From: Woeseiaceae bacterium
Lineage (GTDB): Bacteria; Pseudomonadota; Gammaproteobacteria; Steroidobacterales; Woeseiaceae
DNA: 37,223 nucleotides
Assembly (NCBI GenBank): GCA_013001045.1
Contig: JABDNG010000006.1
Span: 1-37,223, forward strand
Direction: 5' to 3'
Position numbers and translations under genes: made by a program. Within the stretch, counting starts at the first letter, position 1; each line of letters starts with the position of its first letter. Shown here piece by piece: positions 1 to 37,223 of the stretch. The notes beneath the pieces were generated by a model that was given only the letters and a program-made list of their open reading frames with translations, was not told where the DNA came from and ran no database searches.

Positions 1-1153
1 GCTCGAAAGCCAGCGACAATTTGTACATCAGCGATGCGACGGTCTCGGAGGGGCTGCAGCGCCGAAATTCCGCAAATGCCGGTTCGAGACGACCGGCCGA
101 GAGAAAGTCAGCGCCTTTCTTGAACGCATCGCCTGATACTTTTTTCACATCAGCGACAAGATACGCGCAGAGTATTGCGACGCCGCCAAATATCAGCATG
201 GGACGGCCGAGATCGATTCGGACGTGCATTACCAGCAGCAGCAGGGCTTCAAGCACCAGTAGCGAAAACACACCTGCAAGTGCCAGCACCGCAATCTCAC
301 GCCGATTGCGATCCGGCATGAACAGTACCGCGACAATGGCGAGTAACACGGGCGCCAGCCATTCCATCGCTTTAATCCAGGATGGCCTGATGATCATTCG
401 GTTGTGTTCGAGGTCGGCGAGCAGCGCGGCGGTAAGTTCTGAATGTGTAACAAATTGACCCGATGGCAACAGGGCCTCTGCGCCCACGAGGGCAGGATCG
501 GAGTCAACAAACACGGTCGTTCCTTTCAAGGCAGTCTGACCGTTCAGGACTTCGGCCACGCTGAGTCGCGGTAAGTCAGCGTAGTTCGAGAAAAAAATGG
601 CATCCTCGGAGCGCGACATGCGTGGCGCCATGGTTGCTCCGGGAGTCGCCAGAGCGACTGCCAACGGCAATGACGGCGACATGACGCCGCCGTTCAGGTG
701 CCAGAGCTCGGAGCGCCGCACGACTCCGTCGTTGTCCGCCTGGATCTCAACAAAACCGCTGTGCGTGGAGACCTCGGCGAATCGATGGCGTGATGGAACG
801 AAAACGGGTGTATCCGAGGCCAGCAGTGCCGACCATGCCGGTAGCTTCTCGTCCATCGGGATTTCCGGCGGGTTTGCCAGTATGACGCGTTCGGCCCCGT
901 CGGCCTGGAGTTTTTGCACAAGCGTGCCGTACTGACTCAGCACCTCAGCCGGAGTCGATCTCTGTGGATCGATACTCACGATGTAGGTATTGCTTAGTGA
1001 CTTGTTCGGCAAACTGCCTGCCAATTCGTCGTACAGGACGCGATCCGCGCCCACAAACCACTGCGCCAGCGGGCCATAGACCAAGACCAGCAGCACGCTG
1101 ACGAAGCAGAGCGCAATAACCCTGTTGCGTTTTGAATGGTTTTCCTTGTTCAA
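1..1153 (-). CDS. CHASE2-domain membrane sensor protein, N-terminal part (runs off left edge)
   Basis: An open frame of 384 codons runs leftward with no stop before the window edge. CHASE2 is an extracytoplasmic sensory domain found in front of kinases, cyclases and GGDEF proteins. The translation shows a short basic tail, a membrane segment at about 12-29, a periplasmic CHASE2-like domain at about 30-255 (GADRVLYDEL near its start), then three membrane segments at about 262-279, 286-308 and 318-334. After these comes a cytoplasmic TPR-like stretch (FKKGADFLSAGRLEPAFAEF). The output domain lies outside the window. This arrangement, known mainly from Ser/Thr kinases, makes a kinase my first guess, but a cyclase is possible. 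The only start after the upstream in-frame TGA that keeps the first membrane helix is TTG at 1153. An AGGGA lies about 12 nt upstream. The shorter out-of-frame ORFs here are shadows. Confidence 0.82.
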   Translation of the reverse strand, partial: MNKENHSKRNRVIALCFVSVLLVLVYGPLAQWFVGADRVLYDELAGSLPNKSLSNTYIVSIDPQRSTPAEVLSQYGTLVQKLQADGAERVILANPPEIPMDEKLPAWSALLASDTPVFVPSRHRFAEVSTHSGFVEIQADNDGVVRRSELWHLNGGVMSPSLPLAVALATPGATMAPRMSRSEDAIFFSNYADLPRLSVAEVLNGQTALKGTTVFVDSDPALVGAEALLPSGQFVTHSELTAALLADLEHNRMIIRPSWIKAMEWLAPVLLAIVAVLFMPDRNRREIAVLALAGVFSLLVLEALLLLVMHVRIDLGRPMLIFGGVAILCAYLVADVKKVSGDAFKKGADFLSAGRLEPAFAEFRRCSPSETVASLMYKLSLAFE

Positions 1154-1183
1154 GCCGTGTCATGTCCCTGATTTGAGGACGAA

Positions 1184-1212
1184 ATTATAAGTAAATGCGT
1201 GGCGCCGTAATG
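1184..1212 (-). promoter_or_regulatory. candidate sigma70 promoter for the CHASE2 gene
   Basis: On the minus strand a perfect TATAAT lies at 1189-1184, with a poor -35 (CATTAC, 1212-1207) 17 bp upstream. Transcription would begin near 1177, leaving a leader of about 24 nt before the TTG start. Apart from this, the 1154-1442 gap shows only AT-rich stretches before radA and no convincing -35/-10 pair for radA. Confidence 0.3.
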
Positions 1213-1442
1213 AGATAGGGTTGGCACTTTTTATGTAATACGAGCTCCCGATGCAGTGATATCATTCGATGACCGCGCAGCACCGGAACTTAACAATAAT
1301 CCGGGCGTGGGTCGCGTCATGTACGAACACAGAGTCATTAAAACAATATAGAACAATAACTTATACCTCGGCTGGGCGTCGCAATAGCGATTCGTTGCGC
1401 GGCGCTCACTGGGGGCGACTCGCCGACAAGGGTGGAAAATGC

Positions 1443-2783
1443 ATGGCAAAGGCGAAGCAAGCCTACGTTTGCACTGAATGCGGCGCACACAGCGTCAAAT
1501 GGTCGGGCCAGTGTCCCGACTGTCTCTTGTGGAATACGCTGTCGGAGACCACTTTTTCGACGCCGGTCTCGGCGTTACGGTCCGGCGTCCAGACGCAACG
1601 ACTCGACGAAATACCGGGCGATATCGAACAGCGACACGGCACGGGCTTCAGCGAGTTCGACCGCGTGCTGGGCGGCGGCCTCGTCCCTGGTGCTGTCGTT
1701 CTGTTGGGCGGCGACCCCGGTGTCGGCAAATCAACCTTGTTGCAGCAAGTCTCCGCCAGCCTGATGATGGACTTGCCGGTTTGCTATGCGACAGGTGAAG
1801 AGTCCTTGCGTCAGATTGGACAGCGGTCATTGAGGCTGGGACTCGATGCATCGGCGATGAATTTGTTGGCCAACACGTCGATTGAAAACGTGCTCGAGCA
1901 GGCCTCGCGCTGTGCCGCGAAAGTCCTGGTAATCGACTCCATTCAGACGATGACAGCGGAACACCTTCCGTCAGCGCCGGGCTCCGTGGCCCAGTTGCGC
2001 GAAAGCGTTGGTCGTATCGTACAGTTCGCAAAGCAGAACGAGGTTTCTGTTTTTGTCATCGGGCACGTGACCAAAGAAGGGGCCATTGCCGGTCCACGCG
2101 TTGTCGAGCACATGGTCGACACGGTGTTGTATTTTGAAAGCGATCCGACCAGCCGCTACACGATGATCCGGTCCGTGAAGAATCGCTTCGGCGCGAGTGG
2201 CGAAATGGGCGTATTCGCCATGACGGAGTCCGGTTTTCGCGAAGTCAGCAATCCGTCTGCAATTTTCCTGTCGCGTGACTCGGTCAGCGAGCCCGGCAGC
2301 ATTGTGTCCGTTGCCTGGGAAGGTAGCCGCCCGCTGCTCGTCGAGATTCAGGCCCTCGTCGCCGATGGCAGCAGCAATTACCCGAAGCGACTGGCGCAGG
2401 GTGTCGATCAGAATCGACTTGCGTTGTTGCTGGCCGTCTTGCAGCGGCATGGCAATCTTGCCATCGGCGATGAAGACGTGTTCGTAAATGTCGTGGGTGG
2501 CCTGCGGATCGGAGAAACGGCCGTTGATTTACCGATATTGCTCGCGATCGTATCGAGTTTTCGTGATCGCGCCTGTCCAGAGCGGCTCATATGTTTCGGT
2601 GAGATCGGCCTGGCCGGTGAGATTCGACCGGTTCGTTTCGGCACCGAGCGCATTGCGGCCGCTGCAAAACAGGGGTTTACGAAAGCGATCGTGCCAGTCG
2701 GCAACGCACCCAAAAAAGTTTCCAACGGCATCGATGTGGTGGGCGTTCGTCGTCTCAGCGAGGCATTGGACGCTGCCTGGTAA
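1443..2783 (+). CDS. radA: DNA repair protein RadA (Sms)
   Basis: RadA is a RecA-like ATPase that promotes branch migration of recombination intermediates in the cytoplasm. The 446-residue product has the full family layout. A four-cysteine zinc finger is formed by C10, C13, C24 and C27. The Walker A is GGDPGVGKST (89-98) and the Walker B is VLVIDS (161-166). The RadA-specific KNRFG motif is at 246-250, and a Lon-like C-terminal domain covers about 280-446. The open frame extends upstream to 1269, but ATG 1443 gives the family's usual length and N-terminus (MAKAKQAYVC) and has AGGGTGG about nine bases upstream. It is convergent with the downstream yfjD-like gene, with 19 bp between stops. Confidence 0.97.
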   Translation: MAKAKQAYVCTECGAHSVKWSGQCPDCLLWNTLSETTFSTPVSALRSGVQTQRLDEIPGDIEQRHGTGFSEFDRVLGGGLVPGAVVLLGGDPGVGKSTLLQQVSASLMMDLPVCYATGEESLRQIGQRSLRLGLDASAMNLLANTSIENVLEQASRCAAKVLVIDSIQTMTAEHLPSAPGSVAQLRESVGRIVQFAKQNEVSVFVIGHVTKEGAIAGPRVVEHMVDTVLYFESDPTSRYTMIRSVKNRFGASGEMGVFAMTESGFREVSNPSAIFLSRDSVSEPGSIVSVAWEGSRPLLVEIQALVADGSSNYPKRLAQGVDQNRLALLLAVLQRHGNLAIGDEDVFVNVVGGLRIGETAVDLPILLAIVSSFRDRACPERLICFGEIGLAGEIRPVRFGTERIAAAAKQGFTKAIVPVGNAPKKVSNGIDVVGVRRLSEALDAAW

Positions 2784-2802
2784 TTGTCAGTATTGACCTC
2801 GG

Positions 2803-4071
2803 TTACGGGGGCACGGGGATCGGCCGGCCGACCCGAACCGAGCGAACTCGATTGTCGTCGGTTTCCACGATTTCAATAGGGTAGCCACTGATTTCGAGAC
2901 ACGTGCCTGGCTTCGGAATGGTCTCGAGCGACTCGACGATCAGGCCGTTAATCGTTTTCGGGCCATCCGTCGGCAGATTCCAGTTTTGTGAGCGATTTAA
3001 TTCGCGAATATTGGCCGTGGCGTCTACCAGGAAAGAATCGGAGCCTTCGCGGACAACATCTTCTTCGTCATCTGCCGGGTCCGTTGTGAATTCACCGACA
3101 ATTTCCTCAAGAATGTCCTCGAGCGTGACGATGCCCTGGATGTCGCCGTATTCGTCGACGACCAGCGCGACGCGCTCGCGCCGTCTCTGAAATTGCACCA
3201 GCTGCGTACTCAACGGCGTTCCTTCCGGAACAAAATACGGTTCTGACAATAACGGTTGCAGGTTGTCCGTGGTGAGATCACGTTGTGCGAGATTCGCGAG
3301 TTTGCGAAGGTGCAATATTCCGACGACCTGGTCGATGGTATCGCGATAGACAGGCAATCGAGTGTGCTGGCTGTCACTGATGATCGACTCGATATCAACG
3401 CTATTGCTGTCGAGATCAATGCCGACTATCTCGTTGTGCGGCACCATGACGTCATCGACGGTCACTTTCCCGAGATCAAGGATGCTCAATAACATCTCTC
3501 GATAACGTGACGAAATCCTCGCGCCTGCTTCGTGCACGACCGTGCGCAGTTCTTCTCGCGTCAGCGCCTGGAGCTCGGTGTCATTCGCGCGCACACCGAA
3601 CAGGAACAAGACGCCGTTTGCTGCAACGTTTGTCATCCATACGAACGGGTAAAGTATCTTGAGCAGCGGGTAATAGATGAGTGCTGCTGGAAATGCCACG
3701 CGTTCGGGGTGTAAAGCCGCCAGCGTCTTGGGTGCCGTTTCCGAAAAAACGAGTACCAGGATCGTCAGCACCACGGCGCCGAGCGCGGCAGCCGGTTCTC
3801 CGCCAATCTTGAATGCAGTGATGCCGACAAGGGAGGCAGCAATGAAATTGACGAGGTTGTTGCCGAGCAGGATGAGCCCGATAACGCGATCCGGACGTTT
3901 CAGCAGTTTTTCGGCAAGGCGCGCACCGCGATGACCCTCACGGGCCTTGTGGCGTAGTTGGTATCGGTTGAGGCTCATCAGAGCCGTTTCCGAGCCGGAA
4001 AAAAAGGCCGAAAGTAATAGCAAGATAACGAGCAGGGTGATCAGACCTGCTAGTGGAACGTCGTCGCCCAA
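2803..4071 (-). CDS. yfjD: CNNM/CorC-HlyC family transporter, YfjD-like
   Basis: This is a 422-residue inner-membrane protein of the CNNM/CorC family, whose members are implicated in magnesium or cobalt efflux. The DUF21 membrane domain covers about residues 1-190, with an opening hydrophobic helix, then FFSGSETALMSLNRYQLRHK and ILLGNNLVNFIAASL. A tandem CBS pair follows at about 205-325, with VDDVMVPHNEIVGID, TRLPVYRDTIDQVVGILHLR and LVVDEYGDIQGIVTLEDILE. A C-terminal CorC_HlyC domain (about 335-415) closes the protein. It lies 75 bp downstream of ypjD on the same strand, the same pairing as E. coli ypjD-yfjD next to ffh, so the two are probably co-transcribed. The transported ion cannot be read from sequence. 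Confidence 0.92.
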   Translation of the reverse strand: MGDDVPLAGLITLLVILLLLSAFFSGSETALMSLNRYQLRHKAREGHRGARLAEKLLKRPDRVIGLILLGNNLVNFIAASLVGITAFKIGGEPAAALGAVVLTILVLVFSETAPKTLAALHPERVAFPAALIYYPLLKILYPFVWMTNVAANGVLFLFGVRANDTELQALTREELRTVVHEAGARISSRYREMLLSILDLGKVTVDDVMVPHNEIVGIDLDSNSVDIESIISDSQHTRLPVYRDTIDQVVGILHLRKLANLAQRDLTTDNLQPLLSEPYFVPEGTPLSTQLVQFQRRRERVALVVDEYGDIQGIVTLEDILEEIVGEFTTDPADDEEDVVREGSDSFLVDATANIRELNRSQNWNLPTDGPKTINGLIVESLETIPKPGTCLEISGYPIEIVETDDNRVRSVRVGRPIPVPP

Positions 4072-4146
4072 GAGAAGGGCACCTCCCTGTCAGTTACACC
4101 CAAAACAGTTCAACAGGCCGCCTGCAGGCTGTCAAGAACGCCCGTC

Positions 4147-4953
4147 TCAACCCCAGCTTCGGTGAAGAATCTCTTCCAAAATGAAGCGGCTTCCGAAATA
4201 TGCCAGGCAGAGTGTGGCGAAACCCCAGAGGTAGAGCTTCACGGCACGTTTGCCGCGCCAGCCGGCGACGAAACGTCCGGCCAGCAAAGTACCGAATACG
4301 ACCCAGGCCAGCAGAGACAGCCCGAATTTGTGCGCCAGGTGTTGCTCAACCAGGTCGTTGACGAAAGACAGCCCGGTTGCGATTGCAAGTGTCAGGCCGG
4401 CGAAACCCGCTGCCGTGACGCCGATAAGCAATTTTTCGGTTGTCTCCAACGGGGCAAACAGCTGGTTGGCTGGCGTGATGCGAGCTGACTGCAGGCGGCG
4501 CTCCTGAATCATTGCGAACAGGGACACGATTGCGCCTACTGTCAACAGACCGTAAGAGAGTAGTGCGATCAAAACATGTGCGCGGACTTGCCACGTCAGC
4601 GCAACGCCCGCACTCGAATCTCCTGCCGTGCCCATCAACATCGCAGTTGCCGCCGACAGAACCAACATGCCCGCGCTCATGCCGCGCAGCGTCGGTTCGA
4701 TAGCAGCCAATAACGCTATCAGTGCGAGTTCCAGTCCGATCATCGAGGCCGCGCTGCCGATCGAAAGGTCCAAGCCGTGCTGCGGCAGAATGAGACTAAA
4801 AAGGTGTTGCGCATGAAGGACCACGGCGATTACGGCACAAATCGAGGCGGCGAGGAAATAAGGGCGGGCCTGTTCTGCGAACCGCGGCAGGCGGCTGATC
4901 GCGATACCCACGGCTGCAATCAAATAGAGCAGAAAAATTGTGATTTGAGACAC
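4147..4953 (-). CDS. ypjD: YpjD inner-membrane protein, CcsA/cytochrome c assembly-like
   Basis: The 268-residue product has about eight membrane segments and belongs to the cytochrome c assembly (CcsA/CcmC-like) superfamily. Conserved histidines stand in HAQHLFSL (first third), RAHVLIALLSYG (middle) and AHKFGLSLLAWVVFG (near the end), the pattern seen in YpjD. The tryptophan-rich haem-handling motif of true CcsA is not visible, so a direct role in cytochrome c maturation is unproven. The start is GTG at 4953 with AGG upstream. The gene diverges from the phosphodiesterase gene across a 68-bp gap and leads the ypjD-yfjD pair. In E. coli ypjD faces ffh directly; here one gene is inserted between them. 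Confidence 0.92.
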   Translation of the reverse strand: MSQITIFLLYLIAAVGIAISRLPRFAEQARPYFLAASICAVIAVVLHAQHLFSLILPQHGLDLSIGSAASMIGLELALIALLAAIEPTLRGMSAGMLVLSAATAMLMGTAGDSSAGVALTWQVRAHVLIALLSYGLLTVGAIVSLFAMIQERRLQSARITPANQLFAPLETTEKLLIGVTAAGFAGLTLAIATGLSFVNDLVEQHLAHKFGLSLLAWVVFGTLLAGRFVAGWRGKRAVKLYLWGFATLCLAYFGSRFILEEILHRSWG

Positions 4954-5021
4954 AGAAACCTGATAGGCATTGACCTAACTTCAGATCATCCCATATGCAC
5001 AAGTGCAAGAGAACCCTCGTT

Positions 5022-5789
5022 ATGCGAATTCGCGTGCTGGGTTGCAGCGGTGGTATCGGCGCAGGTGCGCAAACCTCTGCAATGCTGATCGACAATGATG
5101 TCCTTATCGACGCAGGTACCGGAATCGGTGACCTGGGCCTCGAGGACCTTGATTCTATTCGCCACGTCTTCCTGACGCATGCGCATCTCGATCATATTGC
5201 CGGCTTACCGATGCTTGCGGACCGGGTGTTCGACGAAAATTTTGAGACGCCGCTAACGGTATACGCACGGGAGGAAACGCTGCGCGCCGTTCAGGACCAC
5301 CTGTTCAACGACGTCATCTGGCCCGACTTCGCGAAATTGCCTTCGCCACAGAATCCCATGCTGCGCTACCACGCCTGCGGTCCTGGCGATACGATCACGA
5401 TCAATCACCGGGATTTCTTTGCGGTCGATGTCATGCATTCGGTACCGTCACTTGGTTACACGGTGCAAAACTCCGGCGGCGCGTTTGCAGTCAGCGGAGA
5501 CACGAAAACCAACGAGACACTTTGGCCGGTTCTGAACGCTTGTGAAGACTTACGGGTTCTCGTTATCGAAGTATCATTCCCAGACGAAATGCAGGCGCTT
5601 GCTGCAGAATCCGGCCATTACACGCCAAAGACACTGACCGAGGATTTGTGCCGCCTTCGCCACGAGCCCGAAATCTGGTTAACCGGGATGAAACCCGGGG
5701 AAGAAGCCAGGATCTACGAGCAGGTCATAAAGGCGGCCCCCGGAAAAAATATTCAAATGCTATCGCGCGGTACCATTCTGACCGTTTAG
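5022..5789 (+). CDS. class II 3',5'-cyclic-nucleotide phosphodiesterase-like metallohydrolase
   Basis: This is a metallo-beta-lactamase-fold enzyme of 255 residues that probably hydrolyses cAMP or cGMP. The metal-binding signature HAHLDHIAG (H53, H55, D57, H58) is the class II PDE form, HxHLDH. Further ligands are likely H139 (VMHSVPSLGY), D160 (VSGDTKTN) and the late SGHYTP histidine. The frame is open back to ATG 4995, but ATG 5022 gives the natural N-terminus MRIRVLGCSGG and has AAGAGA upstream, while the earlier ATG has no ribosome binding site. It ends 9 bp before ffh and is likely co-transcribed with it. Other metallo-beta-lactamase hydrolases, such as tRNase Z-like proteins, are an alternative, but the sequence around HLDH fits PDE better. 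Confidence 0.85.
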   Translation: MRIRVLGCSGGIGAGAQTSAMLIDNDVLIDAGTGIGDLGLEDLDSIRHVFLTHAHLDHIAGLPMLADRVFDENFETPLTVYAREETLRAVQDHLFNDVIWPDFAKLPSPQNPMLRYHACGPGDTITINHRDFFAVDVMHSVPSLGYTVQNSGGAFAVSGDTKTNETLWPVLNACEDLRVLVIEVSFPDEMQALAAESGHYTPKTLTEDLCRLRHEPEIWLTGMKPGEEARIYEQVIKAAPGKNIQMLSRGTILTV

Positions 5790-5798
5790 AATGCGGGC

Positions 5799-7160
5799 AT
5801 GTTTGAAAACCTGAGTGGCCGATTATCGGACGCCGCCCGCCAGCTTTCCGGCAAGGGCCGGCTGACCGAAACCAATATCAAAGACACGCTGCGGCAAGTC
5901 CGTCTGGCCTTGTTGGAAGCCGATGTTGCTTTGCCCGTCGTAAAGACCTTTATCGCGCGGATTCGCGAACGTGCGCTCGGCGAAGAGGTCGGCAAGAGCC
6001 TGACGCCAGGCCAGGCCCTGGTAAAAATTATCCACGGCGAACTGGTTCGCATCCTCGGCAGCGAGTCCGCGCCACTGAATTTAAGGGCGCAACCCCCGGT
6101 CGTCATTTTGTTGGCAGGCCTGCAAGGCGCCGGCAAAACAACGACGGCGGCGAAACTTGCCAAGCGTCTGATTGACGGCGACAAGAAGAAGGTCATGCTT
6201 GTCAGTGTCGACGTGCATCGCCCGGCGGCAATTCTTCAGCTGCAAACACTCGCCGGCGAGGTGGGCGCGCTGCACTGTCCCAGTCAGGCGAATGAGAAGC
6301 CGACGGCTATCGTTGCTCGTGCGCTGGATGACGCGCGTCGATCGCATGCGGATGTACTCATCGTCGACACGGCTGGCCGCTTACACATTGACGGTGAGAT
6401 GATGCAGGAAGTCGTCGAGGTGCACAAAGCGGCGCAGCCGCATGAGACGTTGTTCGTCGTTGACAGTATGGCGGGCCAGGACGCCGTGAATTCGGCGACC
6501 GCATTCAACGACAGGCTGCCGCTAACGGGCATTGTGTTGACAAAGACCGACGGCGATGCGAAAGGCGGCGTCGCCTTGTCGGTTCGGGAAGTTACGGGCA
6601 AGCCAATCCGGTTCATGGGTATCGGCGAGAAAGTCGAGGCGCTCGAGGCGTTTCATCCCGATCGTATGGCGTCGCGGATTCTCGGCATGGGCGATGTGCT
6701 GACGCTGGTCGAGGAAATCGAGCAGAAAGTCAGCAAGGACCAAACCGAAAAGCTCGCCAAGAAGCTGAAGAAGGGGCGGGGCTTCGACCTTTCCGACCTT
6801 CGCGACCAACTCGAGCAAATGATGAATATGGGCGGACTTGCGTCCATGCTTGAGAAGCTGCCGTTGCCAGGGAACATCAATCCGGCTGCCCTCAAGGACA
6901 GCGCCAATGAGGTCAAGATTCGCCGACAGATCGCGATCATCAATTCAATGACCCCGTCCGAGCGCCGTTTCCCGAAGACCATCAATGGGTCGCGCAAGAA
7001 GCGCATTGCTGGCGGCGCGGGCCAGCAAATCCAGGACGTCAATCGTCTCCTGAAGCAGCATCTGCAAATGGAGAAAATGATGAAAAAGGTCTCAAAAGGC
7101 GGCATGAAGAAGTTCATGCGGGGCATGCCGGGTGGTGGTATGCCGCCCGGAATGCGGTGA
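5799..7160 (+). CDS. ffh: signal recognition particle protein Ffh (SRP54)
   Basis: Ffh is the GTPase that, with 4.5S RNA, delivers nascent membrane proteins to FtsY. The 453-residue protein shows the N-terminal helical bundle (1-90) and the GTPase domain with GLQGAGKTTT, DVHRPAA, VDTAGR and TKTDGDAKGG. The methionine-rich M domain (about 300-453) has GFDLSDLRDQLEQM, SMTPSER and the RNA-binding helix INGSRKKRIAGGAG, and ends in a Gly/Met/Pro tail. The motif usually read as GSG is GAG here. The start is ATG 5799, only 9 bp after the phosphodiesterase gene. Downstream, a new promoter serves the rpsP operon, as in other gammaproteobacteria. Confidence 0.98.
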   Translation: MFENLSGRLSDAARQLSGKGRLTETNIKDTLRQVRLALLEADVALPVVKTFIARIRERALGEEVGKSLTPGQALVKIIHGELVRILGSESAPLNLRAQPPVVILLAGLQGAGKTTTAAKLAKRLIDGDKKKVMLVSVDVHRPAAILQLQTLAGEVGALHCPSQANEKPTAIVARALDDARRSHADVLIVDTAGRLHIDGEMMQEVVEVHKAAQPHETLFVVDSMAGQDAVNSATAFNDRLPLTGIVLTKTDGDAKGGVALSVREVTGKPIRFMGIGEKVEALEAFHPDRMASRILGMGDVLTLVEEIEQKVSKDQTEKLAKKLKKGRGFDLSDLRDQLEQMMNMGGLASMLEKLPLPGNINPAALKDSANEVKIRRQIAIINSMTPSERRFPKTINGSRKKRIAGGAGQQIQDVNRLLKQHLQMEKMMKKVSKGGMKKFMRGMPGGGMPPGMR

Positions 7161-7218
7161 TTTTCGGCCCTGATTCGCGATAAATAACGCCGGGCTGGCC
7201 GGAAATCGCGAAGCGAGA

Positions 7219-7248
7219 CTCTAAGGTACGGAATTTCTTAGGGATTTT
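7219..7248 (+). terminator. weak candidate terminator after ffh
   Basis: A seven-pair stem CTCTAAG/CTTAGGG (7219-7225 with 7237-7243, one G-U pair) has an 11-nt loop and is followed by ATTTT. The stem is AT-rich and the U tract is short, so this is a weak candidate. It lies in the right place, between the ffh stop and the rpsP promoter. Confidence 0.22.
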
Positions 7249-7262
7249 CGCCCGTAAAACGC

Positions 7263-7290
7263 TTCACATTTTCCGCAAAACCCGTACAAT
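7263..7290 (+). promoter_or_regulatory. sigma70 promoter of the rpsP-rimM-trmD-rplS operon
   Basis: TTCACA (7263-7268) and TACAAT (7285-7290) are separated by 16 bp. Each differs from consensus at one position. Transcription should start near 7297, just before a GC-rich palindrome, leaving about 60 nt of leader before the rpsP ATG at 7360. Confidence 0.6.
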
Positions 7291-7300
7291 GCGCCGTCTA

Positions 7301-7316
7301 CTCGGGCCGGCCCGAG
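7301..7316. repeat. 16-bp perfect palindrome in the rpsP operon leader
   Basis: CTCGGGCCGGCCCGAG reads the same on both strands. It starts within a few bases of the predicted transcription start, so it would be at the extreme 5' end of the mRNA, or could be a protein-binding site just downstream of the promoter. Confidence 0.55.
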
Positions 7317-7359
7317 TCAAGGCATGTCTGCCTTATCTTTAGACAACTACGGAAATGTA

Positions 7360-7617
7360 ATGGTTAGTATTCGACTTTCGCGCGCTGGCGCGAAAAAGCG
7401 CCCCTTCTACCACCTGGTGGTCACCGACAGCCGCAATCGTCGAGACGGTCGGTATATTGAGCGTATCGGTTTTTTCAACCCGGTCGGCCGAGATCACGAA
7501 GAGAATCTGAGAATTGACCTCGAACGTGTTGATTACTGGGTGGGCCAGGGGGCACAGCCGTCAGAGCGCGTCGCATCCTTGCTGAAAAAGCACCGTAAGG
7601 CTGCCGCGAGCAGCTGA
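7360..7617 (+). CDS. rpsP: 30S ribosomal protein S16
   Basis: S16 is a small protein of the 30S subunit body, needed for assembly. The 85-residue product begins [20 protein letters not shown] and contains [20 protein letters not shown] and the late [10 protein letters not shown], all conserved. The frame is open upstream to 7324, but ATG 7360 gives the standard S16 N-terminus and length. It is the first gene of the classical rpsP-rimM-trmD-rplS operon and follows a good promoter at 7263-7290. The stop is 7 bp before rimM. Confidence 0.98.
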
Positions 7618-7624
7618 TCTCTTG

Positions 7625-8122
7625 GTGGCCGAACCGATAGTGCTGGGACGTATTTCCGGCGTGTTCGGTGTCAAAGGGTGGGTCAGGGTGTTTTCGTACA
7701 CCGACCCGCGTGAGGCGTTACTGGATTACGATAGCTGGTTGCTCGGCCAGGAGGGCGAGTGGCGATCAGCGAAAGTCGCTGAAGGGCAGCGGCACGGAAA
7801 AGCGGTCGTGGCACGAATTGATGGCTACGACGATCGCGATAAGGCAGCAACGCTGATTGGGACTGAAATTGGCGTACCCAGGGACGAGTTGCCGGAAACG
7901 GAAGACGGCCATTACTATTGGTCCGATCTCGAAGGGATGAAGGTCGTACAGAGCGACGGCGCCGAACTCGGGCAGTTGGCCTACATGCTCGAGACCGGTG
8001 CACATGATGTGATGGTGATCAAGGGCGAAGAGGAGCGACTCGTTCCTTTCGTGAAGGATGAAGTAGTACTCGACGTTGATCTGGCCGCAGGCGTGATTAC
8101 CGTCGATTGGGAATGGGACTGA
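7625..8122 (+). CDS. rimM: ribosome maturation factor RimM
   Basis: RimM binds S19 in the 30S head and aids late 16S rRNA processing. The product is about 165 residues. The RimM N-domain opens with VLGRISGVFGVKGWVRVFSY and continues to YDDRDKAATLIGTEIGV, followed by a PRC-barrel domain (about 95-165) with YYWSDLEGMKV and ETGAHDVMVIKG, ending in LVPFVKDEVVLDVDL. TTG 7622 or GTG 7625 could start it. I chose GTG, the stronger codon; neither has a clear ribosome binding site, which suggests coupling to rpsP translation. Confidence 0.96.
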   Translation: MAEPIVLGRISGVFGVKGWVRVFSYTDPREALLDYDSWLLGQEGEWRSAKVAEGQRHGKAVVARIDGYDDRDKAATLIGTEIGVPRDELPETEDGHYYWSDLEGMKVVQSDGAELGQLAYMLETGAHDVMVIKGEEERLVPFVKDEVVLDVDLAAGVITVDWEWD

Positions 8123-8126
8123 CGAC

Positions 8127-8867
8127 ATGCAGATAAGCGTCGTCAGCCTGTTTCCGGAAATGGTTTCGACGATTGCCGATTACGGTGTCGTTGGACGCGC
8201 ACAAAGCCGTGATCTGATTTCGCTGGATGTTGAGAATCCGCGTGATCACACGGAGGACGCGCACCGTACGGTCGACGATCGGCCCTACGGCGGTGGTCCG
8301 GGCATGGTGATGAAGTTCGCGCCGCTAGCCAGGGCACTGCAGGTGCTGAGGGAGCGGTCGCCGGCGGGTAGCCCGGTCGTCTACCTTTCGCCGCAGGGCG
8401 ACGTGTTCGACCAGGCGGTGGCTGCGCGGTACTCGACATTGCCAGGCTTGATACTACTGGCGGGCCGGTATGAAGGGATTGACGAACGACTCATTGAGTC
8501 GCGCGTCGATGAAGAATTGTCGCTCGGTGACTTTGTGCTTTCGGGCGGTGAAATTGCCGCGATGGCGGTGATTGACGCGGTTGTAAGATTGTTGCCCGGT
8601 GTTCTGGGCGACGATGAGTCGGCCGAACAGGACTCCTTCACGGAGGGGTTGCTGGATTTTCCGCATTACACGCGGCCGGAAGTTGTAGAAGGTGAAGCCG
8701 TTCCGGACGTACTATTGTCTGGCGACCACGCGAAGATTGCGCGCTGGCGGCACAAGCAGGCGTTGGGCCGAAGTTACTTACGACGGCCGGACTTGCTGGA
8801 AAGACTGGATTTAAGTAACGAGCAGCGGGCGTTGCTCGACGAATTTTTGAAAGAGCAGAGAAAATGA
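8127..8867 (+). CDS. trmD: tRNA (guanine(37)-N1)-methyltransferase TrmD
   Basis: TrmD methylates G37 next to the anticodon using S-adenosylmethionine and so prevents +1 frameshifting. The 246-residue product is a SPOUT-fold (trefoil-knot) enzyme. Hallmarks are [10 protein letters not shown] at the start, [24 protein letters not shown], the cofactor-knot [12 protein letters not shown] and [10 protein letters not shown], and [16 protein letters not shown] toward the C-terminal domain. The start is ATG 8127, 4 bp after rimM, and the stop overlaps the rplS start by 4 bp (ATGA), so translation of trmD and rplS is probably coupled. Confidence 0.98.
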
Positions 8868-9208
8868 GCAAAATCATCGAAGCGATCGAAAACGAGCAGA
8901 TGGGCAAGGACATTCCGAAGTTTGCTCCGGGCGACACGATTGTCGTGCAGGTCAAAGTGAAGGAAGGCGAACGCGAGCGTCTGCAGGCGTTTGAGGGCGT
9001 TGTAATTGCCAAACGTAATCGCGGCCTGAATTCTTCATTCACCGTGCGCAAGATCTCACATGGCGAAGGCGTCGAACGCGTGTTTCAGACGTACAGCCCG
9101 GTTGTCGATTCTATCGCGGTAAAGCGTCGTGGCGACGTGCGGCGCGCCAAGCTGTACTACCTGCGCGGTCGTACGGGCAAGGCGGCGCGTATCAAGGAAA
9201 AGATCTAG
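8864..9208 (+). CDS. rplS: 50S ribosomal protein L19
   Basis: L19 sits at the 30S-50S interface of the ribosome. The 114-residue product has the family sequence throughout: [66 protein letters not shown] and the closing [20 protein letters not shown]. It overlaps trmD by ATGA and closes the operon. A GC-rich imperfect hairpin (CCCC/GGGG, 9226-9252) follows, but it has no U tract, so I do not call it a terminator. Confidence 0.98.
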
Positions 9209-9259
9209 TTAGTTGATAGTTCTTCGGAACCCCTGCTGCGAAACGGGGTCCCTCGTGAC

Positions 9260-10132
9260 ATGAAACCAGTTTTCCCACTGCCTATGCTGAGAGCACCGCT
9301 GTTACTAATGGCGTTCGCTTTGGTGAGCGGCTGCGCGTCATTGTTGTCGTCGGCCGCCACGGGGCTGGCAGATAATCTGTCGTTGGCCATACTGAACCAG
9401 GACGATCCCGAAACCGTGCGGGCTGGCGCACCGTCCTACCTGTTGCTGCTTGACAGCTTTGTCGAAGGCAGTCCTGACGATCCGGATATTCTGGCAGCTG
9501 GCGCGACGCTGTATGCGACCTACGGTGCCGTATTCGCAGAAGACGAGCAGCGGGCTTCGCGGCTGACGACGCGTGCGCGCCGCTACGCGCTTAAAGCCAT
9601 GTGCGAGTCGTATTCGCGCGCGTGCGCCTGGCCGGATGCGACGTACGATGAATTTGTAGCGACGCTGGACGGCATCCGCCCGAAAAAGGCCGGCTACCTG
9701 TACACGTATGGCTTTGCCTCGCTCGCTTACCTGCGCGCACACAGCTCGGATATGAACTCAATCGCTGAATTGCCGCAGATTGAGGCTTTATTCAACCATT
9801 ATTTGGACATAAGCGGAGACACAGTTAACAGTAGCGCCTACACGTATATGGGAATATTGCTGACCTTGCGGCCGCCGGCGGCCGGTGGCGAACCGGAAAA
9901 GGCGCGCCAGTACTTCGAGAAAGCCATCGCGTTAACCGATGGTAAGGACCTGGGTGCCAAGGTCGAATTCGCCCGGGGCTATGCGAAAAAGTTATATGAG
10001 CGGGAAATGCACGACCGACTTTTGAATGAAGTCATGGCGGCAGATCCCTACCAGGACGGGTTTACGCTGGGCAACGTCCTTGCACAGGAAGACGCGGCGG
10101 TGCTACTCGCCGAAGCGGATGACTATTTCTAA
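9260..10132 (+). CDS. tatT: TatT-family lipoprotein, TRAP-transporter-associated TPR protein
   Basis: The 290-residue product is an exported lipoprotein. It has a signal peptide with a lipobox ending in LVSGC (C25), then an all-helical domain with TPR-like helix pairs such as YTYMGILLTLRPPAAGG and EKARQYFEKAIALTDG. It matches TatT, the periplasmic partner first described in Treponema pallidum (Tp0956), where three binding proteins dock on a TatT trimer and the set is called a TPAT system. Here it lies 10 bp before dctP and starts the tatT-dctP-dctQ-dctM operon. By inference it stores or relays a ligand with DctP, or holds DctP near the membrane. The start is ATG 9260. Confidence is high for the family, lower for the exact role. 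Confidence 0.86.
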   Translation: MKPVFPLPMLRAPLLLMAFALVSGCASLLSSAATGLADNLSLAILNQDDPETVRAGAPSYLLLLDSFVEGSPDDPDILAAGATLYATYGAVFAEDEQRASRLTTRARRYALKAMCESYSRACAWPDATYDEFVATLDGIRPKKAGYLYTYGFASLAYLRAHSSDMNSIAELPQIEALFNHYLDISGDTVNSSAYTYMGILLTLRPPAAGGEPEKARQYFEKAIALTDGKDLGAKVEFARGYAKKLYEREMHDRLLNEVMAADPYQDGFTLGNVLAQEDAAVLLAEADDYF

Positions 10133-10142
10133 TGGGTAAATC

Positions 10143-11153
10143 ATGAGACATCTGTTCTTGATTCTTGCAGCGCTGGCATTCAGCCTGCCAGTGCATGCCG
10201 CCGAGACGCTGAAGATTGCCACGGCGACACCCGATGGTACGCAGTGGATGGATGACATGCGCACGGGCGCCAAAGAAATCAAAGAGCGCACCGAAGGGCG
10301 AGTGCAAATCAAGTACTACGGCGGTGGCATCAAGGGCGACGACAAGAAGGTGCTGGGCCAGATCAGGATCCGGCAGCTGCAGGGTGGTGCATTTACTCCG
10401 TCGGCGCTTACGTCTCAATATTCAGACCTGAATCTGTACGGTATGCCGCTGATTTTTGATTCTGAGGAAGAAGCGGCTTACGTGCGGAGTCGTCTCGACG
10501 CTCGTCTGCAAAAGGGGCTAGAAGACGCGGGATTCGTCAATTTCGGATTCGCGACGTCGGGATTTGCAAACATCATGTCCAACACGCCCGTCAGGTCGCT
10601 GTCTGACCTGAAAGGTAAACGCGTGTGGGTGCCCGAGGGAGACACAATCAGCTATGCGTCAATGCAGGCACTTTCATTGTCGCCGGTTACGCTGCCGCTG
10701 ACCGACGTCTTAACCGGGTTACAGACCGGCTTGATTGATATCGTCGCGATTCCTCCTTTTGTCGCGTTAATTCTGCAGTGGCATACGAAAGTCAAATACG
10801 TAACAAAGGTTCCCCTGGTATACACGTTTGGTTTCATGGCCGTCGACAAGAAGGCGTTCGAAAAAATAAATGCTGAAGACCAGGCGATCGTCCGCGAAGT
10901 AATGGGCAGAATCTACGAGAATTTCAACAAGGTAAACCTGGTCGACAACGATGCGGCCTTTGATGCACTGGTGAAAAGCGGTATCCAACCTGTCGAGTTA
11001 GACGAGGAGGAGTACAAGAAAACCCGCAAGGTGTTGCTCGCATCGAACCGGCAGCTCGGAGAGCAGGGGAAATTCACCAAAGAGCTTTATGACGAAATGA
11101 TGCGGTATGTGGATGAATATCGCAGCCAACGTGGTGCCACCGGCCGCGACTAG
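10143..11153 (+). CDS. dctP: TRAP transporter substrate-binding protein, DctP family (TatP-like)
   Basis: This 336-residue periplasmic binding protein captures a substrate for the DctQM permease. A signal peptide ends near PVHA (A19). The mature protein carries DctP features: IATATPDGTQWMDDM at the start, LKGKRVWVPEGD, LPLTDVLTGLQTGLIDIV and VDKKAFEKINAEDQAIV. Aligned by eye with SiaP, the two ligand-holding arginines (R127 and R147 in Haemophilus SiaP) are replaced by A142 and W162. The usual carboxylate clamp is therefore missing and the ligand is probably not a simple organic acid. It follows tatT by 10 bp; dctQ starts 2 bp after its stop. Confidence 0.92.
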   Translation: MRHLFLILAALAFSLPVHAAETLKIATATPDGTQWMDDMRTGAKEIKERTEGRVQIKYYGGGIKGDDKKVLGQIRIRQLQGGAFTPSALTSQYSDLNLYGMPLIFDSEEEAAYVRSRLDARLQKGLEDAGFVNFGFATSGFANIMSNTPVRSLSDLKGKRVWVPEGDTISYASMQALSLSPVTLPLTDVLTGLQTGLIDIVAIPPFVALILQWHTKVKYVTKVPLVYTFGFMAVDKKAFEKINAEDQAIVREVMGRIYENFNKVNLVDNDAAFDALVKSGIQPVELDEEEYKKTRKVLLASNRQLGEQGKFTKELYDEMMRYVDEYRSQRGATGRD

Positions 11154-11155
11154 TC

Positions 11156-11677
11156 GTGTATTACCGATTTATCGCCCTCGTCGAGCGCCTCGAAAGAACC
11201 GGTAACTTTCTCGAAACCGCCGCTCTCGTAATACTTCTTAGCGCGATGATGCTGCTAGCCGTCGGGCAAATCGTTCTGCGTGAGGTATTCAATACGGGGT
11301 TCGTTTGGGCGGACGAACTCATCAAGCTGATGGTCCTTTGGTTAGCGATGGTCGGATCCATTGCGGCCACTCGCGATAACCGTCACATTCGCATCGACGC
11401 GCTTTCTCATGTTCTTCCCGAAGTGGCTATCCGGATGATCCGGATTTTGGTCGATCTTTTTGCTGCTTTTATCTGCGGCGTTATCGCGTGGCAGACGTGG
11501 CGTTACCTGCAGGTTGAAATCGAATACCAGGATACGGTGCTGGTCAATATACCGGCGTGGATCGCGCACAGCATCATGCCAGCGGCGTTCCTGCTGATCA
11601 GTTTTCGTTTTCTCGTTCTGGTCGTGAAGCAAATAGGCGCAATTGTTACTCGTCCTGCGGCTGGGCCAGGCAAATGA
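11156..11677 (+). CDS. dctQ: TRAP transporter small permease, DctQ family
   Basis: The 173-residue product is the four-helix small membrane subunit of a TRAP transporter. Hydrophobic segments are at about 19-40, 58-73, 97-115 and 137-160. The family motif appears as VFNTGFVWADELIKLMVLWLAM, written here in part: FVWADELIKLMVLW with charged ADE in the middle. A second conserved element is RDNRHIRID. The start is GTG 11156, 2 bp after dctP. The last codons overlap the dctM start as ATGA, indicating translational coupling. It works with DctM, which carries the substrate path. Confidence 0.93.
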   Translation: MYYRFIALVERLERTGNFLETAALVILLSAMMLLAVGQIVLREVFNTGFVWADELIKLMVLWLAMVGSIAATRDNRHIRIDALSHVLPEVAIRMIRILVDLFAAFICGVIAWQTWRYLQVEIEYQDTVLVNIPAWIAHSIMPAAFLLISFRFLVLVVKQIGAIVTRPAAGPGK

Positions 11678-12933
11678 TAGCTCTCAGCGTCCTGTTGGTC
11701 TTGCTGGCGATTATCGGCGCACCATTGTTTGCAGTGATAGCCGCAAGCGCGATGATCGGTTTCCAGAAGGGGGAAACCGATCTGATGATTATGGCGCTGG
11801 AAATACAGAGCATTGCCAGCATGCCGTTCTTGTCGGCCATTCCGATGTTCACTTTTGCGGGTTACCTTCTCAGCGAAAGTAACGCACCCACCCGGCTTGT
11901 GAAACTGACGGGCGCAATGATGGGATGGATGCCCGGGGGCCTTGCGCTGGTTTGTCTGGCTGCGTGCGCTTTCTTTACCGCTTTTACCGGTGCCTCCGGC
12001 GTAACGATCATTGCGCTCGGTGCAATTTTGTATCCGGCATTGAAGCAGGACGGTTATGGCGACAAGTTCAACCTCGGTCTTGTTACCTCAGCCGGAAGCC
12101 TCGGGCTCTTGTTCGCGCCGTCATTGCCGCTGATCCTTTATGGGGTCATCGCTGAAGTTCCGGTTGATAACCTGTTTCTGGCCGGCATTTTGCCGGGTCT
12201 TCTGATGCTGCTGATGCTTTCAGGCTGGAGCATTTGGGTGAATCGGCACATCAGGCGACCGCTGAGCTCCTTTTCTGTTCGCGAGGTCGGGAAGGCGTTA
12301 CGCGAATCGATTTGGGAGCTGCCGCTCCCGATCGTCGTGTTGGGCGGCATCTATTCGGGCTTCTTCGCTGTTTCTGAAGCGGCTGCCGTTACGGCACTCT
12401 ACGTTGTATTGGTAGAAGTGGTCATCCTGCGAGAGATTCCGCTCCGTGATCTGCCGCGTATTATGCGAGCATCAATGGTGCTGGTTGGTGCGATCCTGGT
12501 CATTCTCGGTGCGTCGATTGCGTCGACCGGTTACATGATCGACGCAGGCATTCCGCAGCGCTTGTTCGAACTTGTCTCGAGCATGGTCAGCAGCCAGACG
12601 TCGTTCCTGATCTTGCTGCTGCTGTTTCTCCTGGTTCTCGGAGCGATTCTGGATATTTTTTCGGCAATCGTTCTCGTGGTGCCGTTAATCCTGCCCATTG
12701 CTGCCGGATACGGCGTTAACGAGGTCCACTTGGGCATCGTGTTCCTGGCCGCAATGCAACTCGGATACCTGACGCCACCCGTTGGTCTGAACCTGTTTAT
12801 CGCAAGCTATCGCTTTGAAAAGCCGATTTTGCACGTCTATTCGGCGACGTTTCCTTTCTTGATCATATTGATGTTGTCGGTCATATTGATTACGTTCTTG
12901 CCGGAACTGTCGCTGGTATTCCTGTCGAATTAA
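11674..12933 (+). CDS. dctM: TRAP transporter large permease, DctM family
   Basis: The 419-residue polytopic membrane protein has about twelve hydrophobic helices and is the sodium-coupled transport subunit of the TRAP system. Family landmarks are MPFLSAIPMFTFAGYLL near residue 50, FTAFTGASGVTIIALGAILY, LFAPSLPLILYGVIAEV, SEAAAVTALYV and, near the end, LGYLTPPVGLNLFIAS. The frame stays open to 11557, but ATG 11674 overlaps the dctQ stop (ATGA) and puts the first helix right at the N-terminus as expected. It ends 34 bp before sppA, which may be read through from this operon. Confidence 0.94.
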   Translation: MIALSVLLVLLAIIGAPLFAVIAASAMIGFQKGETDLMIMALEIQSIASMPFLSAIPMFTFAGYLLSESNAPTRLVKLTGAMMGWMPGGLALVCLAACAFFTAFTGASGVTIIALGAILYPALKQDGYGDKFNLGLVTSAGSLGLLFAPSLPLILYGVIAEVPVDNLFLAGILPGLLMLLMLSGWSIWVNRHIRRPLSSFSVREVGKALRESIWELPLPIVVLGGIYSGFFAVSEAAAVTALYVVLVEVVILREIPLRDLPRIMRASMVLVGAILVILGASIASTGYMIDAGIPQRLFELVSSMVSSQTSFLILLLLFLLVLGAILDIFSAIVLVVPLILPIAAGYGVNEVHLGIVFLAAMQLGYLTPPVGLNLFIASYRFEKPILHVYSATFPFLIILMLSVILITFLPELSLVFLSN

Positions 12934-12967
12934 TTATGTGCGGCAGCACAAAGAGGACGAAACAGCC

Positions 12968-14821
12968 ATGAGTGAACGCAACTTTTTTGTGCGCCTGCTC
13001 GCATCGATCTGGCGTGGCTTGAACGGACTGCGAAAGATCTTGCACCTTTTGCTCCTGCTAATTGTATTCCTGGTCTTCTTTGCTGCCGTGTCGGGCACGC
13101 CGCCGCTGCTCCCGCAACAAGCTGCATTGCTCATTAAACCGAGCGGTGCGCTCGTCGAGCAATTGGAGGGTGATCCCTACGACCGCGCGGTTTCTGAGCT
13201 ATTGGGCGACGTGCAGAGGCAGACGTTGGTACAGGATATCGTCGATGCCCTGGAGTACGCGCGTACCGACGACCGCATCAGGGCGGTTCATCTCGAGCTT
13301 AGTTCGCTAGGCGCCGGTGGTCTTCCGAAACTGCAGCGGATCGCAGAGGCTATCGACGCCTTCAAGGAGTCGGGAAAACCGGTCGTCGCCAGCGCTGACT
13401 ACTTCGCGCAACCCGGCTACTACCTGGCTGCCCATGCAGATGAGCTCTACATGCACCCGGAGGGTATCGTTTTCTTGCAGGGTTACGGGACGTTTCGCAA
13501 CTATTACAAGGATGCCATCGATTTATTGCGCATCGACTGGAATATTTTTCGCGTCGGCACGCACAAGTCCTATGTCGAGCCGTACACGCGCATGGATATG
13601 TCTCCGGAAGATCGGGAATCCAGGGCGCGCCTGATCGAACAATTCTGGGCTATGTACGAAGACGATGTTATCGCGGCACGTGGCCTGCCCGACGGAGCGG
13701 TTGACGACTATGTGCAAAACCTCGTCGAGCGCGTTTCAAACGCAAACGGTGACATCGCCGTTGCAGCGGTCGACAACGGACTGGTGGATAAATTGCTAAG
13801 TCGTGGGGCGCTGCGCGACGTTCTCAGAGCGTACGCAGGCCCGGATTCAGAAGACGAGGAGATGTACGCCTCGGTGGCAATGCGCGAATACCTCGGCCAA
13901 ATGCGCTTATTGCACGGCAAAAAGCCGAAAGCCGAGAATGTCGCGGTAGTCGTTGCGGCAGGGGATATTCTGAACGGCACGCAGCCGCCGGGCAGCATCG
14001 GCGGAGACTCCACAGCCGTCTTGCTACGGCAAGCATTGAGCGATGACTCCGTCAAGGCCGTGGTGCTTCGCGTCGATAGCCCAGGCGGAAGTGCATTTGC
14101 GTCCGAAATCATCGCGAATGAGATAGAGGGGCTGCAAGCAGCCGGCAAACCGGTCGTCGCGTCGATGAGTAGTGTTGCGGCATCTGGAGGCTACTGGATA
14201 TCCGTCGTTGCGGATAAGGTCGTCGCTACTCCCGCGACGATTACTGGGTCGATTGGCATTTTCGGCATGATTCCGACCTTCCAGCGGACGCTCAAGGCAG
14301 TGGGCATCGCGACGGATGGCGTGGGTACGACACCATGGGCAGGGTCGTTGCGCCCGGACCGCGAGATGACCGACCAGACGCGGCAGTTGGTCCAGTTGAT
14401 TCTCGAGGACGGCTACGACGATTTTGTCTCATCGGTTGCGAAGCACCGTGGGATGGATAAACAGGCGGTCGACCGTATCGGCCAGGGTCGTGTCTGGACC
14501 GGCGTCGACGCCCTCGAAAATGGACTCATTGATGAGCTCGCCGGGTTTGACGACGCAATTGTGATGGCTGCCGATCTTGCCGGTCTCGTGGAAGGAAAAT
14601 ACGGGCAGGTTCGAATGGAGCCGAAATTGTCGCCGACCGAGCAAATGATCCTGGACTTGTTGACAGTCGCCAAGCGCAGTGGCCTGGATCCGGCCAGTTT
14701 TGTCGCGGCACCGACTCCGATTGAGTCCTTTGCCGGTCAGCTGCAGAGGACGCTCGCGCGTGCGACGAAATTCAATGACCCCAGAGGCGTGTACTCGCAC
14801 TGTTTTTGCGAAATCGACTAA
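12968..14821 (+). CDS. sppA: signal peptide peptidase SppA, long (67K) type
   Basis: SppA is an inner-membrane serine protease that degrades cleaved signal peptides. The 617-residue protein has one membrane segment at about 26-41 and two tandem peptidase-S49 domains, as in E. coli SppA (618 residues). The catalytic pair is split between them: the lysine in RVGTHKSYVEP (K200) and the serine in VAASGGYWIS (S406). VDSPGGSAFASEII is also conserved. GTG 12938 is possible, but ATG 12968 follows AGAGGA at good spacing and gives the usual N-terminus. It lies 34 bp after dctM on the same strand. The stop is followed within 6 bp by a perfect palindrome. Confidence 0.95.
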   Translation: MSERNFFVRLLASIWRGLNGLRKILHLLLLLIVFLVFFAAVSGTPPLLPQQAALLIKPSGALVEQLEGDPYDRAVSELLGDVQRQTLVQDIVDALEYARTDDRIRAVHLELSSLGAGGLPKLQRIAEAIDAFKESGKPVVASADYFAQPGYYLAAHADELYMHPEGIVFLQGYGTFRNYYKDAIDLLRIDWNIFRVGTHKSYVEPYTRMDMSPEDRESRARLIEQFWAMYEDDVIAARGLPDGAVDDYVQNLVERVSNANGDIAVAAVDNGLVDKLLSRGALRDVLRAYAGPDSEDEEMYASVAMREYLGQMRLLHGKKPKAENVAVVVAAGDILNGTQPPGSIGGDSTAVLLRQALSDDSVKAVVLRVDSPGGSAFASEIIANEIEGLQAAGKPVVASMSSVAASGGYWISVVADKVVATPATITGSIGIFGMIPTFQRTLKAVGIATDGVGTTPWAGSLRPDREMTDQTRQLVQLILEDGYDDFVSSVAKHRGMDKQAVDRIGQGRVWTGVDALENGLIDELAGFDDAIVMAADLAGLVEGKYGQVRMEPKLSPTEQMILDLLTVAKRSGLDPASFVAAPTPIESFAGQLQRTLARATKFNDPRGVYSHCFCEID

Positions 14822-14826
14822 ATCGA

Positions 14827-14882
14827 AATGGGGACATTCCTAATTTAACGTATTAATACGTTAAATTAGGAATGTCCCCATT
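14827..14882. repeat. perfect 56-bp palindrome filling the sppA/tdh convergent gap
   Basis: Two 28-bp arms (14827-14854 and 14855-14882) are exact reverse complements with no spacer. Each arm begins AATGGGGACATTCC at its outer end and has an AT-rich centre. It occupies 56 of the 63 bases between the sppA stop and the tdh stop. As RNA either strand would form a very long hairpin, so it could stop transcription from both sides. The outer GGGGACA is typical of REP-like repeats tied to RAYT (Y1) transposases; that link is inference from memory, and no transposase gene is in the window. Confidence 0.9.
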
Positions 14883-14884
14883 CA

Positions 14885-15910
14885 TCAGTTCCAGTGCAGG
14901 ATGACTTTCCCGCTCTGGCCGGACTCCATGAGCTCGAACGCGGGTTGAAACTCGTCGATGTCGAAATGGTGCGTGATGATCGGGTCCATATTCAGGCCGC
15001 TCTGTAGCATGCTCGACATCTTGTACCAGGTTTCGAACATCTCGCGGCCGTAAATTCCCTTGATGAACAGCCCTTTAAAAATTACGTCATTCCAGTCGAT
15101 GGCCATATCCCCCGGCGGAATGCCAAGCATGGCGATCTTGCCGCCGTGGTGCATTGTTCTCAGCATGTCGCGAAACGCTTGCGGATTGCCCGACATCTCC
15201 ATGCCGACGTCGAAGCCTTCTTCCATGCCTAAGTCGCGCATCGTGTCGTCGATGGTCTCCCGGGTCACGTTCAGTGCGCGCGAGGCTCCCATCTTGCGGG
15301 CAAGCTCCAGCCGGTAATCGTTGACGTCGGTAATGACGATATGGCGGGCACCCGCGAAGCGGGCGATGGCTACAGCCATGACACCAATCGGTCCGGCGCC
15401 GGTGACCAAAACGTCTTCGCCCACGAGGTCGAACGACAACGCGGTGTGCGTGGCGTTGCCGAGCGGATCGAGAATCGACGCCAGGTCATCGGTGATCAGG
15501 TCGGGCAGTTTGAAAACATTGAAGGCGGGTACTGACAGGTACTCCGCAAATGCACCGGCCCGGCTCACGCCCACACCGATGGCATTCATGCACAGGTGAC
15601 GGCGTCCCGCTCGGCAATTGCGACAAACGCCGCACGTGATGTGTCCTTCGGCCGAGACCCGATCGCCGACCTTGAAGCCTTTGACTTCGATGCCCAGATC
15701 CACGATCTCGCCGCTGAACTCGTGGCCGACGGCCATGGGCACAGGTATGGTCGCCTGCGCCCAGTCATCCCATTTGAAAATGTGGATATCGGTTCCACAG
15801 ATCGCGGTGCGATTGATCTTGATCAGCACATCGTTATGGCCGACTTCAGGAACTGCGATGTCTTCCATCCAGATACCGCGCTCGGGTTTCGCTTTGACCA
15901 GTGCTTTCAT
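14885..15910 (-). CDS. tdh: L-threonine 3-dehydrogenase
   Basis: Tdh oxidises L-threonine to 2-amino-3-ketobutyrate with NAD+. The 341-residue protein is a zinc-dependent medium-chain dehydrogenase. Catalytic zinc ligands include C38 and H63-E64 (VGHEFSGEI), and structural zinc cysteines are C93, C96, C99 and C107. The Rossmann glycines are GAGPIG (171-176). [16 protein letters not shown] and [13 protein letters not shown] are typical of Tdh rather than other alcohol dehydrogenases. It lies 22 bp downstream of kbl on the same strand, making the classic kbl-tdh operon. The two enzymes act in sequence to give glycine and acetyl-CoA. Confidence 0.97.
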
Positions 15911-15932
15911 CGTTATTTCCTGCTGTGCGGGA

Positions 15933-17132
15933 TCAGTTGATTACACCCAGTTCCCGACCGACCTCGGTAAATGCGTCGATTGCGTTGTCCAGCTGTTCGC
16001 GTGTTAGTCCCGCGGACATTTGCGTGCGGATTCGTGCCTGTCCCTTCGGGACTACCGGGAATGAGAAGCCGATTACATAGATACCGCGTTCGAGGAGCTT
16101 GTCCGCCATCGTGGTAGCAAGTCTCGCGTCGCCCAGCATCACCGGAATGATTGGGTGTTCTCCGGGTTTCAGGTCGAAGCCCCTGTCGGTCATCCTGCTG
16201 CGGAAGTACGCAGCATTGTCATGCAGTTGCTGCTGCAGCGAATTGTCGCGCTCGAGCAAATCGAGAACGGCGATGGATGCCGCCGCGATCATCGGGGCGA
16301 CCGAGTTTGAAAACAGGTAAGGACGCGAGCGTTGTCGCAGCCAGCCGACAATTTCCTTGTGACCCGACGTATAGCCACCCGACGCGCCGCCGAGCGCCTT
16401 GCCTAGCGTGCCCGTGATGATGTCGATGCGTCCCATGACGCCACGGTACTCGTGTGTGCCGCGGCCGCGCTTGCCAAGAAATCCCGTGGCGTGGCAGTCG
16501 TCGATCATTGTTAGAGCGTCAAATTCGTCGGCCAGTCTGCAGATACCCGCCAGGTTGGCGATCGTGCCGTCCATTGAGAAAACACCGTCCGTTACCACGA
16601 GGCGGGCGTTGGCGTCGGCGGCGTCGGTTAACTGGGAGCGGAGGTCTGACATATCGTTATTTGCATAGCGGAAGCGACGCGCCTTGCTGAGGCGAATGCC
16701 ATCGATAATGCTGGCGTGATTGAGCGCATCGCTGATCACGGCATCGTCAGGCCCCAGCAATGTCTCAAACAGCCCGCCGTTCGCGTCGAAACAGGACGGG
16801 TACAGGATCGTATCCTCAGTGCCGAGGAATGCGCTGATTCGTGCTTCAAGTTCCTTGTGAATCGTTTGCGTGCCACAAATGAAGCGCACGGACGCCATGC
16901 CATAGCCATACTCATCCAGCGCTTTGTGCGCGGCTGTGATGACCTCGGGGTGGTTGGCGAGGCCGAGGTAGTTATTTGCGCACAGATTCAGGACGTGACT
17001 CGTGTCGCCATTCGTGCGCACATCAATTGCGGCCTGCTGGGGGCCCGCGATGAGTCTTTCGGTCTTGAAAAGACCCTCTGATTTCAGCGCCTCGGTCTGC
17101 TGGCCGAGTGAATCTATAAAGGTCGTTGGCAC
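15933..17132 (-). CDS. kbl: glycine C-acetyltransferase (2-amino-3-ketobutyrate CoA ligase)
   Basis: Kbl splits 2-amino-3-ketobutyrate with CoA into glycine and acetyl-CoA, the second step after Tdh. It is a PLP enzyme of the alpha-oxoamine synthase family. Landmarks are [67 protein letters not shown] and the PLP lysine in [14 protein letters not shown]. The frame is open to TTG 17162, but that codon would lie at or upstream of the likely transcription start. GTG 17132 gives 399 residues, close to the E. coli length, and has AGAGAG upstream. The start choice is therefore moderately sure; the function is not in doubt. Confidence 0.95.
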
Positions 17133-17162
17133 GGGTTTGCTCTCTGCGTTCGAAGGACGCAA

Positions 17163-17171
17163 AGTATATCA
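17163..17171 (-). promoter_or_regulatory. kbl: extended -10 promoter for kbl-tdh
   Basis: On the minus strand TGATATACT (17171-17163) is an extended -10 box (TGnTATACT), which can act without a good -35. Transcription would start near 17156. This favours the GTG 17132 start for kbl over the TTG at 17162. Confidence 0.42.
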
Positions 17172-17192
17172 GGAGGCCAAAGGGGAAAGGTC

Positions 17193-17576
17193 GTGTCCAA
17201 CGACACACTGCGGTTGGATCGGTGGCTCTGGTTCACGCGATTTTACAAGACGCGCACGGCGGCGGGCGAGGCGGTACGAGGCGGCCACGTGCGGGTCAAT
17301 GGCGAGCGTGCGCGCGGCGCGACGCAGGTGCGCGCTGGCGACGAAATACGGCTCGTACGCCAGCAGCTGACCTACGAATTATCCGTGCTTGGTCTTCCGG
17401 CACGACGCGGGCCTGCTGCCGATGCGCAGAGCTGTTATCGCGAGTCTCCGGCAAGCATTGCGCGTCGAGAACAACAGGTCGCCAAGCTGCGCGGCGATCG
17501 CCTGCAGATGGCGACGACGCGGGGCAAGCCCGATAAACATACGCGCCGCCAGTTGCGGGAACGCAAGGGTCGATAA
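17193..17576 (+). CDS. hslR: ribosome-associated heat shock protein Hsp15 (S4 domain)
   Basis: Hsp15 binds free 50S subunits that still carry a peptidyl-tRNA and helps recycle them after heat stress. The 127-residue product has an N-terminal S4 RNA-binding domain (RLDRWLWFTRFYKTRTAA, then GGHVRVNGERA) and a basic tail with TRGKPDKHTRRQLRERKGR, the conserved end of the family. The start is GTG 17193 with AGGGGA six bases upstream. It diverges from kbl across 60 bp, and putA follows after 90 bp with its own probable -10 box. Confidence 0.93.
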   Translation: MSNDTLRLDRWLWFTRFYKTRTAAGEAVRGGHVRVNGERARGATQVRAGDEIRLVRQQLTYELSVLGLPARRGPAADAQSCYRESPASIARREQQVAKLRGDRLQMATTRGKPDKHTRRQLRERKGR

Positions 17577-17602
17577 CGATGCCGGTCGGCGCGCGAATAC
17601 CC

Positions 17603-17608
17603 TATAAT
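17603..17608 (+). promoter_or_regulatory. candidate -10 box for putA-sdaA
   Basis: A perfect TATAAT lies 59 bp before the putA start, in the gap after hslR. The matching -35 position (about 17580-17585) is poor (TGCCGG), so activator help may be needed. Confidence 0.38.
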
Positions 17609-17666
17609 CGCCGCCCGTGTCATCCTTTTTGAACCCGCCAGAAGAGCGGACGTATGGAGTCATCGT

Positions 17667-20600
17667 ATGAGCTTTGTCGATCAGCCCGCTGCCCGGGCAG
17701 GCAATATTGCCTACATCAATGATCTTTATCTGGCGGACGAGCAAACCCTCGTCCGGGAGTTGGTCGAAGCCGCCGATCCTGGCAATGCGGCGCGCGCAAA
17801 AATCCGGGACACAGCTGCACAGTTAGTAGGCGCGGTGCGCAAGAACACCGCGCAAGAAGGCGGCATCGAAGCCTTCCTGCAGCAATATGACCTGTCGTCG
17901 GACGAGGGCGTGCTGCTCATGTGTATCGCAGAGGCGTTGTTGAGGATTCCCGACGCCGACACGGCCGACCGACTTATTGCCGATAAAATTACGTCGGCAA
18001 AGTGGAAGGATCATGTCGGTGTCAGCGACTCGATATTCGTCAATGCGTCGACCTGGGGGCTTATGCTTACCGGCCAGATATTGAGTCTCGACGAGATAGC
18101 CACGAGCAATCCGGGACAAACGCTTGGCCGACTCGTGAGCCGCGTTGGCGAGCCCCTCGTGCGCACCGCCATGCGTCAGGCAATGAAGATCATGGGTCAC
18201 CAGTTCGTCATGGGCCGAACCATCGGTGAAGCGCTTAAGCGTGCGTTGAAACATGAGAAGCTTCCCTATCGATACTCATTCGACATGCTGGGCGAGTCCG
18301 CGCTGACGGCGCGCGACGCGAAACGATATCTCGACAATTATCACGAGGGTATTGACAGTATCGGCAGTGGTCCGCGGGTCAATGCGGCGGACGTATTCTC
18401 GGCACCCGGCATCTCCGTGAAATTATCAGCGCTGCATCCGCGCTACGAGTTCACGCACGAAGGCCGTGTCATGGCAGAGCTTGTGCCCGCCGTCACGGAA
18501 CTCGCCAAACATGCCAGGGACGTTGGCATCGGGTTGACGATCGATTCCGAGGAGTCCAATCGCCTGGAAATGTGGCTGGCCATCTTCGAGCGCGTCTATC
18601 GCGACAATTCGCTTGACGGTTGGGACGGATTCGGCATTGCCGTTCAGACCTATCAGCGCCGCGGTCGCGACACGATGCGTTTTGTTGAGGACCTGGCAGG
18701 CGACGTCGGCCGTCGCATTCCCGTACGTCTCGTTAAAGGCGCCTACTGGGACAGTGAGATCAAGTGGGCGCAAGAGCAGGGCCTCGCGAGCTACCCTGTG
18801 TTTACGAGGAAGTCCCACTCCGATGTGTCGTATCTGGCCTGTGCGCGGGCTGCACTTGCGGCCGGCGACAAGATCTATGCGCAATTCGCGACGCACAATG
18901 CACATACGCTGGCGAGCGTCTTGCATTATGCGGGCTCGCGCCGTGACTACGAATTTCAGCGCCTGCACGGTATGGGCGAAGAGCTGTACGCTGAAGTCGT
19001 TGATCCGGAAAAACACGATCGGCCGTGCCGCGTCTACGCGCCTGTCGGCAATCACGAAGACCTGTTGCCCTATCTTGTGCGGCGTCTGTTGGAAAACGGG
19101 TCGAACACGTCGTTCGTTAACAAGATAGTCGATGAGTCAATCGATATCGACGATATCGTCGCCGATCCACTTACGATCGCGGCTGCCCATGACTACATGC
19201 CGCACCCGGCCATCCCGCGACCCGTCGATATATTTCAGCCGGAACGCAATAACTCGCGCGGCTTCAATCTTGTCGACCGCAATGTCAGCCGCAAGTTACT
19301 GTCCGATATGGAGGTGGCCAGTGCCCGATCCGTTACAGCAAAGCCCATCGTTGGTGGCGAGGAGATGTCCGGAGCCGAAGAGCCTTCGGTCAATCCGGCA
19401 AATACCGAAGAGGTCGTGGGTATTTGCCATCTGGCGGCAGAAGAACATGTAGACGCTGCATTGGACCTTTCGGTCAAAGGCCAGGTTGCCTGGGATCGCG
19501 TCGGTGCCAATGAACGCGCCAGAATCCTGAATCGCGCGGCCGATCTTTTCGAGGCGCATCACGCTGAATTACTGGCGCTGTGCGTCAGCGAAGCCGGTAA
19601 GACCCTTCCGGATTCGATTAGCGAGCTTCGCGAAGCCGTGGATTTCTTTCGCTACTATGCGGCACAAGCGCAGCGACACTTTGGGGAACCGCTGGTCATG
19701 CCCGGGCCGACCGGTGAGCACAACGCCTACGGTTTGCGTGGGCGAGGCGTGTTTGTCTGCATCAGCCCCTGGAATTTTCCGCTCGCGATTTTTACCGGCC
19801 AGGTAGCGGCGGCTCTTGCCGCCGGCAACGCCGTGCTCGCGAAACCGGCGGCGCCAACAACTCTGATTGCGTACCGTGCCGTGCAACTGATGCTCGAGGC
19901 CGGCGTGCCGCCGGACGTGCTGCATTTCATTCCCGGTTCCGGCTCACTCATTGGTAGCCGCGCGGTGGCAGATCCGCGGATCGCCGGCGTGGTGTTCACC
20001 GGATCAACGGGTGTCGCACAGACCATTAACCAGACGCTGGCTCATCGGGACGGCGCGATCGGTACGCTGATAGCGGAAACCGGCGGGCAAAACGCCATGT
20101 TTGTCGATAGTTCGGCGCTGCCGGAGCAGGTCGTGCACGACAGTATTTATTCGGCGTTTAATAGTGCGGGCCAGCGGTGTTCTGCACTGCGGTTGTTATG
20201 TGTGCAGGAAGATATTGAACCGCGAACACTCGAATTGCTGACAGGCTACATGGACGAACTCGTCATTGGCGATCCAAAGTTTCTGTCTACTGACGTCGGG
20301 CCCGCCATCGATGCAGCATCGCGATCCGTGCTGGAGGCACATGTCGAGAGAATGGATAAGGAGGCTAGAATCGTCCATCGCTGCGCATTGCCGGCAGGTA
20401 CCGAGGCGGGGACGTTTTTTGCACCGACGTTGGTGGAAATCGACGATATCAGCGTCTTGACGGAGGAGGTCTTTGGCCCGATTCTGCACGTGCTCAAGTT
20501 CAAGGGTAGTGCGCTCGACAAGATGGTCGAGGCGGTTAACGCGACGGGCTATGGACTGACAATGGGCCTTCACAGCCGCATAGATTCTCGCGCCCGCGGC

Positions 20601-20819
20601 CTCGTCGAAGCCTCCGGTGCCGGCAACATTTATATCAATCGTAATATGATCGGCGCAGTCGTCGGTGTACAGCCATTCGGCGGTAGAGGTTTGTCAGGCA
20701 CCGGGCCAAAGGCCGGCGGGCCGCACTATGTGCAGCGTTTCGGCAGTGAATACACGGTCAGCAATAACATCTCGGCGGTCGGCGGCAATACGGGCCTGCT
20801 CACGCTTGGGTCCGATTGA
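17667..20819 (+). CDS. putA: bifunctional proline dehydrogenase / L-glutamate gamma-semialdehyde dehydrogenase
   Basis: PutA oxidises proline to glutamate in two channelled steps. The 1050-residue protein has an FAD-dependent PRODH barrel (about 150-480; SVKLSALHPRYEF, LTIDSEESNRLEM, RLVKGAYWDSEIKWAQ, YAQFATHNAHT) and an ALDH domain (about 560-1030). The ALDH base is E804 (AETGGQN) and the nucleophile is C838 (AGQRCSALR). The usual N-terminal ribbon-helix-helix DNA-binding domain of long PutAs is absent. This is therefore the short, non-repressor (type A-like) form, and regulation must come from another protein. The start is ATG 17667. The stop TGA shares one base with the sdaA ATG. Confidence 0.97.
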   Translation: MSFVDQPAARAGNIAYINDLYLADEQTLVRELVEAADPGNAARAKIRDTAAQLVGAVRKNTAQEGGIEAFLQQYDLSSDEGVLLMCIAEALLRIPDADTADRLIADKITSAKWKDHVGVSDSIFVNASTWGLMLTGQILSLDEIATSNPGQTLGRLVSRVGEPLVRTAMRQAMKIMGHQFVMGRTIGEALKRALKHEKLPYRYSFDMLGESALTARDAKRYLDNYHEGIDSIGSGPRVNAADVFSAPGISVKLSALHPRYEFTHEGRVMAELVPAVTELAKHARDVGIGLTIDSEESNRLEMWLAIFERVYRDNSLDGWDGFGIAVQTYQRRGRDTMRFVEDLAGDVGRRIPVRLVKGAYWDSEIKWAQEQGLASYPVFTRKSHSDVSYLACARAALAAGDKIYAQFATHNAHTLASVLHYAGSRRDYEFQRLHGMGEELYAEVVDPEKHDRPCRVYAPVGNHEDLLPYLVRRLLENGSNTSFVNKIVDESIDIDDIVADPLTIAAAHDYMPHPAIPRPVDIFQPERNNSRGFNLVDRNVSRKLLSDMEVASARSVTAKPIVGGEEMSGAEEPSVNPANTEEVVGICHLAAEEHVDAALDLSVKGQVAWDRVGANERARILNRAADLFEAHHAELLALCVSEAGKTLPDSISELREAVDFFRYYAAQAQRHFGEPLVMPGPTGEHNAYGLRGRGVFVCISPWNFPLAIFTGQVAAALAAGNAVLAKPAAPTTLIAYRAVQLMLEAGVPPDVLHFIPGSGSLIGSRAVADPRIAGVVFTGSTGVAQTINQTLAHRDGAIGTLIAETGGQNAMFVDSSALPEQVVHDSIYSAFNSAGQRCSALRLLCVQEDIEPRTLELLTGYMDELVIGDPKFLSTDVGPAIDAASRSVLEAHVERMDKEARIVHRCALPAGTEAGTFFAPTLVEIDDISVLTEEVFGPILHVLKFKGSALDKMVEAVNATGYGLTMGLHSRIDSRARGLVEASGAGNIYINRNMIGAVVGVQPFGGRGLSGTGPKAGGPHYVQRFGSEYTVSNNISAVGGNTGLLTLGSD

Positions 20820-22177
20820 TGTCGGCAATCAGTATTTTCGATATCTTCAAGATCGGAATCGGACCATCGAGTTCGCATACGGTGGGGCCCATGAAAGCGG
20901 CGAACGCGTTCGCTTCAGCTTTGCAGCAATTCGCTTCCAGGGTCGCTCGCATACAAGTCACTCTGCATGGCTCGCTGGCCTGGACAGGCAGGGGTCACGG
21001 CACGGACTCCGCCGTTTTGCTGGGATTGTCCGGACGGATGCCGGAAACCATAGACCCGGATCGGGTCGACGAGTGGCTGGCGGCAATTCGCAACGAGCGT
21101 CGTGTTGATGTGCCGTCGGTTGGGAGGATTTCCTTCGATCCGGCGACCGACCTCAAGTTCGACTTTGAGAATGAACTGCCCAGGCACACGAACGGAATGC
21201 ATTTTCTCGCATACGCGGCAGACGGGACGTCGCTGCTCGACGAGAAGTACTACTCGCTCGGCGGTGGTTTTATCGCGCGCAACGACGAGCCTGAGCCGCT
21301 TGCACAGGAAGGCGAGCCGCCGTTACCGTTTGTGACCAGTGCGTCGTTGCTGGAGACCGCGGCCGCGGAAAATCTGAGCATCGCCGAACTAGTACTTCGC
21401 AATGAAATGCAGTGGCGGAGTCGTGAGGAAATACACCAGCGCATCGCGGACCTCTGGCAAGCCATGCGCGCCTGCGTGGAGCGAGGGCTGCGGACGGACG
21501 GCGTGCTGCCGGGCAAGATGTCAGTACTGCGCCGAGCAGCGAAGTTACAACGAAGACTGTCGCAACGCGGTGAGCCGGCGCCGTTCGACGCGATGGAATG
21601 GGTCAACACGTTTGCAATTGCCGTGAACGAGGAGAATGCGGCGGGCGGTCGCGTCGTTACCTCACCGACCAACGGTGCCGCCGGCATAATCCCGGCTGTC
21701 TTGATGTTCTATGACCGCTTTGTCCCGGGGGCAAATGAAGAAGGCATACGGACCTTCATTCTGACGGCCGGAGCGATCGGAATTCTCTACAAGATCAACG
21801 CTTCGATATCGGGCGCCGAAATGGGCTGCCAGGGCGAAGTCGGCGTTGCGTGCTCGATGGCAGCGGGCGGACTGGCGGCTGTACTTGGCGGCAGCAATGA
21901 CCACGTTGAAGAAGCGGCGGAAATCGGCATGGAGCACAATCTGGGTTTGACCTGCGATCCCATCGGCGGACTCGTACAGATTCCGTGTATCGAGCGCAAT
22001 GCGATGGGCGCCGTAAAAGCGATCAACGCGGCGAAACTCGCGATGCACGGTGACGGTACGCACAAGGTCACTTTGGATCAGGTCATCGAAACGATGCGGC
22101 AGACAGGAATCGACATGTCATCGCATTACAAGGAAACATCGCAAGGTGGACTCGCCGTTAACGTTCCCGAATGCTGA
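20819..22177 (+). CDS. sdaA: L-serine ammonia-lyase (iron-sulfur L-serine dehydratase)
   Basis: This enzyme deaminates L-serine to pyruvate and ammonia with a 4Fe-4S cluster. The 452-residue single-chain form starts [19 protein letters not shown], which carries the substrate loop. Cluster cysteines are C337 (MGCQGEVG), C379 (LTCDPIGG) and C390 (IPCIERN). The last residue, C452 (NVPEC), matches the C-terminal cysteine that caps the cluster in the Legionella enzyme. All four are offset by the same six residues from that protein as I recall it. ATG 20819 overlaps the putA stop (TGATG); a TTG just before it is less likely. Coupling with putA suggests joint expression for amino-acid catabolism. 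Confidence 0.96.
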
Positions 22178-22189
22178 GTATCGGCCAGG

Positions 22190-22684
22190 TCAGGCCTGAT
22201 TCTTTGGATAGTCGTAAACGAGCAACTTGGTTTGCGGCCGATCGCTGAGGTTCCAGTCCTTCTGCTCGATCTGGACTGATACCACGCCGGCCGTCGGCAA
22301 ATTGTGAGTCAGCGCGGGTGACAGGTAGTTGGCGAGGTCGGTCAGCCCCGGGTTATGGCCGACGATCATCACGTTGTTGAACTCGTTATCCTGCGCGGCG
22401 ATTACGGCCAGGAGTTCATCGAGCGATGCGAGGTACAGGCTGTCCTCTCGTTCCAGAAACTCGATCGGGTATGAGATCCGGGCCGCGATGATCTTCGCAG
22501 TGGTCCACGCACGGGTGGCAGGACTGGACACGATCAGTGACGGGCGGATACCGTGCTCGGCGATGCGTTTTCCCATTCTTGGAGCATCTCGTTCACCGCG
22601 CTTGTTGAGTGGGCGCTCTCGGTCGCTGAGATGCGTGTCGCTCCAGCTGGATTTAGCGTGCCGAACCAGTGTGAGTGTTTTCAT
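22190..22684 (-). CDS. sixA: phosphohistidine phosphatase SixA-like
   Basis: This is a small histidine-phosphatase-superfamily protein of 164 residues, the SixA size class, which removes phosphate from phosphohistidine. Catalytic elements are the RHA motif LVRHAKSSW (H9), an arginine in SSPATRAWTTA (R58) and the second histidine in IVGHNPGL (H110). It starts 21 bp after the sufT stop on the same strand, so it may ride on the suf operon transcript, though no functional tie to iron-sulfur assembly is known. It is convergent with sdaA (12 bp apart). Its true substrate cannot be read from sequence. Confidence 0.88.
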   Translation of the reverse strand: MKTLTLVRHAKSSWSDTHLSDRERPLNKRGERDAPRMGKRIAEHGIRPSLIVSSPATRAWTTAKIIAARISYPIEFLEREDSLYLASLDELLAVIAAQDNEFNNVMIVGHNPGLTDLANYLSPALTHNLPTAGVVSVQIEQKDWNLSDRPQTKLLVYDYPKNQA

Positions 22685-22705
22685 CGTCGATACGCCTTAT
22701 GGGTA

Positions 22706-23257
22706 CTACATCAATCCCGTTTGTAGTCGCGCTTCTTCGGTCATCATGCCAACATTCCATGGTGGATCAAAAACCAGCTCCACATCGACGTGCGAGATCG
22801 TTGGAATGATCGCGACCTTCTCGCGGGCATCTTGCACAAGCACATCTCCCATGCCGCACCCCGGCGCCGTCAACGTCATGTCGATACTGACCGAGCGTTG
22901 GCCGTTGCCGAGCGCCGTGATATCGCAGCGGTAAACCAATCCTAGATTAACGATGTCGACCGGAATCTCGGGGTCATAACAGGTCTTGAGCTGCTCCCAG
23001 ATGACCGCCTCGATGTCAGCATCAGTCGCATTGTCCGGGACTTTCGGCGGCGGCACCGGCTCTTTGCCCAGGGCGTCGGCATCGGCGCCGGAAATTCGAA
23101 ACAGGTTTCCCTCGACGTATACCGTAAAACTGCCGCCCAGAGCCTGCGTAATGAATCCGTCGGTTCCGGCGCGCAAAGTCAGTTGTTCACCCGCCGGGAT
23201 GATAATGGCTGAGACATCACGCGACAGTGAAAACGGTTCGTTAGTATGGCCAAACAT
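22706..23257 (-). CDS. sufT: SufT, MIP18/DUF59-family iron-sulfur assembly protein
   Basis: SufT helps mature Fe-S proteins, probably as a carrier or targeting factor. The 183-residue product has an N-terminal beta-rich part (FSLSRDVSAIIIPAGEQL) found in the long SufT form. A MIP18 domain (about 80-170) follows, with CYDPEIPVDIVNLGLVY, the conserved cysteine in TLTAPGCGMGDVL, and FDPPWNVGMMTEEARL at the end. The frame is open further upstream, but ATG 23257 gives the standard start MFGHTNEPFS and lies 8 bp after sufU. E. coli suf operons lack this gene. Confidence 0.92.
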   Translation of the reverse strand: MFGHTNEPFSLSRDVSAIIIPAGEQLTLRAGTDGFITQALGGSFTVYVEGNLFRISGADADALGKEPVPPPKVPDNATDADIEAVIWEQLKTCYDPEIPVDIVNLGLVYRCDITALGNGQRSVSIDMTLTAPGCGMGDVLVQDAREKVAIIPTISHVDVELVFDPPWNVGMMTEEARLQTGLM

Positions 23258-23265
23258 CGTACTTG

Positions 23266-23760
23266 TTACTCCGTGGTAGCCGGGGTCGTGCCATAGCTCA
23301 AGGCGGAGTGCAGCGCATGCCAGGCGAGCGTTGCACATTTTACGCGCGACGGGAATTCCCGCACACCATCGAGTGCCGCGAGTTTCGAGAACGGGCTCTC
23401 GAGGTCTTCTTCGATAGGGGTCAGATTGCCGGCACCGCCTTGCGTGAGTCGTTTCGTGACCGCGTCGAAAACGGCTTCGGCCTTGTCCACCGAAAGCCCC
23501 GTGATGGTGTCTGTCAGCAGGGAAGCTGATGCCACCGAAATAGCGCAGCCGGACCCTTCGAAACTCGAGGCCGAGATACGTCTCTCATCATCCACGCGAA
23601 GATAGAGGCTGAGCTTGTCGCCACACAGCGGATTGATTCCCTGCGCCGTGTGGGTGGCGCTGTCGAGGCGACCGAAATGCCGCGGACTGCGCGCATGATC
23701 CAGGATCAGCTCTCGATAAAGATCGCGGAGATCGTCTGTTTCGGCGCTATGAAGGGTCAT
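23266..23760 (-). CDS. sufU: SufU, iron-sulfur scaffold / sulfur-relay protein
   Basis: SufU is a small zinc protein that accepts sulfur from SufS and passes it to the SufBCD scaffold. The 164-residue product has DLYRELILDHARSPRHFG at the start and three metal-site cysteines, C46 (NPLCGD, with D48), C72 (GSGCAIS) and C142 (RVKCATLAW). The insert between the second and third cysteine, with GNLTPIEEDLESPF, is typical of SufU as opposed to IscU. It overlaps sufS by ATGA. It takes the place that SufE holds in E. coli. Confidence 0.94.
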   Translation of the reverse strand: MTLHSAETDDLRDLYRELILDHARSPRHFGRLDSATHTAQGINPLCGDKLSLYLRVDDERRISASSFEGSGCAISVASASLLTDTITGLSVDKAEAVFDAVTKRLTQGGAGNLTPIEEDLESPFSKLAALDGVREFPSRVKCATLAWHALHSALSYGTTPATTE

Positions 23761-24998
23761 TTGAAAACCTGCTTCGCCTTGAAAAGAGCATCAATCAGAC
23801 GATCGACGTCGTCGCTGTTGTTGTAGAGAGCCAGCGACGCGCGCGATGTCCCCGAGATGCCGAAGCGCGTCATCACCGGCATAGCACAATGATGGCCGGT
23901 GCGGATCGCCACCCCCTGGTGATCGAGAATCGTGCCGAGGTCATGCGAATGAATATCGTCGAGGAGGAATGACTGTACGCTCGCCTTGTCAGTGGCTGTA
24001 CCGATAAAGCGAATACCGTCAACCTCGCCGAGTTGCGACACCATATAGTCGTGCAATTCGCGTTCGTAGTCGGCAATGTTCTGCATGCCGATGGACTGCA
24101 GGTAATCGATGGCGGCGCCGAGCCCGATGACGCCCGAGATGTTGGGTGTCCCTGCCTCGAATTTGTACGGCAAGTCGTTGTAGATTGTGCCGTCGAAACT
24201 TACCTCCAGGATCATGTCACCGCCACCCTGGTACGGCGGCATTTCCTCAAGCAACGATTCCCGACCGTAGAGTACACCGGTTCCCGTCGGGCCGAACATC
24301 TTGTGGCCCGAGAATGCGTAGAAATCGCAGTCGAGGTTCTGCACGTCGATGCGCATGTGCGGCACCCCTTGCGCGCCGTCGATCAACACAGGGATGCCCT
24401 GTCGTCTCGCCCGCGCAACGATGTCTTTGACCGGGTTAATCGTACCGAGAGCATTCGAAACGTGGCCGATCGCCAGCATGAATACGTCATTCGTCATCAG
24501 GGCGTACAGAGATTCAAGTTCGAGCTGTCCGCGGTCATCGATTGGCGCGACCACGAGGTCGGCGCCGGTTTGTTCACTTACCAATTGCCACGGCACAATA
24601 TTGGAATGATGCTCGAGATGCGTGATCAGGATCTTATCGCCGGGGCCGATTCGAGGGCGACAGAAACTCTGCGCGACGAGGTTGATCGATTCGGTTGTGC
24701 CGCTCGTAAGAACGATCTCCGTTCGATTTGCGGCATTGATAAATTCGCGAATCTTGTCGCGCGCGCCTTCGTACGCGTCCGTCGCCCGGTGACTCAGGGT
24801 GTGGATGCCACGATGCACGTTGGCATGATCCTCGCGATGGTAACGCGCGACTGTTTCGATAACCGTTGCCGGCTGCTGTGCTGACGCGGCGGTGTCCAGG
24901 TAGACCAGTGGCTGTCCATCAACAGACTGTTGCAGTACCGGAAAGTCCTTGCGCCAATCGGCGGCTAGCACGGATCGTTTTCGTTGCGGCTGGGTCAT
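23757..24998 (-). CDS. sufS: cysteine desulfurase SufS
   Basis: SufS is a PLP-dependent desulfurase that turns L-cysteine into alanine plus a persulfide for Fe-S assembly. The 413-residue protein has VYLDTAASAQQP and ANVHRGIHTLSHRATDAYEG early on. The PLP lysine is K233 (FSGHKMFGPTGTG), EAGTPNISGVIGLG follows, and the persulfide cysteine is C371 (IRTGHHCAMPVM). The short loop RTGHHC places it in group II (SufS) rather than IscS. It overlaps sufD upstream and sufU downstream by ATGA each, so translation along the cluster is coupled. Confidence 0.97.
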   Translation of the reverse strand: MTQPQRKRSVLAADWRKDFPVLQQSVDGQPLVYLDTAASAQQPATVIETVARYHREDHANVHRGIHTLSHRATDAYEGARDKIREFINAANRTEIVLTSGTTESINLVAQSFCRPRIGPGDKILITHLEHHSNIVPWQLVSEQTGADLVVAPIDDRGQLELESLYALMTNDVFMLAIGHVSNALGTINPVKDIVARARRQGIPVLIDGAQGVPHMRIDVQNLDCDFYAFSGHKMFGPTGTGVLYGRESLLEEMPPYQGGGDMILEVSFDGTIYNDLPYKFEAGTPNISGVIGLGAAIDYLQSIGMQNIADYERELHDYMVSQLGEVDGIRFIGTATDKASVQSFLLDDIHSHDLGTILDHQGVAIRTGHHCAMPVMTRFGISGTSRASLALYNNSDDVDRLIDALFKAKQVFK

Positions 24999-26290
24999 GA
25001 CAGTACATCCGATACGAAGTCGGCCTCGATCAGCTGCGCGAGGCGCTTTTCTACGATGGCGGTAATGGTTTCGGTCATCGCTGTCACAGGCGAGCGCAAT
25101 ACGATGTCTGCGGCGAACGCGTGCGTCAGCACCTGGGTTGCATGACGTTTATCCAGGCCACGCGAGCGAAGGTAGAAGAGGGCAGTTTCATCGAGTTGAC
25201 CGACGGTCGTACCGTGGCTGCATTTCACATCGTCGGCGTAAATCTCGAGCTCGGGCTTGGCATCGATTTCCGCCTTTTCCGAAAGCAGCAGGTTGTGATT
25301 CGCCTGGTTCGCGTCGGTCCCGTCGGCACCTCTGTGCACGATGGCTTTGCCATTCCAAACGCAGCGACAGTTGCCATTGAGAATGCCGCGATATTCCTGA
25401 GTTGATGTCGCCGGCCCGACGCGGTGATCGACGCGCGTGTGATTGTCGATGTGCTGTCCGTCACCCGCAAGGTAAAGGCCGTCAAATACGACATCGGCGC
25501 CGGGCTTGCCGAGGTCGATATCGAGGTCGTTGCGAATCAATGCGCCGCCGAGGTCATAGCTTGCCATGTGGAGGCGGGCGTCTTTCCCCAGCGCAACCGA
25601 CGTGCGACTGGTCTGTACATGCCGGATCGCGCGATTCTGAATGCGGACATGTCTTACGCTCGCCCTCTCGCCGACGACCATCGATAACACCGAGTTTGCG
25701 TAGTGCTCCGCATCGCCGTCGGAGACGTGGTACTCGATGAATTCCGCCGAGACGCCTGGTTCGACCTGAATGTCGACGCAAGACTGCGCGACACCCGCAT
25801 CAGATTTGGCCCGATCGACAACGAGGATCCCCACGGGCTTGTCGGTCGAGCCCGTGATCCGAAGTCGCAAGCCGTCATGCAGCAGCGCCGCGTTAAGGTC
25901 GGCCAGCGGTCGTTGCATTTCGAACGGTGCTGGGGCGTCGCTGAATCTCGATACCTCGATGCCGCGGTGCGTGATGGCGTTTACGAACTGGTCATCAACG
26001 GTACCGTTAGCGATCACCAGCCAGTGCGCGTCGATCGAGCGCGTAATCGCGTCGACCGTGTCCCTGAGCGACTTGTGCGGCAGTTGTGGTCCACCTGCGG
26101 TTAACCAGCGATTGCTGATATTCACGACAGGTGACAAGTCTGTGTACTTCCAGTCTTCGTCGCGCAGTGTGGGCAGACCATGTTCATGGAAATGCGCCAG
26201 CGCGGCCTCGCGCGACGGCGTTAGCCCGTTATCCGGCAACCGGCGGACGACGTCTCTGAGATCGTCGATGGAGAGAGCCGCGTGTTTCAT
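24995..26290 (-). CDS. sufD: Fe-S assembly scaffold subunit SufD
   Basis: SufD pairs with SufB and the ATPase SufC to form the SufBC2D scaffold. The 431-residue product has the SufD N-terminus (ALAHFHEHGLPTLRDEDWKY), the beta-helix core and the conserved end: ADDVKCSHGTTVGQLDETAL, FYLRSRGLDKRHATQVLTHA. The start is ATG 26290, overlapping the sufC stop by ATGA. The cysteine and histidine in KCSHG are the residues thought to meet the cluster at the SufB-SufD interface. Confidence 0.95.
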   Translation of the reverse strand: MKHAALSIDDLRDVVRRLPDNGLTPSREAALAHFHEHGLPTLRDEDWKYTDLSPVVNISNRWLTAGGPQLPHKSLRDTVDAITRSIDAHWLVIANGTVDDQFVNAITHRGIEVSRFSDAPAPFEMQRPLADLNAALLHDGLRLRITGSTDKPVGILVVDRAKSDAGVAQSCVDIQVEPGVSAEFIEYHVSDGDAEHYANSVLSMVVGERASVRHVRIQNRAIRHVQTSRTSVALGKDARLHMASYDLGGALIRNDLDIDLGKPGADVVFDGLYLAGDGQHIDNHTRVDHRVGPATSTQEYRGILNGNCRCVWNGKAIVHRGADGTDANQANHNLLLSEKAEIDAKPELEIYADDVKCSHGTTVGQLDETALFYLRSRGLDKRHATQVLTHAFAADIVLRSPVTAMTETITAIVEKRLAQLIEADFVSDVLS

Positions 26291-27039
26291 GCACTTGCCG
26301 CCTCACGAACCCAGTCGTAACCTTTTTCCTCGAGCTCGAGTGCCAGCGACTTATCCCCGGAGCGTACGATCTCGCCCTGCGACAGCACGTGGACGTAATC
26401 CGGCTGAACGTAGTCGAGCAAGCGCTGATAGTGCGTGACGAGAATAATCGCACGCTCCGGACTGCGCAGGGCATTTACGCCCTTGGCGACGGCCTTTAGC
26501 GCATCAATGTCCAACCCGGAGTCGGTCTCATCGAGAATGGCGAGACGGGGTTCCAGCATCGCCATTTGCAATATTTCGTTGCGTTTCTTCTCGCCACCCG
26601 AGAAGCCTTCATTCACTCCGCGATTCAAAAACTTGGGATCCATGTCGAGTGTTGCCATTTTTTCCCGGGCCAGCTTCAGGAACTCAAACGCGTCAACTTC
26701 GCCCAGGCCGTTGTGTTTGCGCTTGGCGTTGACGGCGGCCTTCAGCAGGTAGGCATTGTTGACACCGGGAATCTCAACGGGGTACTGAAAGCCGAGAAAT
26801 ATGCCTTCGCGCGCACGTTCTTCGGGTTCGAGCTCAAGCAGGTTTTGGCCGTCAAACGTAACTGTCCCGCCTGTGACCTCGTGGCTTTCATGTCCGGCAA
26901 TGACCTGCGCCAGGGTGCTTTTGCCGGAGCCGTTCGGTCCCATAATGGCATGCACTTCGCCGGCATTAACCGACAGCGACAGTCCGCGCAAGATTTCTGT
27001 ATCGCCAATGCGGCTCTTGAGGTCTTTGATTTCGAGCAT
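26287..27039 (-). CDS. sufC: Fe-S assembly ATPase SufC
   Basis: SufC is an ABC-type ATPase without membrane domains that drives shape changes of the SufBD scaffold. The 250-residue product has Walker A GPNGSGKST (about 34-42), Q-loop FLGFQYPVEIPG, signature FSGGEKKRNEI, Walker B RLAILDETDSGLDID and the switch histidine in VTHYQRLL. The frame opens at ATG 27057, but ATG 27039 is preceded by AAGGA at eight bases and gives the usual length (E. coli 248), so I start there. It overlaps sufD by four bases. Confidence 0.96.
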   Translation of the reverse strand: MLEIKDLKSRIGDTEILRGLSLSVNAGEVHAIMGPNGSGKSTLAQVIAGHESHEVTGGTVTFDGQNLLELEPEERAREGIFLGFQYPVEIPGVNNAYLLKAAVNAKRKHNGLGEVDAFEFLKLAREKMATLDMDPKFLNRGVNEGFSGGEKKRNEILQMAMLEPRLAILDETDSGLDIDALKAVAKGVNALRSPERAIILVTHYQRLLDYVQPDYVHVLSQGEIVRSGDKSLALELEEKGYDWVREAASA

Positions 27040-27061
27040 CGTTGTTCCTTGACTCATTTCG

Positions 27062-28510
27062 TTAACCGACGGCGCCTTCCAGGCTGACGCTCAGGAGCGC
27101 CTGGGCCTCAACCGCGAATTCCATCGGTAGTTCCTTGAAGACTTCCTTGCAGAAGCCGTTGACGATCATGTTGACAGCGTCTTCCTCCGCGATGCCGCGC
27201 TGTCTGCAGTAGAAAAGCTGGTCGGCGGAAATCTTGGAGGTGGTTGCCTCGTGTTCGATCCTGGCGGATGGGTTCTTGATTTCCATGTACGGGAACGTGT
27301 GTGCGCCGCACTCCTTGCCTATCAGCAATGAGTCGCACTGCGTGTGATTTCTCGCGCCGTGCGCCTGTGGCATCACTTTCACGAGGCCACGATAGGCGTT
27401 TTCGGCCCGTCCCGCCGAGATGCCTTTGGACACAATGGTGCTGCTCGTGTTGCGGCCTATGTGAATCATCTTCGTACCGGTATCCGCCTGCTGCATGTTG
27501 TTGGCGACGGCGACCGAATAAAACTCGCCGACCGAATTGTCACCGCGCAACAGGCAGCTCGGGTACTTCCAGGTGATTGCGGATCCGGTTTCCACCTGGG
27601 TCCATGAAATTTTGGAGTTGGCGCCCCGGCAGTCGCCGCGCTTGGTGACGAAGTTGTAAATACCGCCAACACCGTTTTCGTCGCCCGGGTACCAGTTTTG
27701 TACCGTGGAGTACTTGATCTCGGCGTCTTTCATTGCGACGAGCTCGACGACCGCGGCATGTAACTGGTTTTCGTCGCGCATCGGAGCCGTACAGCCCTCC
27801 AGGTAGCTGACGTGGCTGCCTTCCTCCGCGATAATCAGCGTCCGTTCGAACTGTCCGGTATTCGCGGCGTTGATGCGGAAGTAGGTCGAGAGTTCCATCG
27901 GGCAACGTACGCCCTTCGGAATGTAAACGAATGATCCGTCGCTGAAGACGGCGGCATTCAAAGCGGCGAAGAAATTGTCACGTCGCGGTACGACCGTGCC
28001 GAGGTACTTCTGCACGAGGTCCGGATGGTCTTGCACAGCCTCGGAAAACGAACAGAATATGACGCCGGCCTCCGATAGCTTTTCTTTGAACGTCGTTGCA
28101 ACGGAGACGCTGTCGAACACGGCATCCACCGCCACGCCGGCCAGTCGCGCGCGCTCGTGCAGTGGAATTCCGAGTTTGTCATAGGTCTCCAGCAGCTTCG
28201 GGTCGACTTCATCGAGGCTCTTGGGTCGATCTTCGTCGGACTTCGGCGCGGAGAAATAGGATATTTCGTTGTAATCGATTTTCGGATAGTGCACGTGCGC
28301 CCACGTCGGCTCCTTCATCTCGAGCCATTGCCGGTAGGCCTGCAGGCGCCATTCCAGCATGAACGGTGGTTCGTTTTTGCGGGCCGAAATTGCGCGCACG
28401 ACATCTTCATTCAGGCCCGGCGGCAGGCTATCCGCCTCAATATCGGTGACGAAGCCGTGTTCGTAGCGCCGATTTACGAGGCTCTCGAGATTTTCAGATT
28501 CTGTCGACAT
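27062..28510 (-). CDS. sufB: Fe-S assembly scaffold subunit SufB
   Basis: SufB carries the nascent cluster in the SufBC2D complex. The 482-residue protein aligns along its length with E. coli SufB from memory: [115 protein letters not shown] and [18 protein letters not shown]-like sequence near the end (here [17 protein letters not shown]). The frame is open upstream to 28552, inside the regulator gene; ATG 28510 gives the natural start and leaves 4 bp to the regulator stop. Confidence 0.97.
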
Positions 28511-28514
28511 TCGC

Positions 28515-28976
28515 TCAGCTCTTCGTTTCGATGTTGATGGGCGTACCGGCAAATCGGAACTGCGGTACCGGGCTATTGGTACGCAACAAATCGCTCAGCG
28601 TGACGTCGTCCAGCGCGCGGCGAATCGCGATGTTGACGCGTTGCCAGGCACCACCGACGCTACAGACACCCTCATGCTCGCAGAGGCTGTCGCTGGAACT
28701 GCATTCGGTGATCGACACTGGACCGTCCAGCGCGTCGATGATATCGGCGGCGCTGATTTCTGTCGGGCCGCGCGATAATTCATAGCCGCCGTTGGCGCCA
28801 CGGGTTGACGTCACCAGTCCTGACCTGGCGAGCGACTTCAAGAGCTTGCTGACCGTCGGCAAGGCGATGCCCGTCGCCGCCGCTACGTCGGCTGCGCTAC
28901 AGACGCTGGCCGGATTCGCCGCCAAATGGGCAAGCAAAACCGTGCCGTAATCGGTGAGTTTGCTGATTCTGAGCAC
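28515..28976 (-). CDS. Rrf2-family SUF operon regulator, IscR-like
   Basis: This 153-residue Rrf2-type repressor heads the suf operon and probably senses Fe-S status. The winged-helix half (1-75) includes [15 protein letters not shown] and [20 protein letters not shown], followed by the wing [11 protein letters not shown]. Three cysteines, C92, C99 and C105 ([17 protein letters not shown]), match the cluster ligands of IscR. The start is GTG 28976 with AGGGGA upstream. An IscR type-1-like palindrome lies just upstream at 28999-29023, so autorepression in the holo form is the simplest reading. It is the family annotated as the SUF regulator in gammaproteobacteria, not cyanobacterial SufR. Confidence 0.93.
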
Positions 28977-28998
28977 CGTCCGTCCCCTGCTAGTACGA

Positions 28999-29023
28999 AT
29001 AAAGGACTATTTTAGTCCTATTT
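28999..29023 (-). promoter_or_regulatory. IscR type-1-like operator at the suf promoter
   Basis: The palindromic core GACTATTTTAGTC (29005-29017; GACTAAAATAGTC on the minus strand) fits the E. coli IscR type-1 core GACTRWWWYAGTC exactly. The outer arms fit partly (ATA at one end). A minus-strand TAAAAT inside the site could be the -10, so binding would block RNA polymerase. Confidence 0.72.
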
Positions 29024-29078
29024 GTCGTCTCAAGCCATAGCGAATGCGGATTTCTTGCGCCTCGGTACGAATGATATT

Positions 29079-29087
29079 TGCTATGCT
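29079..29087 (+). promoter_or_regulatory. mlaF: extended -10 promoter of the mla operon
   Basis: TGCTATGCT is an extended -10 box (TGnTATnnT). It would start transcription near 29094, downstream of the TTG at 29078 that opens the longest frame, and so supports the TTG 29153 start for mlaF. It is divergent from the suf promoter. Confidence 0.42.
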
Positions 29088-29152
29088 ACGCCGTCGCCGG
29101 GCGACATCTCGGTGTGCCGGCCTTCCAAATAGAAGCAAATATAAGTAACCCG

Positions 29153-29968
29153 TTGAACGACCTCGCTGAAAACCTGATCGAGATTCACGACCTGAAATAC
29201 TCGCGCGGTCCGCGCGTTATTTTTGAAGGACTCAATCTCGTCATCAAGCGTGGCGAAATCACGGCGTTAATGGGTCCCAGCGGCACCGGCAAGACGACAT
29301 TGTTGCGCCTGATAACGCGCCAGTTGATTCCCCAACACGGCACGATTCACGTCGATGGCGTGGACATCTCAAAGCTGAGCCTGGCCCAGCTCTACCAGCT
29401 GCGCACCCGCTTCGGGATGTTGTTTCAAAACGGGGCGTTACTCACGGATCTGAGCGTCTTCGAAAACGTCGCTTTCCCGCTGCGAGAACATACCAAGCTC
29501 ACGAATCGGCTGATTCGTCATGTCGTGCTGACCAAGCTGCACGCCGTGGGATTACGCGGAGCGGCCGACATGATGCCAGCCGAACTGTCCGGCGGGATGG
29601 CGCGGCGGGTCGCGCTTGCGCGTGCCATGGTGATGGATCCCGATATCCTGATTTATGACGAACCCTTCGTGGGGCTGGATCCGATTTCAATGGGCGTCAT
29701 CGTGCGGCTTGTTCGGCGCATGAACGATGCCCTGGGAATAACGAGCATCATAGTCAGCCACGATGTTGAGGAAATTGCGACAGTGGCCGATCGAAGTTTT
29801 TTGATCTCTAACGGCAAGGTCGCTGCGTCGGGCAGCCCGGATGAGTTGAAGGTTGCGCAGTCCGATTTAGTTCGCCAGTTCATGCACGGCATGGCGGATG
29901 GCCCGGTCGCGTTTCACTTCGACGCACCAGGCTATGAAGAACAACTGCTCGGACGGGATGCCGAGTGA
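29153..29968 (+). CDS. mlaF: phospholipid transport ATP-binding protein MlaF
   Basis: MlaF is the ATPase of the MlaFEDB complex, which moves phospholipids between the inner membrane and periplasmic MlaC. The 271-residue product has Walker A GPSGTGKTT (about 41-49), Q-loop MLFQNGALLTDLSVFENVAF, signature ELSGGMARRVALARAM, Walker B ILIYDEPFVGLDP and the switch IVSHDVEEI. It matches E. coli MlaF motif for motif. The frame is open to TTG 29078, but that codon lies at the promoter. TTG 29153 gives the family's length and start. The ribosome binding site is weak. It overlaps mlaE by GTGA. Confidence 0.96.
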   Translation: MNDLAENLIEIHDLKYSRGPRVIFEGLNLVIKRGEITALMGPSGTGKTTLLRLITRQLIPQHGTIHVDGVDISKLSLAQLYQLRTRFGMLFQNGALLTDLSVFENVAFPLREHTKLTNRLIRHVVLTKLHAVGLRGAADMMPAELSGGMARRVALARAMVMDPDILIYDEPFVGLDPISMGVIVRLVRRMNDALGITSIIVSHDVEEIATVADRSFLISNGKVAASGSPDELKVAQSDLVRQFMHGMADGPVAFHFDAPGYEEQLLGRDAE

Positions 29969-30738
29969 ACAAACTGTTACGTGAAATCTACAACAACGGC
30001 ATCGAATTCGTTCGCACCTTCGGTGCGTTTCAGCTCTTTTTCATGCGTTTGCTACGGCACTCGCCGGGCATACTGATCCGCCGATTCGACCTGGTGATCA
30101 TGCAGGTTTTCAATACCGGCGCTTTGTCATTGGTCATCATCATGGTCAGCGGTTTATTCGTCGGCGGCGTGCTCGGCTTGCAAGGGTATTCGAACCTCGC
30201 TCGATTCAACGCCGAAGACTCGATCGGCGTATTCGCAGCGTTTGGCCTGGTCAAGGAACTCGGGCCGGTAATAACGGCGCTGCTGTTCGCGGGTCGCGCC
30301 GGGACGTCGCTGGCATCGGAAATCGGCCTCATGAAAGCGACCGATCAGTTATCGGCGATGGAAATGATGGCGGTCAACCCGGTTCCTCGTGTCCTGGTAC
30401 CGCGGTTTCTCGGCGGCGTCATCGCCATGCCATTCCTGGCGGCGATCTTCAGCATGATCGGTCTGTTCGGTACGCATCTCGTAGCGGTTGAGCTTCTGTC
30501 CGTTGATGTCGGCGCGTTCTGGCAGCAAATGCAATCGACTGTCGAGCTGGAAGATATCAACGAAGGTATTCTCAAGAGCATCGTATTCGGCGTTGCCGCG
30601 AGCCTGATTGCCGTGTGGGAGGGTTATAATGCCATTCCAACGGCGGAGGGTGTCGGCAGGGCGACGACCCGAACGGTGGTGATTACGGCCATAGCAGTAT
30701 TGATATTTGATTTCATGATCACAGCGGTCATGCTTTGA
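29965..30738 (+). CDS. mlaE: phospholipid transport permease MlaE
   Basis: MlaE is the membrane permease of the phospholipid transporter. The 257-residue protein has the MlaE/YrbE fold with about five membrane helices. The conserved core includes FVGGVLGLQGYSNLARFNAE, FGLVKELGPVITALLFAGRA, GTSLASEIGLMKATDQLSAM, MAVNPVPRVLVPRFLGG and, near the end, YNAIPTAEGVGRATTRTVV. The start is GTG 29965, overlapping the mlaF stop. The next gene, mlaD, starts 9 bp later. Confidence 0.97.
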   Translation: MNKLLREIYNNGIEFVRTFGAFQLFFMRLLRHSPGILIRRFDLVIMQVFNTGALSLVIIMVSGLFVGGVLGLQGYSNLARFNAEDSIGVFAAFGLVKELGPVITALLFAGRAGTSLASEIGLMKATDQLSAMEMMAVNPVPRVLVPRFLGGVIAMPFLAAIFSMIGLFGTHLVAVELLSVDVGAFWQQMQSTVELEDINEGILKSIVFGVAASLIAVWEGYNAIPTAEGVGRATTRTVVITAIAVLIFDFMITAVML

Positions 30739-30747
30739 GGTAAGAAA

Positions 30748-31218
30748 ATGCAGCAAACACGTTCAGTTGAGGTAGGCACCGGGCTCTTTGTCCTGTTGGG
30801 CATGGGCGCGCTGTTTTTTCTGACAACACAAACGACCGGGGGGGACGACTTCTCGGCTGACGAGACCTACACCGTCGAGGCACGTTTTGAGAATATCGGC
30901 AGTTTGCGAAATCGTGCTCCTGTAGCCATGTCCGGCGTCACGATAGGCCGCGTAACGAGCGTGAAGTTCGATCGCGTTACCTTGGAGGCGGTCGTTGGTT
31001 TCGTGATCGACGCCCAGTTCAACCAGATCCCGGATGACTCGGATGCGACTATCTTGACATCGGGCATACTCGGCAGTCAGTACATAGGACTGCAGGCAGG
31101 CGGTTCGGACACCTACCTCGAAGATGGTAGCGAGATGTTGTTTACGCAGTCTGCCATTGTGCTTGAAAACCTGATTGGCAAGTTCCTTGTCAATGCCGGA
31201 TCCGGAGGCGAAGACTGA
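30748..31218 (+). CDS. mlaD: MCE-domain lipid-transport protein MlaD
   Basis: MlaD forms a membrane-anchored hexameric ring through which lipids pass. The 156-residue product has one N-terminal membrane helix (SVEVGTGLFVLLGMGALFFL) and one MCE domain at about 38-115, with VEARFENIGSLRNRAPVAMS, GVTIGRVTSVKFD and TSGILGSQYIGLQAGG. It ends soon after the helix SAIVLENLIGKFL and lacks the polar C-terminal tail of E. coli MlaD (183 residues). The start is ATG 30748 after GAGGTAAG. The mlaC start follows its stop after 1 bp. Confidence 0.95.
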   Translation: MQQTRSVEVGTGLFVLLGMGALFFLTTQTTGGDDFSADETYTVEARFENIGSLRNRAPVAMSGVTIGRVTSVKFDRVTLEAVVGFVIDAQFNQIPDDSDATILTSGILGSQYIGLQAGGSDTYLEDGSEMLFTQSAIVLENLIGKFLVNAGSGGED

Positions 31219-31219
31219 T

Positions 31220-31834
31220 ATGGACGTGAAGCGAACCCTGCGGCAATTAACTGGTGCGCTGGTCGTCGCGCTATTAGCGGCGACGGCGGTGGCGTCACCC
31301 AACGCCATAATCGAGGAATCGGTGGTCTTGTTGGCTGAGAAGCTCAATGGGCGAAAGGCCGAATTGTCGGCCGACCGGCCGTCCCTGTATGTGTTGATCG
31401 ATGAGATTCTATTACCGCGCTTCGATCGAGAATTTGCGGCGCAGGTCGTTCTCGCAAAGCACTGGCGCTCGGCGACGAAAGCGCAACGAAAGCGCTTCAT
31501 CGAGGCTTTCTATCAGGCCCTGGTGCGTCGCTATGCCGACGGCATTCTGGAGTTCGATCCGGATCGAATTACGGTTTTGCCATTTCGTGGCGACGAGTCA
31601 AAGCCGCGCACCAAGGTCAGAACCACTGTCGCAATGGATGATGGCAGTAAAGTCACCGTGGACTACGATCTGGTGAAACGGGAGTCGGGCTGGCTGCTCT
31701 TCAATGTCGTTATCGAAGGCGTCTCCTACGTTCGAAATTTTCGTGCCGAGCTCGACGCGGAGATTCGTAGCACGAGTCTCGATGCCGTTATCGCCCGACT
31801 CGAGTCCGAGGCCGACATCATCGCTGATGAGTAA
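31220..31834 (+). CDS. mlaC: periplasmic phospholipid-binding protein MlaC
   Basis: MlaC ferries phospholipids across the periplasm between MlaA and MlaD. The 204-residue product has a signal peptide (about 1-24, ending ATAVAS) and the MlaC fold. Landmarks are ILLPRFDREFAAQVVLAKHW, ATKAQRKRFIEAFYQALVRR, YADGILEFD and LVKRESGWLLFNVVIEGVSY with the ending FRAELDAEI. The frame is open upstream in mlaD, but ATG 31220 puts the signal peptide at the N-terminus and starts 1 bp after the mlaD stop. It overlaps mlaB by eight bases. Confidence 0.95.
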   Translation: MDVKRTLRQLTGALVVALLAATAVASPNAIIEESVVLLAEKLNGRKAELSADRPSLYVLIDEILLPRFDREFAAQVVLAKHWRSATKAQRKRFIEAFYQALVRRYADGILEFDPDRITVLPFRGDESKPRTKVRTTVAMDDGSKVTVDYDLVKRESGWLLFNVVIEGVSYVRNFRAELDAEIRSTSLDAVIARLESEADIIADE

Positions 31835-32162
31835 GTTTTCGCTCGAAGATCGTGGCGATGGCTGTTTCGCACTCAGTGGCGACATGACGTTTGACACGGC
31901 AGAGAGAATATTGAAGGAGAGCGAGGAACCTTTCGAGGCGCATTCGCAGCTCGAGATCGACCTTTCCGGCGTTACGGACAGCGACTCCGCGGGCCTGGCG
32001 CTGTTGCTCGAGTGGGTGACCTGGGCTAATCACACGGTACGCGAGATTCGATTCTCGGGAATGCCCGAACGAATCCTGGCGATCGCAAAAACGACCGAGG
32101 TGGAAAGGCTGTTGGCCCGCGGTGAACGCTGGGCCGGGTTTATCGAGGCGCCCGACGCCTAG
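31827..32162 (+). CDS. mlaB: STAS-domain protein MlaB
   Basis: MlaB is a small cytoplasmic STAS protein that binds MlaF and stabilises the transporter. The 111-residue product has the STAS pattern: FALSGDMTFDTAERIL, then LEIDLSGVTDSDSAGLALLLEWV, written here as the core VTDSDSAGLALL, with a serine at the position equivalent to the key polar residue of E. coli MlaB. An earlier in-frame start exists at 31704 inside mlaC, but ATG 31827 gives the natural size. Its TAG stop lies in the CTAG that also supplies the stop of mlaA on the other strand. Confidence 0.93.
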   Translation: MSKFSLEDRGDGCFALSGDMTFDTAERILKESEEPFEAHSQLEIDLSGVTDSDSAGLALLLEWVTWANHTVREIRFSGMPERILAIAKTTEVERLLARGERWAGFIEAPDA

Positions 32163-32932
32163 TCTGACGTTTCGCCTTCGTCGAGAAATTCTTCCTCGAA
32201 AATGTCATCAAAAAAATCATCGTCCTCGGGCGGGTCTCCGTCGTATATCTCGAACTCGCGATTCTGCAGGTAGGATTCACGTGTCGTGATGTAGCGATCC
32301 TTTGAGTCGTCAAGGAGTTTCTCGGCCGGGAACAGGCGCGCGCGCAAATCGATCAGACGCAGCACGACCAACTTGTCACGAACGGACGTATTCTCGTAGT
32401 GATACAGCGGGTCTGACACAATGTCGATCGGTCGTGTCACCGCATCACGCAGCGTTGCTGGCCCCAGGAAAGGCAGCATCACGTAGGGCCCGGATGGAAT
32501 ACCCCAGACCGCGGCCGTCTGGCCGAAGTCCTCGGAACGGGCCTCCAGACCGCCGTTCGATGCGACATCGAAGAGACCGCCAACACCCAGCGTGCTGTTG
32601 AAAGCAAATCGCGCCAGCTCGGTAAAACCGCTGGCTGGTTTGCCTTGCAGAAAGTTGTTGACGGCCGATCCCGGCGTCGCGAGGTTTTGGAAGACGTTCG
32701 CGACGCCAGTCCGCACAGGACGCGGCAATACCTTCTCGTAGACTTTCGCGAGCGGTTTCAGGGTGACTTTGTCAACGGTCGTGTTAACGCTGTAGAGCGT
32801 GCGGTTCAGGGGCTCCCACGGGTCGCTTTCGACGCGTTGCTCGGGCGGTACGTTTGCACAGGCGCCAGCCAACAAGACCACGAGCAGCACCGTAAATAGT
32901 CGCAGGAAAGAAGCGCTGCCCGACACATACAT
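32159..32932 (-). CDS. mlaA: outer-membrane phospholipid lipoprotein MlaA (VacJ)
   Basis: MlaA sits in the outer membrane and removes mislocalised phospholipids, handing them to MlaC. The 257-residue lipoprotein has a signal peptide with lipobox LLAGAC (C25) and the MlaA domain: DPWEPLNRTLYSVNTTVDK, VRTGVANVFQNLATPGSAVN, NSTLGVGGLFDVAS, EDFGQTAAVWGIPSGPYVML and PFLGPATLRDAV. The C-terminus is strikingly acidic (DGDPPEDDDFFDDIFEEEFL). The gene begins 2 bp after the bepA stop, so the two are probably one operon. It converges on mlaB, unlike E. coli, where mlaA is far from the other mla genes. Confidence 0.96.
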   Translation of the reverse strand: MYVSGSASFLRLFTVLLVVLLAGACANVPPEQRVESDPWEPLNRTLYSVNTTVDKVTLKPLAKVYEKVLPRPVRTGVANVFQNLATPGSAVNNFLQGKPASGFTELARFAFNSTLGVGGLFDVASNGGLEARSEDFGQTAAVWGIPSGPYVMLPFLGPATLRDAVTRPIDIVSDPLYHYENTSVRDKLVVLRLIDLRARLFPAEKLLDDSKDRYITTRESYLQNREFEIYDGDPPEDDDFFDDIFEEEFLDEGETSD

Positions 32933-32934
32933 TT

Positions 32935-34437
32935 CTATTTCACATTGCGGACGGACACGCCGACCGACTTCTCGCGCCGCATCATTTTCAGTTGCTCTTC
33001 CGTCATGAACTCACGAATGAAGTCGATGCGGGCTTCAAAGCGAATTCGTTGAATCTCCTGTAGCTCGGGCAGGCGCAGTGCCTGCTGCAGGTAGCCAATG
33101 CCACCGGTCAGGTCACCAATCATCAGGCGGTATTCGGACAGGTAATAGAAGGCCTCGGCATTTTCACCTGCTTCGCTGGCTGCTCGCGCAATGAGGCGGA
33201 CCTGTTCCGGTGTCGGTGGCACGTTGTTAAGCAGGTCCAGCAACAGGGTATGCGCTTTCCTGGCCTGTCCGAGTTGCAATAAGCGCTCGCCGTAATCGAG
33301 CACCAGCGGGACATTGCGCGGGAATAGTCCCAACGCACGCTCATACGTTGCGAGCGCGTCCCGCGGTTGGTCCAGAGCCACATAGGTCTGGCCGAGCCCG
33401 ATATGGTAGGCAATGACGGACTTATCCTTGTCCATGAGTTCCTTGAAAATTTCGAGCGCTTGCCAATTCTCGCCTGCGCGCTGGTACGCGACGGCACGCC
33501 CGTATCGTTCTATGTCGGTCTGCTTGTCGTACGGGCGCCGCTCGAAATAAGCGACGGCTTTCTGCGCCGTATCAAATCGGGCGGCAATCATCCGTGTGCG
33601 CGCAATGCCGTAGTTGGTCGAATCACTACTGCGAACCGCCGGGTAGTCGCGGGCGCGATTGCGGGACTCGGCGATACGCGCGGTCGTAACCGGGTGCGTA
33701 CGCAGAAATTCCGGCGCACGCATTTCGGGGCTCGTCGTATTCTGCCTTGACATGACTTCAAAGAACGACGCCATACCATAGGGATCGAAGCCAGCGTCGG
33801 CGAGAGCCGCAATGCCGATGCGATCCGCTTCATATTCGTTGGTTCGCGTGAAGTTGATCTGCTGCTGTATTGCGGTTCCTTGCGCAACGGCCATGGCGCC
33901 CTGCACGGCGTCGGCGCTGCCACCCGCAGCGGCGACAATAATCGCACCGAGCATCATGGCGGTACTGAGGATACTTTGCCTGGAGTTCGCATGAATAGCC
34001 CGGGCAATGTGACGTTGTGTGACGTGAGCAACCTCATGCGCGAGTACCCCGGCCAGTTCATCTTCGCTGCGCGTGGCTTCGAGCAGTCCCGTGTGCACGC
34101 CGATATAGCCGCCCGGCAAGGCAAAGGCATTGATGCGAGGATCGTCGACGACAAAGAACGTGAAATTGTGGTCGCCGTCGTTGGTTTGCGCCACAAGTCG
34201 ACTGCCGATTTCATTAATGTATTCATTAACGATCGGGTCTTCGACGACTTTTCCGCTACGGCGGATGTCGCGCATGATCATGCGGCCGATCTGGGATTCC
34301 TCACTCTTGTTGAGGATGGCATCCGCGGGGCTTCCCATATCAGGCAGCTTGATGTCATCGGCGCCGGCGCCGCTGGTAAAAACCAACGTTGCAACCAGCA
34401 GCGCGGCAAGGCCGCGTTTGAAGATGGCTGGGATCAT
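32935..34437 (-). CDS. bepA: periplasmic M48 metalloprotease with TPR repeats, BepA-like
   Basis: BepA is a zinc chaperone-protease for outer-membrane proteins such as LptD. The 500-residue product starts with a signal peptide (about 1-26, ending SGAGA). The peptidase domain has the zinc motif HEVAH (H134, E135, H138) and the third ligand in NEYEADRIG (about E203). LPDMGSPADAILNKSEESQI and INAFALPGGYIGVHTGLL match the family. The C-terminal 200 residues are TPR-like (GLGQTYVALDQPRDALATYE). The longest frame starts at TTG 34506, but ATG 34437 places the signal peptide correctly. It lies in the gcvR-bcp-bepA-mlaA run. Confidence 0.93.
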   Translation of the reverse strand: MIPAIFKRGLAALLVATLVFTSGAGADDIKLPDMGSPADAILNKSEESQIGRMIMRDIRRSGKVVEDPIVNEYINEIGSRLVAQTNDGDHNFTFFVVDDPRINAFALPGGYIGVHTGLLEATRSEDELAGVLAHEVAHVTQRHIARAIHANSRQSILSTAMMLGAIIVAAAGGSADAVQGAMAVAQGTAIQQQINFTRTNEYEADRIGIAALADAGFDPYGMASFFEVMSRQNTTSPEMRAPEFLRTHPVTTARIAESRNRARDYPAVRSSDSTNYGIARTRMIAARFDTAQKAVAYFERRPYDKQTDIERYGRAVAYQRAGENWQALEIFKELMDKDKSVIAYHIGLGQTYVALDQPRDALATYERALGLFPRNVPLVLDYGERLLQLGQARKAHTLLLDLLNNVPPTPEQVRLIARAASEAGENAEAFYYLSEYRLMIGDLTGGIGYLQQALRLPELQEIQRIRFEARIDFIREFMTEEQLKMMRREKSVGVSVRNVK

Positions 34438-34506
34438 TTTGAATGGGCTCAACAATAACTTCTCTGTCAGTGTCCGACTGGGCGTATGGCCAGGTGTTCC
34501 CGTCAA

Positions 34507-34974
34507 TTATAGAGCTTTGACGGCCTCAAGCACGGCCTCCGCATGACCCTTGACCTTTACAGAGCGCCATTCCTTGCGCAGTTTGCCGTCGGCATCGATG
34601 AGAAAGGTACTGCGCACGACACCCATGAACTTGCGGCCATACAGTGTTTTCTCATGGATGACATCGAAGGCTTTGCATAATTTCTCGTCAGGGTCAGATA
34701 TCAGATCGAACGGGAAATCCTGCTTGGCTCGGAACTTCTCGTGCGACGCGATACTGTCTCTCGAGACACCGAGAATGACTGTTTTCCGCCGCCGAAACTT
34801 CGTGTGGAGTTCGGCAAAATCACGGCCCTCGGTTGTGCAGCCGGGCGTGCTGTCCTTCGGGTAAAAGTACAGAATGACGTTCTGACCGCGCAGGTCCTTG
34901 AGTCGAATCGTCTTGTTGCGCGTCGCATCGGCTCTGAAATCAGCCACGACACGGTTCATTTTGGGTGCACTCAC
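34507..34974 (-). CDS. bcp: thiol peroxidase Bcp (PrxQ-type peroxiredoxin)
   Basis: Bcp reduces hydroperoxides with thioredoxin. The 155-residue protein has the thioredoxin-fold peroxiredoxin core, YFYPKDSTPGCTTEGRDF with the peroxidatic C46, and VILGVSRDSIASHEKF. The resolving cysteine that E. coli Bcp has five residues on is absent (CTTEGR). A second cysteine, C100 (EKLCKAF), is the only other candidate. It is therefore an atypical or one-cysteine version. The start is GTG 34974 with a strong AAGGAG six bases upstream. The gcvR-bcp order is the same as in E. coli. Confidence 0.94.
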   Translation of the reverse strand: MSAPKMNRVVADFRADATRNKTIRLKDLRGQNVILYFYPKDSTPGCTTEGRDFAELHTKFRRRKTVILGVSRDSIASHEKFRAKQDFPFDLISDPDEKLCKAFDVIHEKTLYGRKFMGVVRSTFLIDADGKLRKEWRSVKVKGHAEAVLEAVKAL

Positions 34975-35004
34975 TGGCTTCTCCTTGAGGTTGAGGGCGC
35001 CGGA

Positions 35005-35535
35005 TCAGGCTTTGACGGGCTCGAGGATCGCATCCAGATTGAGGCGGTCGCAAACCTCGAGAAATTCTTCGCGCAACTGCGCGATATTCAGGGAAGAGGG
35101 AACGTTGATCGCCATTTGCACCGCATACATCGGAGCCCCGGTATGAGCCGCCGCGTAGCTGCGCGTCGAGACATCGGCGATTTCAATATCTCGCGAGGTG
35201 AAGAAATCAGCGAGATTGTAGACGATACCCTGTTGATCCAGTGCGACGACGTCGATCGCGTAGGGCATGCGATCTTCCTCGGCGGGCTTGATGTCCGTCT
35301 TGCGAATCGAAACCGAGAGCTGGTCGCCCTGGCAGAGCTTGTCGAGCCCCTGCTCGAGACGATTCAGGGTGTGCCAGTTTCCCGAAACCAACAGGAGCAT
35401 CGCGAATTCCGATCCGAGCGTGGTCATACGGCTTTCTTCGATGTTGCCGCCACACGACAGTATGACCTTGGTCAGATCCTGGACGACACCTGTTCGATCC
35501 GTTCCAACTGCTGAAATAACAATGAGTTGTGACAT
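35005..35535 (-). CDS. gcvR: glycine cleavage system transcriptional repressor GcvR-like (two ACT domains)
   Basis: GcvR has no DNA-binding domain; in E. coli it binds the activator GcvA when glycine is low and so keeps gcvTHP off. The 176-residue product has two ACT domains: residues 1-80 (LIVISAVGTDRTGVVQDLTK, CGGNIEESRMTTLGSEFAML) and about 90-172 (YAIDVVALDQQGIVYNLADF, DIEIADVSTRSY). Its place between divergent dapA and downstream bcp matches E. coli. A glycine sensor fits well in a window that also encodes threonine-to-glycine enzymes. The start is ATG 35535 with no clear ribosome binding site. Confidence 0.9.
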   Translation of the reverse strand: MSQLIVISAVGTDRTGVVQDLTKVILSCGGNIEESRMTTLGSEFAMLLLVSGNWHTLNRLEQGLDKLCQGDQLSVSIRKTDIKPAEEDRMPYAIDVVALDQQGIVYNLADFFTSRDIEIADVSTRSYAAAHTGAPMYAVQMAINVPSSLNIAQLREEFLEVCDRLNLDAILEPVKA

Positions 35536-35683
35536 ATATCTATAATCAACTTTATATATTTGTTGGGGGCCGTATGCCTATCGCGTGCCCGGCTCGGAGC
35601 GCTCCTGCTTGCAGCGCATCTGTCCTTGCCAGCACCGGACATGAACAGTAACATCGCCGCCTCATTTGAGGCGAGGTACATTT
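35536..35683. promoter_or_regulatory. gcvR-dapA divergent intergenic region with AT-rich promoter patch
   Basis: An AT-rich patch at 35532-35560 stands out from the GC-rich surroundings. On the plus strand it holds TATAAT (35541-35546) and TATATT (35555-35560) as -10 candidates for dapA; TTGTGA (35527-35532) is a possible -35. On the minus strand TATAAA could serve gcvR with almost no leader. No clear -35/-10 pair can be fixed by eye. The remaining 120 bp form the dapA leader. Confidence 0.35.
35658..35673 (+). promoter_or_regulatory. dapA: hairpin covering the dapA ribosome binding site
   Basis: CGCCTCA (35658-35664) pairs with TGAGGCG (35667-35673). The right arm includes the GAGG of the GAGGCGAGG that serves the dapA GTG at 35684. 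The stem could hide part of the ribosome binding site, leaving GAGG at 35673-35676 free. Confidence 0.4.
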
Positions 35684-36574
35684 GTGTTCAAAGGCAGTCT
35701 GGTCGCACTTGTAACGCCATTCGATGGCAATAATCGGGTCGATTACACCAGTCTCAAGCGTCTGATCGATTTTCACGTCGAGCAGGGGAGCGACGGGCTG
35801 GTCATTGCCGGGACAACGGGCGAGTCGGCGACGCTCACGCGGTCCGAGCATATTGAACTCGTGGGCAGGGCGATCGAAATTGCGGGCGGGCGTCTGCCGA
35901 TCATCGCGGGCACCGGATCGAACTCGACGTCGCAGACAATAGAATTGTCGCTCGCCGTGGCTGATCCCGGCATAGCGGCGTACCTGGTCGTCGTGCCGTA
36001 TTACAACAAGCCGACACAAGAGGGCCTGTACCAGCACTTCACGGCGATTGCCGACGCGGTGGCCAAGCCGGTCATGATGTACAACGTGCCTGGTCGAACG
36101 GTTGCGGACATGCTACCCGAGACAGTCGGGCGCCTGGCGAAGCATGACAACATCTTCGCGATCAAGGAAGCGACCGGCGATATCGATCGATTGAAGCAGA
36201 TTCAGGCACTGGTTGCCGATGACTTCATGCTTTACAGCGGAGACGATTTCACAGTGTTGCCGTTCATAGAGCAGGGCGGACATGGCGTCGTTACGGTCAG
36301 CGGCAATGTCGCGCCCGAACAAGTCTCACGGTTGTGCGAGTTGGCGCTGGCTGGAAAAAGCGAAGAAGCAAAGGAGCTTGACGCGACGTTGCAGCCATTG
36401 AACAAGGCGCTGTTCGTAGAGTCGAATCCGATACCGGTTAAATGGGCTGTCAGCGAGATGGGCCTGATGGCACCGCACATCAGGCTGCCGCTGACACCAT
36501 ACTCAGCGCAGTATCACGAAGAGATGCGATCGGCAATGCATACGGCCGGCGTCGATCTGGAGAATGATTTATGA
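35684..36574 (+). CDS. dapA: 4-hydroxy-tetrahydrodipicolinate synthase
   Basis: DapA condenses pyruvate and aspartate semialdehyde, the first step of lysine and diaminopimelate synthesis. The 296-residue TIM-barrel protein has the Schiff-base lysine K161 (AIKEATGD), Y133 (MYNVPGRT) and the T44-T45 pair (AGTTGESATL), all at E. coli-like positions. GLYQHFTAIAD and LFVESNPIPVKWA are also family motifs. The frame opens at TTG 35666, but GTG 35684 gives MFKGSLVALVTPF, equal to the E. coli start, and follows GAGGCGAGG by seven bases. Its stop overlaps the next lipoprotein gene by ATGA. Confidence 0.97.
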   Translation: MFKGSLVALVTPFDGNNRVDYTSLKRLIDFHVEQGSDGLVIAGTTGESATLTRSEHIELVGRAIEIAGGRLPIIAGTGSNSTSQTIELSLAVADPGIAAYLVVVPYYNKPTQEGLYQHFTAIADAVAKPVMMYNVPGRTVADMLPETVGRLAKHDNIFAIKEATGDIDRLKQIQALVADDFMLYSGDDFTVLPFIEQGGHGVVTVSGNVAPEQVSRLCELALAGKSEEAKELDATLQPLNKALFVESNPIPVKWAVSEMGLMAPHIRLPLTPYSAQYHEEMRSAMHTAGVDLENDL

Positions 36575-36834
36575 CGATGGTTCGAGCGACAGTCGTTCTT
36601 GGCTTGCTTGGCAGCCTGGCGGCCTGTGGTGGGGACGATGTGATCAATACCGCCTGCGACGAGCCGCAGCGATACCAGCGCGTGGTGCCAGGGAAGCGTA
36701 TTGAAGTGCCGGAGGGTTTGAATCCGCTCGATGAGTTGGCGGAGATGCCGATTCCTACCGCCAAGGACGCGCCTGTTCGGCCCCCGGGCTCGCGTTGCAT
36801 CGAATTGCCGCCGGCGGCAGTGACGACCAACTGA
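36571..36834 (+). CDS. small lipoprotein resembling the N-terminal lasso of BamC
   Basis: The 87-residue product has a signal peptide and lipobox SLAAC (C19), then about 68 polar residues with no predicted fold. In E. coli, dapA is followed by bamC (nlpB), whose unstructured N-terminus wraps around BamD. The segment here, RYQRVVPGKRIEVPEGLNPL, followed by EMPIP, resembles that lasso (PAGM... and YAIP in E. coli). It lacks the two helix-grip domains of BamC. Two further cysteines (C29, C76) could form a disulfide. The start ATG 36571 overlaps the dapA stop. Synteny and motif favour a truncated or minimal BamC; the assignment is inference. Confidence 0.72.
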   Translation: MTMVRATVVLGLLGSLAACGGDDVINTACDEPQRYQRVVPGKRIEVPEGLNPLDELAEMPIPTAKDAPVRPPGSRCIELPPAAVTTN

Positions 36835-36880
36835 TCGGGGGCAGTAAGACTTACGTTCGGAGAGGTGGCTGAGTGGCTTA

Positions 36881-36946
36881 CAGAATCGCCGGAAGCGATT
36901 TTGAACCGCGTAGCGGCCCAAAGGGCGGCGAACAGGATGTTCGCCG
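36881..36946. repeat. hairpin string in the D-loop insertion
   Basis: Adjacent stems: 36881-36889 with 36895-36903 (9 pairs, one G-U, loop CGGAA); CCGC/GCGG at 36906-36916; GCCC/GGGC at 36916-36926; and CGGCGAACA/TGTTCGCCG at 36926-36946 (9 perfect pairs, loop GGA). Nearly every base of the insertion is in a stem. Confidence 0.8.
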
Positions 36947-37000
36947 TTATCGTGCTCGCCTGGAAAGCGAGTGTGTGGTGATATCGCACCGGGGGTTCGA

Positions 37001-37072
37001 CAAATCGGCTATTGCCGATTTGGACGCCCGCAGTGCGCCCCGAAGGGGTGAGAATCGCCCTGAGGCGATTCG
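37001..37072. repeat. hairpin string in the T-loop insertion
   Basis: Adjacent stems: CAAATCGGC/GCCGATTTG at 37001-37022 (9 perfect pairs, loop TATT); CGCCCC/GGGGTG at 37036-37050 (6 pairs, one G-U, loop GAA); GAATCGCC/GGCGATTC at 37052-37071 (8 perfect pairs, loop CTGA). The first and last share the AATCG...CGATT arms with the first hairpin of the D-loop insertion. Confidence 0.82.
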
Positions 37073-37112
37073 CATCAATTCCTCCCTGGGGGTGAGATGA
37101 AAATTTGAATTG

Positions 37113-37203
37113 GGAGAGATGGCTGAGTGGTTTAAGGTGCTCGCCTGGAAAGCGAGTGTACGGTGATACCGTACCGAGGGTTCGAATCCCTCTCTCTCCG
37201 CCA
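37113..37203 (+). tRNA. tRNA-Ser (anticodon GGA)
   Basis: This is a 91-nt class II tRNA with encoded CCA. The acceptor stem is GGAGAGA/TCTCTCC with discriminator G. The D-arm has GGCTGAGTGG. The anticodon stem CTCGC/GCGAG holds loop CTGGAAA, so the anticodon is GGA, reading UCC and UCU. The long variable arm TACGGT/ACCGTA is typical of serine tRNAs, and the T-arm is GAGGG-TTCGAAT-CCCTC. It lies 22 bp after the broken copy. Confidence 0.97.
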
Positions 37204-37223
37204 GACAAGAAAAACGGGGTCAG

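Follow-up and report, generated by a model that had tools for sequence, protein, structure and literature searches.

Introduction

Several kinds of short palindromic DNA bear comparison with the sequences described here. Rickettsia palindromic elements (RPE) are palindromic inserts inside genes, MITEs and other palindromic non-autonomous relatives of single-strand transposons are small and non-coding, and the attC sites of integrons are folded DNA sites with variable hairpin ends. The REP, BIME and REPIN sequences, moved by TnpAREP (RAYT) proteins that are relatives of IS200/IS605, are short, palindromic, dispersed and non-coding, and likely act as folded single-stranded DNA (accessible parts of PMC8266576 and PMC3116915); the same part of PMC8266576 defines a REP by a GTAG tetranucleotide 5' of the palindrome. 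According to the portion of PMC9897764 at hand, tRNA genes are classic landing sites of mobile DNA.

Here we report on hairpin strings that interrupt a tRNA-Ser copy in a Woeseiaceae bacterium. The window, i.e. the whole stretch of DNA analysed, spans 37,223 nucleotides and belongs to a 2.6-Mb draft genome of 146 contigs that is 78% complete. The inserts share the general traits of REP sequences listed above, but they contain several hairpins each, prefer tRNA loops, and are tracked in copy number by Y1 genes weakly at best; moreover, in place of the GTAG signature they show mostly a CGA left flank (58/92 distinct hits) and a CA start (65/92). They are set apart from RPE by description, i.e. 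by having four hairpins, by recurring at certain tRNA loop positions and by occurring in other hosts, and from MITEs by insertion at A^A (the caret marks the insertion point) within hairpin loops, no parent transposon being recognised in the L179 and L198 intervals. With attC and tRNA attachment sites they have in common folded DNA with variable hairpin ends and the association with tRNA 3'-half remnants (available part of PMC9897764), although they also occur in D- and anticodon-loops. In the literature searched, which left most subscription journals and preprints outside its reach, we found no description of such tRNA-loop inserts, and met no earlier account of insertion into all three tRNA loops at one recurrent step by a DNA-type minihairpin element. 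Our main reading, to which we assign a probability of about 55%, is that the inserts belong to a family of palindromic DNA elements, each about 60-80 bp long, which spread within and outside Woeseiaceae by entering hairpin loops, above all those of tRNA genes.

Results

A truncated tRNA-Ser copy with inserts in two loops

Direct reading of the sequence showed that 36859-37086 is a truncated tRNA-Ser(GGA) copy with hairpin strings in the D-loop and in the T-loop, lying directly before an intact copy, just as the earlier note on this DNA had described it. The two inserts measure 69 and 77 nt, and the features are the following.

36859..36880, + strand: 5' acceptor strand, D-stem and D-loop of the tRNA-Ser copy as far as the first insert (TTA^), lying in a direct repeat shared at 88% with the intact gene
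36881..36949, + strand: insert of the D subtype in the D-loop, 69 nt of short hairpins (covariance model R1 at 36882-36948, 27.9 bits, E 5.6e-7)
36950..37000, + strand: anticodon arm, variable arm and 5' side of the T-arm of the copy, ending in TTCGA^, an 87% direct repeat with the intact gene
37001..37077, + strand: T-loop insert, 77 nt, four hairpins, ending in TCA (model R1, 76.4 bits, E 1.4e-21)
37078..37086, + strand: what is left of the 3' strand of the T-stem, with neither acceptor 3' strand nor CCA end after it (from the sequence)
37087..37112, + strand: tail of the copy, then the intact gene's leader (from the sequence)
37113..37203, + strand: intact tRNA-Ser (GGA) (ARAGORN 37113-37203; Rfam RF00005 37113-37200, 58.4 bits)

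Two direct repeats link the copy to the intact gene, one of 54 nt (87%) and one of 25 nt (88%), and we take them as far above chance, the repeat tool itself giving no chance level. The RNA fold of 36861-37100 beat 200/200 shuffles (z -5.4), and each of the two inserts did the same when folded as DNA on both strands and as RNA on the + strand.

As a tRNA gene the copy lacks a full acceptor stem and 3' end. Neither ARAGORN nor Rfam (at the gathering score) called it, both reporting in this region only the intact tRNA-Ser(GGA), which is also the only Rfam 15 match over the gathering score in the window. A pattern search for an acceptor 3' strand found none in 37078-37112, and the same pattern was absent from 10/10 hand-chosen segments running from the insert of an upstream copy to the next tRNA, the window's among them. 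The earlier suspicion that a charged tRNA is unlikely is therefore supported. The variable arm had also been read as one that still pairs by G-U changes. It does pair with G.U, but the arm equals the intact arm of the related locus L052 with one C-to-T change, whereas the arm of its own intact neighbour differs more. Most of the pairing is thus inherited and cannot serve as proof that the copy is under selection, and the copy is no fresh duplicate of its neighbour. The best explanation of the window copy is an old truncated tRNA-Ser copy carrying one element of the D subtype and one of the T subtype.

The contig itself ends inside the trailer of the intact tRNA, and contig C124 of the same genome starts with at least 114 identical bases (37097-37223).

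Conserved structure and ends of the inserts

A coverage-based hairpin-array detector, used at two settings, flagged terminators and left the window inserts unflagged, and was replaced by patterns and a covariance model. Specifically, 41 distinct T-loop inserts were reduced to 39 in alignment A1 (L165 and L172 being left out by hand), and the 15 gapless ones gave alignment A2 and model R1. The window T-loop insert is not one of the training rows of R1. Both window inserts belong to the family by four-hairpin structure and R1 score (76.4 bits for 37001-37077 and 27.9 bits for 36882-36948).

The T-loop insert reads C(A)AA hairpin 1, GA, hairpin 2, hairpin 3, Y-GA-G, hairpin 4, C-GA-R, TCA. In the 15 gapless inserts, 97.2% of the pair cells are standard and 11/26 pairs carry double changes, a value reached in 0/500 shuffles. 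A larger alignment (A3) of 98 hits, 92 of them distinct, gave 97.6% standard pairs and double changes in 24/26 pairs, again with 0/500 shuffles as high; these counts lean to the model structure, as A3 was fitted to R1 and contains its 15 training rows, and the shuffles ignore relatedness. The 98 hits are no census, since their 91 sources were hand-chosen from the loci at hand. Among the 92 distinct hits, TCA stands at the end in 71 and CA at the start in 65; the GA motif is closed by T-A in 48 and by C-G in 36, and GA/GA is intact in 78.

Loops of the GNA or GNNA type prevail in hairpins 1 to 3. GNRA is the tetraloop favoured by RNA, and GNNA loops are stable in DNA. Three-base loops were GNA in 13/20 cases for hairpin 1, 83/89 for hairpin 2, 86/88 for hairpin 3 and 13/17 for hairpin 4; four-base loops were GNNA in 53/61 cases for hairpin 1 and in only 5/61 for hairpin 4, and the 51 listed GNNA loops of hairpin 1 included 6 GNRA. 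All these counts lean to GNA, most of all for hairpin 2, because many loci were gathered with a pattern containing the hairpin 2 GNA step and R1 was trained on such rows; the T-loop insert set, in addition, required a CG.AG step. An RNA helix is expected to tolerate G.U much better than A.C, and among 2176 pair cells the difference between G.T (24) and A.C (16) was small. DNA minihairpins with GNA loops are extraordinarily stable (Yoshizawa et al. 1997, as cited in the accessible part of PMC6479982). DNA-type loops together with no clear excess of G.U over A.C thus argue for a structure formed at the DNA level, favouring, without proving, that the inserts are DNA hairpin elements, given the sampling bias of the loop counts. 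The shared structure could also serve an RNA.

A search of 12 loci against Rfam 15 gave two matches, both below the gathering score. One of the two, to RF02902 (AaHKsRNA22, E 0.12), covers the insert of L167 (962-1051) and is a lead to a possible relative elsewhere.

Recurrent target sites

An A borders most of the 92 distinct hits: it is the last base of the left flank in 77, the first base of the right flank in 79, and both in 67; CGA (58/92) is the most frequent left triplet. When the two flanks were joined (6+14 bases, up to 2 mismatches), the uninterrupted sequence was found in the same locus for 36/88 testable hits, against 5/88 when the right flank of another hit was used. The neighbouring intact gene is the empty site for inserts at equal steps of the D-, anticodon- and T-loops. 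The palindrome insertion into loops that the earlier note had proposed for this copy therefore turns out to be general, with similar inserts at equal loop positions in many tRNA copies.

A script assigned the 98 hits to the T-loop (60), the anticodon loop (4), the D-loop (1) and other sites (33); part of these 33, not all, were re-read as tRNA loops whose position was off by one or two bases. In the relatives, tRNA copies carry inserts in the D-loop (e.g. L052, L057, L117 and L134) and in the anticodon loop (L060, L101, L183, L236 and L245). In genome G016 (L106), a single insert links the left side of a D-loop to the right side of a T-loop, twice in tandem, as two inserts recombining would give. 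The left-side rule is also kept outside tRNA sequences: a copy on contig C43 of the own genome reads GCGA^C...GCCA^AC, and six dispersed intergenic repeats of genome G042 (L160, L168-L171 and L174) read mostly GCGA^C...TCA^ACC. We saw no clear target duplication.

Some further arrangements were recorded at these sites. On contig C43 (L218, 1451-1650, G000:C43), an insert lies between direct repeats of about 26 bp, beside the 3' end of a putative groEL. In the G042 repeats the insert sits within an outer stem, and the stems of L168, L171 and L174 differ in sequence yet pair by eye. An inverted tRNA 3' end behind the terminator was noticed in L152, the clearest case, and in L009 and L034 (degenerate); in L152, the tRNA 3' end, the terminator and the inverted end make one long palindrome.

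Occurrence in the genome, the family and the phylum

The own genome holds further loaded copies. On contig C67, a tRNA-Ser(GCT) copy that is interrupted, like the window copy, in both its D- and T-loop adjoins an intact tRNA-Ser(GCT), followed by a 3' half with a T-loop insert, an intact tRNA-Arg and more loaded 3' halves. Loaded 3' halves also lie behind a putative tRNA-Gln and tRNA-Glu, and behind a tRNA-Ser on contig C95. Model R1 gave 9 matches at E <= 1e-3, one being the reverse strand of the window's T-loop insert, and a gapped pattern of the T-loop insert picked out 4 places, with C92 holding the 2 that were judged real on reading.

Under filters strict enough to lose weak matches, R1 (E 1e-4) hit 64/81 sampled genomes of the family, the own included, with 0 to 29 hits per genome. 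Seventeen genomes gave no R1 hit. All nine sampled members of genus g20, with sizes of 1.1-2.0 Mb, are among these, as are G001 (97% complete at 2.5 Mb) and G022 (100% at 5.1 Mb). A strict 18-base core was present in 40/61 genomes of the genus, against 5 hits in all for the backward control. In a sample of the order, the core was found in 42/196 genomes, i.e. 28/41 of the own family and 14/155 outside it, where the backward control gave 3 hits. Five loci from outside the family were read, and all but L188 (L183, L184, L186 and L187) look like real elements; since L184 hardly differs from L202, a locus of the own family, it may come from a contaminated bin. In a sample of the phylum, again with strict filters that lose weak matches, R1 (E 1e-6) hit 29/249 genomes, the own included, and 22 of these belong to family f46 of another class. 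Among nine outside loci from this sample, L259, L261, L263, L266 and L267 have GGTTCGA^ on the left and an ATCC-like sequence on the right, i.e. T-loop flanks, and the other four (L260, L262, L264 and L265) sit elsewhere.

In conclusion, the inserts form a family with shared ends, recurrent loop positions, conserved structure and wide occurrence. Given the R1 hits across the family and the equivalent loop positions in relatives, the window copy is no one-off scar.

Conservation of the D-loop insert

A scan for dapA gave 46 loci, the nearest 13 of which, at 65-89% protein identity, carry the names Woeseiaceae, Woeseia, Chromatiales or Gammaproteobacteria, pointing to Woeseiaceae as the family. 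Four other genomes have a copy holding a D-loop insert downstream of dapA, so that relatives do have tRNA-like sequence here and neither of the outcomes that would have refuted the earlier note was observed. L052 and L057 each match the D-loop insert at 65/69 positions, and they match the 5' part of the tRNA copy at 21/22 and 22/22, respectively (94-100% overall for these two parts), as compared with 162/261 and 185/261 (62-71%) for the adjacent lipoprotein-like gene. The spacer (14/23 in L052, 12/26 in L057) and the intact tRNA (84/91 and 82/91) were compared as well; the rest of the window copy, T-loop insert included, is mostly missing in both loci. The idea of a scar left by palindrome insertion thus holds as far as the insertion goes, but 'scar' alone is too weak a word for a 5' part and D-loop insert that outconserve their flanks in two relatives.

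A search for the D insert in 73 genomes of the genus found 24 matches in 15 genomes, the own included. Eleven of these loci were read. In eight of them (L269-L275 and L283) the match falls in the D-loop of an upstream copy, belonging to a tRNA-Ser(GGA) downstream of dapA in four cases and to a tRNA-Ser(CGA) in the other four. The stretch of L270 is that of L052, and L269 that of L057, and therefore the eight loci add six to the two aligned relatives. In an alignment of eight rows (A4), 4 pairs showed double changes, with 4/500 shuffles as high; further pair types were not above shuffles (496/500 as high). Weaker matches (L276-L278) had no tRNA call on that strand, and four matches in G042 were also not beside a tRNA.

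Such conservation at one locus argues against a purely parasitic reading of the D-loop insert, and fits function or descent better than a parasite. As judged from sequence comparison, either the D-loop insert is kept for a use, or its subtype was recently spread by exchange, and the D-loop insert and the tRNA 5' part may both be kept for a use. The doubtful alternative that follows is a functional leader: the 5' part with its D-loop insert would be a transcribed tRNA-Ser mimic placed before the real tRNA and influencing how that tRNA folds, is processed or is expressed, or it would lure a tRNA-binding protein as a decoy, with once-mobile inserts put to use. The excess conservation over the adjacent gene, the recurrence of the D subtype in D-loops of upstream tRNA-Ser(GGA) and tRNA-Ser(CGA) copies, and the double changes in A4 are all in its favour. 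It is weakened by the narrow distribution of the D insert over the 73 genomes, by its matches away from tRNA genes, by the failure of further pair types to exceed shuffles and by the wider family's lack of a clear G.U excess; in addition, no sigma-70-like or terminator-like pattern was found in 36560-37223, and a BLAST comparison of the 13 named dapA loci, the same-locus check that the earlier note had proposed, found an upstream copy in only 4 and the intact gene alone in 9.

Discussion

The data presented above are best read as a new family that is probably mobile DNA with a preference for tRNA loops. As an outline of how such DNA elements could spread, the element would be exposed as a string of stable minihairpins when the DNA is single-stranded, and would insert between two adjacent A residues (A^A, usually as CGA^A) in the loop of a sequence that folds into a hairpin, such loops being supplied by tRNA genes. 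Hits in needed tRNAs would be removed by selection, so that the elements are seen in spare copies, namely truncated ones upstream of tRNA-Ser genes and 3'-half ones downstream of many tRNAs, which could arise by tandem duplication and from integration remnants. We infer that the elements are mobile, that they move as folded single-stranded DNA through an enzyme acting in trans and that working tRNAs stay clear of them only through selection, and the insertion chemistry, the enzyme and the timing in this outline are presumed in the same way. Simple insertion does not explain the 3'-side truncation of the upstream copies read.

As for the mover, reading the ORF lists of two array-to-array intervals (L179 and L198) brought no candidate gene to light. 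Y1 transposases (PF01797) occur in 39/61 genomes of the genus, with one in the own genome (G000), and none was found in the array-rich G019 and G021 (14 R1 hits each). Over the 39 genomes covered by both surveys, the rank correlation between Y1 and R1 hits was 0.27 (p 0.09), with a mean of 7.0 hits in genomes with Y1 and 4.4 in those without. This weak correlation neither supports nor excludes Y1 as the mover.

The abundance of tRNA 3' halves suggests another origin, which we regard as quite unlikely: the inserts would be part of the recombination sites of integrative elements, the 3' halves being old attachment sites whose hairpins a recombinase reads as folded DNA. Many copies do consist of a tRNA 3' half and a terminator behind an intact tRNA, and tRNA fragments are known to arise from integration (PMC9897764, in its accessible part). 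Behind a tRNA-Arg, L193 (G121:C1:1006800-1009200) holds near-identical tandem units of about 178 bp, each with 3' end, terminator and insert, but tandem units can come from ordinary unequal recombination. On contig C7 of G042, tRNA-Phe-like 3' remnants with inserts are spaced by about 5.3, 5.3, 5.3 and 10.4 kb, and in L198 (1101-2910) a putative AbiEi/AbiEii pair, recognised by reading, lies between two insert-bearing tRNA-Phe remnants. Against this origin, inserts in D- and anticodon-loops of 5' truncated copies and at non-tRNA sites do not fit one attachment site, and no integrase was recognised by reading alone in the window's ORF list.

On the same G042 contig, L180 (G042:C7) has various genes between its tRNA-Phe-like remnants, and L180-L182 are without tRNA calls; the remnants of L180 and L181 are perhaps a row of integrated islands.

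A process with no mobile element at all, in which template switching at hairpins and correction to perfect palindromes would grow hairpin strings in spare tRNA copies, appears improbable. The T-loop inserts are indeed centred in the T-arm palindrome, their hairpins are nearly perfect, and 8/53 T-loop inserts are preceded by an inverted match of at least 8 bp to the tRNA 3' end, where shuffling the left flanks gave 0.86 on average. However, insert sequence and ends are common to different tRNAs, genomes and families, which calls for a common source.

Finally, although tRNA stems remain around the inserts, we reject as extremely improbable a working tRNA from which they are spliced like introns, since the acceptor 3'-strand pattern is absent from all ten segments and an intact gene adjoins, and we know of no bacterial precedent for such introns in three tRNA loops.

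Returning to mobile DNA elements that insert in hairpin loops, a bolder version is tentative. In this version, single-stranded-DNA hairpin elements, present in at least two classes of one phylum, would have loop-specific subtypes (D, anticodon and T) that enter folded tRNA genes, the loaded copies before tRNA-Ser would be kept as conserved decoys or leaders, and the whole would be a previously undescribed class. If the insertion of minihairpin elements into tRNA loops is true, the inserts would be a natural record of tRNA loops exposed in living cells, they would offer a new target preference to seek an enzyme for, and they would serve as a warning that loaded tRNA copies escape tRNA finders.
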